This document shows, in pieces, positions 1-47,061 of a stretch of DNA of 47,061 nt (its first letter is position 1; each line of letters opens with the position of its first letter). Source of the DNA: Lachnospiraceae bacterium (GTDB taxonomy: Bacteria > Bacillota > Clostridia > Lachnospirales > Lachnospiraceae); NCBI GenBank assembly GCA_910575255.1, contig CAJTEM010000038.1, positions 1-47,061 of the forward strand. Reading direction: 5' to 3'. The notes under the pieces are model-generated. The model did no database searches, was not told the origin of the DNA, and saw only the letters and a program-made list of their open reading frames with translations. Both the position numbers and the translations under genes were made by a program.

Positions 1-131
1 CAGTCTGCTTTCCCGATAGCACAGAGGGAAAATGCTCAACGTAGCCCCACTACGCCTCCGCTTTTCCCTCTGCACTCTCGGAAAAGTATCCTTGCCGAAA
101 CAGAAAGGTATTTAAAACGGGTTATACTAGT
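1..131 (-). repeat. Partial copy of 168-bp palindromic element (window edge)
   Basis: The reverse complement of these 131 bases is identical to the first 131 bases of the complete element at 17662-17829. The copy ends at ACTAGT (126-131), the terminal sequence of the family, and its other end lies before base 1. The inner part forms a long hairpin around the GTAGCCCCACTAC motif. It looks like a MITE-like or intergenic palindromic repeat with no coding capacity. Identity to the second copy is seen directly; mobility is inferred. Confidence 0.85.
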
Positions 132-177
132 GCCACTGTTCATTCCCAATATCAGTAAAGAGGAAACGAGAAACACA

Positions 178-419
178 GCCAGGGAAACGGGGAGAGAAGG
201 AATCGGAAAGGGTCTGCGGATTTTGACTTTGCAGAGATCTAGAAGTCCTTAAATTTCTGAGTTTTGCGTGGAAACGAAAATTCACACTGTCTGAGCGCAG
301 CGAGTTTGTGAATTTTCGTTTCGTTTTTAGCAAAAATCAGAAATTTTAGGAATTCTTGATCTCGAAACCGGAAAAATCCGCAGACCCTTTCCGATTCCTT
401 CTCTCCCCGTTTTCCTGGC
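178..419. repeat. 242-bp imperfect palindrome
   Basis: The outer arms 178-224 and 373-419 are inverted repeats of 47 bases with a single mismatch. The inner sequence continues to pair with mismatches (GAGATC...AAATTTCTGA against TCAGAAATTT...GATCTC), down to a short loop near 290-300. No reading frame of interest lies inside. The right arm (TCTGCGGATTTTTCC, CTTCTCTCCCC and GGCGTACC types) shares wording with the inverted repeat at 11496-11585, so the two probably belong to one family of palindromic elements. Confidence 0.8.
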
Positions 420-521
420 GTACCTTTTGGAACGGCTAAATGGAATGGTATTATCTGTGAACCAAAAGCTTGCGTTTACCGCGTTTTTCTTATTCTTCCC
501 CTATTCTTTTTCTATAGTTTG

Positions 522-549
522 TGATACAATGAATTGCGCTGACGCGCAA
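522..549 (+). promoter_or_regulatory. Extended -10 promoter with start-site hairpin
   Basis: TGATACAAT (522-530) fits an extended -10 element (TGnTAnAAT); no good -35 is visible. A perfect 6-bp hairpin, TTGCGC-TGAC-GCGCAA (534-549), lies about where transcription would begin, before the AAGGAGG ribosome-binding site of the MBL hydrolase gene. Function is inferred from position only. Confidence 0.45.
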
Positions 550-572
550 GCAGGTCATCAAGGAGGTTTTTT

Positions 573-1286
573 ATGAAGATAACGTATATCCGGCACAGCG
601 GCTTTCTTGCGGAGCTGGACGGGCTGTATTTGTTATTTGATTATATCAAGGGGCCTCTCCCTGAGCTTTCCAAGGACAAGGATCTTCTGGTTTTTGTCAG
701 TCACCGCCATGAGGATCATTTCTCACCGGCGATCTGGGATCTGGCTGATTGTTATCCGCGGATTCGTTATATTCTTTCCGACGATATCTGGCAGAACCAG
801 GTGCCGGACCGCCACTTCTGCCGGACCGAATTCATGGATCCGGGTATGACTCTCACCCTGGAAGAGGGCGGCGGTACCCGTATCACGGCCTTTCATTCCA
901 CAGATGAGGGGGTGGCTTTTCTAGCGGAAAGCGGCGGCCATACCCTCTTTCACGCCGGAGACTTGAATAACTGGCGATGGAACGGGGAAAGCAAGGCCTG
1001 GAACAATAATATGAATGCCAACTATCATCGGGAACTGGAGAAGATTCGAGAATATGGAATCGTGCCGGAAGCTGCCATGCTGCCTCTGGATGGAAGGCAG
1101 GAGGAATGGTTCTGTCTGGGACTTCATGAATTCATGGAGACGGTCGGAGCCGGGACAGTATTCCCCATGCATTTCTGGGAGGATTTTGCCATCATCCGCC
1201 GCTTGAAAGAGCTTCCCCGTTCCGAGGCTTACCGCGACCGGATTGCCGATATCCGCGAGGAGGGACAGAGCTTCCTGCTCGCATAA
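573..1286 (+). CDS. MBL-fold metal-dependent hydrolase (UlaG-like)
   Basis: A 237-aa soluble protein of the metallo-beta-lactamase fold, close in layout to the UlaG-like hydrolases. The metal-binding motif SHRHEDH gives His44, His46, Asp48 and His49. A later FHAGDLNNW supplies the expected Asp, and the C-terminal MHFWEDF the last His. No signal peptide or membrane segment is seen, so it should be cytoplasmic. The start is set by an AAGGAGG site 6-8 bases upstream. It stands alone ahead of the ThrE pair with a 55-base gap, so it may be co-transcribed with it. The substrate cannot be told from the sequence; L-ascorbate-6-phosphate lactonase activity is only a family reference point. Confidence 0.85.
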   Translation: MKITYIRHSGFLAELDGLYLLFDYIKGPLPELSKDKDLLVFVSHRHEDHFSPAIWDLADCYPRIRYILSDDIWQNQVPDRHFCRTEFMDPGMTLTLEEGGGTRITAFHSTDEGVAFLAESGGHTLFHAGDLNNWRWNGESKAWNNNMNANYHRELEKIREYGIVPEAAMLPLDGRQEEWFCLGLHEFMETVGAGTVFPMHFWEDFAIIRRLKELPRSEAYRDRIADIREEGQSFLLA

Positions 1287-1341
1287 CCCTCAGACCTGCA
1301 GATAAAGAATCGTTTCGGGAATTAAGAAAGGCTTTTGATTT

Positions 1342-2133
1342 ATGGAACATTCAAGACAAGACCGGGAGGTTCTGCTGGCCGCACTGGAGGCGGGAAAACT
1401 CCTGTTGGAAAACGGTGCGGAGATTTTCCGCGTTGAGGATACGATCTACCGGATCTGCCGACATTTCGGACTTACTTCTGCCAGCGCCTTTGTCCTCAGC
1501 AATGGCATCTTTCTGACCTCCGGAGATGAGGAGGAAAAGGAAGCACAGTTTGCCAAGGTGCTGCTGATTCCGGTCAATGGCGCCAATCTGGGACGGGTAG
1601 CCGCGGTAAATCAGCTTTCCCGGCAGATTGAGCACGGAGACTATACTTTGGAACAGGTCCGGGAAGAATTAAAACGGATTCAGAATATGCCGGATTTTCC
1701 GGAAAAGCTGCAGATTGCCGCTGCCGGCTTCTCCGGCGCCTGCTTCAGCCATCTCTTTGGCGGCGGCTGGTCGGACGCCCTCTGTACAGTGGGAATCGGT
1801 GCTTTGCTTTATCTCTACCTGCTTAAGATCGGCAAGCCTCATTTCTCCAAGATCGTCTGCAATATTGTGGGAAGTGCCTGGGTAACCTTTTTAAGCATTC
1901 TCTGTCATCGCCTTCTGCCGGGAACGCATCTGGAATCCATGCTGATCGGAGGAATTGTCATCATGGTTCCCGGAGTTGCCTTTACCAATGCAATCCGGGA
2001 TATGGCTGACGGAGATTACATATCCGGATCCGTTCGCATGCTGGATGCTGTTCTGGTATTTTTCTGCATTGCTATGGGCGTGGGCTTTATGATGGCAATC
2101 TACAACAGCGTGACCGGAGGCGTCCTGCTGTAA
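1342..2133 (+). CDS. Threonine/serine exporter, ThrE N-terminal-type subunit
   Basis: A 263-aa protein with the ThrE/YjjP (DUF1212) fold. A soluble N-terminal half (about 1-120) includes the family stretch LLENGAEIFRVEDT and the small-domain text ASAFVLSNGIFLTS. About five hydrophobic segments follow (roughly 125-260), with the conserved IMVPGVAFTNAIRDM. In this family the first half is thought to line the pathway for threonine or serine export through the membrane. The next gene, 26 bases downstream, codes for the matching small subunit, so the full ThrE fold is split over two adjacent genes, as is usual in Firmicutes. A modest AGAAAGG site precedes the ATG. Confidence 0.88.
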   Translation: MEHSRQDREVLLAALEAGKLLLENGAEIFRVEDTIYRICRHFGLTSASAFVLSNGIFLTSGDEEEKEAQFAKVLLIPVNGANLGRVAAVNQLSRQIEHGDYTLEQVREELKRIQNMPDFPEKLQIAAAGFSGACFSHLFGGGWSDALCTVGIGALLYLYLLKIGKPHFSKIVCNIVGSAWVTFLSILCHRLLPGTHLESMLIGGIVIMVPGVAFTNAIRDMADGDYISGSVRMLDAVLVFFCIAMGVGFMMAIYNSVTGGVLL

Positions 2134-2159
2134 GCACTGGAACGGAGGAGACAAGTATC

Positions 2160-2618
2160 ATGATAAAGCTAATGCTGCAAGTATTAACTGCTGCTGCCGG
2201 AACTGTAGGATTTTCCCTGCTTTTTGGTGTTCCGTCCAATTATTACCCCTACTGCGGGCTGATCGGTAGTATCGGCTGGCTGGTCTATCTGTGCCTGCTT
2301 CCTGCTTCTACCGCCACTGTCGCAACTTTCTGTGCCACGGTAATCGTCATCCTGCTGTCCCGTTGGTTCGCTGTCCGGAAACGCTGTCCTGCCACCCTGT
2401 TTCTGATTTCCGGCATCTTCCCACTCGTTCCCGGTGCCGGCATCTACTGGGCTGCTTACTATACGGTAAGCAACCAACTGCAGATGGCCCTGGAAACCGG
2501 CTACGGCGCCGTAAAAGCTGCTGTCGCCATCGTGCTGGGCATTGTGTTTGTATTTGAATTGCCGGAGAAATGGTTTCATTATACTTCTTTCAGCCTTCCG
2601 TTTCATAGGAAAGGCTGA
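2160..2618 (+). CDS. Threonine/serine exporter, ThrE C-terminal-type (YjjB-like) subunit
   Basis: A 152-aa membrane protein with four to five hydrophobic segments and the DUF3815/YjjB hallmark ISGIFPLVPGAGIYWAAYY near residues 82-100. It is the partner of the preceding ThrE-type subunit, and the two together equal one complete ThrE. The start has a strong GGAGGAG site. The last 29 bases overlap the 3' end of the convergent EamA gene, and no terminator hairpin is visible between the two. Substrate choice (threonine, serine or another small molecule) is inferred from the family. Confidence 0.88.
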   Translation: MIKLMLQVLTAAAGTVGFSLLFGVPSNYYPYCGLIGSIGWLVYLCLLPASTATVATFCATVIVILLSRWFAVRKRCPATLFLISGIFPLVPGAGIYWAAYYTVSNQLQMALETGYGAVKAAVAIVLGIVFVFELPEKWFHYTSFSLPFHRKG

Positions 2619-3495
2619 TTCCGATAATACCGATCAGGATAATCATGGTTCCCAGAATATCTGCCGGCCGAAAGGTTTCCTTCAGAAGCACAACCCCGGA
2701 TACAATGCCAACCACAGTGCCTAATGTGCAGGTGGAGGCAAAGACTGCTACCGGGAGATGGGCAGAGGCATAGGTCATCAGTAAAAAGGCACCGACGCAG
2801 GAGCCGATTCCCATATAAAAAACAGCAATCAAAAATTGGGGGCATAAAAGTCCTGAGAAATAATCGGAAAAGGGCGCTGACAGGACATGGCTTCCCATGG
2901 AAGTCAGGGTAAAGGCGACTGCCCCTATGGCTGTCGTTATATACACGATCTCAAAAGAAGTAAAGACTTTAGAAGCCCTTCTCACCATGATTCTCCCCAG
3001 GGCAATGACAAGATTGGCGGCTATGATCAGAAACAGCCCCAGGGCTGTCAGTCCGGTCTCCGACTTATCTGAGAGATTGGTAACTAATACCCCTGCCATG
3101 GTCACAAACACAAAAACCGTTTGACGCCTGGAGGGATATTCATGGTTGATCAGTGCGGCAAAGATCAGCATCAAAGCCGGCATGGCACTGGCATACAAGG
3201 CAATCTGGGACGCCGGAGCATAGGTGGTGGAGGTCGTTTCCAGAACCTGACTGATCAAAGGATTAAACAATCCGCATATCAGAATCAGCCGAACCGGACG
3301 TCCCTTATATCTTACCTTCTGAAACCCTGCCGCCAGAATGAGTGTCATGACCAGAAAACCAAGGCCAAACCGAAAGGATAAAAACTTGACCGTATTCTGA
3401 TCCACCACAGCCATCCCCATTTTCATGAAAAGATAGGCAAAACCAAACAACAGCTGAGAAAGAACATTGGCAAATAAGGGCAGATATTTCTTCAT
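2590..3495 (-). CDS. EamA/DMT-family drug/metabolite transporter
   Basis: A 301-aa integral membrane protein with about ten hydrophobic segments in two EamA repeats (roughly 5-140 and 150-295). The second repeat carries the family text LPVAVFASTCTLGTVVGIVSG and GTMIILIGIIGIS. It is the last gene of the peptide-transport operon. Its ATG overlaps the TGA of the ATPase gene upstream (ATGA, 3492-3495), so the two are probably translationally coupled. DMT proteins usually export amino acids or small metabolites, so a role in export of surplus amino acids after peptide uptake is possible but inferred. The 3' end overlaps the convergent ThrE subunit gene. Confidence 0.88.
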   Translation of the reverse strand: MKKYLPLFANVLSQLLFGFAYLFMKMGMAVVDQNTVKFLSFRFGLGFLVMTLILAAGFQKVRYKGRPVRLILICGLFNPLISQVLETTSTTYAPASQIALYASAMPALMLIFAALINHEYPSRRQTVFVFVTMAGVLVTNLSDKSETGLTALGLFLIIAANLVIALGRIMVRRASKVFTSFEIVYITTAIGAVAFTLTSMGSHVLSAPFSDYFSGLLCPQFLIAVFYMGIGSCVGAFLLMTYASAHLPVAVFASTCTLGTVVGIVSGVVLLKETFRPADILGTMIILIGIIGISLSYETEG

Positions 3496-4499
3496 GCCTT
3501 TTTGTCACTTTCTTTAATGCTGATCGGATAATGACAGGCGACAAAATGCCCGGGCTGTTTTTCCTCCAGAACCGGCTCTCTGGTACGGCATTCTTCCCTG
3601 GCATACGGGCACCGGGGATGGAAATAGCAGCCGGACGGGGGATGGAGCGCATTCGGAATATCTCCCTGAAGAATCTCCCGGTCTTCCTCTGGCTTGCGAA
3701 ATGACGGATCCGGAATCGGTATTGCCTCAAAAAGTCCTAAGGTATAAGGATGCATCGGAGCAGCAAACAGCTGGTCTCTGGAGGTCATCTCCACCATTTT
3801 CCCCAGATACATGACCGCAATTTTGCTGCTGATATGACGTACGCTGGGAAGTCCATGCGCAATAAAAATATAGGTTAAATGAAATTTCTCCTGAAGCTGC
3901 CGCAAAAGGTTCAGAATCTGGGCCTGAATGGAAACGTCCAAGGCTGACACCGGCTCGTCGCAGATAATCAGCTTCGGTCTCAGGGCAAGCGCACGAGCAA
4001 TCCCGATACGCTGTCGCTGCCCGCCGGAAAACTCATGGGGATAGCGGCTGGCATAGGATACATCCAGTCCCACCACGGTCATCAGCTCCAGCACCCGCTT
4101 TCTTAAATCCTCTCCGGCAAGAACGTGATGAGTGCGCAGAGGTTCGGCTATAATATCAAACACACGCATTCGGGGATTCAACGAGGAATAGGGATCCTGA
4201 AAAATCATCTGCATATCCGGACGATATTTCGCCAGCTCCCGTTTTTTCATTTTGGCCAGATCCTTCCCCTGGAACAGAATCTCACCTGATGTGGGCTCCA
4301 GCAGACGAATGATCGTATTGCCAAGGGTAGATTTCCCGCATCCGCTCTCCCCTACGATCCCCAGGGTCTCCCCTTCTTTCAGGCAAAAGCTTACGTCACT
4401 GACTGCCCGCAGGATCTCTGGTTTTTTCCACGGACCTCCGCCCTTTACTGTAAAAAATTTGTCCAGATGGCGGATTTCCAGCAAGTATTCTTCAGCCAT
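3492..4499 (-). CDS. Oligo/dipeptide ABC transporter ATPase, OppF/DppF type
   Basis: A 335-aa ABC ATPase of the peptide/nickel importer class. Walker A is GESGCGKST (50-58), the Q-loop lies in MIFQDPYSSLNPRM, the signature is FSGGQRQRIGIARAL, and Walker B is LIICDEPVSALD. The C-terminal extension has the oligopeptide-ATPase Cys cluster (CYFHPRCPYAREEC), which in some members holds an iron-sulfur cluster. It pairs with the OppD-type ATPase encoded just upstream (8-base overlap) to energise the two permeases. An AAGGAGG site precedes the ATG. The peptide preference is not readable from the sequence. Confidence 0.93.
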   Translation of the reverse strand: MAEEYLLEIRHLDKFFTVKGGGPWKKPEILRAVSDVSFCLKEGETLGIVGESGCGKSTLGNTIIRLLEPTSGEILFQGKDLAKMKKRELAKYRPDMQMIFQDPYSSLNPRMRVFDIIAEPLRTHHVLAGEDLRKRVLELMTVVGLDVSYASRYPHEFSGGQRQRIGIARALALRPKLIICDEPVSALDVSIQAQILNLLRQLQEKFHLTYIFIAHGLPSVRHISSKIAVMYLGKMVEMTSRDQLFAAPMHPYTLGLFEAIPIPDPSFRKPEEDREILQGDIPNALHPPSGCYFHPRCPYAREECRTREPVLEEKQPGHFVACHYPISIKESDKKA

Positions 4500-5532
4500 T
4501 GTCGTTTCCTCCTTTGTCCATGTTTTCCGGACATTCTGATCCTCTAAAACGGATACTCCCTTCTCCCCCTCTCTGAAGACACCGCACCTTTCTTCCGGGC
4601 TCTGTCTCTACCAAATCCGGACAAATTCTTCTGCATTCATCCTTTGCCAAAGGGCAGCGGGGATGGAACCGGCATCCTTCCGGCATGTCTGCCAGACTGG
4701 GAACGGTTCCTGGTATGGTGGCCAACAGATCATCGGTCTGATCGATTTTAATGGTGCTGTTCATCAGTCCCTGGGTATAGGGATGAAGCGGCCGGGAAAA
4801 CAAATCATATACATTGGCCTCCTCCACAATCTGTCCGGCATACATAACCATAACACGATCCGCCATTTCTGCTACTACCCCCAGATCATGGGTAATAAAC
4901 ATAATCGAAGTATGATACTCCCGCATCAGATGCTTCATCAGAAACAAAATCTGAGCCTGAATCGTCACATCCAGCGCTGTGGTCGGCTCGTCTGCAATCA
5001 ACAGACTTGGCTTATTTACCAGAGCCATAGCGATCATGACTCTCTGACGCATTCCGCCGCTGAGGGCGTTCGGATACTCGGAAAGGATTCGTTCGGGTCT
5101 GGGAATTTCCACCTTTTTTAAGGTTTCCACAGCGATCTCCCGAGCCTGTTTTTTGTTGACCGGATTATGAAGGCAGATGGTCTCCGTCAGTTGAAAGCCA
5201 ATGGTGAACAGGGGATTGAGGCTGGTCAACGGTTCCTGAAATATCATCGCCAGCTCCTTCCCCCGAAGCTGCCGGAGTCTTGCCGGTGAGATTTTCAGCA
5301 GATTCTCTCCCTGAAAATCAATATACTCTGCCTCCACCTGGCAGCTCTTTGCCGTCAGCCCCATGATGGACAGTGATGTCAGGCTTTTTCCGCATCCCGA
5401 TTCACCTACAATAGCCAACAGCTCTCCCTTGTTCACCTGGAAGGATACATCCTTTAATGCCTGAATTTTTCCATCCTCTTTCTTAAAGAAGGCATTCAGC
5501 TTTTCTACCCGTAATAATGCTTCCTGATTCAT
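4492..5532 (-). CDS. Oligo/dipeptide ABC transporter ATPase, OppD/DppD type
   Basis: A 346-aa ABC ATPase. Walker A is GESGCGKSL (43-51), the Q-loop is in MIFQEPLTSLNP, the signature is LSGGMRQRVMIAMAL, and Walker B is LLIADEPTTALD with the following H-loop His in FITHDLGVVAEMAD. The OppD-type tail includes the CRFHPRCPLAKDEC cluster. It forms the heterodimeric ATPase with the neighbouring OppF-type protein. The start is preceded by AAGGAGG. Gene order SBP-B-C-D-F is the standard Dpp/Opp order. Confidence 0.93.
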   Translation of the reverse strand: MNQEALLRVEKLNAFFKKEDGKIQALKDVSFQVNKGELLAIVGESGCGKSLTSLSIMGLTAKSCQVEAEYIDFQGENLLKISPARLRQLRGKELAMIFQEPLTSLNPLFTIGFQLTETICLHNPVNKKQAREIAVETLKKVEIPRPERILSEYPNALSGGMRQRVMIAMALVNKPSLLIADEPTTALDVTIQAQILFLMKHLMREYHTSIMFITHDLGVVAEMADRVMVMYAGQIVEEANVYDLFSRPLHPYTQGLMNSTIKIDQTDDLLATIPGTVPSLADMPEGCRFHPRCPLAKDECRRICPDLVETEPGRKVRCLQRGGEGSIRFRGSECPENMDKGGNDNG

Positions 5533-5546
5533 TCTCTTCTGCCTCC

Positions 5547-6428
5547 TTATTCCAGTCCCTGATTATGGGGATCCATAAAGTCACGGAGCCAGTTTCCCAA
5601 AAACATAATTCCCAGCACCGTCATTGTCAGGGTGATGCCCGGCATGGTAGCCACCCACCAGTTGGTAGCCAGATAGTTCCTCCCGGCACTGAGCATACCG
5701 CCCCAGGAAATGTCCGGAGGCTGAATACCCAGTCCCAGAAAGCTCAGGCTGGTTTCCGCAATGATGCTGGTAGCCACGGCAAGAGTAGACACTACAATAA
5801 AGGAAGAAAATACATTGGGCAAAATATGATAACAGATAATCTTGTAGTCCGGCGTCCCGATGGTAACTGCCGCTTTCACAAATTCCCGTTCCTTCAGCAC
5901 CAATACCTCACTGCGAATCAGACGGGCATAAGTAATCCATCCTGTTATCCCGATGACCAGTACCAGAGTGCCGATCCCCGCTCTCATCAGAGTGACTGCC
6001 ACCATAGCCAGAAGCATACGGGGAATCGAGTGAAAGGCATCTGTGACACGCATAATGACAGAGTCCAGAATTCCTCCATAATAGCCTGCCAGCAGGCCGA
6101 ACGCGGTTCCGATGACGCCTGCCAGAATTACACTCAGCACCCCGATGATCATCGAGACTCTGGCTCCATATATCAAGCGACTTAAAATATCATGCCCCAG
6201 ATTGTCCGTGCCAAGCAAAAAGGCTGGATCGCCGCCTGCCATGAATGCCGGAGGCTTCAGCATATTCAGCGGATTGATGGCATTGGGGTCATAGGGAGCT
6301 AACCACGGTGCAAACAAGGCACAGGCTACGGCAATCGATACAATGACAAAACCCAGGAGTCCGGTTTTGCTTCTCCAAAGCATGCGGAGCCATCTCGGCA
6401 TGCGATATGATTTTCCTTTCTGTTTCAC
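5547..6428 (-). CDS. Peptide ABC transporter permease, DppC/OppC type (GTG start)
   Basis: A 293-aa permease with an N-terminal transmembrane segment after a basic stretch (YRMPRWLRMLWRSKTG), the OppC N-terminal text FAPWLAPYDP, and the BPD-transport core with GARVSMIIGVLS and the EAA-loop region AETSLSFLGLGIQPP. The start is a choice. Upstream ATGs exist at 6497 and 6455 (the latter inside the end of the previous gene) but have no ribosome-binding site. The GTG at 6428 has AGGAGG seven bases upstream and gives the usual OppC length, so I use it. It pairs with the DppB-type permease to form the inner-membrane channel. Confidence 0.9.
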   Translation of the reverse strand: MKQKGKSYRMPRWLRMLWRSKTGLLGFVIVSIAVACALFAPWLAPYDPNAINPLNMLKPPAFMAGGDPAFLLGTDNLGHDILSRLIYGARVSMIIGVLSVILAGVIGTAFGLLAGYYGGILDSVIMRVTDAFHSIPRMLLAMVAVTLMRAGIGTLVLVIGITGWITYARLIRSEVLVLKEREFVKAAVTIGTPDYKIICYHILPNVFSSFIVVSTLAVATSIIAETSLSFLGLGIQPPDISWGGMLSAGRNYLATNWWVATMPGITLTMTVLGIMFLGNWLRDFMDPHNQGLE

Positions 6429-6447
6429 AAGCGTCCCTCCTTCCTTC

Positions 6448-7365
6448 TCACTCATACCGGATTCTTGGGTCGATGAGACAGTAAACGATGTCTGCAATCA
6501 GATTCGCCACCAAAGTGATCAGCGCGATCAGGAAAATGCATACCTGAACCACGCTCATGTCCCGGTTTCCGATCGCCTGAATGAGGAACTGTCCCAACCC
6601 CGGCCAGGCAAACACGGTTTCGGTAATCAGAGCTCCGCCGATCAGTCCCGGAATCTCCAGGGCAATAATAGTTACCACCGGAACCAGGGCATTTTTAAAG
6701 GCATGGATACAGATAATGCTCCATTCGCGAAGTCCCTTACTTCGGGCTGTGCGAATATAATCCTCATGCATGATCGAAAGCATGTTAGATCGAATCAGGG
6801 GAATAATCTGAGCCGCATTTTGAATGGATAATGTCAGGGCTGGCAGTACCAGATGGCTTGCCGTCCCGCTCCCGGAAACCGGAAACATCCGAAAGTTCAC
6901 GGCAAACAGCAAAATCAGCATAATACCGACCCAAAAGCTCGGCATGGCCCGCCCCAGTACGGAGATCCCGCTGATGACCAGGTCAAAAGGAGAATTGGCG
7001 AACTGGGCGCTCAAAATTCCCAAAGGAATCGCCATGGCCACGGCAAACAACAAGGCGGCTCCTGCCAGTTGAACGGACATCGGCATCCTTGCCAGAGCCA
7101 GGTCCAGAGCCGGCTCGTTGAATCGATAGGAATTGCCGAAGTCGCCCTTTACCGCATTGCCAAGAAAGTCGAGATACTGAATCGGAAGCGGCCGATTCAG
7201 TCCCATCGCCGTTCGCAGCTCTTCTCTCTCTGCCTCCGTAGCGTCCAGAGGGAGCAGATTCACAGTCGGATCTCCAGCCACGTTAAGAAGAACAAAGATA
7301 ATCATGGTAATAATAATCATGACCGGTATCATCTGTAAAATTCGCTTGATCAGATATTTCCCCAT
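6448..7365 (-). CDS. Peptide ABC transporter permease, DppB/OppB type
   Basis: A 305-aa membrane protein with the OppB N terminus (KYLIKRILQMIPVMIIITM), the periplasmic-type loop with the GLNRPLPIQYLDFLG motif typical of DppB/OppB, about six membrane segments, and the EAA-like loop RSKGLREWSIICIHAFKNAL. The family tail FLIALITLVANLIADIVYCLIDPRIRYE-type is present, ending in DPRIRYE. It sits 14 bases after the binding-protein gene and has an AGGAGAA site. It acts with the DppC-type subunit as the translocation pore. Confidence 0.93.
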   Translation of the reverse strand: MGKYLIKRILQMIPVMIIITMIIFVLLNVAGDPTVNLLPLDATEAEREELRTAMGLNRPLPIQYLDFLGNAVKGDFGNSYRFNEPALDLALARMPMSVQLAGAALLFAVAMAIPLGILSAQFANSPFDLVISGISVLGRAMPSFWVGIMLILLFAVNFRMFPVSGSGTASHLVLPALTLSIQNAAQIIPLIRSNMLSIMHEDYIRTARSKGLREWSIICIHAFKNALVPVVTIIALEIPGLIGGALITETVFAWPGLGQFLIQAIGNRDMSVVQVCIFLIALITLVANLIADIVYCLIDPRIRYE

Positions 7366-7379
7366 ATTGAATTCTCCTG

Positions 7380-9011
7380 TTATTTTGCCAGACTTACCTC
7401 ATCTGGAAGAATGTTCGTATCCATTCTCGGATTAAAAGTCACCCGGTTGCTGACACCAAAGATCGCCTTCATCTGAGCAATGCAGATCTGGGGCCGATCC
7501 TCGGATGCAATCGCCTGAATCTGACGGGACAGTTCTGCTCTCTTCTCCGGTTCTCTCTCTACCCTTGCCTGCTGATACAGCTCAACAATCTCCGGATTAT
7601 CGTAATCGCTCTGTCCCTCTGTACGGATCGGATCACAGAACTGAGCCAGAGGATAACACCCGTCATACTGGCCGTCCGACAAACCAATCATAAACAAATC
7701 CTTGTTTTCCTTTCCTGAGAACATATTGGAAAGAACCGTGGCATCCACCAGCTCCAGATTAACCTTGATTCCTACTGCTTCCAGATAGGCTGCAATCATC
7801 TGGGCCATCTCCGCATCCATCAGGTAACGCCCGCTGGACGCTGTCATATTCACTTCAATCTGGCCCTCGCTGTAGCCGCCCTGTGCCAAAAGCTGCTTTG
7901 CCCGCTCTGGATCATACATGTCGCCTTTTTCCTTGCCAAACAGATCATCATTAAAGCCTACTACAGAAGAACCGATCCGGCTGCGAGTTGGCGTTCCGGC
8001 GCCCAGCAGAAGCGTATCACAGATTGCGTTCTTATCAATGGCACACTCGATCGCTTCCCGGACAAGGGGATCCTTACACACCCATCCGTCTGTCATGCGG
8101 AGAAGAACCAACATGATCCTGGAGGTTTCCCCATATACCAGAGAAGTTCCATAACCCTCCGTATTGCCGGATACCCGATCCCATTCATTCACCGGCACAT
8201 TGTAGATCAGATCCACACCGCCGGTAAGGAGTTCAGATACCCGGGTGGAGCTTTCCGGAATCGCACGCACAATCACTTCCTCCCAGCTTGCCGGCTCTCC
8301 GTAATAATCCGGATTCGGGATCAGGGTGTAATGGTCATCCGGGATCCATTCTTTCAGAAGGTAGGGACCGGAACATACCGGCTCTTTTATGTAAGCCTCC
8401 ATTCCGTTCGCCTCAATATACTTTGACGGAAGGATTGTGGAACTGGACATACACAGCAGGCTGAGCATATCCGGTCTCGGAGATTCGGTAGTAATCTTAA
8501 CCGTGCTGTCATCGAGAATTTCGACATCACTGATATACTTAAAATAAATATAGCCTACCAGGCTCTCATCTGAGGATACCCGATCCAGACTCCATTTTAC
8601 ATCCTCAACCGTGATGGGATCCCCGTTGCTGAACTTGGCGTCATCCCGGATTTTGAATGTCCAGGTCAGATCATCCACCTGTTCATACTCCGTGCAAAGA
8701 CCTCCCTGAAGCTGGAAATCCAGATCTCTGACAAACAGCTGGGAACCGATGGACTTGAATAAATCACCCGTATTGGTCTGATTCTGATCGTGTGGGTCCA
8801 AAGTAATGATGTCACTTGCCGCGCCGATTTTCAGTGTCTTTGATTCCTCCCCGGCCGATGCTGCAGAAGCATCGGATCCTCCCTGCGCTGCAGTGCCGGA
8901 TTCTGCAGGAACATTGCTTGGACCTGTCTGCCCGGAACCTTTGCAGCCCCCCAGTAACATCGTACAGGCGAGCGCTGCCGCCAGTGCTTTGCTGATACTT
9001 GTTTTTCTCAT
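7380..9011 (-). CDS. Peptide ABC transporter substrate-binding lipoprotein (SBP family 5)
   Basis: A 543-aa family-5 extracellular solute-binding protein. The signal peptide is MRKTSISKALAAALACTM followed by the lipobox LLGGC, with Cys23 as the lipidated residue, then a Ser/Ala/Gly-rich linker. The mature part begins at KTLKIGAASDIITLDPHDQ and has the family text WTFKIRDDAKFSNGDPITVEDV. I use the ATG at 9011 because it has GGAGGAG upstream; an in-frame extension to 9104 would bury the signal peptide. It delivers peptides (or a nickel or glutathione-like ligand; the ligand is not readable) to the DppBCDF system encoded right after it. It is expressed from a promoter with an operator-like palindrome. 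Confidence 0.92.
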   Translation of the reverse strand: MRKTSISKALAAALACTMLLGGCKGSGQTGPSNVPAESGTAAQGGSDASAASAGEESKTLKIGAASDIITLDPHDQNQTNTGDLFKSIGSQLFVRDLDFQLQGGLCTEYEQVDDLTWTFKIRDDAKFSNGDPITVEDVKWSLDRVSSDESLVGYIYFKYISDVEILDDSTVKITTESPRPDMLSLLCMSSSTILPSKYIEANGMEAYIKEPVCSGPYLLKEWIPDDHYTLIPNPDYYGEPASWEEVIVRAIPESSTRVSELLTGGVDLIYNVPVNEWDRVSGNTEGYGTSLVYGETSRIMLVLLRMTDGWVCKDPLVREAIECAIDKNAICDTLLLGAGTPTRSRIGSSVVGFNDDLFGKEKGDMYDPERAKQLLAQGGYSEGQIEVNMTASSGRYLMDAEMAQMIAAYLEAVGIKVNLELVDATVLSNMFSGKENKDLFMIGLSDGQYDGCYPLAQFCDPIRTEGQSDYDNPEIVELYQQARVEREPEKRAELSRQIQAIASEDRPQICIAQMKAIFGVSNRVTFNPRMDTNILPDEVSLAK

Positions 9012-9200
9012 AATACTTTCTCCTCCTTCTCTTTTTCGTCTGCATGTTCTCATTGAGCGATCCTTTGACTGATAAGATCCGACTCTTTTTGTGAGTACAC
9101 CCACTTTTTCTTAATGATTGTAAAAAAGCGCAATAAAGGAATACCTTTCGCCCCATTGCGCTTTTCATTCATCTTGTTGCATTTTATCACAGTAAATTGT

Positions 9201-9252
9201 TAATGTGTTAAGTGATTAAACACATTATAGTCGATAAGACCATGTTTGTCAA
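9201..9252 (-). promoter_or_regulatory. Consensus sigma-A promoter with MarR-type operator for the peptide transporter
   Basis: Read on the minus strand: -35 TTGACA (9247-9252), a 17-base spacer, and -10 TATAAT (9224-9229). A palindrome with perfect TAATGTGTT / AACACATTA arms (9201-9227) overlaps the -10 and the start region, with TTAAGTGATTAA at its centre (9208-9219). A repressor bound here would block transcription. The leader to the binding-protein ATG is about 190 bases and includes an inverted AAAAAAGCGCAATAAAGG / CCCATTGCGCTTTT stretch near 9123-9164 that could fold. The MarR gene next door is the obvious candidate repressor. Confidence 0.8.
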
Positions 9253-9319
9253 CACACAATATTTCCCTTTATGTATTTCGGATATCCTGCCAGATCAGGC
9301 AAATCATCACGAAGGGATT

Positions 9320-9847
9320 TTAATCCTTGGGAATCAGATAATCCCAGCCGGTCTTTGGTTCCTCGATCATTAGATTCGTATAGATATTCATGACTTTGTA
9401 AAAACTTTCCAATTCCTCTACCGTGCATCCCTTTTCGATCAGGCGGGTGAATACCCGGTTCTTATCGCCTTCCTTGTTTCGGACAATATGGTTGCGAAGC
9501 TTCATTCCCTCCATGGTCGGGTACAGCAGCATTCTTTTCTGATGCTCGTCGCTGATCTCGCCGTATATCAGGTCTTTCTGTTTCAGCTTTTTCACAATCT
9601 GGGACATTGCACTCCGTGTTCTTTTTGAATTCCTGCATAACTCCGATGCTGTAATTCCCGGCTTTTCCGCAATTTCCATAACAATCCGCACTTCCACCAT
9701 GGTCAAAAAAATCCCCTGCTCATATTCTCTTGGCCTGTTGGCCATGGCATTGCATACGGTTGTAAAATCATACACCATTCCGATCCGATAGGCAGAGTGG
9801 TGGACCAAATGATCAATAATACTCTTCATCTCCTCTTCTGTTGCCAT
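9320..9847 (-). CDS. MarR-family transcriptional regulator
   Basis: A 175-aa winged-helix regulator. The DNA-binding part spans about residues 45-125, with a recognition-helix region ASELCRNSKRTRSAMSQIVKKL followed by the wing LIYGEISDEHQKRMLLYPT. The flanking N- and C-terminal helices would form the dimer. The ATG at 9847 is favoured by AGGAGGGG just upstream; the longer frame starts with TTG inside that site. It lies between the peptide transporter operon and the divergent M20 peptidase. All three transcription units have palindromes at their promoters, so it is likely a local repressor that also controls itself. The ligand is unknown; a peptide or amino acid is a reasonable guess. Confidence 0.88.
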   Translation of the reverse strand: MATEEEMKSIIDHLVHHSAYRIGMVYDFTTVCNAMANRPREYEQGIFLTMVEVRIVMEIAEKPGITASELCRNSKRTRSAMSQIVKKLKQKDLIYGEISDEHQKRMLLYPTMEGMKLRNHIVRNKEGDKNRVFTRLIEKGCTVEELESFYKVMNIYTNLMIEEPKTGWDYLIPKD

Positions 9848-9865
9848 AACTCCCCTCCTCAATCC

Positions 9866-9907
9866 TGTTATTTATAACACTATAAGACGTTCGGACCAAA
9901 ATGTCAA
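9866..9907 (-). promoter_or_regulatory. MarR gene promoter and probable autoregulatory operator
   Basis: Minus-strand -35 TTGACA (9902-9907), 17-base spacer, -10 TATAGT (9879-9884). The palindrome TGTTAT-TT-ATAACA (9866-9879) lies directly after the -10, where a bound repressor would stop initiation. Its TGTTA half-site matches those at the transporter and peptidase promoters. Confidence 0.7.
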
Positions 9908-9920
9908 ATGGTGTTTACCG

Positions 9921-9978
9921 TTGACATCATTTTGAGCAGGTGGTATGATAACAGAAATCAAAGTGTTAAGTGACTTAA
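9921..9978 (+). promoter_or_regulatory. M20 peptidase promoter and operator
   Basis: Plus-strand -35 TTGACA (9921-9926), 17-base spacer, -10 TATGAT (9944-9949). The start region is followed by TTAAGT-G-ACTTAA (9966-9978), a perfect palindrome around a central G and nearly the same as the core of the transporter operator. The -35 of this promoter is only 13 bases from that of the divergent marR promoter. Confidence 0.75.
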
Positions 9979-10010
9979 TATTATCGGCAAGAAGAAAAGG
10001 AGGATTCAGG

Positions 10011-11360
10011 ATGAAACAGCTTTATGATTATGTGGATGCCCATCGGGATGAGTATATTGCCCTGCTGCAGAAGTTCTGCCGTCAACCCAGCATATCCGCT
10101 CAGAATGTGGGCATCAAAGAGATGGTGGATCTGATTGTAAAGGAGCTGGCCACCATCCAGATCACACCGGAGATCGTGGAAACCAGCGGAAATCCCATAA
10201 TCTACGGAGAAATCAAAGGGAAAAATGAAAACCGCACGCTTTCTTTTTATAATCATTATGATGTCCAGCCTCCGGAACCCCTTGAGGAGTGGAAAAGTGA
10301 TCCCTTTGGAGCGGAGATCCGGGATGGCAAGCTCTACGCCCGGGGTGCTACAGACAATAAGGGCAGCCTGCTGTCCCGTGTCTGCGCCATCAAGGCATAC
10401 CAGGCTGTCTACGGGCAGCTGCCCTTAAATATCAAACTGATCTACGAAGGTGAAGAAGAGGTCGGCAGCCCTCATCTGTCAGAATTCGCCCATAAATATC
10501 CGGACCGATTGAAAACAGACGGCTTTGCCTGGGAGGGCGGAAGCAAGCAGCTCGACGGCCCTCTGGAGGTTGGCCTGGGCGTAAAAGGCCTGCTGTATAT
10601 TGAGCTGCGCTGCCGGACCGCAGTCAGCGACCTTCACTCCAGCAACGCGGCCATTGTGAAAAATCCGGCCTGGCGTCTGGTTCACGCCCTGGCAACCATG
10701 AAGGATGCCAATGACCGCGTTACCATCGACGGATTTTATGACAGTGTAAAGAAGCCTACGGATTATGAAATGGATTGTCTGAAAACCCTGAATTTCCGCG
10801 AGGATAAGACCAAAGAGCGGCTGGGGCTGGATGGCTTTATCAATGACTTGACCGGGGTTCCCCTGCTGGAAAAGCTGTATTATCAGCCCACGGCTAATAT
10901 TGCCGGTTTTAAGGCTGGTTATCTTGGGGACGGCGCCAAGACGGTTATGCCGGGAAATGCTGTTGTAAAGATGGATCTGCGACTGGTTCCGGATCAGAAG
11001 CCGGATGAGATTCTTAAGCTGGTCAGGGAACATCTGGATCGCAGGGGATTTACGGATATTGAGGTCGTCCGTTTGTCCGGAGAGCCTCCCTTCAGAGCCA
11101 ATCCGGAATGCCTGTTTGCCCAGACCGTAATCAAATGTGTGGAACCCGTCTACGGAATGAAGCCAGAGGTATTTATCAGCAGTTCCGGCACAACAGCCAT
11201 GTATCAGTTCTGTCATGATGCCGGCCTGGATGCAGTCATGTTCGGAGCCGGAAACGAGGCTTCCAATATCCATGCTCCCAATGAAAATATCATCCTGGAA
11301 GATTATATCAATGCGATTAAAATGGCAGCGACCGTAATGGAGGAATTTGCAAAGGCATAA
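10011..11360 (+). CDS. M20-family metallopeptidase (dipeptidase-like)
   Basis: A 449-aa cytoplasmic M20/M28-clan peptidase. Metal ligands and catalytic residues are visible: His82 and Asp84 in FYNHYDVQPP, Asp115 in RGATDNKG, and the Glu pair 148-149 in YEGEEEVGSP. The lid/dimerisation domain follows (about 190-330), and a late His is in SNIHAPNE. The start at 10011 is set by AAAAGGAGG; the earlier in-frame ATG at 9945 lies inside the -10 promoter element. It is divergent from marR and the peptide importer and shares an operator motif with them, so it most likely hydrolyses the imported peptides. It is followed by a terminator-like hairpin. Confidence 0.92.
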   Translation: MKQLYDYVDAHRDEYIALLQKFCRQPSISAQNVGIKEMVDLIVKELATIQITPEIVETSGNPIIYGEIKGKNENRTLSFYNHYDVQPPEPLEEWKSDPFGAEIRDGKLYARGATDNKGSLLSRVCAIKAYQAVYGQLPLNIKLIYEGEEEVGSPHLSEFAHKYPDRLKTDGFAWEGGSKQLDGPLEVGLGVKGLLYIELRCRTAVSDLHSSNAAIVKNPAWRLVHALATMKDANDRVTIDGFYDSVKKPTDYEMDCLKTLNFREDKTKERLGLDGFINDLTGVPLLEKLYYQPTANIAGFKAGYLGDGAKTVMPGNAVVKMDLRLVPDQKPDEILKLVREHLDRRGFTDIEVVRLSGEPPFRANPECLFAQTVIKCVEPVYGMKPEVFISSSGTTAMYQFCHDAGLDAVMFGAGNEASNIHAPNENIILEDYINAIKMAATVMEEFAKA

Positions 11361-11367
11361 AGAGAGG

Positions 11368-11402
11368 GCACCCTGAGCCGGGATACCGGCCGGGGTGTTT
11401 TT
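11368..11402 (+). terminator. Terminator-like hairpin after the M20 peptidase
   Basis: GCACCC...GCCGGGATACCGGC...GGGGTG followed by TTTTT. The stem has small mismatches. It lies eight bases after the stop codon. Confidence 0.6.
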
Positions 11403-11440
11403 GATTGGAATGCCGGAACCACAAGGTCAGTTATGTATTG

Positions 11441-11478
11441 CCCATAAAAAGTAACAATAGCGGTTACTTTCCATGGGG
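11441..11478. repeat. Short hairpin element
   Basis: CCCATAAAAAGTAAC (11441-11455) and GTTACTTTCCATGGGG (11463-11478) are inverted repeats around a 7-base loop. A related AAAAGTAAC occurs at about 11817-11825, on the far side of the two larger repeats, which hints that those were inserted into an older repeat. Confidence 0.55.
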
Positions 11479-11495
11479 TGAGGTGAGGTTCCAGA

Positions 11496-11585
11496 AGGTA
11501 CGCCTTGAAACAAGGGGAGGACCGCAGCGGGAAACGGTCTGCGGATTTTTCCGGTTGCTTCTCTCCCCTTTTCCTTGGCGTACCT
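11496..11585. repeat. 90-bp inverted-repeat element with GGTACGCC ends
   Basis: The ends AGGTACGCC (11496-11504) and GGCGTACCT (11577-11585) are perfect inverted repeats, with further matching CAAGGGGAG / CTCTCCCCTT. An inner hairpin ACCGCAG...CTGCGG is followed by ATTTTT. The right half resembles the right arm of the 242-bp palindrome at 178-419, so both are likely members of one intergenic repeat family. Confidence 0.65.
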
Positions 11586-11603
11586 ATCAGAAACTTAACT
11601 AAA

Positions 11604-11808
11604 TGACATGATACCAGGGTCAAAAGGTCTAAAATCCGATGCAAGCTTGCTTGCAAGAGGATTTTTGAACTTGGGACCCGCCAAAAACATGAAAAAGTAG
11701 CCCGATTAGGGCGGATTTTGAATGTTTTTGAGGATTGCGGGAGCACAAAGTGCGGAGCAATCCGGTATCAGAGGGGTCAAAAGACCTTTTGACCCCAACA
11801 TCATGACA
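11604..11808. repeat. 205-bp inverted-repeat element (GGGTCAAAAGGTC type)
   Basis: The ends TGACATGAT...GGGTCAAAAGGTCT (from 11604) and AGACCTTTTGACCCC...ATCATGACA (to 11808) are inverted repeats of about 27 bases with a few mismatches. Inner short stems include CAAAAACAT / ATGTTTTTG and GGATTGC / GCAATCC. There is no coding frame. It looks like a MITE-like element. The rest of the gene-free stretch to 11985 holds only the leader of glgB. Confidence 0.65.
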
Positions 11809-11985
11809 TTACCTGTGAAAAGTAACGAGTAGTGGATTTAATATGGCGGATTTCTATAATAATCGTTGCCATGTCGTTAAAAATCCGTTATAATAATAAT
11901 CAGAAATAAGAGCGCAGCGTATGGAATTTTCTGGTATTTGTTACAAAATACGAAGATTACCATCCGGCAGTAAAGGGGGTTCCTT

Positions 11986-14466
11986 ATGGACAAAGTATTA
12001 TATGATTTGATGGATTGGGCGGCGATTGAGGAGCTGGTTTATTCGGAGGCGGCAGAGCCGCAGAAGCTGCTGGGACCGCATGTGACGGAAGAAGGGCTTT
12101 TGATCCAGGCATTTATTCCGACTGCGGCCGGAATGACAGTGAAGCTGGCCGGCACGGGGAAAGAATATCCCATGGAGATGCAGGATGAAGATGGCTTCTT
12201 TGCCGTATTGGTGCCGAGAAAGAGTGTCACTGATTATAGCCTGCTGGTGACCTATGATAACGGCAGTGAGGAAGAGTTGCAAGATCCGTATGCGTTTGGA
12301 ACCCAGTACAGTGACGCGGAACTGAAGAAATTTGAAGCAGGCATTTATTACGATGTCTACAAAAAGATGGGTGCACATCCGATGGAGATCCGGGGCGTGA
12401 GGGGTGTGCTGTTTTCTGTGTGGGCTCCTTGTGCCATGCGGGTAAGTGTAGTGGGTGAATTCAACCGCTGGGACGGGCGGCGCCATCAGATGAAGCGTCT
12501 GGGGGATTCCGGTGTATTCGAGCTGTTTATCCCAGGACTGGATGTGGGGACTGTCTATAAATATGAGATCAAGAACCGCAAAGGGGAACCCATGTTAAAG
12601 GCGGATCCTTATGGGAACTATACGGAGCTTCGTCCGAATACGGCATCGATTGTGTGGGATATCGGCAAATTCACATGGACGGACGATTCCTGGATGAGTG
12701 CGCGGAAGAAGAGTGATTCCAAGACAGAGCCTATGGCCATTTACGAGCTGCATCTGGGTTCCTGGATCCGCAAACCGATTTCCGTGGATGAGTGCGGGAA
12801 GGAGATCATCGGCTCTGAATTCTATAATTACCGGGAGATTGCCCCACGGCTGGCTGAGTATGTAAAGGAGATGGGCTATACTCATGTGGAACTGATGCCG
12901 GTGATGGAACATCCGCTTGACGCTTCCTGGGGATATCAGGTGACTGGTTACTATGCGCCTACCAGCCGTTACGGAACACCGGATGACTTTATGTATTTTA
13001 TGAATTATCTTCATGAGCAGGGGATTGGCGTGATTCTGGACTGGGTTCCGGCACATTTTCCCAGGGATGCTTATGGCCTGGCCTGCTTTGACGGAAGCTG
13101 TGTCTATGAGCATCAGGATCCGCGCCAGGGCTCGCATCCGCACTGGGGAACCCTGATCTATAATTACGGACGGCCGCAGGTGAAGAATTTCCTCATTGCC
13201 AATGCCCTGTTCTGGGCAGAGCAGTATCATGCAGACGGAATCCGTATGGATGCGGTTGCTTCCATGTTGTATCTGGATTATGGCAAAAATGACGGTGAGT
13301 GGGTAGCCAATATTTATGGCGGCCATGAGAATCTGGAGGCCGTGGAATTTCTCAAGCATCTGAATTCTGTGTTTAAGGGGCGTAAAAATGGTGCTCTGCT
13401 GATTGCCGAAGAGTCTACTGCCTGGCCGCAGATCACCGGAGATGTGAAGGATAACGGACTGGGCTTTGATTACAAATGGAACATGGGCTGGATGAATGAT
13501 TTCATCGGTTATATGTCCTGCGACCCCTATTTCCGGAACCACCATTATGGGGAGCTGACCTTTAGCATGCTGTATGCCTACAGTGAGGATTTTGTATTAG
13601 TATTCTCGCATGATGAGGTGGTTCATGGTAAATATTCCATGCTCTGTAAGATGCCAGGTGAGACCTATGAGGCCAAGGCTGACAATCTGCGGGCTGCCTA
13701 TGGATTCATGTATGGCCATCCGGGCAAAAAGCTCATGTTCATGGGACAGGAATTCGCTCAGGTTGCCGAGTGGAATGAGAATGAAGAGCTTCCCTGGAAC
13801 GTACTGGAATATCCGGTGCACAAGAATACCCAGGACTATGTGAAGGCACTGAATCAGCTGTATCAGACGCAGCCGGCGCTATGCCAGAAGGATTTCCATC
13901 CGGACGGTTTTGAGTGGATCAACTGCTCCCGGAGTGCAGACAATATCGTATCCTTCCTGCGCAAAACCGGTAAGCCGGAAGAGACACTGCTCTTTATCTG
14001 TAACTTTGCTCCGGTGGAACATGAGAAATTCCAGGTGGGCGTGCCTTTCTATGGAAAATATAAAGAGATTCTCAACAGCGATGCAGTCAGCTTTGGCGGC
14101 AGCGGCAAGGGGAATCCGCGGGCAAAGATCAGCAAGCAGGAAACGTGGGATGATCGGGAGAATTCTCTCGTCATTGATCTGCCGCCGATGTGTACTCTGG
14201 TATTCACCTGCACGCCGATGAAAGCGCCGAAGAAGGTGGAAAAAAAGGCCGAAAAGAAAGCAGAGACAGGAAAAAAGGCCGGAGTCGAAAAGAAAGACGC
14301 AGCCGGAAAGAAAGACACGGTCGAAAAGAAAGACGCGGTCGGAAAGAAAGACACGGTCGGAAAGAAAGACACGATCGGAAAGAAAGACACGGTCGGAAAG
14401 AAAGACGCGGCAGATAAAAAGACTGCGGCCGGAAAAAAGCCACAGCCGAAAAGACCGCAACCGTAA
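11986..14466 (+). CDS. glgB: 1,4-alpha-glucan branching enzyme with Lys-rich repeat tail
   Basis: An 826-aa GH13 branching enzyme that introduces alpha-1,6 branches into glycogen in the cytoplasm. It has an N1 domain (about 1-110), a CBM48 domain (about 120-225, with VWAPCAMRVSVVGEFNRWDG), the GH13 barrel (about 250-640) and an all-beta C domain. Catalytic motifs are VILDWVPAHFP, the nucleophile in DGIRMDAVASMLYLDY, the acid in LIAEEST and FSHDEVVHGK. Residues from about 745 on are a non-family tail of Lys, Ala, Asp, Thr and Val, with eight hexapeptide repeats. Typical family members lack this. After a slippery A-AAA-AAG site the tail continues in the -1 frame. The start has an AAGGGGG site. 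It appears monocistronic. Confidence 0.95.
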   Translation: MDKVLYDLMDWAAIEELVYSEAAEPQKLLGPHVTEEGLLIQAFIPTAAGMTVKLAGTGKEYPMEMQDEDGFFAVLVPRKSVTDYSLLVTYDNGSEEELQDPYAFGTQYSDAELKKFEAGIYYDVYKKMGAHPMEIRGVRGVLFSVWAPCAMRVSVVGEFNRWDGRRHQMKRLGDSGVFELFIPGLDVGTVYKYEIKNRKGEPMLKADPYGNYTELRPNTASIVWDIGKFTWTDDSWMSARKKSDSKTEPMAIYELHLGSWIRKPISVDECGKEIIGSEFYNYREIAPRLAEYVKEMGYTHVELMPVMEHPLDASWGYQVTGYYAPTSRYGTPDDFMYFMNYLHEQGIGVILDWVPAHFPRDAYGLACFDGSCVYEHQDPRQGSHPHWGTLIYNYGRPQVKNFLIANALFWAEQYHADGIRMDAVASMLYLDYGKNDGEWVANIYGGHENLEAVEFLKHLNSVFKGRKNGALLIAEESTAWPQITGDVKDNGLGFDYKWNMGWMNDFIGYMSCDPYFRNHHYGELTFSMLYAYSEDFVLVFSHDEVVHGKYSMLCKMPGETYEAKADNLRAAYGFMYGHPGKKLMFMGQEFAQVAEWNENEELPWNVLEYPVHKNTQDYVKALNQLYQTQPALCQKDFHPDGFEWINCSRSADNIVSFLRKTGKPEETLLFICNFAPVEHEKFQVGVPFYGKYKEILNSDAVSFGGSGKGNPRAKISKQETWDDRENSLVIDLPPMCTLVFTCTPMKAPKKVEKKAEKKAETGKKAGVEKKDAAGKKDTVEKKDAVGKKDTVGKKDTIGKKDTVGKKDAADKKTAAGKKPQPKRPQP
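14290..14433 (+). repeat. Eight 18-bp tandem repeats coding KKDxxG in glgB
   Basis: Residues 769-816 of glgB are eight six-residue units of the form KKD(A/T)(A/V/I)(G/E/D), the last being KKTAAG. The 18-base units are near-identical at DNA level (AAGAAAGACACGGTCGGA type). Such arrays change copy number easily by slippage. The tail resembles histone-H1-like Lys-rich tails in composition. Confidence 0.9.
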
Positions 14467-14645
14467 GGAAAAAGGCGTCTGATAAGGTAACTCCGGCTGT
14501 GGCAGAGCCAAAGAATGCAGCAGAGGTTACAAATGCCACGGCGGAAGCATTGACAAAACCCGTAGCCGAAGTAACCGCGAAAGCGGCGGAACCTGTGGCG
14601 GAAGGAACTGCAAAAACAGAAGAACCCGCGGCGAAAAAACACTAA
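14433..14645 (+). other. -1-frame extension of the glgB tail after slippery A-AAA-AAG
   Basis: Bases 14433-14439 are A AAA AAG in exactly the register of a canonical -1 slippery heptamer relative to the glgB frame. In the -1 frame from 14439 there are 68 open codons before TAA (14643-14645), reading ATAEKTATVRKKASDK and on through an Ala/Thr/Glu/Pro/Val/Lys-rich stretch ending EEPAAKKH. The composition matches the tail upstream, and the zero frame stops at 14466. Either a one-base deletion in the A-run truncated a longer tail, or frameshifting makes two protein forms. A sequencing indel is the third option. Confidence 0.7.
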
Positions 14646-14651
14646 GGCAAC

Positions 14652-14704
14652 AAGAGCTGCGGCAAAGCACAGGGAAAACCTATGGCTTTGCCGCAGCTCT
14701 TTTG
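14652..14704. terminator. Strong bidirectional terminator between glgB and pyrC
   Basis: AAGAGCTGCGGCAAAGC (14652-14668) pairs perfectly with GCTTTGCCGCAGCTCTT (14685-14701), with a 16-base loop. TTTT follows on the plus strand. It lies just after the end of the -1-frame extension of glgB, which fits the longer tail being the ancestral 3' end of the gene. Confidence 0.9.
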
Positions 14705-14760
14705 AAAGCGCCTTGCCAAAATGCCGGCACAGCGGAAAAGGACCGTCCTCCTTCCAAGAA

Positions 14761-16062
14761 TCAGACATCCTGATATACGATTCCGCCGCCACAGATCGTA
14801 TATTTTACCTTTCCGATCAGCCTATCCCCAATAAATGGTGAGTTCGAAGCCTTTGAGGCAAATTCCGTCACTGTCCACAATTCACCCGGATCAAAAATCA
14901 CCAGATCCGCATCTGCACCTGCGGCCAGATAACCTTTATCCAGACGGTACAGACGGGCCGGATTAACCGTCATCTTTTCTATCACCTGCATGAGGGAGAG
15001 ATAACCAGGATGAACCAGGTTCGTTATCGCCAGAGCCAGCGAGGTCTCCAGTCCGATGATTCCACTGGGTGCCTCTGTCAGCGGACGTTCCTTCTCTTCC
15101 ACACTGTGCGGGGCGTGGTCCGTGGCAATGATATCGATAACATTTTCCTGAAGTCCCCGTAGAATCTCTTCCCGATCCAACTCCGTGCGCAGAGGCGGAT
15201 TCATTTTCGCCAGAGTCCCGTGCTTTAAGACAGCAGTCTCATCCAATGAAAAATGATGGGGTGTCACCTCAGCCATAATATCAGCCCCCATCTGCTTTGC
15301 CAGCCGGATCATTTTCACGGAATTACCGGAGCTGATGTGCTGAATATCGATCGTCGCCCCGGTATGGAGCGCCAGCATACAGTCCCGGGCAACCATCACA
15401 TCCTCTGCAAGGGCAGAAGCCCCGCCAATACCCATCTGGCGGGAGACCTCTCCCTGATTCACACCACTGGTTTCAATGAAGGCGGGATCCTCCTCGTGAA
15501 AACTTAAAGGAACATTCAACCGTACTGCTTCGTCCATGGCCCGTTTTACAAGGGCAGCATCCCGAAGCGGAAGCCCGTCATCTGTGAATCCGCAGGCGCC
15601 GTGCTGCTTCAGCAAAGCCATATCTGTCAGCGTCTCCCCATTCATTCCGACCGTAATCGCAGCAGCCGGAAGCACATGAATCCCGGTTTTGCTTCCCTCG
15701 GACCGGATATAATCCAGTGTCTCCGGATTGTCTGCCGGCGGCCTGGTATTCGCCATACATACGACCGTAGTAAATCCGCCCTTTGCCGCCGCATGGGCAC
15801 CCGTGTGAATATCCTCCTTATAAGTCAGGCCCGGATCCCGGAAATGCACATGCACATCAATCAGCCCCGGGGCAACCACCAGGCCTTCCGCATCCAGGAC
15901 AATGATGTCATCGCTTTTTGTGCCAGCGGCAGGACTTGTTCTCAATAGTTCCTCCGTGTCTGGCCCCATGGCAATGATTTTCCCCTGATCAACGGCCATA
16001 TTCATAATGGCATCGGTCTGAGACTTTGGGTCGATGACACGTCCGTTTCTAATTATAATCAT
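14761..16062 (-). CDS. pyrC: Dihydroorotase
   Basis: A 433-aa class I dihydroorotase of the amidohydrolase superfamily; it closes carbamoyl-aspartate to dihydroorotate in pyrimidine synthesis. Zinc ligands and active-site residues are present: His71 and His73 in DVHVHFRDPG, the ANTRPP substrate motif, Asp162, His189 (SFHEED), His242 (IQHISS) and Asp315 (ATDHAPH). The ATG at 16062 has GGAGG upstream. A longer in-frame start at 16251 would add 63 residues with no family match, and I reject it. It sits alone on the minus strand, away from other pyr genes. Confidence 0.93.
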   Translation of the reverse strand: MIIIRNGRVIDPKSQTDAIMNMAVDQGKIIAMGPDTEELLRTSPAAGTKSDDIIVLDAEGLVVAPGLIDVHVHFRDPGLTYKEDIHTGAHAAAKGGFTTVVCMANTRPPADNPETLDYIRSEGSKTGIHVLPAAAITVGMNGETLTDMALLKQHGACGFTDDGLPLRDAALVKRAMDEAVRLNVPLSFHEEDPAFIETSGVNQGEVSRQMGIGGASALAEDVMVARDCMLALHTGATIDIQHISSGNSVKMIRLAKQMGADIMAEVTPHHFSLDETAVLKHGTLAKMNPPLRTELDREEILRGLQENVIDIIATDHAPHSVEEKERPLTEAPSGIIGLETSLALAITNLVHPGYLSLMQVIEKMTVNPARLYRLDKGYLAAGADADLVIFDPGELWTVTEFASKASNSPFIGDRLIGKVKYTICGGGIVYQDV

Positions 16063-16317
16063 TGTGTATCCTCCATTCCGCGCTTTACGGATGCTCCGTT
16101 TTATCCCATCGAATCCAAGAAAGCTCGTAAAACATCTCTCGGAAAGTTTCTGTTTTCCTATTGCACTTTTCCTCTGCAGTCCATAGGATATGGCCTCCGC
16201 CAACATTGCTGATAAAATGTAACTCTTCAGACAGGATATCTCCTTGCCCATCTGCGCCGGACAAAGTCCTCCTTATGAACCTCCTTCAAATTCTTACCAT
16301 TCTATTGAAATGAATTT

Positions 16318-16818
16318 TCAAACACATTCTGGGTCAGACTTCCGTATAAGAAACAGGATATTCACAATACAAAGAATAACACCAGCAGCAAAAACAAAAA
16401 ATCCCCCGCCAAATACATAAAGCACTTTCCTGTCGTCATCCGGGAATATATTCCCTATGCCAGACAGAACGAAAAAGAACAGGAGCCAGATTACGCTTCC
16501 CTTCAGACAGAGCCGTCCCAATCCGTCAAAAATCAGTGCCAGCCAGCCGGGTTTCCCAGAGTCACGATATCTCCGCATGGCGGCAAAAAGCAGGGAAAAA
16601 TGCATAACAAGACCCCAGATCAGATTGGCGATAACACACGATACGACAAAAATGTCCTGACTGAATAATGACGCAGCAATACCGGATAACCGTATCAACG
16701 CAGCACCGACAATCTGAACAAAAAACCAGGCCAGCCAATATCCCTCCCGTGAAAGCCTTCCCCGCCAGTTAAATAAATTCCGAAAAAAATCACTTATTGC
16801 AAAAGTAAATCCTCGCAT
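16318..16818 (-). CDS. DUF805 family membrane protein
   Basis: A 166-aa protein with the DUF805 N-terminal text FRNLFNWRGRLSREGYW and the mid-motif MRRYRDSGKPGWLAL, plus four hydrophobic segments. DUF805 proteins are inner-membrane proteins of unknown function. The ATG at 16818 is preceded by AAGGGGCAGGGA; an ATG seven codons earlier (16839) is possible. It follows a second small membrane protein gene on the same strand. Confidence 0.8.
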   Translation of the reverse strand: MRGFTFAISDFFRNLFNWRGRLSREGYWLAWFFVQIVGAALIRLSGIAASLFSQDIFVVSCVIANLIWGLVMHFSLLFAAMRRYRDSGKPGWLALIFDGLGRLCLKGSVIWLLFFFVLSGIGNIFPDDDRKVLYVFGGGFFVFAAGVILCIVNILFLIRKSDPECV

Positions 16819-16893
16819 TTCCCTGCCCCTTTTCCGCATCGCCCTGTCTTATCTCCGTTTGCCGGCCTTGCTGTTTATCCGGCATGATACTAC

Positions 16894-17244
16894 CTATATG
16901 GGATAACCATACCCCAAAAGCCGGATAAATTCATTCCACCCCAAAAAGCAAATCCCTGCCACAAATAATCCCACAAAAGCCAGCAGCGGCAGCCATGTTA
17001 ATGATTCCTTTTTGCAGCGGCATTTTTTACATAAAGAGATTGTTGCCGGCAGGATTGCAAGCAGCCAAAACAAAAGAAATACACACCCCAAAAACACCGA
17101 AATATCCGCTTCCGCCCCCAGATCATAGCCATACCCTTTACTGTGGCCAGTAATCCACATGTATATGATGCCAACCCAAAGAGGCGAAGAAAGGCTTATA
17201 AGCGAAAACCATATTATCAAAATGACATCTTTCAATCTTTTCAT
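16894..17244 (-). CDS. Small membrane protein of unknown function
   Basis: A 116-aa protein with three hydrophobic segments (about 5-28, 46-66 and 85-105) and a short basic loop CKKCRCKKES between the second and third. I do not recognise a family. The ATG at 17244 is favoured by AAAGGAAAC upstream; the frame could extend to 17415 but has no site there. It lies 75 bases before the DUF805 gene and may share its transcript. Confidence 0.65.
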   Translation of the reverse strand: MKRLKDVILIIWFSLISLSSPLWVGIIYMWITGHSKGYGYDLGAEADISVFLGCVFLLFWLLAILPATISLCKKCRCKKESLTWLPLLAFVGLFVAGICFLGWNEFIRLLGYGYPI

Positions 17245-17357
17245 ATTGTTTCCTTTATCAGTCGTTGGAAGTGTTCTTCCTTTTGCCGGGAAATCGTTCA
17301 TTTCAACTCTTAATATTATACACTCGAAATACAAAAAAATCCACAGGCATTTAAAGA

Positions 17358-17400
17358 GATAAAGAAAACGCCCCGGCGATTTTCTCTCGTCAAGGCGTTT
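17358..17400 (-). terminator. Terminator of the dehydrogenase remnant
   Basis: On the minus strand AAACGCC (17400-17394) pairs with GGCGTTT (17372-17366), followed by TCTTT. It lies 15 bases after the stop of the truncated dehydrogenase and so would have ended the original gene. Confidence 0.65.
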
Positions 17401-17414
17401 CTGCCGCATTCCCA

Positions 17415-17661
17415 TTACCAGGTAAGTATCACTTTTCCTGCATTACCCTCTTTCTCCTCTAATACGGAAAAGGCCTCCTCATACTTGTCTATCGGGATTA
17501 CATGTGTTATCAAATGATCTATTTGCTTCCGATGTTCCGATAAATACTGTATGGTTTCTGGAAATTTCTGATATTGATGACGTGTACCCAGGATAGTTAA
17601 TTCCTTTGCATTCACCTCTTTAAAATCTATGGGCAGAGGCTCCTCCCCATATGTCATCGCA
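17415..17661 (-). pseudogene. 5'-truncated zinc-type alcohol/polyol dehydrogenase
   Basis: Only the last 80 or so residues of a medium-chain dehydrogenase remain: DFKEVNAKELTILGTRHQYQ, then HVIPIDKYEEAFSVLEE and the end GKVILTW. This matches the C terminus of L-idonate/sorbitol-type dehydrogenases. The zinc-binding catalytic domain and the nucleotide fold are missing. The fragment begins right at the ACTAGT end of the 168-bp element, and its own terminator survives. The regulator fragment on the other side of the element suggests an ancestral divergent dehydrogenase/GntR pair. Confidence 0.8.
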
Positions 17662-17829
17662 ACTAGTATAACCCGTTTTAAATACCTTTCTGTTTCGGCA
17701 AGGATACTTTTCCGAGAGTGCAGAGGGAAAAGCGGAGGCGTAGTGGGGCTACGTTGAGCATTTTCCCTCTGTGCTATCGGGAAAGCAGACTGGCGAAACG
17801 GAAGGTTATTTAAAACGGGTTATACTAGT
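17662..17829. repeat. 168-bp palindromic element, complete copy
   Basis: The terminal inverted repeats begin ACTAGTATAACCCGTTTTAA on both sides and continue with mismatches (TACCTTTCTGTTTCGGCA against TAACCTTCCGTTTCGCCA). The interior folds on itself (CAGAGGGAAAA against TTTTCCCTCTG around GTAGTGGGGCTAC). It is coding-free. It is identical over 131 bases to the inverted copy at the window start and the same length as the diverged copy at 29254-29421. It sits exactly between two gene remnants. Confidence 0.88.
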
Positions 17830-17844
17830 ACAGCATTGCATTAA

Positions 17845-18063
17845 TTCTCGAGTAATCAGCACTCGCTGTTTCCGCCCTCTGCACGCCTGCTTTCCCTTCA
17901 GATAGAAAGCCCCGGCTTAATGGCGGATCAGCACGCCGCAATTGTCAATGCCATTAAAGATCATGATGAGGCCGCTTTTAAAAAAGCTATTTATATTCAT
18001 CTCAATAACATTAACTGTATCTACAGCAGAGAACACTCTGAATTTAAATATTACATAAAATAA
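17845..18063 (+). pseudogene. 5'-truncated GntR-family (FCD domain) regulator
   Basis: An open frame ending at TAA 18061-18063 encodes ADQHAAIVNAIKDHDEAAFK and then KAIYIHLNNIN. This is the terminal helix pair of the FCD ligand-binding domain of FadR-type GntR regulators. The HTH half and most of the FCD domain are missing, and the frame runs into stops toward the 168-bp element. It was originally divergent from the dehydrogenase fragment on the other side. It is too short for the usual ORF cutoffs from its ATG at 17920. Confidence 0.65.
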
Positions 18064-18080
18064 TTTCGCTACTACAAAAG

Positions 18081-18108
18081 AGGATACCCCTTCGGGCATC
18101 CCTTTTTC
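18081..18108 (+). terminator. Terminator after the GntR remnant
   Basis: GGATACCC-CTTC-GGGCATCC (one mismatch) followed by CTTTTTCTT. It lies 17 bases after the stop of the regulator fragment and may also serve the convergent ppk gene. Confidence 0.7.
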
Positions 18109-18127
18109 TTGTCTTTTATTTCCTTTC

Positions 18128-20269
18128 TCACCCCTCCGCCGGCACAAACCTCCTGGTATCATGTACGCTGGGGCTTACCTCCTGCCTTCTGGCCTCCGCC
18201 GCAGCCATAGCCTCATCACAGAACTGCTGCTGGGCCATAACCAGCTCCTTTCCTCGCTTGTCGATCTTCTCATAGCTTCCGTCCGGCTGCAGGATATGCG
18301 CCTTCACATTATCCTCCAGCTGCACCTTAAGAATGTGGATCACCTGCTCCTTTAAACCCGGGTCTTCGACCGGGAACATGATCTCCACCCGTTTATCTAA
18401 ATTCCGCGGCATCCAGTCTGCGCTTCCCATATAGACTTCTGCGCTCCCGTCATTCTCAAAATAGAAAATCCTTGCATGCTCCAGGAAGTTTCCGACAATG
18501 GAATGCACGCTGATATTATCGCTGAGTCCCGGCACGCCTGCCTTGAGGCAGCAGATTCCGCGCACCACCAGCTCGATCTTCACCCCAGCGCAGGACGCCT
18601 CATAGAGGCTGGCAATGATCTCCTTGTCACACAGCGAATTCATCTTGGCCATAATATGGGCATAGCTGCCGGCACGGGCATGCTCCGTCTCCCGGCGGAT
18701 CATCTTGATCAGCTTTCCCCTCAGCCACAGAGGCGCCAGAGACAATTTGTTCCAGGTCGGCGGCTCGGAGTATCCGGAGAGCATGTTAAACACAGCCGTT
18801 GCATCCTGGCCAATCTTCGGGTTGCAGGTCAGCATTCCGCAGTCCGTATACAGTCTGGCTGTGGAATCATTATAGTTACCGGTTCCCAGATGGACATAAC
18901 GGCGGATGCCATCCTCCTCCCGGCGCACCACCAGAGTGATCTTACAGTGAGTCTTAAGCCCCACCAGGCCATAGATCACATGGCAGCCTGCCTTCTCCAG
19001 CTTCCTGGCCCAGTTAATATTATTCTCTTCATCAAAACGCGCCTTCAGTTCCACCAAAACCGACACCTGCTTGCCGTTGTCCGCTGCCTCTGTCAGAGCT
19101 GCCACAATGGGGGAATGCCCGCTGACCCGGTACAGCGTCTGCTTAATGGCAAGAACCTCCGGATCCCTGGCTGCCTGCCGCACAAAGTTCACGACCGGAT
19201 CAAAGGTCTGATACGGATGATGCAGCAGAATGTCTCCTTTCCGGATGTTGGTGAAGATATCATCCTCATTCATTAACGCCGGTATGGGCTGCGGGGTATA
19301 CGGCTTTTCCTTGAGCTGATCAAAGCCCTTCATCCCATACAGCTTCATCAGGAATGTCAGGTCCAGAGGGCCCCCGATTTCATAGATATCTTCTGTCCCC
19401 ACGGAAAGTCCCTTGCGCAGAATCTTCAGGAGCCTTTTATCCACCTTCTCCTCAATCTCCAGGCGAATAACCTCGCCCCACTGGCGTTTCTTCAGCTGCT
19501 TCTGGATCTCCTCCAGAAGATCTACCGCCTCTTCCTCATCCAGGGTAAAATCAGCATTCCTCATGATCCGGAACGGATGGGCTGACACAATATTATAGTT
19601 CAAAAACAGCTCATGGATATTGCGCTCGATCACCTCTTCCAGAAGAATAATCCGGCGTGTCCCGTCCTGCCTGCCAGGCAGCTCTACGATCCTCGGGAGC
19701 ACGGAAGGCACCTGCACCATGGCAAACTCCAGAGAATCATCTCCTGACTTCTTCTGTACCAGTGCCGCAATATTCAGGGATTTATTACGGATCAACGGAA
19801 ACGGCCGGGAAGAATCGACTGCCATGGGCGTCAGCACCGGATAAACATTTTCCCGAAAATATCCGTCCACAAACCGCTTTTCTTCATCCTCCAGCTCCTC
19901 ATGTCCCCAGAGAATCTGCAGTCCCTGCTGCTTCAGTGCCGGAAGCAGCGATCTGCCATAGGTAGAATACTGCAATTCCACCAGCCGATGGGTCTTCTCC
20001 GAGATCAATGCCAGCTGCTCCTCTGCCCGCAGTCCGGCGATATCCGTCTTCTTATACCTGGCATGAACCTGATCCTTCAGAGATGCCACCCGCACCATAC
20101 AGAATTCATCCAGGTTCGATGAGGTGATACTCAAAAATTTCAGCCGCTCAAACAGCGGTATCGACTTATCCCTGGCTTCATGCAAAATCCGGTAATTGAA
20201 TTCCAGCCAGCTCAGCTCCCTGTTCACATAGTTTTTCGGATCCGTATAAATGTTTTCTATCTCTGCCAT
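18128..20269 (-). CDS. ppk: Polyphosphate kinase 1
   Basis: A 713-aa PPK1, which reversibly polymerises the ATP gamma-phosphate into polyphosphate. It shows the N domain opening NRELSWLEFNYRILHEA, the head domain, and the two PLD-like C domains. The autophosphorylated His lies in GLKTHCKITLVVR, and the second conserved His in FLEHARIFYF; the Arg/Lys ATP contacts are in LVELKARFDEENNINWARKL. The ATG at 20269 is used; a TTG four codons earlier is possible. It is the last of a minus-strand run pheA-ppx-ppk, so synthesis and breakdown of polyphosphate are probably co-expressed. Confidence 0.95.
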   Translation of the reverse strand: MAEIENIYTDPKNYVNRELSWLEFNYRILHEARDKSIPLFERLKFLSITSSNLDEFCMVRVASLKDQVHARYKKTDIAGLRAEEQLALISEKTHRLVELQYSTYGRSLLPALKQQGLQILWGHEELEDEEKRFVDGYFRENVYPVLTPMAVDSSRPFPLIRNKSLNIAALVQKKSGDDSLEFAMVQVPSVLPRIVELPGRQDGTRRIILLEEVIERNIHELFLNYNIVSAHPFRIMRNADFTLDEEEAVDLLEEIQKQLKKRQWGEVIRLEIEEKVDKRLLKILRKGLSVGTEDIYEIGGPLDLTFLMKLYGMKGFDQLKEKPYTPQPIPALMNEDDIFTNIRKGDILLHHPYQTFDPVVNFVRQAARDPEVLAIKQTLYRVSGHSPIVAALTEAADNGKQVSVLVELKARFDEENNINWARKLEKAGCHVIYGLVGLKTHCKITLVVRREEDGIRRYVHLGTGNYNDSTARLYTDCGMLTCNPKIGQDATAVFNMLSGYSEPPTWNKLSLAPLWLRGKLIKMIRRETEHARAGSYAHIMAKMNSLCDKEIIASLYEASCAGVKIELVVRGICCLKAGVPGLSDNISVHSIVGNFLEHARIFYFENDGSAEVYMGSADWMPRNLDKRVEIMFPVEDPGLKEQVIHILKVQLEDNVKAHILQPDGSYEKIDKRGKELVMAQQQFCDEAMAAAEARRQEVSPSVHDTRRFVPAEG

Positions 20270-20332
20270 AATCTGTCTCAAAGCCTCCCGGCCTTCCTCC
20301 CTGTGCCATCTATTGTAGTGCTTCTGTCACCT

Positions 20333-21895
20333 TCACATATTCTTTTTCTGCTTCAATACCGGTCGGATTCCATAAATCTCCTCAAAGAAATCCGCCTTTT
20401 CTTCTATGGACAATGCCTCCAGTGTCACATCCCCCACATAATCTGTGTTGATTATCAGCTTATTATTCTTGATCACAATCCGGCAATTATTCAGCTTATT
20501 GCTGTGACTGCGATCCATGGAATTGGCCAGCCGCAAGATAGCTGTCAGCTTTGCCACCGTCAATGTCAGATTATCCGGGGTCGCCAGCCTCGAACTCCTT
20601 GACGGCTTTGCATCAATCTTTATGTCATTATACTGAAAGGTCTTCAAATGATAACGAACCACATTCGCCACGATCTCCCGCTCCACATGTGACAGACCGA
20701 TAATCTCCGTAGCCATGATGATATTATAGGCATACTCTGTGGCATTGCGCATGGTCACAAACTTCCCGCAGGAATGCAGATCCGCCGCAATCTGCAAGAG
20801 CAGGCGTTCTCTGTCCTTGAGTCCATGGTACTTTTTCATGCTGTCAAATACCTGCAGGGCGGCATTCTCCACTGCCTGAATATGGGGCATGTGACATTTG
20901 TAACGCTTTGCCATGTTCCGGGATGCCACGATAATATCATTGGAAAAATTATGGTTAAACTTTAAGAGCTTCCGCTCCTCCGCATAATCCGCCGCAATTC
21001 CGTCCAGCATCAAAGTCCCCGGCACCCAGATGCTGTCCGCGCCGGTCACCTCCAGCACCTGTCGGATAATCGTGGCCGCCGGGAGCAGAAGCGCCGCATA
21101 ACCGGCATTGAGTCCAAAGGTATCCTCGATCTGATCCAAGGTCATGCGTCCCAGAGTATCATAAAAATGATTGAATTCTTCCAGTGAAATCCGATCCCGG
21201 TGATTCACCTCCTCCATGATTCTCCGGTATAAAACCAGGGTCACCTTACCGACTCCGATCAGATGTTCAATCTTCTTGTCCTTCAGATAGATCTTGCGGA
21301 AAGTAACCAGTTCATTATCCACAATCTCCTGTATCAGCTTCTGCTCCTTTTCGGCTGTGGTCTTCATATGCCTCATACTTTCCACCAGACGGATAGCTCC
21401 CAACGGCAGATTCTGGGTGGAAACCAGAGAATCTTTGTCAAACAAAGATATCTGAGTACTCCCGTTTCCGACGTCAAGAATCGCGGTTCCCTTCTGGATT
21501 ACCTTCTGAAATTCCGCATCCTTGTAGGCAATCGCCTTATAGCTGATGAACCGCTGCTCGGAATTGCTGATAATCCGAACCTCAATCCCGGTTCTCACCC
21601 GGATCTGATCCACGACAATCTGACTGTTCTGCGCTTCTCTCAACGCGCTGGTGGCATAGGCCCGGCAGCTCTCCACCTGATAGCCCTTCATGATACGGGC
21701 AAACTCTGCCAGCACCTCACACATCTCATCCACCCTCTGGTAGCTGATCTTCCCGCAAAGCCAGGTGTCTTCTCCCAGGGCAATCGGATACCGCACCTGA
21801 TCGACGGGACGGATACCGAACTTCTCCGATACCTCATAGATTCCCATCTCCAGACCAGAAGAACCGATGTCGATTGCCGCAAATGTGCGTACCAT
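20333..21895 (-). CDS. ppx: Ppx/GppA-family exopolyphosphatase with HD-like C-terminal domain
   Basis: A 520-aa protein. The N-terminal ASKHA phosphatase fold (about 1-300) has AAIDIGSSGLEMGIYE, ATSALREA, the IISNSEQRFISYKAI region and the glycine-rich DVGNGSTQISLF. The C-terminal all-helical part (about 315-520) has an HD-like pattern with AADLHSCGKFV and IIGLSHVEREIVANVVRYH. The family hydrolyses terminal phosphate from polyphosphate or pppGpp; which one is not readable. The ATG at 21895 has GAGGAG upstream. It starts 24 bases after pheA and precedes ppk by 63 bases. Confidence 0.88.
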   Translation of the reverse strand: MVRTFAAIDIGSSGLEMGIYEVSEKFGIRPVDQVRYPIALGEDTWLCGKISYQRVDEMCEVLAEFARIMKGYQVESCRAYATSALREAQNSQIVVDQIRVRTGIEVRIISNSEQRFISYKAIAYKDAEFQKVIQKGTAILDVGNGSTQISLFDKDSLVSTQNLPLGAIRLVESMRHMKTTAEKEQKLIQEIVDNELVTFRKIYLKDKKIEHLIGVGKVTLVLYRRIMEEVNHRDRISLEEFNHFYDTLGRMTLDQIEDTFGLNAGYAALLLPAATIIRQVLEVTGADSIWVPGTLMLDGIAADYAEERKLLKFNHNFSNDIIVASRNMAKRYKCHMPHIQAVENAALQVFDSMKKYHGLKDRERLLLQIAADLHSCGKFVTMRNATEYAYNIIMATEIIGLSHVEREIVANVVRYHLKTFQYNDIKIDAKPSRSSRLATPDNLTLTVAKLTAILRLANSMDRSHSNKLNNCRIVIKNNKLIINTDYVGDVTLEALSIEEKADFFEEIYGIRPVLKQKKNM

Positions 21896-21918
21896 GCTGC
21901 TCACTCCTCTCTCCTCTT

Positions 21919-23046
21919 TCAATAATTCCCAAGAATTCTCATATTCTGCGCCTCTGCCGCCACTCCGTTCAACGCATTCTGAATCGCAGCATCTGCCAGA
22001 TTCCCTTCTATATCAATGAAAAACCGGTATTCCCAGCTTCTCCCCGGAATCGGCCTTGACTCGATCATCCGCATATTCACTCCATTAAAAATGAAATGTC
22101 CCAGAATATTGTAGAGCGTACCACTGCGGTGAGGCAGCTCAAAGGCAATGCTGACCTTTGCTGCATCCTTCCGGTACAGAGGCCGCCTGGACAGAATAAT
22201 AAAACGGGTCGTGTTATTCTTATTGTTCTGAATCTCTGGCCGAAGTACCTTCAGTCCGTAAAGCCTTCCTGCAATCTCACTGGCGATCGCAGCCTGGGTT
22301 CTGTCCTGATCCCCAACAACCTTTTTGGCCGCTACTGCGGTGTTCTCCAGGCTGATCTGCTTAACGCCTTTCTGCCCGTTCAGAAATTCTGAGCACTGCA
22401 TCAATGCCTGAGGATGAGAAAATATTGTCCGGATATCCTCTGCCTCTGCTTCCTGACATCCTAACAGCATATGACGAACCTGCACAAAAGTCTCTGCCAC
22501 AATGTGATTGGAATATTTGATCTGCAGATCATAATTATCGATCACCGCTCCGGCCGTAGAATTCTCAATCGGAAGCACACCATAATCCGCGCCCCCCTCC
22601 TGCACATCTTTCATAGCCTCCTCAAAGGTAGGGACATGGTAAATATCCGCCTTCTCCCCAAAATACTGCAGCGCAGCCGCATGGCCGTATGCCCCCTCCA
22701 CTCCCTGATAAACCACCCGGACCCCGTCCATGGGAAGCTTCTCCACCTGCTCATATCCCAGGTTCGCCCGTTGCCCTTGCTCTGCCATCATCCGGTACTG
22801 ATAACGGCGGCTGATCGTCATGAGCTGAGAAAAAAGCTCCTGAATGGCAGTCTGATTGTACTCGCCATGAGCCTGCTCTGCCACGGCTGCCAGCTTCTGC
22901 CGCTCCCTCTCCCCGTCAAACACCGGCTTTCCCGTGGCGATCTTGTATTCTGCCACATTGCCGCAGATCTTCATCCTTTTCTCAAATAATTCTACCAATT
23001 GCTGATCAATCCCATCCAACTGCCTTCTGCATTCCTGTAAATCCAT
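21919..23046 (-). CDS. pheA: Bifunctional chorismate mutase / prephenate dehydratase (P-protein)
   Basis: A 375-aa enzyme giving phenylpyruvate from chorismate for phenylalanine synthesis. The AroQ-type chorismate mutase is at about 1-90 (MDLQECRRQLDGIDQQLVEL, ERERQKL). The prephenate dehydratase domain is at about 108-285, with GVEGAYGHAAA and the catalytic LPIENSTAGAV. The regulatory ACT domain is at about 297-370, with the Phe-binding ESRPIPGRSWEYRFFID. The ATG has CGGAGG upstream. It is on the same strand and nearly contiguous with ppx. I see no T-box or attenuator leader in the 150 bases upstream. Confidence 0.95.
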   Translation of the reverse strand: MDLQECRRQLDGIDQQLVELFEKRMKICGNVAEYKIATGKPVFDGERERQKLAAVAEQAHGEYNQTAIQELFSQLMTISRRYQYRMMAEQGQRANLGYEQVEKLPMDGVRVVYQGVEGAYGHAAALQYFGEKADIYHVPTFEEAMKDVQEGGADYGVLPIENSTAGAVIDNYDLQIKYSNHIVAETFVQVRHMLLGCQEAEAEDIRTIFSHPQALMQCSEFLNGQKGVKQISLENTAVAAKKVVGDQDRTQAAIASEIAGRLYGLKVLRPEIQNNKNNTTRFIILSRRPLYRKDAAKVSIAFELPHRSGTLYNILGHFIFNGVNMRMIESRPIPGRSWEYRFFIDIEGNLADAAIQNALNGVAAEAQNMRILGNY

Positions 23047-23196
23047 AGTCTTTACGTCCTCCGTGTCTCTCTTCTGTCAGTCCCTCTGTCTGCAGATCTG
23101 TCCCATCCGCTGTGATGCCGGATCCACTGTCCGCAAATCTTCCCTCTGCCCTCATTGCCGGATCTATCTCTTCCAGTGCTTCTCCAGAATGCCCCT

Positions 23197-23979
23197 CTAT
23201 GCCTTCTGTACCCGCTGTCCTCCTATCATCTCTGTCCGGGTCTTCCTAAACTCCTGCTCTGCCTTCAGCATCTCAATGATCCGTTCTCTGGTATAAGCCC
23301 CGGAGCACTTTTTCAGCTCCTTTGGCAGCTCCTTCAGATAAATCGGTTCACCGAATTCAATGGTCACCTGAGATGGCCTCATAAAAGGAATGTGATTTTC
23401 AAAGATATCCGCAGTCCCGGTAATTGCTACCGGCACTACTGGACAGCCACTCTTTTCCGCGATTTTCAGACTTCCTTCCTTAAACGGCATCAACTCCAGC
23501 AGATCCTCGTTCTCGTTGCGGGTCCCTTCCGGAAAAATCCATAGGGAAATCCCCTGTTTCACCTTCTCAATCCCTTCCAGAATGGTCTTCAGACCTTCCT
23601 TGATATCCTTGCGGTTCAAAAACAGGCAGTTTACCAGCTCCATCCAGTTCACCAGCACCGGATACCGCGTCATCTCTTTCTTTGCCACAAATCCGGCCAG
23701 ATTCGGCACCACGCTATATCCCACTACAATATCAAAATAGCTCCTGTGATTTCCTACATATAAGACTGCCCCCTCCGGCACCCTTTCCTGCCCCTTTACC
23801 ACCAGCGTTGAACCGGTCAGCCTGAAGATCATGCGGAACATCGCCTGCACGATACGCAGACTGTGCTCCTGCTGCCTTTTGGGATTGAATTTCCGGATTA
23901 AATATTCTCCCGCCACCAGTGGAATACTGGCTGCAAGAAACCCAAAAAGTGCGATTACTACCAATAAAAAACGTATCAT
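23197..23979 (-). CDS. plsC: 1-acyl-sn-glycerol-3-phosphate acyltransferase
   Basis: A 260-aa membrane acyltransferase that makes phosphatidate from lysophosphatidate. The N-terminal membrane anchor is MIRFLLVVIALFGFLAAS. Acyltransferase block I is GNHRSYFDIVVGYS (NHxxxxD), block II contains NCLFLNRKDI, block III is IFPEGTRNENEDLL, and block IV is VPVAITGTADIF. I favour the ATG at 23979, with GAGAGGG upstream; the ATG at 23997 is also possible. The 150-base gap to pheA shows nothing structured. Confidence 0.92.
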   Translation of the reverse strand: MIRFLLVVIALFGFLAASIPLVAGEYLIRKFNPKRQQEHSLRIVQAMFRMIFRLTGSTLVVKGQERVPEGAVLYVGNHRSYFDIVVGYSVVPNLAGFVAKKEMTRYPVLVNWMELVNCLFLNRKDIKEGLKTILEGIEKVKQGISLWIFPEGTRNENEDLLELMPFKEGSLKIAEKSGCPVVPVAITGTADIFENHIPFMRPSQVTIEFGEPIYLKELPKELKKCSGAYTRERIIEMLKAEQEFRKTRTEMIGGQRVQKA

Positions 23980-24107
23980 TTGTCTGTCCCTCTCCATTCG
24001 ATTCCTATCTTATTCAGTATATAAAAAAAGGGAAGCAAAAACAAGTCATTTGCCTTCCTTTTTCTAATCTTTTTATTACTTTCGCGGGGCGGGATCCCAG
24101 TGGGTAC

Positions 24108-24244
24108 GCTCTGGAAAGAAAAAGGCTTCCCCGAATTGCGGGTTTCGAATGCAGAAACTCTAAGCTCGCAGAAATCTGCTAAAAGCTAAGATTTTCTATG
24201 CATTCTGCAAACGCAATTCGGGGAAGCCTTTTTCTTTCCAGAGC
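24108..24244. repeat. 137-bp inverted repeat with perfect 33-bp arms
   Basis: The arms 24108-24140 (GCTCTGGAAAG...CCGAATTGCG) and 24212-24244 are exact inverted repeats of 33 bases, followed inwards by a second imperfect stem (GCAGAAACTCTAAGCT against AGCTAAGATTTTCTATGC). It lies between DUF362 and plsC, both on the minus strand. On the minus strand the first arm has a TTTTTCTTTCCAGAGC end, so it could also act as a terminator. It has no coding content and looks like a palindromic repetitive element. Confidence 0.8.
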
Positions 24245-24284
24245 TGATATCTGCCAGCCTTGAAAAAACCACTCCTGTAAAACT

Positions 24285-25382
24285 CTAGCTTTCCCAGTTC
24301 TCTTTCAGGAATTTTACGATCTCTGACGCTTTCGGCGGGCAGCCTGGCAGACTTTTCTGAAAACAGGAGGTGCAGCTTCCCACACCGATCTCGCCTTTCG
24401 CGCCCCGATATCCCTGTCCGATGGCCACGGGCGGAAGGCCTTTTTTCAGCTCGCCGGCATCGTTCAGGCGATCCAAAGCGTAGATTAACGAACCGTAGCA
24501 GGCGCTGCAGGCATCCTTTGCTTCGGCAAACTGAGCCAGCTTCTGTACCCGGCGTGTCATGTGCGCTTTGGCTTCCGTGCCTGTCGGGGGATTCAGGCAC
24601 ACTATATTGGCGCTGGCCAGATCGGTGCTTCCCACCCCAAGCTTCTCCGCCAGTCCGATATAAGCTGCATCCTCTGTCCGGTATCCCATGCAGTCACAGA
24701 CAAAGGCATCGCAAAGCACCGGATCCTTAAAACCCAGAATCCGGTTCATCACCACAGGGTTCCCGCCTTCCTCAAAGTCCAGATCACCGCAGATGTTGTC
24801 CACCAGGATAAAGTCATTCTGCACAATGGTATTCAGATGGGCAATCGGTTTATGTAATCCCATGGTGTGAAAACGACGCTTCTCTGAATTCGGGATTAAT
24901 CCTTTATTGTTCTTCAGGGCACAGGTTACCACGGTCTGGCAATGTCCTTTGAGCACTGGCATGTTAATCCTGTAATCTGCTGCCATGGCCTGATCGCACA
25001 CCCGAATCCTCATTCCTGCCCCATTATATTCCGTTGAGGAATCCTTCTGCAAGTCCACAAAAGACACCTGGTATTTCCGGCATATTTTATCATACCCTGC
25101 TGCCCGGAAAGCGCGCTCTGTCTGTTCCCCCACCCAGGATCCCTCCATAATCGTAAGGTTCTGAAAGCCATGCCCCTGAAGGTATTCAATCGTCCCGGCC
25201 AAAAGCTCTCCATGGGTCGTGGCGCCATGTGACGGATCTGAGGCTGCCACCAGGTTAGGCTTTAATGCAATCTTCTTTTCTTGATCCCGGATATCCGCAG
25301 CCAGATTCGCCCGCTCCAGCAACTGTTTTGTCATTTCCTTGTAATCTGTCCCGTGGATCAGAAAAATATCCCTTTTTTTCAT
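24285..25382 (-). CDS. DUF362 domain protein with C-terminal Cys cluster
   Basis: A 365-aa protein of the DUF362 family, recognisable from ALKPNLVAASDPSHGATTH, MPVLKGHCQTVVTCALKNNKG and the later LVDNICGDLDFEEGG. The C-terminal part has several Cys residues (ACSACYGS and GSCTSCFQKSLPGCPP) that could bind an iron-sulfur cluster or zinc. The biochemical function of DUF362 is not established; some members carry ferredoxin domains. The ATG is preceded by AGGAGC. It lies between a palindromic element and the CmpB-like membrane gene. Confidence 0.85.
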   Translation of the reverse strand: MKKRDIFLIHGTDYKEMTKQLLERANLAADIRDQEKKIALKPNLVAASDPSHGATTHGELLAGTIEYLQGHGFQNLTIMEGSWVGEQTERAFRAAGYDKICRKYQVSFVDLQKDSSTEYNGAGMRIRVCDQAMAADYRINMPVLKGHCQTVVTCALKNNKGLIPNSEKRRFHTMGLHKPIAHLNTIVQNDFILVDNICGDLDFEEGGNPVVMNRILGFKDPVLCDAFVCDCMGYRTEDAAYIGLAEKLGVGSTDLASANIVCLNPPTGTEAKAHMTRRVQKLAQFAEAKDACSACYGSLIYALDRLNDAGELKKGLPPVAIGQGYRGAKGEIGVGSCTSCFQKSLPGCPPKASEIVKFLKENWES

Positions 25383-25442
25383 TTTGCTCCTGTTCCTTTC
25401 CCTTCGTGCAAAGCAGTTGCCGGCATCTCCCCGCCGGCTCCT

Positions 25443-25880
25443 TCAGTGCCTCCTCCGTTTCGTGATCTGTTCAAACAATAATCCGGTCATAAACCACAGC
25501 GGTGCAAAATCCAGACGAATCAGTCCATTGACACTGGCCATACGGCCGCTGTAATCCCAGGGGCACATGCCCCGCGCCCGCAGCCACATCCCTGCCAGAT
25601 ATTCTGTGGTAAAGATCAGCACCATATCCAGCATTCCATGCCGCACGATACGGTCTGACGGACGGATCTGAAGCTCCCCGATCCAGCGGTCCACCATGGT
25701 GCTGATCGGTGCCAGCAGCGCCCCCATACCATAGATGGGAAACATCAGCAAGGAGGTTCTGCCGATCAGTCGCCAGTCATGGGCCAGTATCGATTCCACA
25801 GAGGTAAAGATCACCTCCAGGCACCAGCCGGTAACTCCGCACTTAAAAAAATTAATGGGTAAGTCTTTTATTCTGCTCAT
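25443..25880 (-). CDS. Putative ABC transporter permease-like membrane protein (CmpB family)
   Basis: A 145-aa membrane protein resembling the ABC_trans_CmpB (PF06541) family: N-terminal FFKCGVTGWCLEVIFTSVES, then SLLMFPIYGMGALLAPIS, then IFTTEYLAGMWLR and PWDYSGRMASVNGLIRLDF. Three to four hydrophobic segments are seen. The family name comes from weak similarity to permeases, and transport is unproven. No clear ribosome-binding site precedes the ATG at 25880. Confidence 0.78.
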   Translation of the reverse strand: MSRIKDLPINFFKCGVTGWCLEVIFTSVESILAHDWRLIGRTSLLMFPIYGMGALLAPISTMVDRWIGELQIRPSDRIVRHGMLDMVLIFTTEYLAGMWLRARGMCPWDYSGRMASVNGLIRLDFAPLWFMTGLLFEQITKRRRH

Positions 25881-25945
25881 GAGAGTAGTATGTATGGCTT
25901 ATATCCAATCTATGCATTTTTGAATCGGAATCTGTTCCCGCCATC

Positions 25946-26779
25946 TCATGCTTCCTGCCCGCCAAGCTGCCAGAATGCCACCGCACTGGCAGCTGCCACA
26001 TTCAGCGAATCCACCCCGTGAGACATTGGAATCCGCACCGTATAATCACAGTCAGCAATGGTATCCTCTGCCAGTCCCTCCCCCTCTGTCCCCAGCACGA
26101 TTGCCAGACGCTCTTCTTCCGCCAGACGCGGATAACGGATACTGACCGAATCTTCCTTCAGGGCCATCGCCACAGTCCGAAATCCCATCTCCCTCAGAAG
26201 CTTCATTCCCTGCTGCGGCCACTCATCCGCCCGGCTTCCCAGAAAGGTCCATGGGATCTGGAATACCGTCCCCATACTGACCCGGATCGCACGTCGATAG
26301 AGAGGATCGCTGCAGCCAGGCGTAAGCAATACAGCGTCCATATTCAGTGCGGCAGCGGAACGGAAGATCGCGCCAACATTCGTGGGATTCATAACATTCT
26401 CCAACACGGCAATTCTCCGTGCCCCGGTACAGATCTCTCTGGCCTTGGGAAGCGTCTGTCTCCTCATCGCACACAAAGCGCCGCGTGTCATCGCAAAACC
26501 GGTCAATCCTGTCAGGATCTCCGGCTCTGCCACATAGACCGGAATATTCTCAAAGCAGGCAAGGATCTCCTTTACCTGCCCTTTTACCTGCCCTCGCTCC
26601 AAAAGAAATGACAAAGGCGTATAGCCCTTATCTAACGCCCGCTTGATCACCCGGGGACTCTCGGCAATAAAAATCCCCTCATCCGGCTCATAGTAATGAA
26701 GCAGCTGTGTCTCTGTCTGACCGGCATATACATCCAGCTCCGGTAAGGAAAGATCCGTTATCTCGATAAGCTCTGGCAT
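25946..26779 (-). CDS. TrmH-family (SpoU) RNA methyltransferase
   Basis: A 277-aa SPOUT-fold methyltransferase. An N-terminal substrate-binding part (about 1-95) includes GIFIAESPRVIKRAL. The catalytic domain has motif 1 ENVMNPTNVGAIFRSAAAL, motif 2 LAIVLGTEGEGL and motif 3 IPMSHGVDSLNVAAASAVAFW, which form the knotted SAM site. Such proteins 2'-O-methylate rRNA or tRNA ribose; the target is unknown. The ATG at 26779 gives normal family length. The longer frame to 26911 lies inside the upstream gene. The ATG overlaps the stop of the DUF4432 gene by 22 bases. Confidence 0.9.
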   Translation of the reverse strand: MPELIEITDLSLPELDVYAGQTETQLLHYYEPDEGIFIAESPRVIKRALDKGYTPLSFLLERGQVKGQVKEILACFENIPVYVAEPEILTGLTGFAMTRGALCAMRRQTLPKAREICTGARRIAVLENVMNPTNVGAIFRSAAALNMDAVLLTPGCSDPLYRRAIRVSMGTVFQIPWTFLGSRADEWPQQGMKLLREMGFRTVAMALKEDSVSIRYPRLAEEERLAIVLGTEGEGLAEDTIADCDYTVRIPMSHGVDSLNVAAASAVAFWQLGGQEA

Positions 26780-27819
26780 AAGCGTTCTGACTCCTCCTCC
26801 AACTGCTCGATGGCGCTTTTTCCCTCTACCACACAAAAACGCAGTTCGTTTACATGCGTTGCAAACGGTTCCAGCAGCTGCGTCTGGCCGGCTCGGCCCT
26901 GAAAATCGCAATTCGTCGGCTCCAGTGCCATTGCATAATCACAGGATGCGCCGCTCTTCCATTGTGTCATGAACGGAATCTGTCTCCGGTTCCAGCGGAT
27001 GCACAACGCCAGCTCCCTCTCATCATTCACCACAGCGCCAAAAGTCTCCCCGTCCCCGCCGTCTGCCATGACATACTGAAACACCTGCTCCGGACGACCA
27101 TCCACCGGAACTTCCATCCTCTTTCTGGCTGCCATCCCCTCCCTGGCTGCCGCATCCCGCGGAGTGCAGGACTGCTCCGGCAGAATCAGCCGTGTTCCCG
27201 GCTGCAGCAGCGGATACCCGGCATTGCAGTGATAAAGAAAGCAGAGCTGCTGCGGCTGCGCCCCCTGATTCTCGATCTCGTCCCGAAAACAGATCTCTCC
27301 GGAACCCCAGACCGTCTCTACTGTCCGGCGCAGAACCAGATTCTCTCCGAACAGTCTGGCCTCCCGCATCTCCCCGCTGACACGGATCCGATAATCCTCC
27401 CCATCCCAGAAGGCATCCGTTCCCACCTTCTCCGCCGGGGTCGTCCGAATTCTGCCATGGGCAGGATAATCGACACCGTCAATCTGCCGGCAGCCATGAA
27501 CATTTCCCAGACCGCAGGTAAACATTGCTCCGCCCATGATGGAATAGATGGCCTCTTCTCCTGCTGTATCGTACGCATTTCTCCCCTGAAGACCCGGTTT
27601 TGAGAGAAAGCTCAGATTCATGCCCTTATAGCGGATCCAGGCCGGATCCAGGCACTTATCCAGCATCAGGGGAACCTGAAGCAGGCCATTGTCTACCAGA
27701 GCACAGCGAAGTCCTGACGCCCTTCCGTCCTGATACTCAATCCTTCTCACACCAGCAAGCTGTTCCATGCTTCCGCACAGACGAAGAAGCTCCTTTTTCC
27801 TTGTCTGCTTTTCCTTCAT
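26758..27819 (-). CDS. DUF4432 family (aldose-1-epimerase-like) protein
   Basis: A 353-aa galactose-mutarotase-fold protein. Family features are MGGAMFTCGLGNVHG with the following HGRIR, LCFLYHCNAGYPLL in the middle, and YAMALEPTNCDFQGR near the end, which supply the His and Glu residues expected of a sugar epimerase active site. The substrate is unknown; DUF4432 members are usually listed as aldose 1-epimerase-like. It starts five bases after the macro/VWA chimera gene and overlaps the methyltransferase gene, so it is in an operon with both. Confidence 0.82.
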   Translation of the reverse strand: MKEKQTRKKELLRLCGSMEQLAGVRRIEYQDGRASGLRCALVDNGLLQVPLMLDKCLDPAWIRYKGMNLSFLSKPGLQGRNAYDTAGEEAIYSIMGGAMFTCGLGNVHGCRQIDGVDYPAHGRIRTTPAEKVGTDAFWDGEDYRIRVSGEMREARLFGENLVLRRTVETVWGSGEICFRDEIENQGAQPQQLCFLYHCNAGYPLLQPGTRLILPEQSCTPRDAAAREGMAARKRMEVPVDGRPEQVFQYVMADGGDGETFGAVVNDERELALCIRWNRRQIPFMTQWKSGASCDYAMALEPTNCDFQGRAGQTQLLEPFATHVNELRFCVVEGKSAIEQLEEESERLCQSLSR

Positions 27820-27824
27820 AACTC

Positions 27825-28427
27825 TTATGATTTCCTTTCTCGCCTGCCAAATAATCGTTTGCCTCGTTTCTTAAAATCCTTTTCGATTTCCTGCTTCCAC
27901 TCTGCCCATATCGGCGGCGCCATCGACGATAAACCGCGCATCCGGGAAATCGTCTCTCCGACCACGCGATAATTCGTCTGGATTCCCTGGCTGTCATTTG
28001 CAAAGGTAACGGAACGGTCTGCTTGGATGCCAAAACTTCCCGCCTCTGCCACCGCATCCATATTGGCCCCTAAAAACAGAAATTCCCAGCCATAGCGGTC
28101 TCTTTCATACTCAATCATACGTTTCACCTGGTCGCGGGAATATTCACGGCTTGCATTCTCCAGTCCGTCCGTGGTAATGACAAAAATCACCTTCTCCGCC
28201 CGCTCGGACTCCGGAAGATGCTTTTGCAGCTGTACCATCTCGTGAATCGTCCGCCCCATCTCACAATAGCCAATCCGCTCACATGCCCTCTTAAGCTGCG
28301 CCTCTCCTGCTGCCAGATGAATCGCCGGGCTCGTCCCGCTTCCCTCGCGCAGCAATGGATTCGCCGGATTTACAATTGCATCCGCCGCCACCCTGGTAAT
28401 ATCATCCCGAATCAATAAAAATGGCAT
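27825..28427 (-). CDS. Chimeric ORF: macro-domain start joined to VWA-domain end
   Basis: A 200-aa intact ORF made of two unrelated pieces. Residues 1 to about 58 match the beginning of a macro domain (ADP-ribose binding): MPFLLIRDDITRVAADAIVN and PANPLL...AGEAQLKRACERIGYCEMG. From RTIHEMVQLQKH on it matches the second half of a Firmicutes VWA-domain protein: EKVIFVITTDGLENASREYS, YGWEFLFLGANMDAVAEA. The macro fold is cut before its second half and the VWA lacks its MIDAS start (DxSxS). This suggests an in-frame deletion that joined two neighbouring genes. The ATG at 28427 has AGGAG upstream. It overlaps the Nudix gene by 16 bases. Whether the product works is doubtful. Confidence 0.7.
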   Translation of the reverse strand: MPFLLIRDDITRVAADAIVNPANPLLREGSGTSPAIHLAAGEAQLKRACERIGYCEMGRTIHEMVQLQKHLPESERAEKVIFVITTDGLENASREYSRDQVKRMIEYERDRYGWEFLFLGANMDAVAEAGSFGIQADRSVTFANDSQGIQTNYRVVGETISRMRGLSSMAPPIWAEWKQEIEKDFKKRGKRLFGRRERKS

Positions 28428-29131
28428 ATTCCTGCTCCTCTGCGTGTCAGAAGCCATGCCATGATATGGATCGCCTGCTGAAACTCTCCCCGGCGAATCA
28501 AAGCTTCCATCTCATCTGCCGAATATTTCCTGACCTTTAAAAACTCCGTCTCATCCAGACTTTGTGCGCTGCACTTTCTGCAATTCCTCGCTGCAAAAAT
28601 ATGGGCATAATTGTCCGCTATCGTGGCGTTTGAAGGAACGCTAAGCAGATACTGCCAATCCTCCGAACGATACCCTGTCTCTTCCAAAAGCTCTCTCTCC
28701 GCCGCTGCCAATGCAGCCTCCGGTGCGGATAATCCGCATCCCTGGCTGTCCCCTCTCCGTTCCTCCTGATCGTCTCCCTCGATACCTCCAGCCGGAAACT
28801 CTGTTGTTACCTTGCGGATTCCCTGACGGAACTGCCTGACGCAAAGGAACCTCCCCTCTTCATCCGACGCTACTATCACAACATAATCCCTGCGGCTGTA
28901 GCTATAGAACGGCTCGTACACCTTCCCATCCGGAAACCGATAAGCCGAACGCCGGAAATCAATCCATTCATCCTGTATAATATGTTCGGTTCTTATCTCC
29001 TCCCACGCCAGATCTTCCCCATTCGACAACTCTCCCGGATTCTTCTCTCCGTCTTCTGCTTTCCTTGCATCGCAGACTGAGCTGGCAGAAACAGAAGTCT
29101 CGTTCTGCCCATCATTTTCCTTATGACTCAT
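28412..29131 (-). CDS. Nudix hydrolase (ADP-ribose pyrophosphatase-like) with interrupted Nudix box
   Basis: A 239-aa protein. Residues 1-40 are a polar, probably disordered extension. The ADPRase-like body starts at about 42, with the strand FCVRQFRQG-type text and TEFPAGGIE. The Nudix helix AAERELLEETGY (143-154) is intact, but about 18 residues (119-136, GDDQEERRGD...) separate it from GGIE, where the standard box has only a short spacer. Family members hydrolyse ADP-ribose or other nucleoside diphosphates in the cytoplasm. It is the first gene of the run down to the methyltransferase, and next to a macro-domain remnant, which also concerns ADP-ribose. An AAGGAG site precedes the ATG. Confidence 0.85.
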   Translation of the reverse strand: MSHKENDGQNETSVSASSVCDARKAEDGEKNPGELSNGEDLAWEEIRTEHIIQDEWIDFRRSAYRFPDGKVYEPFYSYSRRDYVVIVASDEEGRFLCVRQFRQGIRKVTTEFPAGGIEGDDQEERRGDSQGCGLSAPEAALAAAERELLEETGYRSEDWQYLLSVPSNATIADNYAHIFAARNCRKCSAQSLDETEFLKVRKYSADEMEALIRRGEFQQAIHIMAWLLTRRGAGICHFY

Positions 29132-29253
29132 AGATCCGATCCACTCCTTACTCCTCTATGTTCTTACCAATCAAAATCCTGATAAAGGCCTCACCCGGCT
29201 TTCCTTCCAAACCAGTCCGGTTGATTATATTGTATGGCAGCTTCTCTGATTTG

Positions 29254-29421
29254 TCTAGTATAACTCACACTAATTAACCGTACCTTTCACTTATCTGAAT
29301 TTCCATCTGCTGCGTTGTCGTCAATCGACGTAGCCACCGGCTACGCCTCATTCCTCCGCCTTGCAGGCTGAAAATTTATCCTGTGTGAAAGGTATCGGTA
29401 ATTAGTGTGGGTTATACTAGA
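29254..29421. repeat. 168-bp palindromic element, diverged copy
   Basis: The ends TCTAGTATAAC (29254-29264) and GTTATACTAGA (29411-29421) are inverted repeats that continue (CACACTAATTA / TAATTAGTGTG, ACCTTTCAC / GTGAAAGGT). The length is exactly 168 bp, as in the copy at 17662-17829, and the CTAGTATAACyC terminus is shared, but the interior differs apart from a GTAGCC...GGCTAC core and CTCCGCCTTGC-like text. It lies about 120 bases upstream of the Nudix operon. Confidence 0.8.
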
Positions 29422-29820
29422 GCGTGTTTGAAAGCAAAACCATGCACGCCCCATAGCAGGAAATAACACGGAGGCAAATAGAATCCGGCTCACATGAAAA
29501 CGGAATAGCCACTTTAGGTCAGTTTACAAGGAACCACTCGCAGAGCACGAAACGAGGGCTGCCCCTCCCCTCTTTCTTCTTTTCTATGCGCATTTTTATT
29601 TTGCAACTCTCTTTTACTCCATGCAGCCGTCGCAATTTACTGACTTTGCATGGAGAAATTCTCACGCCTATATCAATAGCATACCTCTGAACCTCCCCAC
29701 AAAAGGCAACCGGCAGCAGGATTACATTTGTCACAGGAAAAAGTGACGGATTGCCTCTACCGGAAAAGAGGGTTTTCTTTTATAATGATTTCAGGCAGAA
29801 AAAAGAGGAGGAGACAGCAG
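29422..29820. other. Gene-free stretch ahead of the glycosyltransferase operon
   Basis: I see no convincing gene here. Short frames exist but have no ribosome-binding site or family match. A TATAAT at about 29779 has no matching -35. The GGAGGAG ribosome-binding site of the glycosyltransferase lies at the right end. Confidence 0.5.
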
Positions 29821-30990
29821 ATGGAGGATGGAAGGAGACGGGTGATTTTCTGGTATGGAATTCCTGCCTATGGACATATGTATTCCAATATCTATCTGGC
29901 GGGACGCCTGGCGGAAAGCGGATTCCGGGTGGTATATTACTCTTTGCCGGGTTTTGCGGAAGAAATTGAGGGAAATGGCTGTGAGTATCGCTCCTATCCG
30001 ATGGAACCGGGGGAACTCGAGCTTACCGATGGGAGCCGGATCCGAAGACTGTATCGCCTCATTCTGGAATATTCTCAGAAAATGCTCCCGGTTCTTATGG
30101 AACAGGCCAGGAGAGATCGGCCGTGTGCAGTGATTTTTGATTCACTTGCCTTATGGGGAAGAGTAGCAGGATTTTGGATGCAGGTGCCGTCTTTCAGCTT
30201 TTACAGTATTGCAGCGATCCGACGGGTAGGAGACAAAGGTTTTTGGGAATATGCGAGGGGATTTTCTGGTGATTTCTGGAAATGTCCGGAGGAGGTGCCA
30301 CGGATTCTGAGACTGAAAAGGCAATTGCGGCGGGACTGGAAAATTCGTGGATTGGGAGTTAAGGATGTGCTGATGAATCAGGGGGATTGGAACCTGATGG
30401 GGTATTCGCGCAGATTTCAGCCGGGAGGAAAAAACTTTGATGCGAGCTATTGGTTTCTGGGACCGATGTCGATGTATCGAAAAGCCGCAGAGAGGAACGA
30501 TTTTGTCTGTCGTGATAAGACGTTGATCTATATTTCGCTGGGAACGATTTTCAATCAGAATGCAAGGCTTCTGCACGAGATCGTGCGGCAGCTGGGCAAG
30601 GGAAACGGAGGAAAGAGCCACAGGCCAGAATATTCAGTGGTGATGGTATGGGGAGAGCAGGCTTTTGAAGGACAGAAGGAGTTTCCGGAGAATTTCATTG
30701 TCCGGCGATGGATAAATCAGGGAGAAATCATGCAGAGAGCCTCACTGTTTATCACGGCAGGCGGATTGAACAGCATTCATGAGGCCTTGTATTATGGCGT
30801 GCCGTGTCTGATGTGTCCGCAGCAGGGAGAGCAGATGCTGAATGCCCGGCAGTTTGAGAGGCTGGGATTCGGAAGAATCTTAAAGGATCCGTCCGGGCTG
30901 GGCGAGGAGGTCGAACGAACGATCCGACTGCGTAGACAGTGGAATGAGCAGTGGCAAAGAGAGATGTTTGAGACAGAGGATATCGGATAG
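29821..30990 (+). CDS. GT1-type (UGT/macrolide-like) glycosyltransferase
   Basis: A 389-aa GT-B glycosyltransferase. The N-terminal half opens IFWYGIPAYGHMYSNIYLAG, an acceptor-side motif of the UGT/MGT class. The C-terminal donor domain has the signature TAGGLNSIHEALYYGVPCLM followed by CPQQGEQMLNA. The usual His of HGGxNS is replaced by Ala (TAGGLNS). LIYISLGTIF begins the second Rossmann half. There is no signal peptide. The ATG at 29821 is set by GGAGGAG; TTG at 29728 and ATG at 29785 are rejected. First gene of the four-gene operon; it presumably adds a sugar to the product built by the other three enzymes. Donor and acceptor are unknown. Confidence 0.87.
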   Translation: MEDGRRRVIFWYGIPAYGHMYSNIYLAGRLAESGFRVVYYSLPGFAEEIEGNGCEYRSYPMEPGELELTDGSRIRRLYRLILEYSQKMLPVLMEQARRDRPCAVIFDSLALWGRVAGFWMQVPSFSFYSIAAIRRVGDKGFWEYARGFSGDFWKCPEEVPRILRLKRQLRRDWKIRGLGVKDVLMNQGDWNLMGYSRRFQPGGKNFDASYWFLGPMSMYRKAAERNDFVCRDKTLIYISLGTIFNQNARLLHEIVRQLGKGNGGKSHRPEYSVVMVWGEQAFEGQKEFPENFIVRRWINQGEIMQRASLFITAGGLNSIHEALYYGVPCLMCPQQGEQMLNARQFERLGFGRILKDPSGLGEEVERTIRLRRQWNEQWQREMFETEDIG

Positions 30991-31022
30991 CGCTCAGTAC
31001 AGGAGAGGGAGGGAAATAAAAG

Positions 31023-32975
31023 ATGGTACAAAAAGACAGAGAGTATGAGCAGTGCAGCGAGATCAAGGACAAAAATGAGGAGTATGAGGACAGGCAGGGA
31101 AAGGCTCTCAGAAAAACCGTGCTGGTAACCGGGGCGACCGGATTTTTGGGACAGTATTTGGTTAAGAGGCTGGCTGGGAATTATCGTGTCCTGGCACTGG
31201 GCCGGAACAGGGAGAAGGGACAAAGGCTGGAGCAGCTGGGAGCGATATTTTGCCCTGGGGATTTTACAGAAGGGGAAAGCTGTGCCGAGTATTTCACTGG
31301 GGTGGAGTACGTGATTCATGCAGGGGCTTTGTCTACCGTATGGGGATGCCGGGAGGATTTCTACCAGACTAATGTTTGGGCTACGGCACGGATTGCCAGA
31401 TGGTGTAAGGAGAAGGGGGTACGACGCCTGGTTTATATTTCATCTCCCAGTATTTATACGGAAAAGAAGGACCAATACGGAATCCGGGAGGAGGATGCAC
31501 CGGTTAAAAATGATTTGAATGATTATATCCGTTCCAAATTAATGTCGGAGCAGGAGCTTCAAAAGTGGGAGTCAAAAGGCCTGGAAATCGTAATCCTGCG
31601 GCCACGTGGATTGATTGGGATTGGGGATAACAGTCTGGTGCCCCGCCTGCTTCGGGCAAATGAAGGAATTGGGATTCCCCTGTTTCGCGGCGGCAGCAAT
31701 CTGGTAGATTTGACCAGTGTGGAAAATGTAGCGCAGGCCTGTGAACTGGCAATGACGGCGAAAGGGGTGTCTGGCCAGATTTTTAATATTACTAACGGGG
31801 AACCGGCAGATTTTAAAGAGCTTCTGGAGCAGTTTCTTTCAGCTGCCGGAGAAAAGCCACACTATCGGAGGCTGCCGTTTTGGCCTGCATATGGGCTGGC
31901 AGCCGGGCTGGAGGGAATCTATCGATTGCTGCGGATGCCGGGAGAGCCTCCACTGACACGCTATACAGTCTGCACCCTGGGATTTGCTCAGACTATGGAT
32001 ATCAGCCGTGCACGGAGGCTATTGAATTATCAGCCGGAAAAAGGGCTGAAGGAATCGATCCGGGAATACGGAGAATGGTGGCGCAGGCAGAAGGAGGGCA
32101 AGGCTGCGGGGCGGGATAGGGAAACTCAGAAGCCCGAGAAGATAAAAAAGGTAATCATTTATCATTGTGGGTACTGTGTCAATGATCTGGGAGTAATATT
32201 TAAAGGGAGAAAGCGGGAAAAGAGATGCTTTCCGGCATCTGCAGTTCTGATTCAGCACCAGGAATTGGGAAATATCCTGTATGATACAGGGTATTCGGAA
32301 GCGATTTTCGGAAAAGGAATATTTCTGAAGTTATATCGGCGCCTGAATCCGGTTTTTCTAAACAAGGGACAGCGGATCCAGGAAAGACTGGCCGGGGACG
32401 GAATTTGCCCGGAGAGCATCAGGACGGTTATCCTGTCCCATGCGCATCCGGATCATATCGGAGGTCTGACAGGATTTGACGGATATGAGCTGATTACCTC
32501 AGAAAAAGTGCAGAGAAGCATGAGACAGCCGGGAATCCGCAACTTGGTGGTGACCAGCCATCTGCCAGCTTCAGAGAAGATCCGCAGTTGGCGTGTGCCA
32601 CAGAAAACACTTGACAGGCATTTTTTATGCCGTTATTTTGGAAGAGTTTATGATTTGTTTGGGGACGGAAGCGTAATCGGAGTAGAGTTGGAGGGGCATT
32701 GCAAGGGGCAGATGGGATTGTGGCTTGCAGATATGCAGCTGTTTCTGGCAGCAGATGCCTGCTGGGGCAGGGATCTGGTTCAGGATACAAAAAGGATGCG
32801 GTTGATACCGCGTCTGATTCAGGATAGTTTCCCCAAATACCGGGATACACTTCGGCAAATCTGCCGCATGAAAAAGGAACATCCTGAGATTGAAGTGATA
32901 TTCTCCCATCAGCAGGGAGAGGAAAGAACTTTGATTTGTGCTATTGCTCCATCCAGACAGAAAATAGAGTTGTGA
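31023..32975 (+). CDS. Fusion: extended SDR reductase + MBL-fold hydrolase
   Basis: A 650-aa two-domain protein. The extended short-chain dehydrogenase (about 30-350) has the NAD(P) motif GATGFLG (37-43), the catalytic Tyr168/Lys172 pair in DYIRSKLMSE, and the 3-beta-HSD/OleD-like text ILRPRGLIGIGDNSLVPRLL. After a charged linker (about 352-375) an MBL domain follows (about 376-645), with HAHPDH (His473, His475, Asp477, His478), a CKGQMGLWL strand and AADACWG. Such a fusion would pair reduction of a beta-keto group with hydrolysis of a thioester, lactone or ester; this is inferred. It starts 32 bases after the glycosyltransferase and is followed by the adenylating enzyme. Confidence 0.88.
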   Translation: MVQKDREYEQCSEIKDKNEEYEDRQGKALRKTVLVTGATGFLGQYLVKRLAGNYRVLALGRNREKGQRLEQLGAIFCPGDFTEGESCAEYFTGVEYVIHAGALSTVWGCREDFYQTNVWATARIARWCKEKGVRRLVYISSPSIYTEKKDQYGIREEDAPVKNDLNDYIRSKLMSEQELQKWESKGLEIVILRPRGLIGIGDNSLVPRLLRANEGIGIPLFRGGSNLVDLTSVENVAQACELAMTAKGVSGQIFNITNGEPADFKELLEQFLSAAGEKPHYRRLPFWPAYGLAAGLEGIYRLLRMPGEPPLTRYTVCTLGFAQTMDISRARRLLNYQPEKGLKESIREYGEWWRRQKEGKAAGRDRETQKPEKIKKVIIYHCGYCVNDLGVIFKGRKREKRCFPASAVLIQHQELGNILYDTGYSEAIFGKGIFLKLYRRLNPVFLNKGQRIQERLAGDGICPESIRTVILSHAHPDHIGGLTGFDGYELITSEKVQRSMRQPGIRNLVVTSHLPASEKIRSWRVPQKTLDRHFLCRYFGRVYDLFGDGSVIGVELEGHCKGQMGLWLADMQLFLAADACWGRDLVQDTKRMRLIPRLIQDSFPKYRDTLRQICRMKKEHPEIEVIFSHQQGEERTLICAIAPSRQKIEL

Positions 32976-33015
32976 GCTATCTGGGTGGGACAACAGGGAA
33001 AGGAAAAAAAGAAGG

Positions 33016-34431
33016 ATGTATGAACAATTGTGCATATTCCGGCATTATCTGTATTATAAATACTGGCTAAGGTTTCGCAGCCGGGCAGAGCTGGAGCGGT
33101 GGCAGAAAAGGAAGCTTGACAAACATCTGCGCTTTGTGGAGAGGAATTCCACGATCTGCCAGGGCAAGCGCCGGTTGGAGGATTTTCCGGAGATCGACAA
33201 AAATTTTATGATGCGGAATTTTAAGGAACTGAATACGGTAGGTATCGGCCGGCGAGAGGCAGAAGATTTTGCAGTCAGGGCAGAGCGGGAGCGGGATTTT
33301 GTGCCCAGGCTAAGAGGAGTTACGGTGGGACTGAGCTCTGGGACCTCTGGAAAGAGAGGGATTTTTCTGGTGTCTGAGGCGGAGCGGATGCGTTGGGCAG
33401 GATATATTCTGGCGAAATTTCTGCCGGGAAGTATCTGGAAATCTCATTCCATTGCATTCTTTATGAGAGCAGACAGCAATCTGTATCAGTCTGTGGGGTC
33501 AAAGCGGATTCGGTTCTATTTCTTTGACATCTATCGGGATATGGAAGAGCATCGAAAGAGACTGGGAGAGATCCGGCCACTGATTCTGGTTGGACAGCCG
33601 TCCGTACTTCTGATGCTGGCAGAGGAACAGGAGCGGGGAAGGCTGAGAATATATCCAAAGCGGGTGATTTCGATTGCAGAGGTACTGGAACCGGCAGATG
33701 AAGCACGGCTGAAAAGGGTTTTCAGACAGGAGGTCATTCACCAGGTGTATCAATGCACGGAAGGATGCCTGGCAACGACCTGCAGGTGCGGTACGCTGCA
33801 TTTGAATGAGGATATTGTGCATATAGAACGGGACTATCTGGATGAGTGCCGGTTTGTACCGATTGTGACGGATTTTGAGAGAAAGGCTCAGCCAATTATC
33901 CGTTATCGGCTGAATGATATTCTGAAGGAGCGGAAGGAACCATGCAGCTGTGGGAGTCCTTGTCTGGCACTGGAGAAGATTGAAGGACGAGAGGATGATG
34001 TGTTTATTTTCCAGGGAGAAGACGGTAGGCGAAAGGAGGTGTTTCCGGATTTCATCCGCAGGTGTATCCTGTTTGTGGAGAACGGGGACAGAAATGCCTG
34101 GCAATATCGGGCAGAGCACAGGCGAGAACGGGAGGAATTAACAGAGGACGAGGAAAATCCGGGAGGCCAGGAGGCGGGATATGGCGGCTGTGAGGGAGAA
34201 TACCGGATCGTGCAGGAGTTGGATGGCCAAATTCAGGTTTATGCAGACCTGACAGCAGCCGGACGGCAGAGAGTCAGGGAGGAATTTGCCCTCCTGGCAG
34301 AGGAACAGGGATGGATCCTGCCAAAGCTGATATTCCGGCCATATGTACAGGAGCAGGGGAAAAAGATGAAGCGGGTGGAGAGGAGACGTCAGAGAGATGA
34401 AGACACTAAGGAAAGAGATAACAGAACGTAA
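33016..34431 (+). CDS. Adenylate-forming enzyme (F390-synthetase/EhpF-like)
   Basis: A 471-aa member of the PaaK/CapK-like adenylating group. The N-terminal helices (RFRSRAELERWQKRKLDKHL) are typical of the F390-synthetase-related family. The phosphate-binding loop is LSSGTSGKRG (about 106-115). The later motifs VYQCTEGCLATTC and QPIIRYRLNDI supply the aromatic/Glu and Asp residues that contact ATP. A Cys set (CTEG...CRCG, CSCGSPC) may bind zinc, as in some relatives. It would activate a carboxylic acid as an acyl-AMP. The 35-base overlap with the following ketosynthase gene shows tight coupling. The substrate is unknown. Confidence 0.85.
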   Translation: MYEQLCIFRHYLYYKYWLRFRSRAELERWQKRKLDKHLRFVERNSTICQGKRRLEDFPEIDKNFMMRNFKELNTVGIGRREAEDFAVRAERERDFVPRLRGVTVGLSSGTSGKRGIFLVSEAERMRWAGYILAKFLPGSIWKSHSIAFFMRADSNLYQSVGSKRIRFYFFDIYRDMEEHRKRLGEIRPLILVGQPSVLLMLAEEQERGRLRIYPKRVISIAEVLEPADEARLKRVFRQEVIHQVYQCTEGCLATTCRCGTLHLNEDIVHIERDYLDECRFVPIVTDFERKAQPIIRYRLNDILKERKEPCSCGSPCLALEKIEGREDDVFIFQGEDGRRKEVFPDFIRRCILFVENGDRNAWQYRAEHRREREELTEDEENPGGQEAGYGGCEGEYRIVQELDGQIQVYADLTAAGRQRVREEFALLAEEQGWILPKLIFRPYVQEQGKKMKRVERRRQRDEDTKERDNRT

Positions 34432-35359
34432 GGTAAAAATAGCAGGAATGGGAAGAGCAATCGGAGGAAGGAAATTGCAGTTTAAAAACCAGATAAGATA
34501 CCGGCTGATGTCGGGTGAGAGCCTTCTGGACCTGGCGGAAGCTGCGGCGCGGCAAGCGTTGGAGGCTGCCAGCATGGGGATCGAAGATATCGATATCATA
34601 GTATGCGCAATGGCAACGCCGTTACAGGCAATTCCGTGTAATGCGGCACTGGTGCATGAGAGGATAGCGAAGGGGCTGGATATCCCGGCTATGGATATCA
34701 ACACTACATGCACCAGTTTCCTTTCTGCTGTGGATATCTTTTCTTCACTTGTGGATAACGGGCGCTATGAGCGGGTGCTGATATTGTCTGGGGATACGGC
34801 TTCAGCGGCCCTGAATCCGAGGCAGCCGGAAAGCTATGAACTGTTTTCTGACGGCGCAGCGGCCTGTGTGCTGGTTCGTGCAGATAAGGGCGAGAACTCT
34901 GCAGTTCTGTACGGCAGACAGAAGACCTGGTCAGAGGGAGCACATGATACGGAGATTCGGGGCGGCTGCGGACTGATGACGGCATTTTGCATGAACGAAG
35001 AGAACCGGGAGGATTATTATTTTGATATGAAAGGGCACCGGATTCTGAAGCTGTGTGCCAGAAAGCTGCCGGATTTCGTCGATCAATGTCTTGAGGAAGC
35101 GGGAATGACCCGGGAGGAGATTCGCCTGGTAGTGCCGCATCAGGCCAGCCGGGCGTTGGAGATGATTATGCCGCGGTTAGGATTTGCAGAGGGTACATAT
35201 ATTGACCGTGTGGCGCAATATGGTAATCTGGTATCCGCATCCGTTCCGTTCGTCCTGTGTAAAGCCATAGAAGAGGAAAAGGTAAAAAGGGGAGACATGA
35301 TTCTCCTGATGGGAACCGCGGCAGGCCTGACGGTGAATCTGCTGTTGATGCGGTATTAG
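34397..35359 (+). CDS. KAS III-type (FabH/OleA-like) ketosynthase
   Basis: A 320-aa thiolase-fold condensing enzyme. The active-site triad is readable: Cys105 in DINTTCTSFLSAVDI, His248 in VVPHQASRAL and Asn277 in YGNLVSASVP, with the glycine-rich end LMGTAAGLTVN. FabH-type enzymes condense an acyl-CoA with malonyl-ACP, while OleA-type ones join two acyl-CoAs. Here no acyl carrier gene is seen, so acyl-CoA use is plausible. The family GGG-type end is GTAAG. It is the last gene of the operon and begins inside the end of the adenylating-enzyme gene. Confidence 0.88.
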   Translation: MKTLRKEITERKVKIAGMGRAIGGRKLQFKNQIRYRLMSGESLLDLAEAAARQALEAASMGIEDIDIIVCAMATPLQAIPCNAALVHERIAKGLDIPAMDINTTCTSFLSAVDIFSSLVDNGRYERVLILSGDTASAALNPRQPESYELFSDGAAACVLVRADKGENSAVLYGRQKTWSEGAHDTEIRGGCGLMTAFCMNEENREDYYFDMKGHRILKLCARKLPDFVDQCLEEAGMTREEIRLVVPHQASRALEMIMPRLGFAEGTYIDRVAQYGNLVSASVPFVLCKAIEEEKVKRGDMILLMGTAAGLTVNLLLMRY

Positions 35360-35404
35360 AGGCCGGGATTTTGGGGATTTCCCGGAAAGAGCGTTTTAAA
35401 GTCC

Positions 35405-35433
35405 TTGTAAAATTGTTTTACCTATAGTATGAT
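35405..35433 (+). promoter_or_regulatory. Promoter of the Cys/His-rich secreted protein gene
   Basis: -35 TTGTAA (35405-35410), 17-base spacer, -10 TATGAT (35428-35433). The AAGGAGG site follows close after, so the leader is very short. It marks this gene as a unit separate from the ketosynthase operon. Confidence 0.6.
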
Positions 35434-35456
35434 AGGGCTGTAAGGAGGTGGAAGGC

Positions 35457-35729
35457 ATGAGAAGACATCTGGTGGCGATAGGTATGGCAGCGATGATGAT
35501 GTTTGTATTTGCTGTGCCCACATTTGCCCACGGACACGGCTGCAGACAGCAGAATCCTTCGTCATGCAGCAGCATTTGCGAAAATGTCTGTCAGGCCAGC
35601 TGCGAGGATGGTGTGGCATGTGGAGTAGACGGTCATTACTGTAGTGAACACCGGAGCGGAGAACTGTGCGAGGGATATGCAGAATGTGTACCGGCACACA
35701 GAGAGGGCCATCATCATCACAGAAGATAG
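35457..35729 (+). CDS. Small secreted Cys/His-rich protein
   Basis: A 90-aa protein with an N-terminal signal peptide (RRHLVAIGMAAMMMFVFAVP, cleavage probably after TFA). The mature part has about nine Cys residues in short spacings (CSSICENVCQASC, GVACGVDGHYC) and ends in a His run (HREGHHHHRR). No family is recognised. The Cys pattern and His tail suggest disulfides or metal binding at the cell surface. The ATG at 35457 is eight bases after AGGAGG; a GTG nine bases earlier overlaps that site. A GGGCGGAT...ATCCGCCC hairpin follows at about 35739-35772. Confidence 0.7.
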   Translation: MRRHLVAIGMAAMMMFVFAVPTFAHGHGCRQQNPSSCSSICENVCQASCEDGVACGVDGHYCSEHRSGELCEGYAECVPAHREGHHHHRR

Positions 35730-35735
35730 TTATGG

Positions 35736-35776
35736 GGGCGGGCGGATTCTCCAGGAAGCGGGGATCCGCCCATTCA
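35736..35776 (+). terminator. Hairpin after the Cys/His-rich gene
   Basis: GGGCGGATTC pairs with GGGATCCGCCC across a loop of about ten bases. No long T-run follows, so termination strength is unsure. Confidence 0.5.
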
Positions 35777-35881
35777 TAGTCTGATTTTCAGAGAGGGATA
35801 ATCGGTCGGTTCTTAGTTCCGGCTCGGGAATCGGGAATGAGAATTCCTGAGAATACGCAAAGGGTCAGCGAGGTGAATGGT

Positions 35882-36760
35882 ATGCATAAATTTTTGCGCA
35901 GTGTCGGATTTGGGAAATATCAGAAGAAAAAAGAGATCATGCAGCTGCTGGAAGAGTTGGAGCGGACAGCAGCGGCGAGCCGGCGGATTCAGGTTGAGCC
36001 GGACAGTAATCTGTGCGAGGTACGTGCGGAACTTGCGCCGGGAATGGGAATCGTGATGGCAGGGGAGACGGACGAAGGCGGGGTCTTTCGCAGGGAATAC
36101 TATTATCCTTATATGACAGCCAATGATGTGTCATCAGATGTGGAGTGCAGTATTCAGCGGCACACAGAGAAAGAGACGTTCGGAGGGCTGCTGGATGAAC
36201 CTCGGGTGGGGATTTCTTTGATTTTTTATCTGGATAATGGTTTTGAATATCTGGAACGAAAACTGGATCATGCATCCTGCAAGGTAAGTGCAGTAAAACT
36301 GACCGGGCTTTCCAGTGAGGGGAAGATTCTGCTGCCTTTGCATAAGACCCGCAAGCAGATCGAGAAGGCTCAGGTTGCGGCAAAGGATCGAAGCAGTCTG
36401 ATGGAGGCAGCACGTAATGGGGATGAGGATGCTATGGAAACACTGACGATTGAGGATATCGATATGTATTCCCAGATTTCCCGGCGGGTGATGAAGGAGG
36501 ATATTTATTCTATTGTGGATTCCAGCTTTATGCCGAGCGGCATAGAGTGTGACCAGTATACGGTGATCGGTGAGATTCTTCAGGTGGAGGAGAAGGTGAA
36601 TAAGGTCAGTGGTGAGAAGGTGTATGATTTGCGACTGAACTGTAATGATATGGTTTTTCATGTGGGAATTGCCGAGCGGGATCTGCTTGGGGAGCCGGTG
36701 GTGGGACGCCGGTTTAAGGGACAGATCTGGATGCAGGGAGTTGCCGTGTTCGAAGAGTGA
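35882..36760 (+). CDS. DUF3881 family protein
   Basis: A 292-aa protein recognised from MHKFLRSVGFGKYQKKKEI, the central MTANDVSSDVECSIQRHTEKE, and the C-terminal RRFKGQIWMQGVAVFEE. DUF3881 is known to me mainly from Lachnospiraceae and has no assigned function. The protein is soluble, without a signal peptide. The ATG at 35882 has GCGAGG upstream; the frame could extend to 35837. The gene ends 89 bases before the tRNA-Arg gene. Confidence 0.8.
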   Translation: MHKFLRSVGFGKYQKKKEIMQLLEELERTAAASRRIQVEPDSNLCEVRAELAPGMGIVMAGETDEGGVFRREYYYPYMTANDVSSDVECSIQRHTEKETFGGLLDEPRVGISLIFYLDNGFEYLERKLDHASCKVSAVKLTGLSSEGKILLPLHKTRKQIEKAQVAAKDRSSLMEAARNGDEDAMETLTIEDIDMYSQISRRVMKEDIYSIVDSSFMPSGIECDQYTVIGEILQVEEKVNKVSGEKVYDLRLNCNDMVFHVGIAERDLLGEPVVGRRFKGQIWMQGVAVFEE

Positions 36761-36768
36761 AATTGTGC

Positions 36769-36797
36769 TTGACGACAGAAGCTTTTATGAATATAAT
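36769..36797 (+). promoter_or_regulatory. tRNA-Arg promoter
   Basis: -35 TTGACG (36769-36774), 17-base spacer, -10 TATAAT (36792-36797), about 53 bases ahead of the mature tRNA. Confidence 0.8.
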
Positions 36798-36849
36798 AGA
36801 AAGGGTTCTGATGTGCGGCAGAGAAAGACGTACAGGAGGAATCTGGTAA

Positions 36850-36923
36850 GTTTCCGTAGCTCAGATGGATAGAGCGACCGCCTCCTAAGCGGTAGGTCGG
36901 GTGTTCGAGTCACCTCGGGAACG
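36850..36923 (+). tRNA. tRNA-Arg (anticodon CCT)
   Basis: The full cloverleaf can be drawn: acceptor GTTTCCG/CGGGAAC with one G-T pair; D stem GCTC/GAGC; anticodon stem ACCGC/GCGGT with loop CTCCTAA, anticodon CCT at 36884-36886; variable AGGTC; T stem GGGTG/CACCT with loop TTCGAGT; discriminator G. No CCA is encoded. It reads the AGG codon. The 3' side is a typical integration site, and recombinase remnants begin about 260 bases downstream. Confidence 0.96.
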
Positions 36924-36933
36924 CTGGGAACAC

Positions 36934-36972
36934 AGCCGAAAGCCTTGATTTTAGCGGGTTTTCGGCTTTCTT
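36934..36972 (+). terminator. Terminator of tRNA-Arg
   Basis: AGCCGAAAGCC pairs with GGTTTTCGGCT around a short loop and is followed by TTCTTC. Position and strand fit termination of the tRNA transcript. Confidence 0.75.
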
Positions 36973-36996
36973 CATTTCAGCATCAAAACTCAGATT

Positions 36997-37197
36997 TGCT
37001 AATATGCTAATACATTTGAAAATCGAACCTGCATGCTAATACGAGTTAATTGGTCGGATGTTCAAATAATCCGCTCTGTTTTTCTGCTAATAAAACTCCC
37101 ATTTTGAAGCTTCCCAAACACAAGATTTTTTCTTTTTTGCTAATACGGTATTTTTAACTGTTCTTTTGTCTGCTAATAGATTTACTCTTTATTAGCA
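36997..37197. repeat. Seven TGCTAATA boxes next to an integrase remnant
   Basis: Exact copies of TGCTAATA start at 36997, 37005, 37034, 37085, 37138 and 37171; a seventh, inverted, is at 37190-37197 and overlaps the last codons of the integrase remnant. The AT-rich spacing and the place between a tRNA 3' end and an integrase gene fit arm-type binding sites of a tyrosine recombinase or its excisionase at an att site. Protein binding is inferred. Confidence 0.75.
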
Positions 37198-37511
37198 TTT
37201 TGGATAGACCTGGCAAATTCTATTAGCAGTTCAGGATTGGATTTCATAAGCTGCTGCAGTACCTGTTCTGCAGAACCTGCCTTATCTTTATCATTTTTCT
37301 GCGAATCACAGATGCCTTTGCCGTCAAGAAAATCATCCATTTTACCAGCCAGTTTTTCGCGCTCGCTTGCAAAAGAATGCTTCCCGTAACGTCTGGTCAG
37401 CATTTCCAGATTAGACCATCCGCCGGCCTGCATAACCGAATTGTAATCACCTCCGGACATAAGAAGTTTGGTGGTGGCGCTGGTGTGCCGCAAATGGGGA
37501 GCTCCCCATTT
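37182..37511 (-). pseudogene. 5'-truncated tyrosine recombinase/integrase A
   Basis: About 105 C-terminal residues of a tRNA-type integrase: KWGAPHLRHTSATT with the catalytic His/Arg of box II, GGDYNSVMQAGGWSNLEML and the nucleophile Tyr in TRRYGKHS, then a Lys/Asp-rich tail ending NANKE. The N-terminal arm-binding and core-binding domains are missing. The frame runs past a perfect palindrome at 37492-37511 into the complement of another recombinase gene, so the coding sense is lost there. It lies 260 bases from tRNA-Arg, pointing toward it. Confidence 0.85.
37492..37511. repeat. 20-bp perfect palindrome at the junction of two integrase fragments
   Basis: AAATGGGGAGCTCCCCATTT reads the same on both strands and encodes K-W-G-A-P-H in both integrase fragments, one on each strand. 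The two inverted genes therefore meet exactly at a shared, self-complementary stretch. Confidence 0.9.
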
Positions 37512-37743
37512 CCGCCATACCCGTGCCATGCACCTGTACCAGCACGGGATGGACCTGACACTGATCTCCCAATGGCTTGGGCATGCCAGCCTTGAGACCA
37601 CTCTGGTCTATGCCCATGCCGACACGGAGGCAAAGCGTAAAGCGATAGAAAAAGCCATGGGTTCTGGGACAGGGGCTCCAGAAGATTCTTCAAGCTATAC
37701 CATAGACGATGAGGATCTCCTAAAGCAACTCTATGGCTTGTAA
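37492..37743 (+). pseudogene. 5'-truncated tyrosine recombinase B (XerC/RitC-like)
   Basis: About 83 C-terminal residues of a different tyrosine recombinase: KWGAPHFRHTRAMHL with box II His/Arg, LTLISQWLGHASLETTLVYA with the second His and the nucleophile Tyr in VYAHADTEAK, and the end DDEDLLKQLYGL. The text resembles recombinases of multi-recombinase (recombinase-in-trio-like) elements from Clostridia; this is from memory. The upstream part is replaced by the complement of integrase A. A block of 12-mer repeats follows 11 bases after the stop, as expected at an element end. Confidence 0.8.
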
Positions 37744-37753
37744 GCTCTTGTAG

Positions 37754-37900
37754 GTTATACCGAATTCCTGTGTCGGGGCGGCATTTTTTGTTTTCTACTG
37801 TATAAGATCCAGTAAAAAGTTATACCGAAAATCTCCGCAAGAAGCCATGCTTTATCAGCTTTCCATGGAGATTTCGGTATAATAGAAGTTTCGGTATAAC
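37754..37900. repeat. Element end with GTTATACCGAAA 12-mers
   Basis: Copies of GTTATACCGAAA: 37754-37765 (last base T), 37819-37830, and inverted at 37872-37883 (one change) and 37889-37900. The two inverted copies are separated by AGAAG, and 41 bases lie between them and the copy at 37819. This 12-5-12-41-12(inverted) layout is nearly the same as each half of the element at 46777-47054. It follows the recombinase B tail and is probably that element's end. The rest of the gap to 38043 holds the tetR promoter. Confidence 0.8.
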
Positions 37901-37966
37901 CGTTTAGAGCCATGGCCGAAACATCCCTTTTCTATTGGGCAGTATATGCAGGAAGAAATTTCAATC

Positions 37967-38025
37967 TTGACAAGCGACCGTTGGTCGCTATATAATTAAA
38001 ATGTAATAAACGACCATCGGTCGCT
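37967..38025 (+). promoter_or_regulatory. TetR-controlled promoter with two operators
   Basis: -35 TTGACA (37967-37972), 18-base spacer, -10 TATAAT (37991-37996). The spacer itself is the palindrome AGCGACC-GTT-GGTCGCT (37973-37989). A second site, ACGACC-ATC-GGTCGCT, is at 38010-38025 just before the ribosome-binding site. Two GCGACCnnnGGTCGC boxes over the promoter and start region are a classic arrangement for autorepression by the TetR protein encoded next. Confidence 0.88.
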
Positions 38026-38043
38026 ACTGGGAGGTTTTGTCAG

Positions 38044-38682
38044 ATGCCAAAAGGAATTACACTTACACCCGAACAACAGGCAGCACGTCGAAGCGAAATA
38101 GTTGATATTGCGTTGCGCCTTATTGCTGAAAATGGGTTTCAAAAAACATCTATGCGGGAAATTGCAGACTTAGCGAAAATGGGAAAGTCCAGTCTATACG
38201 ATTTTTTCAAAACAAAAGACGAGATTGCTGTATATGCAATGGAGAAAAAATTTGAGGAAATCATAGAGCAGGTTCACAGAATTATTGACAATGAACCTTT
38301 GCCGGAACTATGCCTTAGAAAAATCATGCACAATCAGCTTAAAGTGCCACATCAGTACAGGACTGTACTAATGTGGCTTCATGCCGAATCTGACTACTTG
38401 GAAGAAGAGTATCGGAAGCGTCTGAAAACAATACGTTACGAATACCACAATACTATCAAGACCGTGATTGAAGGCGGAGTGGCCAAAGGTGTTTTTCGCA
38501 AAACAGATTCTGACCTTGTGGTGCGCCTGTTGATTAACTCCATGCTCTCCATTGTCTATACTTCCCGGCCATCAGCCAGTGAGGAAAAGATGCTGGACGA
38601 AACAATCAATATATTTCTACACGGAATTATGAATGAAGGAGGTGAAAAAAATGAACCCCTATATCCTGTCTTTGGAGCATAA
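38044..38682 (+). CDS. TetR/AcrR-family repressor
   Basis: A 212-aa regulator. The N-terminal HTH (about 15-60) reads EIVDIALRLIAENGFQKTSM, then REIADLAKMGKSSLYDFFKTKDE. The rest is the helical ligand-binding and dimer domain. The operators over its own promoter fit autorepression and control of the two genes that follow. The phosphotransferase gene starts inside its 3' end. The inducer is likely the compound handled by the downstream enzyme and pump; unknown. GGGAGG precedes the ATG. Confidence 0.92.
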   Translation: MPKGITLTPEQQAARRSEIVDIALRLIAENGFQKTSMREIADLAKMGKSSLYDFFKTKDEIAVYAMEKKFEEIIEQVHRIIDNEPLPELCLRKIMHNQLKVPHQYRTVLMWLHAESDYLEEEYRKRLKTIRYEYHNTIKTVIEGGVAKGVFRKTDSDLVVRLLINSMLSIVYTSRPSASEEKMLDETINIFLHGIMNEGGEKNEPLYPVFGA

Positions 38683-41218
38683 ACAGGCATCACTTGAAAT
38701 GGTTGGCGGAAAAGGTATGTCTTTATCAAAGCTATTGACAGCGGGTATCCCTGTGCCAGACGGTTTTCATGTTACGACTGCTTCATACCGGATTTTTGTT
38801 GAAGCGAACCAAATTCAGCCTTACATCAAAGCATTGCTGGAGGGCACAGATTCCAACAGTACCAGCCAACTTGAAGATATATCCAAGCAGATTGGTCAAC
38901 TTTTTCATAATGGAAAAATGCCGCAGGAAGTATCGGCGGCAATAAAAACCGCTTATGCCGGATTAGGAAATGTTTCGGTGGCTGTCCGATCCTCCGCGAC
39001 TGCGGAGGATTTACCCGATGCTTCTTTTGCGGGCCAGCAGGACACGTACCTCAATATACAAGGTGAGAACGAAGTCCTTGACGCTGTAAAGCGATGCTGG
39101 GCATCCCTGTGGACAGCTCGTGCGATTGCTTACCGCATAAAGAATCATATCAGGCAGGAGCTTGTGGCCCTTGCCGTAGTCGTACAAAAGTTGGCGTTTT
39201 CTGATGCTTCTGGTGTTATGTTTACAATCAACCCCATGAACGGCAGACGTAACGAAATGATTATAAACGCCGCATGGGGGCTTGGTGAAGCGGTGGTTTC
39301 CAGCTTAGTCACCCCTGATACAATCGTTACGGACAAGAGCGCCGTCCGAATCGTGTCATATGAAGTGGCAAACAAAGAGATTATGACGGTTCGCACCTTA
39401 GACGGAACGGAAGAAATCCCTGTCCCCGGACGGCTCCGTAAAAAACCTGCTCTTACCCGCAATCAAGTCATGCGGCTGACGCAGCTTGGAAATAAAATTG
39501 AGAAATATTATCGAATGCCTATGGATATAGAATGGGCGCTGGAAAAAGATAAGTTGTATATTGTTCAGGCCCGCCCCATTACTGTCTTACCGCCGGAGTG
39601 GGTATTGCCGGAAAAGAATGTAGTTTACACAAAGGGCAGTCTGGCAGAACACCTGCCAAACCCAGTCACGCCTCTGTTCGCCACTCTTGGCCTTGAATTA
39701 GTCAACCGTGCGTCGGCGCTTTTATGGGTGGATATGTTTGGTACAAGCGCAAAAAAGCTGCTGCCAGACAATGGGGCATACACGATCATCAATGGTTATG
39801 TCTATCTTTCCGCTAAGGCAAAGCCTCTTTTAATTGCTGTAAAATCCCTTTCCCCCTGCTCTTTGCGCCGGACGCTTACGAACAGCATTATGCGCTTTGA
39901 AGCGGCAAGAAAAGAATTTGAGGATGTGGTGAAGCAGTGGGACGAAATGTCCCTGTATACGTTAAGCGCCCGGCAGATTATGGAGGGCATTCAAGCCGTA
40001 TTTTACGCCGCATGTATTTATTTCACAAGGATTCAGCTTACATTGCCCGCCGCATCGATCAGCGAAACGTTATTCACAAAATTCTTTCAGGGTGCGGCCC
40101 GCCGTGCTGGTATAACGGACATTTCTGTTCTCTTGCTTGGGTTTGATACGATTGCGCTGCAATCGGAAAAGAACCTGTGGGACCTTTCGGAATGGGCAAA
40201 GCAAAGTAACACTTTAGGCTTCTATCTGAAAAGCAATCCTACAGCAAAGATAGCAGAAGATTTCAAGTCCTCCATTTTGCCTGCGGAAGTTTCGCAGGAG
40301 GTATGGATGGAGTGGAAAAGCCGGATTAACGCCTATTTCAAAAAATTTGGCTGTACTGCGTATGAATTTGATTTTGCATATGCCACACCACAGGAGATGC
40401 TTACGCCAACCTTTGAATCCATAAAAGCATTTTTGGAGGAAAAAGGGGAAAATCCGTATTCGCGCCAAATCACATTTGAAAAGCGCGGGAAACAGGCCGA
40501 AAAAGAGATTTTGCAACAGATAGGCGGCCACCGTAAAAAGCTGTTTTTGAAGCTGCTCCATTGGGCACAAACTACTGCCCCCATGCGTGAAAACGCTATT
40601 TATTTGATGGGGATGGGGCACCCACTGATTCGCCGTATGTTACAGGAAATTTCTGAACGTCTCTTAACTGGAGGAGCCATTTCACATCCGGACGATATTT
40701 ACTGGCTCACAAAGACAGAATTGGAAACGCTCATAACACAGCTTGATAAAAATATGCCCCTATCTGATCTGAGTGAGGCAATCCCTACTCGACAAGCGGA
40801 GCATGATACATTCCGGGGTTATGTGCCGCCTTCCATGTTGCCGGAAAAAAGCACAAAAGCCGTATCACATGCAACTCAAATACAGAAAGATGGGAAAATT
40901 GTATTGATGGGCATAGGAACCAGCCCAGGCGTTGTTACGGCTCCCGCCTGTGTACTGAACAGCCCGGCAGATTTTGAGAAATTCCAGCCGGGAAGTATCT
41001 TGGTCGCCGTTACCACAACTCCCGCATGGACGCAGTTGTTTGCCTCCGCAAGTGCGATTGTAACAGACATTGGCGGCCCTCTTAGCCATTCAAGCATTGT
41101 TGCCCGTGAATATGGTATCCCCGCTGTCATGGCAACACACACTGCTACGCGAACCATACAAAACGGACAAATGATAACAGTGGACGGCGCAACAGGGGAG
41201 GTGACACTCAATGAATAA
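38651..41218 (+). CDS. PEP/pyruvate-binding phosphotransferase (rifampin phosphotransferase-like)
   Basis: An 855-aa protein with the three-part layout of PEP synthase and rifampin phosphotransferase: ATP-grasp domain (about 1-315; GGKGMSLSKLL, VAVRSSATAEDLPDASFAGQ, DIEWALEKDKLYIVQARPIT), a central substrate domain (about 325-755) and the swivelling His domain (about 765-855) with the phosphorylated His813 in IGGPLSHSSIVAREYGIPAV. The C-terminal PEP-synthase barrel is absent, as in Rph. Rph enzymes phosphorylate rifamycins using the ATP beta-phosphate. This protein may modify rifamycin or another drug; the substrate is inferred. The ATG at 38651 follows AAGGAGG. It is in an operon with TetR and MFS. 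Confidence 0.85.
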   Translation: MNPYILSLEHKQASLEMVGGKGMSLSKLLTAGIPVPDGFHVTTASYRIFVEANQIQPYIKALLEGTDSNSTSQLEDISKQIGQLFHNGKMPQEVSAAIKTAYAGLGNVSVAVRSSATAEDLPDASFAGQQDTYLNIQGENEVLDAVKRCWASLWTARAIAYRIKNHIRQELVALAVVVQKLAFSDASGVMFTINPMNGRRNEMIINAAWGLGEAVVSSLVTPDTIVTDKSAVRIVSYEVANKEIMTVRTLDGTEEIPVPGRLRKKPALTRNQVMRLTQLGNKIEKYYRMPMDIEWALEKDKLYIVQARPITVLPPEWVLPEKNVVYTKGSLAEHLPNPVTPLFATLGLELVNRASALLWVDMFGTSAKKLLPDNGAYTIINGYVYLSAKAKPLLIAVKSLSPCSLRRTLTNSIMRFEAARKEFEDVVKQWDEMSLYTLSARQIMEGIQAVFYAACIYFTRIQLTLPAASISETLFTKFFQGAARRAGITDISVLLLGFDTIALQSEKNLWDLSEWAKQSNTLGFYLKSNPTAKIAEDFKSSILPAEVSQEVWMEWKSRINAYFKKFGCTAYEFDFAYATPQEMLTPTFESIKAFLEEKGENPYSRQITFEKRGKQAEKEILQQIGGHRKKLFLKLLHWAQTTAPMRENAIYLMGMGHPLIRRMLQEISERLLTGGAISHPDDIYWLTKTELETLITQLDKNMPLSDLSEAIPTRQAEHDTFRGYVPPSMLPEKSTKAVSHATQIQKDGKIVLMGIGTSPGVVTAPACVLNSPADFEKFQPGSILVAVTTTPAWTQLFASASAIVTDIGGPLSHSSIVAREYGIPAVMATHTATRTIQNGQMITVDGATGEVTLNE

Positions 41219-42379
41219 AAACTCAATGAATAAAACGCCTATTTTTGCCTTGAAACTTGCAACTTTTGTAATTGCGTTAGGATATAGCCTGATCATTCCG
41301 GTTATGCCGTTTTACATGAAAAATCTCGGAGCGGGTGGCAAAGAACTTGGCTGGCTCACGGCCATATATGCGCTGACACAAACACTGTGCGCCCCGTTTT
41401 GGGGAGTGCTGTCCGACCGAATCGGCAGAAAGCCGATTATCAGCATTGGCATGTTGGGCTATACAATCAGCTTATTGCTGTTTGGCTTGGCCTCCTCCTT
41501 TTGGACACTGTTTATCGCCCGTGCTTTATCCGGTATTTTGTCATCTGCTACGTCAGTTGCGTCCCTGGCCTATGTGGGTGATTCCAGCACAGAGGACGAA
41601 AGAAGCAAGAATATGGGCCAGCTTGGAGCCGCAATGAGTGTAGGTGTTATGTTAGGGCCGCTGTTTTGCGGTATTCTGGCTGGCTATTCACTTGCACTTC
41701 CATTCTTTACAGGAGCCGGAATTTCATTTATTGCATTTTTACTCATTGTAACCGTTTTGCCAGAGTCCATAGAGAGGTCAGGTTATCCGCACAAAAAAGA
41801 TTCTTTTGATTTTTTAGCCCTGAAAAGCATGCTGCTTGGTCCCGCAGGAGTTATTCTGATCCTTATTTTTATCGTAAACTTCTGTCAAACCGGTTTGCAG
41901 GGTATTACGGGGCTATATGTCGTTGACAAGTTTGGATTTACCACCGGGCAAGTTGGTGTTGTTTGGATGGTGGTAGCAGGTGTTTTAAGTGTAGTACAGT
42001 TTTTTTTACCGGTCCTTTGGAAAATAAGATGGGCGATAAGCTACTAATACTGACAGGCATATTTTGTAAAGCACTGGTTGCCTTTGCTATGGTATTAACA
42101 TCTGGCTTTATCAGTGTACTTGTTGTTTTCGGTCTATTTGCAGTATCTTCCGCTTTAACAGTACCCACACTAAACGCAAGCCTATCCAAGGCGGCCAATC
42201 AGCGCAAAGGAATACTCATGGGCTTTGCCAGCACCGCCGGAAATCTTAGCAAAGTCATTGCCCCTCTGCTGGCTGGGTATCTGTATGAGCGTAGTATTGA
42301 ATTGCCTTATATCACCATGGGAGCGATCGCACTAATTGGAACAATTATATGTTTTATCTGGAAAAAGACTGTGCGGTGA
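41211..42379 (+). pseudogene. MFS drug-efflux transporter, frameshifted
   Basis: A DHA1-type MFS transporter of about 390 aa if repaired. The first frame (41211-42047) gives about eight membrane helices, with the motif A loop GVLSDRIGRKPIIS. At a T8 run (42000-42007) the match continues in the -1 frame as TGPLENKMGDKLLILTGIFC through to 42379. One extra T would restore a full transporter. The run fits the U-UUU-UUA slippery pattern, but a deletion or a sequencing error is more likely. It overlaps the end of the phosphotransferase gene. ACTCAATGAATAAAA is duplicated in tandem at the start (41206-41235), giving two possible ATGs (41211, 41226). Confidence 0.82.
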
Positions 42380-42410
42380 GCTGATATTTTAATGAAAGAG
42401 GGACTTGAAG

Positions 42411-43016
42411 ATGAAAAAGATTATAGATTTTATCGAAGAAAATGTAAATGGAAGAACACTTTTTACAAAGGAATTGGTTTACAAACTAGAGGATGGTGCG
42501 TTAGAGGGTGTATACTCTGATCAGATTTCTTTTTCAAATCTAAAATACTCACAAAGCGGATTTCAATTAGATATGTTTATAGTTGCAAATAAAAAGATAT
42601 GGCTTATGGGAGCTGATGGACAACGAGAAGAACTGCGAAAAGATTTTAGTGCTGTATCATTATTTCGTTTTGAATTAGCTAAGCGTAAAAGTACAGATAC
42701 AATGACCGGTTGTTTTAGAATGATTTCAGCTACTGGAAGAAATGTAGCAGCAGAGGCAGTGGTTAGTGGCATATATGACATATGTCTCGAAAACAATGTT
42801 TTAAAATTTTCAGAAGATCAGGTTTTGTATCGTGATCAGCCAATACAAGACGGACAATCTAAGCCTGTGGCATTTCAATCAGAACATCGTTTTTATTGTG
42901 AAGATGGAAAATTACATTATGAATATAATGGAAAATGCTTTGACTATGACATAAATACAATGCAACGTGTGAATAGTTCTGATAGTTTTCCACCATTTGT
43001 TTCAATAGAGAAATAA
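42411..43016 (+). CDS. Protein of unknown function
   Basis: A 201-aa soluble protein, AT-rich in base use compared with genes before 36.9 kb. No family is recognised. The sequence is rich in short beta-like stretches (LEGVYSDQISFSNLKYSQSG, GKLHYEYNGKCFDYDINTMQ) and has no signal peptide or membrane segment. ATG 42411 has GAGGG upstream; the frame also has a TTG two codons earlier. It lies 31 bases after the MFS gene but probably is not part of that operon by function. Confidence 0.7.
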   Translation: MKKIIDFIEENVNGRTLFTKELVYKLEDGALEGVYSDQISFSNLKYSQSGFQLDMFIVANKKIWLMGADGQREELRKDFSAVSLFRFELAKRKSTDTMTGCFRMISATGRNVAAEAVVSGIYDICLENNVLKFSEDQVLYRDQPIQDGQSKPVAFQSEHRFYCEDGKLHYEYNGKCFDYDINTMQRVNSSDSFPPFVSIEK

Positions 43017-43057
43017 TCAATATATAGCACTATTATGAATTATTACGAAGAGATAAA

Positions 43058-43086
43058 TTCCAGTTTGTCAGACTGGAAAACTGGAA
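43058..43086. other. Stem-loop between two accessory genes
   Basis: TTCCAGTTT pairs with AAACTGGAA across an 11-base loop, with an alternative inner TTCCAGT/ACTGGAA pairing. No T-run follows, so a terminator role is unsure. Confidence 0.45.
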
Positions 43087-43123
43087 GTTGCAACAAAGAT
43101 TATATAACGAATAGGGTATACCT

Positions 43124-43630
43124 TTGGAAACAGTAAAATTAAGATTTCAATATATTCAAAGTGAATATATAAAAGCAGAAAGACAATATTTAATTTCCAG
43201 TAAAACTATACATAAATATGAGATTGCTTTAGCCACTTTATTTTTGTTGCTGCCAGTAGTTTATATGCTGTTCTCCTCTTTTAGCATATTTAGTATTTTA
43301 ATATTTGGATTGATAATTGTTGTAACTGCATTGGGAAGCTATTTATATATTCTAATGCTTATACTGAAATTCAAACAAATTGCAAAATATCATGAGGAAT
43401 ATACGCTGGTATTTTCTAAGGAAACCATTAAATTTAAAACGCAAAGCATGGAATCAGAAATAAAGTGGAACATTTACTCTGCACTATGGGAGAGCCGTGG
43501 TTTTTACTACTTAATTCAAGCACTGCGAGTATATACGTTAATTCCCAAAAGAGTTTTTAAAGACCTAAACGAAAAACAGCTATTTGAAGAAATTACACAA
43601 TCAAGAGTAAAAACAACAAAGCATGTATAA
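43124..43630 (+). CDS. YcxB-like membrane protein
   Basis: A 168-aa protein with two close hydrophobic segments (about 34-50 and 53-80) followed by a soluble beta domain. The domain reads EEYTLVFSKETIKFKTQSME, IKWNIYSALWESRGFYYLI and LIPKRVF, which is the layout of the YcxB-like family. Its function is unknown. The apparent start is TTG with only a weak AGGG site, so the N terminus is uncertain. Confidence 0.7.
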   Translation: METVKLRFQYIQSEYIKAERQYLISSKTIHKYEIALATLFLLLPVVYMLFSSFSIFSILIFGLIIVVTALGSYLYILMLILKFKQIAKYHEEYTLVFSKETIKFKTQSMESEIKWNIYSALWESRGFYYLIQALRVYTLIPKRVFKDLNEKQLFEEITQSRVKTTKHV

Positions 43631-43715
43631 TGAACATACCCTACAATGTAACAATTTCAGCTTATCGAGACTTTGAACAGATTCGGAAAATGTAATCTGA
43701 AGGGAGAAAGATTTA

Positions 43716-44132
43716 ATGAAAGAATTTAGCCAAGAAGCAGAACAGGTCATGATTGAGCGTTTCGGGAAAGATACAATTATATCATTAGCAACAACGGAAA
43801 ATACAACGCCTTATGTGCGATACGTCAATGCCTATTATGAAAATGGAGCATTTTATGTTATTACCCATGCACTCTCAAATAAAATGAAACATATGAAAGA
43901 TAACCCTGTTGTTGCAATCGCCGGCGAGTGGTTTACAGCACACGGGAATGGCGTCAGTCTGGGTTATTTTGAAAAAAAAGAAAACTGTGTGATTGCTGAA
44001 AAGCTGAAAAAAGTCTTTGCTGAATGGATTGATAACGGTCATACTGATTTTAACGATGAAAACACCATCATTCTGCGTGTGGAATTAACAGATGGCCTGT
44101 TGCTCTCGCATGGTACAAGATATGAGTTTTAA
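43716..44132 (+). CDS. Pyridoxamine 5'-phosphate oxidase-fold protein (1)
   Basis: A 138-aa split-barrel flavin-binding protein of the PPOX class. ISLATTENTTPYVRYVNAYY and GAFYVITHALSNKMKHMKDN are the FMN-phosphate-binding strands; VVAIAGEWFTAHGNG follows. Members bind FMN, F420 or heme and are often stress or drug-tolerance accessory proteins. The exact activity cannot be told. GAAGGGAG precedes the ATG. It is partly related in layout to the second PPOX gene at 45362. Confidence 0.85.
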   Translation: MKEFSQEAEQVMIERFGKDTIISLATTENTTPYVRYVNAYYENGAFYVITHALSNKMKHMKDNPVVAIAGEWFTAHGNGVSLGYFEKKENCVIAEKLKKVFAEWIDNGHTDFNDENTIILRVELTDGLLLSHGTRYEF

Positions 44133-44216
44133 ATTTTCAAATTTCCTACTGTGTTAGGTCAAGTATTATTATAGCTTATCCTAACCGTTTGCAGGTAGGC
44201 TGTTTAAGGAGGTTCC

Positions 44217-44765
44217 ATGAAAGGATTTAACCGGAAAAATCAGTTCTTGTCCCTTTGTGGTCTGAATTGTGGACTTTGCCCCATGTTTTTGAACAAAAAC
44301 TGCCCCGGCTGCGGTGGAGGGGAAGGAAATCAGTCGTGCAGGATTGCAAGGTGCAGCATGGAACATGGAGGAGTAGAATACTGCTGTCAATGCACGGAGT
44401 ACCCATGTGAAAAATATGAGCATATTGACGATTTTGATTCCTTTATTACACATCGCAACCGAAGGACTGATCTGGAAAAGGTCCGGCAGTTTGGGGCCGA
44501 AGCCTACAATACAGAGCAGATGGAAAAGATGAAAATACTGGATATCTTATTGTCCGGCTATAATGACGGCCGTAAAAAGACCCTTTTTTGCGTTGCGGTA
44601 AACCTTTTGAATCTGCAGGAGCTTAAGGAGGCACTCAGGGAAATCGAGAGCAGACCAGATATGGAAACCCTTACGCTCAAAGAGAAAAGTGCTTTTGCAG
44701 CAGGGGTGCTTTCGGAGATTGCATCCCATAGAAAGGTTGAACTGAAGCTGCACAGGAAAAAGTGA
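44217..44765 (+). CDS. DUF3795 Cys-rich protein (1)
   Basis: A 182-aa protein with the DUF3795 Cys pattern: LCGLNCGLCPMF, CPGCGGGEGNQSCRIARC and YCCQCTEYPCEKYEH, probably a zinc-binding fold, followed by a helical C-terminal half. Its function is unknown. AAGGAGG precedes the ATG. First of three DUF3795 genes in 2.5 kb; the other two are shorter and lack most of the helical part. Confidence 0.85.
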   Translation: MKGFNRKNQFLSLCGLNCGLCPMFLNKNCPGCGGGEGNQSCRIARCSMEHGGVEYCCQCTEYPCEKYEHIDDFDSFITHRNRRTDLEKVRQFGAEAYNTEQMEKMKILDILLSGYNDGRKKTLFCVAVNLLNLQELKEALREIESRPDMETLTLKEKSAFAAGVLSEIASHRKVELKLHRKK

Positions 44766-44849
44766 CAATCTGGATACAGCGCTATTTGTATCAGAAACAG
44801 CTAACAGTAAAAGAGAATTAGAAAAAGTAAAGCGGAAAGAAATCATTCT

Positions 44850-45332
44850 ATGAAGTACACATGTACGGTGATAGCAGTGGCCGACATTAAGGCTGCGAGG
44901 AAATTTTATGAGGATCTGTTTGGACTGGAAGTATTTCAGGACTACGGAAGGAATATCGCTTTTACCTGCGGCCTGGCATTACAGCAGGATTTTGACTGGC
45001 TTGTGAACCTGCCCGAAGAAAAGGTATTAAAAAAATCCAACAATGCGGAAATTGTCTTTGAGGAACAGGACTTTGACGGATTTCTGCACAGGCTGGAAGA
45101 ATACCCGGACATGGAATACCTGGGAGAAGTGATCGAACATAGCTGGGGCCAGAGGGTGATTCGTTTTTATGATCCGGACGGGCATATCATAGAGGTCGGT
45201 GAGGATATGAAAATGGTGATAAAGCGTTTTCTTGCTTCGGATATGACGATGGAGGAGATTTCTGTAAAAATGGACGCTTCCGTGGAGGACTTGACGAAAC
45301 TTCTGGATAGTGAATGCATGGTGGACGAATAA
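44850..45332 (+). CDS. VOC-family (glyoxalase/bleomycin-resistance fold) protein
   Basis: A 160-aa protein. The VOC domain (about 1-118) reads VIAVADIKAARKFYEDLFGL, ALQQDFDWL and RVIRFYDPDGHIIEVGEDM, with Glu at the usual metal position. Residues 120-160 form an extra helical tail (MTMEEISVKMDASVEDLTKL) that looks like a small HTH-like segment and is not part of the core fold. The role could be binding or modification of a small toxic compound; the substrate is unknown. The ribosome-binding site is weak. Confidence 0.85.
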   Translation: MKYTCTVIAVADIKAARKFYEDLFGLEVFQDYGRNIAFTCGLALQQDFDWLVNLPEEKVLKKSNNAEIVFEEQDFDGFLHRLEEYPDMEYLGEVIEHSWGQRVIRFYDPDGHIIEVGEDMKMVIKRFLASDMTMEEISVKMDASVEDLTKLLDSECMVDE

Positions 45333-45361
45333 GCAAATTGAAATGGATGGAGGAATTAACA

Positions 45362-45838
45362 ATGAACAGATATGAAGAAGGAATGAAATTAATTGAAGAA
45401 AGTTGTGGCAACAAGAAAGATAACACCATTGCGCTCTCAACGATTACTACGGAACCGGGCGCTGATGGATTTCTTCGCCCTAGTGTCCGTGATGTGAGTG
45501 CTTATTATGAAGATGGCGTGTTTTATGTCACAACATCGGCAAAATCAAATAAAATGCAGCAGATCGCTCAAAACAAAGAGGTTGCGTTTTCCGTTTGCTT
45601 TGAGGGAATATACGGTCATGGAATTGGAGAAAACCTCGGATGGGTTTTGGAACCCAAAAACGCTGCCCTAAGAACGAAACTCCGTAAAGCATTTGCAGAC
45701 TGGTACGATGATGCAAATAATGAGCAGGATGAAAACTGCGTTATTTTGGCAATCCATATTACAAGTGCAACGATATTTAGAGACCATGGTGCTGTGCGTT
45801 ATAAGTTGGATCTTGTAAATAAGGTGGAGGTTGAATAG
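45362..45838 (+). CDS. Pyridoxamine 5'-phosphate oxidase-fold protein (2)
   Basis: A 158-aa PPOX-class split-barrel protein: IALSTITTEPGADGFLRPSV, GVFYVTTSAKSNKMQQIAQN and the later FADWYDDANNEQDENCVILA. It is similar in order of motifs to the protein encoded at 43716 and probably an old duplicate. TGGAGG lies eight bases before the ATG at 45362; the frame could extend upstream into the VOC gene. The cofactor is unknown. Confidence 0.85.
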   Translation: MNRYEEGMKLIEESCGNKKDNTIALSTITTEPGADGFLRPSVRDVSAYYEDGVFYVTTSAKSNKMQQIAQNKEVAFSVCFEGIYGHGIGENLGWVLEPKNAALRTKLRKAFADWYDDANNEQDENCVILAIHITSATIFRDHGAVRYKLDLVNKVEVE

Positions 45839-45893
45839 TAGAATTGTAGAATGGTGGACTAACAAGCAAATCGAGGGTTGAGGAAGGGAAAGA

Positions 45894-46268
45894 ATGAAAC
45901 GAGAATTAGGAATCGCAAGGTGTGGGCTTGCCTGTTGCCTGTGTTCAGAAAATAAAAAATGCAATGGCTGCTATTCCGATACCTGTCCTGACTACATCCA
46001 ATGTGAAAACAGAAAATGCGCCATGGAGAAGGAACTTCCAAGCTGTTATGCCTGTGAAATGGATTGTAAAAGAGGGTTGCTGAATAAAATCAAGCCATAT
46101 GGATTTACATTATTTATAAAAAGATATGGGATAGAAAGTCTTCTTGACTGTCTTGAAGAAAATGAAAAGAGAGGAATCCTGTATCATCGTAAAGGAATTA
46201 TTGGCGATTATGATGATTTTGACGATGTGGAAAAGCTGATTGAATTTATTAAGACAGGGAAACGCTAA
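45894..46268 (+). CDS. DUF3795 Cys-rich protein (2)
   Basis: A 124-aa protein with the Cys pattern ARCGLACCLCSENKKCNGCY, CPDYIQCENRKCAMEK and LPSCYACEMDCKRG, then a short helical region. It is probably a zinc-binding DUF3795 member of unknown function. GAGGAAGGGA precedes the ATG. It lies 28 bases before the third member. Confidence 0.82.
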   Translation: MKRELGIARCGLACCLCSENKKCNGCYSDTCPDYIQCENRKCAMEKELPSCYACEMDCKRGLLNKIKPYGFTLFIKRYGIESLLDCLEENEKRGILYHRKGIIGDYDDFDDVEKLIEFIKTGKR

Positions 46269-46296
46269 ATTCCAGTTTTTAGAAGGATAAGAACTT

Positions 46297-46692
46297 ATGA
46301 AAATGCCTAAAGAAAATATTGACACAAGTATGTTTGCTCCATGTGGAATGAATTGTCTTGTTTGTTATAAACATTGCTGCCACAAAAAACCATGTGCAGG
46401 TTGCTTAAATAGTGATAAGGGAAAACCAGAGCATTGCCGTAAGTGTAAAATAAAAGATTGTATCAAGGTCAAAAAATTACCATATTGTTTTGAATGTTCC
46501 GATTATCCCTGTAAACGGATTAAAAACCTGGAAAAAAGTTATAACAAAAGATATCAGGAAAGCCTTATGGAAAACAGCGAATTTGTCCGTCAATTTGGTT
46601 TGGAAAAATTCATGGATATGCAGAAAGAAATATATACCTGTTCCCAATGCTCATGTACGGTAAAGAAGCAAGAGACCGAAAACAAGAGATAG
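46297..46692 (+). CDS. DUF3795 Cys-rich protein (3)
   Basis: A 131-aa protein with APCGMNCLVCYKHCC, KPCAGCLNSDKGKPEHCRKC and LPYCFECSDYPCKRIKNLEK, the DUF3795 pattern, plus a C-terminal CSQCSC pair. Function unknown. AGAAGGA precedes the ATG. It is the last gene before the repeat element at the window end. Confidence 0.82.
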   Translation: MKMPKENIDTSMFAPCGMNCLVCYKHCCHKKPCAGCLNSDKGKPEHCRKCKIKDCIKVKKLPYCFECSDYPCKRIKNLEKSYNKRYQESLMENSEFVRQFGLEKFMDMQKEIYTCSQCSCTVKKQETENKR

Positions 46693-46748
46693 ACCGCCAG
46701 CACCACACTATACCGAATCAAAGAACCAAAGACCAAAAGACAAGCATT

Positions 46749-46780
46749 GTGGAAAAATCCAAAAGTTTAGATTTTTCCAC
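46749..46780. terminator. Hairpin after the DUF3795 genes
   Basis: GTGGAAAAATC (46749-46759) and GATTTTTCCAC (46770-46780) are a perfect 11-bp stem with a 10-base loop, 56 bases after the last stop codon. The loop region AAATCCAAAAGTTTAGATTT resembles two overlapping, degenerate copies of the 12-mer found next to it. It may be a terminator, a part of the repeat element, or both. Confidence 0.5.
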
Positions 46781-47054
46781 AAATCCAAACTTAGAAGAAA
46801 TCCAAACTTTCCTCTGTAAATCCTTTATTCAAGGCATTTTCTGATAAAAAAGTTTGGATTTTGTTTTGTACTTCTCTTGTCAGAAATGAGAATAAATTGA
46901 TTGAAACAGAGCTAAATAGTAGTGTTTTACGCATTTTGTCATAATTGGAGTATTGTACTTTGTGAAACGAAATCCAAACTTTTTCCGGCAAGAATCCCCA
47001 ATTATCAAGCTGTTTTCAGAAAAGTTTGGATTTTATATAAGTTTGGATTTGTGG
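46777..47054. mobile_element. 278-bp symmetric element with six AAATCCAAACTT 12-mers
   Basis: The ends CCACAAATCCAAACTT (46777-46792) and AAGTTTGGATTTGTGG (47039-47054) are perfect 16-bp inverted repeats. Six exact 12-mers lie at 46781, 46798 and 46970 (AAATCCAAACTT) and at 46850, 47022 and 47039 (AAGTTTGGATTT). Every pair is placed with exact mirror symmetry (start plus partner end is always 93831), although the DNA between them has diverged. Each half reads 12, 5, 12, 40, 12 inverted. There is no convincing gene in the 108-bp centre. It looks like two ends of a recombinase-type mobile element brought together, a non-autonomous derivative. Confidence 0.75.
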
Positions 47055-47061
47055 GAATGTG

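Follow-up and report, generated by a model that had tools for sequence, protein, structure and literature searches.

The MITEs of DDE insertion sequences are short, gene-free and multicopy, and their ends are shared with an autonomous element. Other mobile elements carry tyrosine recombinases. Among them, RIT (recombinase in trio) elements are about 3.5 kb long and have three overlapping tyrosine recombinase genes, whose products are orthologous to RitA, RitB and RitC, between terminal inverted repeats. RIT elements are reportedly treated in Van Houdt 2009/2012 and in Ricker 2013, the last of which is said to be the main RIT paper. In the accessible portions of the published accounts, they are first named in Cupriavidus (PMC2864759, PMC3414803), and their ends are given as a 28–29 bp inverted repeat with an overlapping palindromic sequence (PMC3414803) or as a 34-bp terminal repeat (PMC10214605). 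The available text of a 2023 comparison reports that RIT transposition was not reproduced in the laboratory, and it lists the target specificity, empty sites and movement of these elements as not tested (PMC10214605). The same text describes Tn554, the strand-biased circularizing elements (SEs) and the GInts, which have several tyrosine recombinases and carry a 6-bp sequence between sites (PMC10214605).

The stretch of DNA analysed here (the window) is a contig of 47,061 nucleotides, C38 of its own genome, from a Lachnospiraceae bacterium, and it ends at 47061 within repeated DNA. An earlier note had proposed that six mirrored 12-mers at 46777–47054 are protein-binding sites at the ends of a MITE-like derivative of an unknown recombinase element. 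We read 46749–47056, with a probability of roughly 85% judged from sequence comparison, as a single insertion of a non-autonomous RIT derivative, that is, a RIT-derived MITE. In all likelihood, the 270-base block within it is a miniature passenger of the RIT transposon. Its parts are as follows.

46749..46754, unstranded: outer 6-mer on the palindrome side, GTGGAA (from sequence; same position tabulated for 34 other elements)
46755..46774, plus strand: PAL, a 20-bp detached palindrome, AAATCCAAAAGTTTAGATTT, made of two adjoining half-sites that resemble the 12-mer (matches the palindrome with 0 mismatches; separated from the element by 6 bp)
46775..46780, unstranded: inner 6-mer between palindrome and element, TTCCAC, the exact reverse complement of the outer GTGGAA (from sequence)
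46781..47050, unstranded: probable RIT-derived MITE, 270 bp, gene-free (from copies, shared ends and uninterrupted alleles)
46781..46792, plus strand: R1, terminal 12-mer (exact match)
46798..46809, plus strand: R2, direct 12-mer, 17 bp in (exact match)
46850..46861, minus strand: R3, inverted 12-mer, 52 bp after R2 (exact match; spacing survey of termini)
46970..46981, plus strand: R4, mirror of R3 (exact match)
47022..47033, minus strand: R5, mirror of R2 (exact match)
47039..47050, minus strand: R6, mirror of R1, at the other terminus (exact match)
47051..47056, unstranded: outer 6-mer on the element side, GTGGGA (from sequence; shared with the related locus L033)

The six exact copies of AAATCCAAACTT start at 46781, 46798 and 46970 on the plus strand and at 46850, 47022 and 47039 on the minus strand. 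For every pair, the start of one copy and the end of its partner add up to 93831, and the mirror is therefore exact, as had been claimed. The arrangement described for each half, with two direct 12-mers 5 bases apart and an inverted one 40 bases further inward, was likewise found in both halves. The whole window has seven exact matches to the 12-mer, the seventh lying isolated at 41928. Chance was ruled out as the origin of the array, since 100 dinucleotide shuffles of the window gave a mean of 0.03 matches and a maximum of 1. It had also been claimed that the 12-mers were kept while the sequence between them drifted, and this holds in two comparisons. Between the halves of the block, the 12-mers are 100% identical and the remainder 44%. 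Over 18 distinct 270-bp copies (25 of the 26 entries, L034 being omitted), invariant columns number 65 of 72 in the 12-mers compared with 115 of 198 outside them, with a Mann–Whitney p of 4e-7 that is indicative only because the copies are related. The extent of 46777–47054 proved too narrow, as the 20-bp palindrome at 46755–46774 and the 6-mers on each side belong to the structure too.

Conserved 12-mers and a perfect symmetry would also suit a regulatory or structural repeat, such as a terminator or a binding array, kept for a function of the host. We regard this as highly improbable, given that insertions of the element lie in coding genes for which there are uninterrupted alleles, that its ends are common to recombinase elements, and that 46000–47061 has no Rfam match at gathering thresholds. 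A structured RNA was dropped as a candidate on this last result.

A scan of genome contigs for the 12-mer pair with its 5-base gap, as the earlier note had suggested, recovered at least 114 stretches. Of these, 80 are listed as loci and, where named, come from Lachnospiraceae or other Clostridia. In the genome of the window, there is a second complete MITE copy in C68 (96% over 296 bp), together with partial copies at the contig ends of C62, C42 and C27 and a short form in C33. The 80 listed loci and seven own or related loci were reduced to 37 elements distinct by their 60-nt flanks, each complete at both ends and flanked by 60 nt or more; elements at contig ends, the window copy included, were omitted. 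Among the matches listed, these bounded elements comprise 24 of 270 bp, two of 269 bp, four of 98 bp and seven of 3415–3456 bp. At E≤1e-30, a DNA search across the family, with two candidates scored per genome and among the matches listed, gave 2 of 397 genomes, including the genome of the window. Two loci were observed to be composite arrays: in L114, a single left end is followed by two right ends, at distances of 270 and 459 bp, and in L125, one of the ends bears additional tandem 12-mers.

The element is therefore MITE-like in the sense of being short, non-coding and multicopy (26 elements of 269 or 270 bp and four of 98 bp, among the matches listed), with ends shared with an autonomous element. 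Bacterial DDE MITEs are alike in these respects. Nevertheless, the autonomous partner here is a tyrosine-recombinase trio, and in place of a simple inverted repeat the ends have arrays of half-sites accompanied by a satellite palindrome. A DDE-type MITE was ruled out because the large relatives carry tyrosine recombinases.

These large relatives are the larger elements with the same ends and recombinase genes that the earlier note had proposed looking for. All seven of the 3.4-kb elements among the matches listed have three tandem recombinase frames on the same strand, which overlap (for instance, 187–1521, 1518–2486 and 2452–3501 in L065), and a 29-bp R1-N5-R2 at each end. In length, gene content and terminal repeats, they correspond to RIT elements. 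Some trios are imperfect, as ritB ends early in L128 and ritC is broken in C7, and two further loci, L216 and L217, have no complete annotated trio. A MITE–RIT chimera is found in L068, where MITE bases 2–256, at 98.8%, are joined to RIT coding sequence. By best E-value, the proteins of L135 match those of the RIT archetype of pHG1 as RitA to RitA, RitB to RitB and RitC to RitC, in the same order; compared with the trio of a Priestia plasmid, the values are 41, 45 and 58% for RitA, RitB and RitC. The earlier note was thus right about a MITE-like element with a recombinase parent, whereas the parent is not unknown: orthology with pHG1 identifies it as RIT. Unlike RIT elements, the element of the window is gene-free and 270 bp long. 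It does not encode the trio, and no ORF of at least 80 aa is listed in 46781–47050, in a list covering ORFs that close within the contig; it is therefore a derivative and not a RIT element itself.

The several tyrosine recombinases and the carried 6-bp sequence of Tn554, SEs and GInts resemble what is seen in these RIT-type elements. By contrast, those systems have an extra protein of the TnpC/Srap/GinD type, whereas PF00589 was found in 9 of 9 proteins scanned, that is, in all three from each of L135, L025 and L065 (three of the seven large elements). A Tn554-like element was ruled out, as the third protein is a tyrosine recombinase and there is no TnpC-type accessory. The accessible part of PMC3414803 states that a possible catalytic motif is present in RIT proteins and gives no more detail. 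In the alignments made here, the catalytic residues of RitA (R257, K282, H355, R358, H381 and Y390) and of RitC (R182, H285, R288, H311 and Y320) are invariant in 7/7 sequences. RitB retains R161, K186, R258, H289 and Y298, and the first H of its HxxR box is Y in 6/7 sequences, namely the six Firmicutes ones aligned. A structure model of RitA, of moderate quality (mean pLDDT 61), has two successive helical bundles, at about 17–89 and 112–207, which agrees with the two N-terminal core-binding domains described for RitA in the available text of PMC8138268. The model of RitC (pLDDT 46.7) is too poor for an extra C-terminal helix to be read from it.

Mobilisation of the MITE would occur in trans, by RitABC. 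Relatives of RitA at E≤1e-60 were found in 3/99 genomes, including that of the window, and G022 has a full MITE and no RitA relative at this threshold among draft genomes. Both RITs found in the genome of the window look damaged, with ritC in two frames in C7 and RitC 9 residues short in C16.

The layout of the ends is shared between the MITEs and the RIT-sized elements. R1 and R2 are direct and 17 bp apart, start to start, and in 69 of 71 distinct termini among the matches listed R3 is inverted 51–54 bp after R2; the exceptions are one terminus with R3 at 69 and L109, which has no R3. A RIT on a Bacteroides ovatus plasmid has the same layout at both ends, built from other 12-mers (TTATCCAAACTT, TTATCCTAACTT and AAGTTTGGATAA) and with 52 bp, and so does the measured end of the Priestia RIT, also with other 12-mers and 52 bp. 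In the pHG1 archetype, the 17-bp repeat is weak, R3 is present at one end only and no PAL is visible. The stretches aligned in pHG1 and in Agrobacterium (L214) are long repeats in which the end layout is not separable, and no convincing ends were found in Mesorhizobium (L215). Both ends of the MITE are 80–84% like both ends of the RIT in L135 over 81–94 bp, which fits a MITE that is a RIT minus its middle portion. An assignment of the left MITE end to the ritA side and of the right end to the ritC side was dropped, as the values are 80–84% whichever way the ends are compared. Together, the two direct and one inverted 12-mers, the 6-bp gap and the detached palindrome give a finer description of RIT ends than the accessible portions of PMC3414803 and PMC10214605, although part of this layout may already be in print, for example in Ricker 2013.

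Among the matches listed, PAL is found on exactly one side of 34 of the 37 bounded elements and never on both, by a degenerate pattern with a tolerance of at most four deviations, and in 31 of these 34 it is exactly 6 bp from the element. It adjoins either end of the MITE and reads mostly AAATCYAAAAGTTTRGATTT, in either orientation. PAL is absent from three elements, L024, L111 and L135 (the main reference RIT), and is therefore not strictly needed for persistence. There are 77 distinct palindrome contexts, of which 65 adjoin an element end by script and two more by eye (L204 and L205, each beside a RIT with an R1 too degenerate for the script, which lowers the solo palindromes from 12 to 10). 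The solo palindrome of L044 has GTGGAA on both sides. In L057, L151 and L154, the solo palindrome is at the centre of a wider palindrome (GGATTCCG ... GGCATT-GTGGGA-PAL-TCCCAC-AATGCC ...), possibly another miniature element. The inner 6-mer is the exact reverse complement of an outer 6-mer in 7/31 cases, with a mean distance of 1.8 of 6; none of 2000 permutations came as close, a resemblance that is confounded by two recurrent target classes. Only 9/31 cases have the same 6-mer on both outer sides.

These features suggest, tentatively and with slightly less than even odds, the following scheme of recombination. The 12-mers would serve as half-sites for RitA, RitB and RitC supplied by a RIT of the same cell, and a recombination core would pair two half-sites in inverted orientation across a crossover region of 6 bp (TTTGGATTT-N6-AAATCCAAA). 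As PAL is made of two adjoining half-sites, PAL-N6-R1 would form a full core, and a circular MITE with its PAL would contain two of them. Integration by way of one core or the other would leave PAL beside either end of the MITE. Recombination of the PAL-side core with the far end would invert the MITE or delete it, leaving solo palindromes, and the 6-mers would act like coupling sequences that can be transferred between sites. PAL at either end, inner 6-mers resembling the reverse complement of outer ones, and solo palindromes are all expected from this two-core scheme.

Comparison of occupied with empty sites, which the earlier note had asked for, is possible at tnpV. The RIT of C7 and the MITE of C68 break tnpV at the same codons, and about a dozen more loci have an element at the same place, as judged by eye. 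Of the seven loci scanned, five have an uninterrupted tnpV with neither PAL nor element, and two gave no match to the search motif. The targets of a second RIT subgroup are integrase genes, which these elements split within the HxxR codons. If the element is removed from L061 and the element-side 6-mer kept, HPHRFRHSRAMH is regained, whereas the PAL-side 6-mer, kept instead, replaces the arginine; the PAL-side 6-mer is foreign here because HPHRFRHSRAMH is regained only with the element-side one. In L128, either 6-mer restores the HxxR motif. The idea that the element-side 6-mer is always native was dropped, as tnpV is not decisive (either 6-mer can be coding) and L061 is the only decisive integrase case. 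In L061, L128, L092, L096, L097, L130 and L024, RITs of this subgroup were observed in or beside the codons for HxxR in genes of other tyrosine recombinases, and they may specialise in interrupting the integrases of other elements; by eye, the flank of the pHG1 RIT also reads TPHTLRH. Together with the copies and the ends shared with recombinase elements, the uninterrupted sites support the proposed MITE-like derivative, with putative recombinase-type binding sites at its ends.

The empty sites also bear on the possibility that the palindrome is a pre-existing target outside the mobile unit, to which MITE and RIT come in the manner of homing elements. The ten solo palindromes, several in flanks that also bear MITE copies, would suit this reading. 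Nevertheless, the uninterrupted tnpV alleles have no palindrome, the split integrase of L061 gives a normal coding sequence once joined without the palindrome, and PAL follows the half-site sequence of its own element, with TTATCC in Bacteroides (where, by eye, TTATCCAAAAGTTCTGATAA plus 6 bp is found at one end of the RIT) and AAATCC in Lachnospiraceae. We therefore consider a pre-existing target quite unlikely.

Rearrangements of the element are seen at several loci. L112 aligns collinearly with L085 for 2.2 kb at 92%, but its MITE is inverted in place relative to that of L085, at 98.2%; the pattern recurs in L104 and L113, over about 480 bp at 75%. A stretch of 3444 bp, comprising the RIT and the bases that border it, is identical in two Priestia plasmids and occupies homologous sites; PAL lies to the same host side in both plasmids, and the RIT is reversed between them. 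We interpret the four 98-bp forms as products of deletion between 12-mers in direct orientation, 172 bp from each other, pairing R3 with R5 in C33 and L078 and R2 with R4 in L111 and L133. Ordinary homologous recombination between inverted ends could alone explain the in-place inversions. It would do so if the element were a RIT-derived relic that no longer moves and that has spread inside larger elements, such as Tn4451-like tnpV units, ICE-like ends and the neighbouring 170-bp palindromic repeat. Such a relic would suit the apparent damage to the RITs of the genome, the identity of 83–100% between the copies and the window copy (L034 left out) and the finding, by eye, that most copies are in just two recurrent contexts, tnpV and the GCATTGTGG locus. 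By contrast, the same target position carries differing 6-mers, MITE variants and orientations, L087 lies in a separate context with GTAGGA as both outer 6-mers, and one uninterrupted tnpV is in the genome of the window itself (C25). We consider a relic unlikely.

Other repeats surround the MITE of the window. Positions 47051–47061, which continue in L034, L033, C42 and C27 (L029, L030), begin a further repeat, roughly 170 bp long and inverted at its ends (GTGGAAATGTGTATAAC ... GTTATGCACATTTCCAC), and it has several words (TTATACACA, TTATGCACA) that we take to be DnaA-box-like. To the left of PAL, about 100 bp (46650–46748; AATGCTCATGTACGG ... GCATT) recur in other genomes with different upstream sequence (L037–L042), and for this reason a small cysteine-rich ORF at 46297–46692 appears to extend into one end of another mobile element.

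No description of a RIT-derived MITE was found in a literature search that covered few subscription journals. As far as the accessible portions of the literature go, the parent RIT is already known, and the RIT-derived MITE and the sharper description of RIT ends are new. The more general proposal, which we hold tentatively and give somewhat under an even chance, is that RITs and their MITEs move as a two-part unit, with three half-sites per end and a separate 20-bp palindromic satellite that supplies partner half-sites. The satellite would give the circle two equivalent crossover points, so that element and satellite could flip freely and satellite scars would be left behind. To our knowledge, no attachment-site design of element plus palindromic satellite exists in phage, ICE, integron or Xer systems. 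If the proposal is true, this two-part design would be common to at least the RITs of Lachnospiraceae, Priestia and Bacteroides, and the MITE would be its gene-free passenger. RIT elements are spread over many phyla, and a natural substrate of about 300 bp, with defined half-sites, uninterrupted alleles and inversions, would make their movement directly testable. The element also points to a kind of bacterial MITE that DDE-centred annotation would probably not look for.
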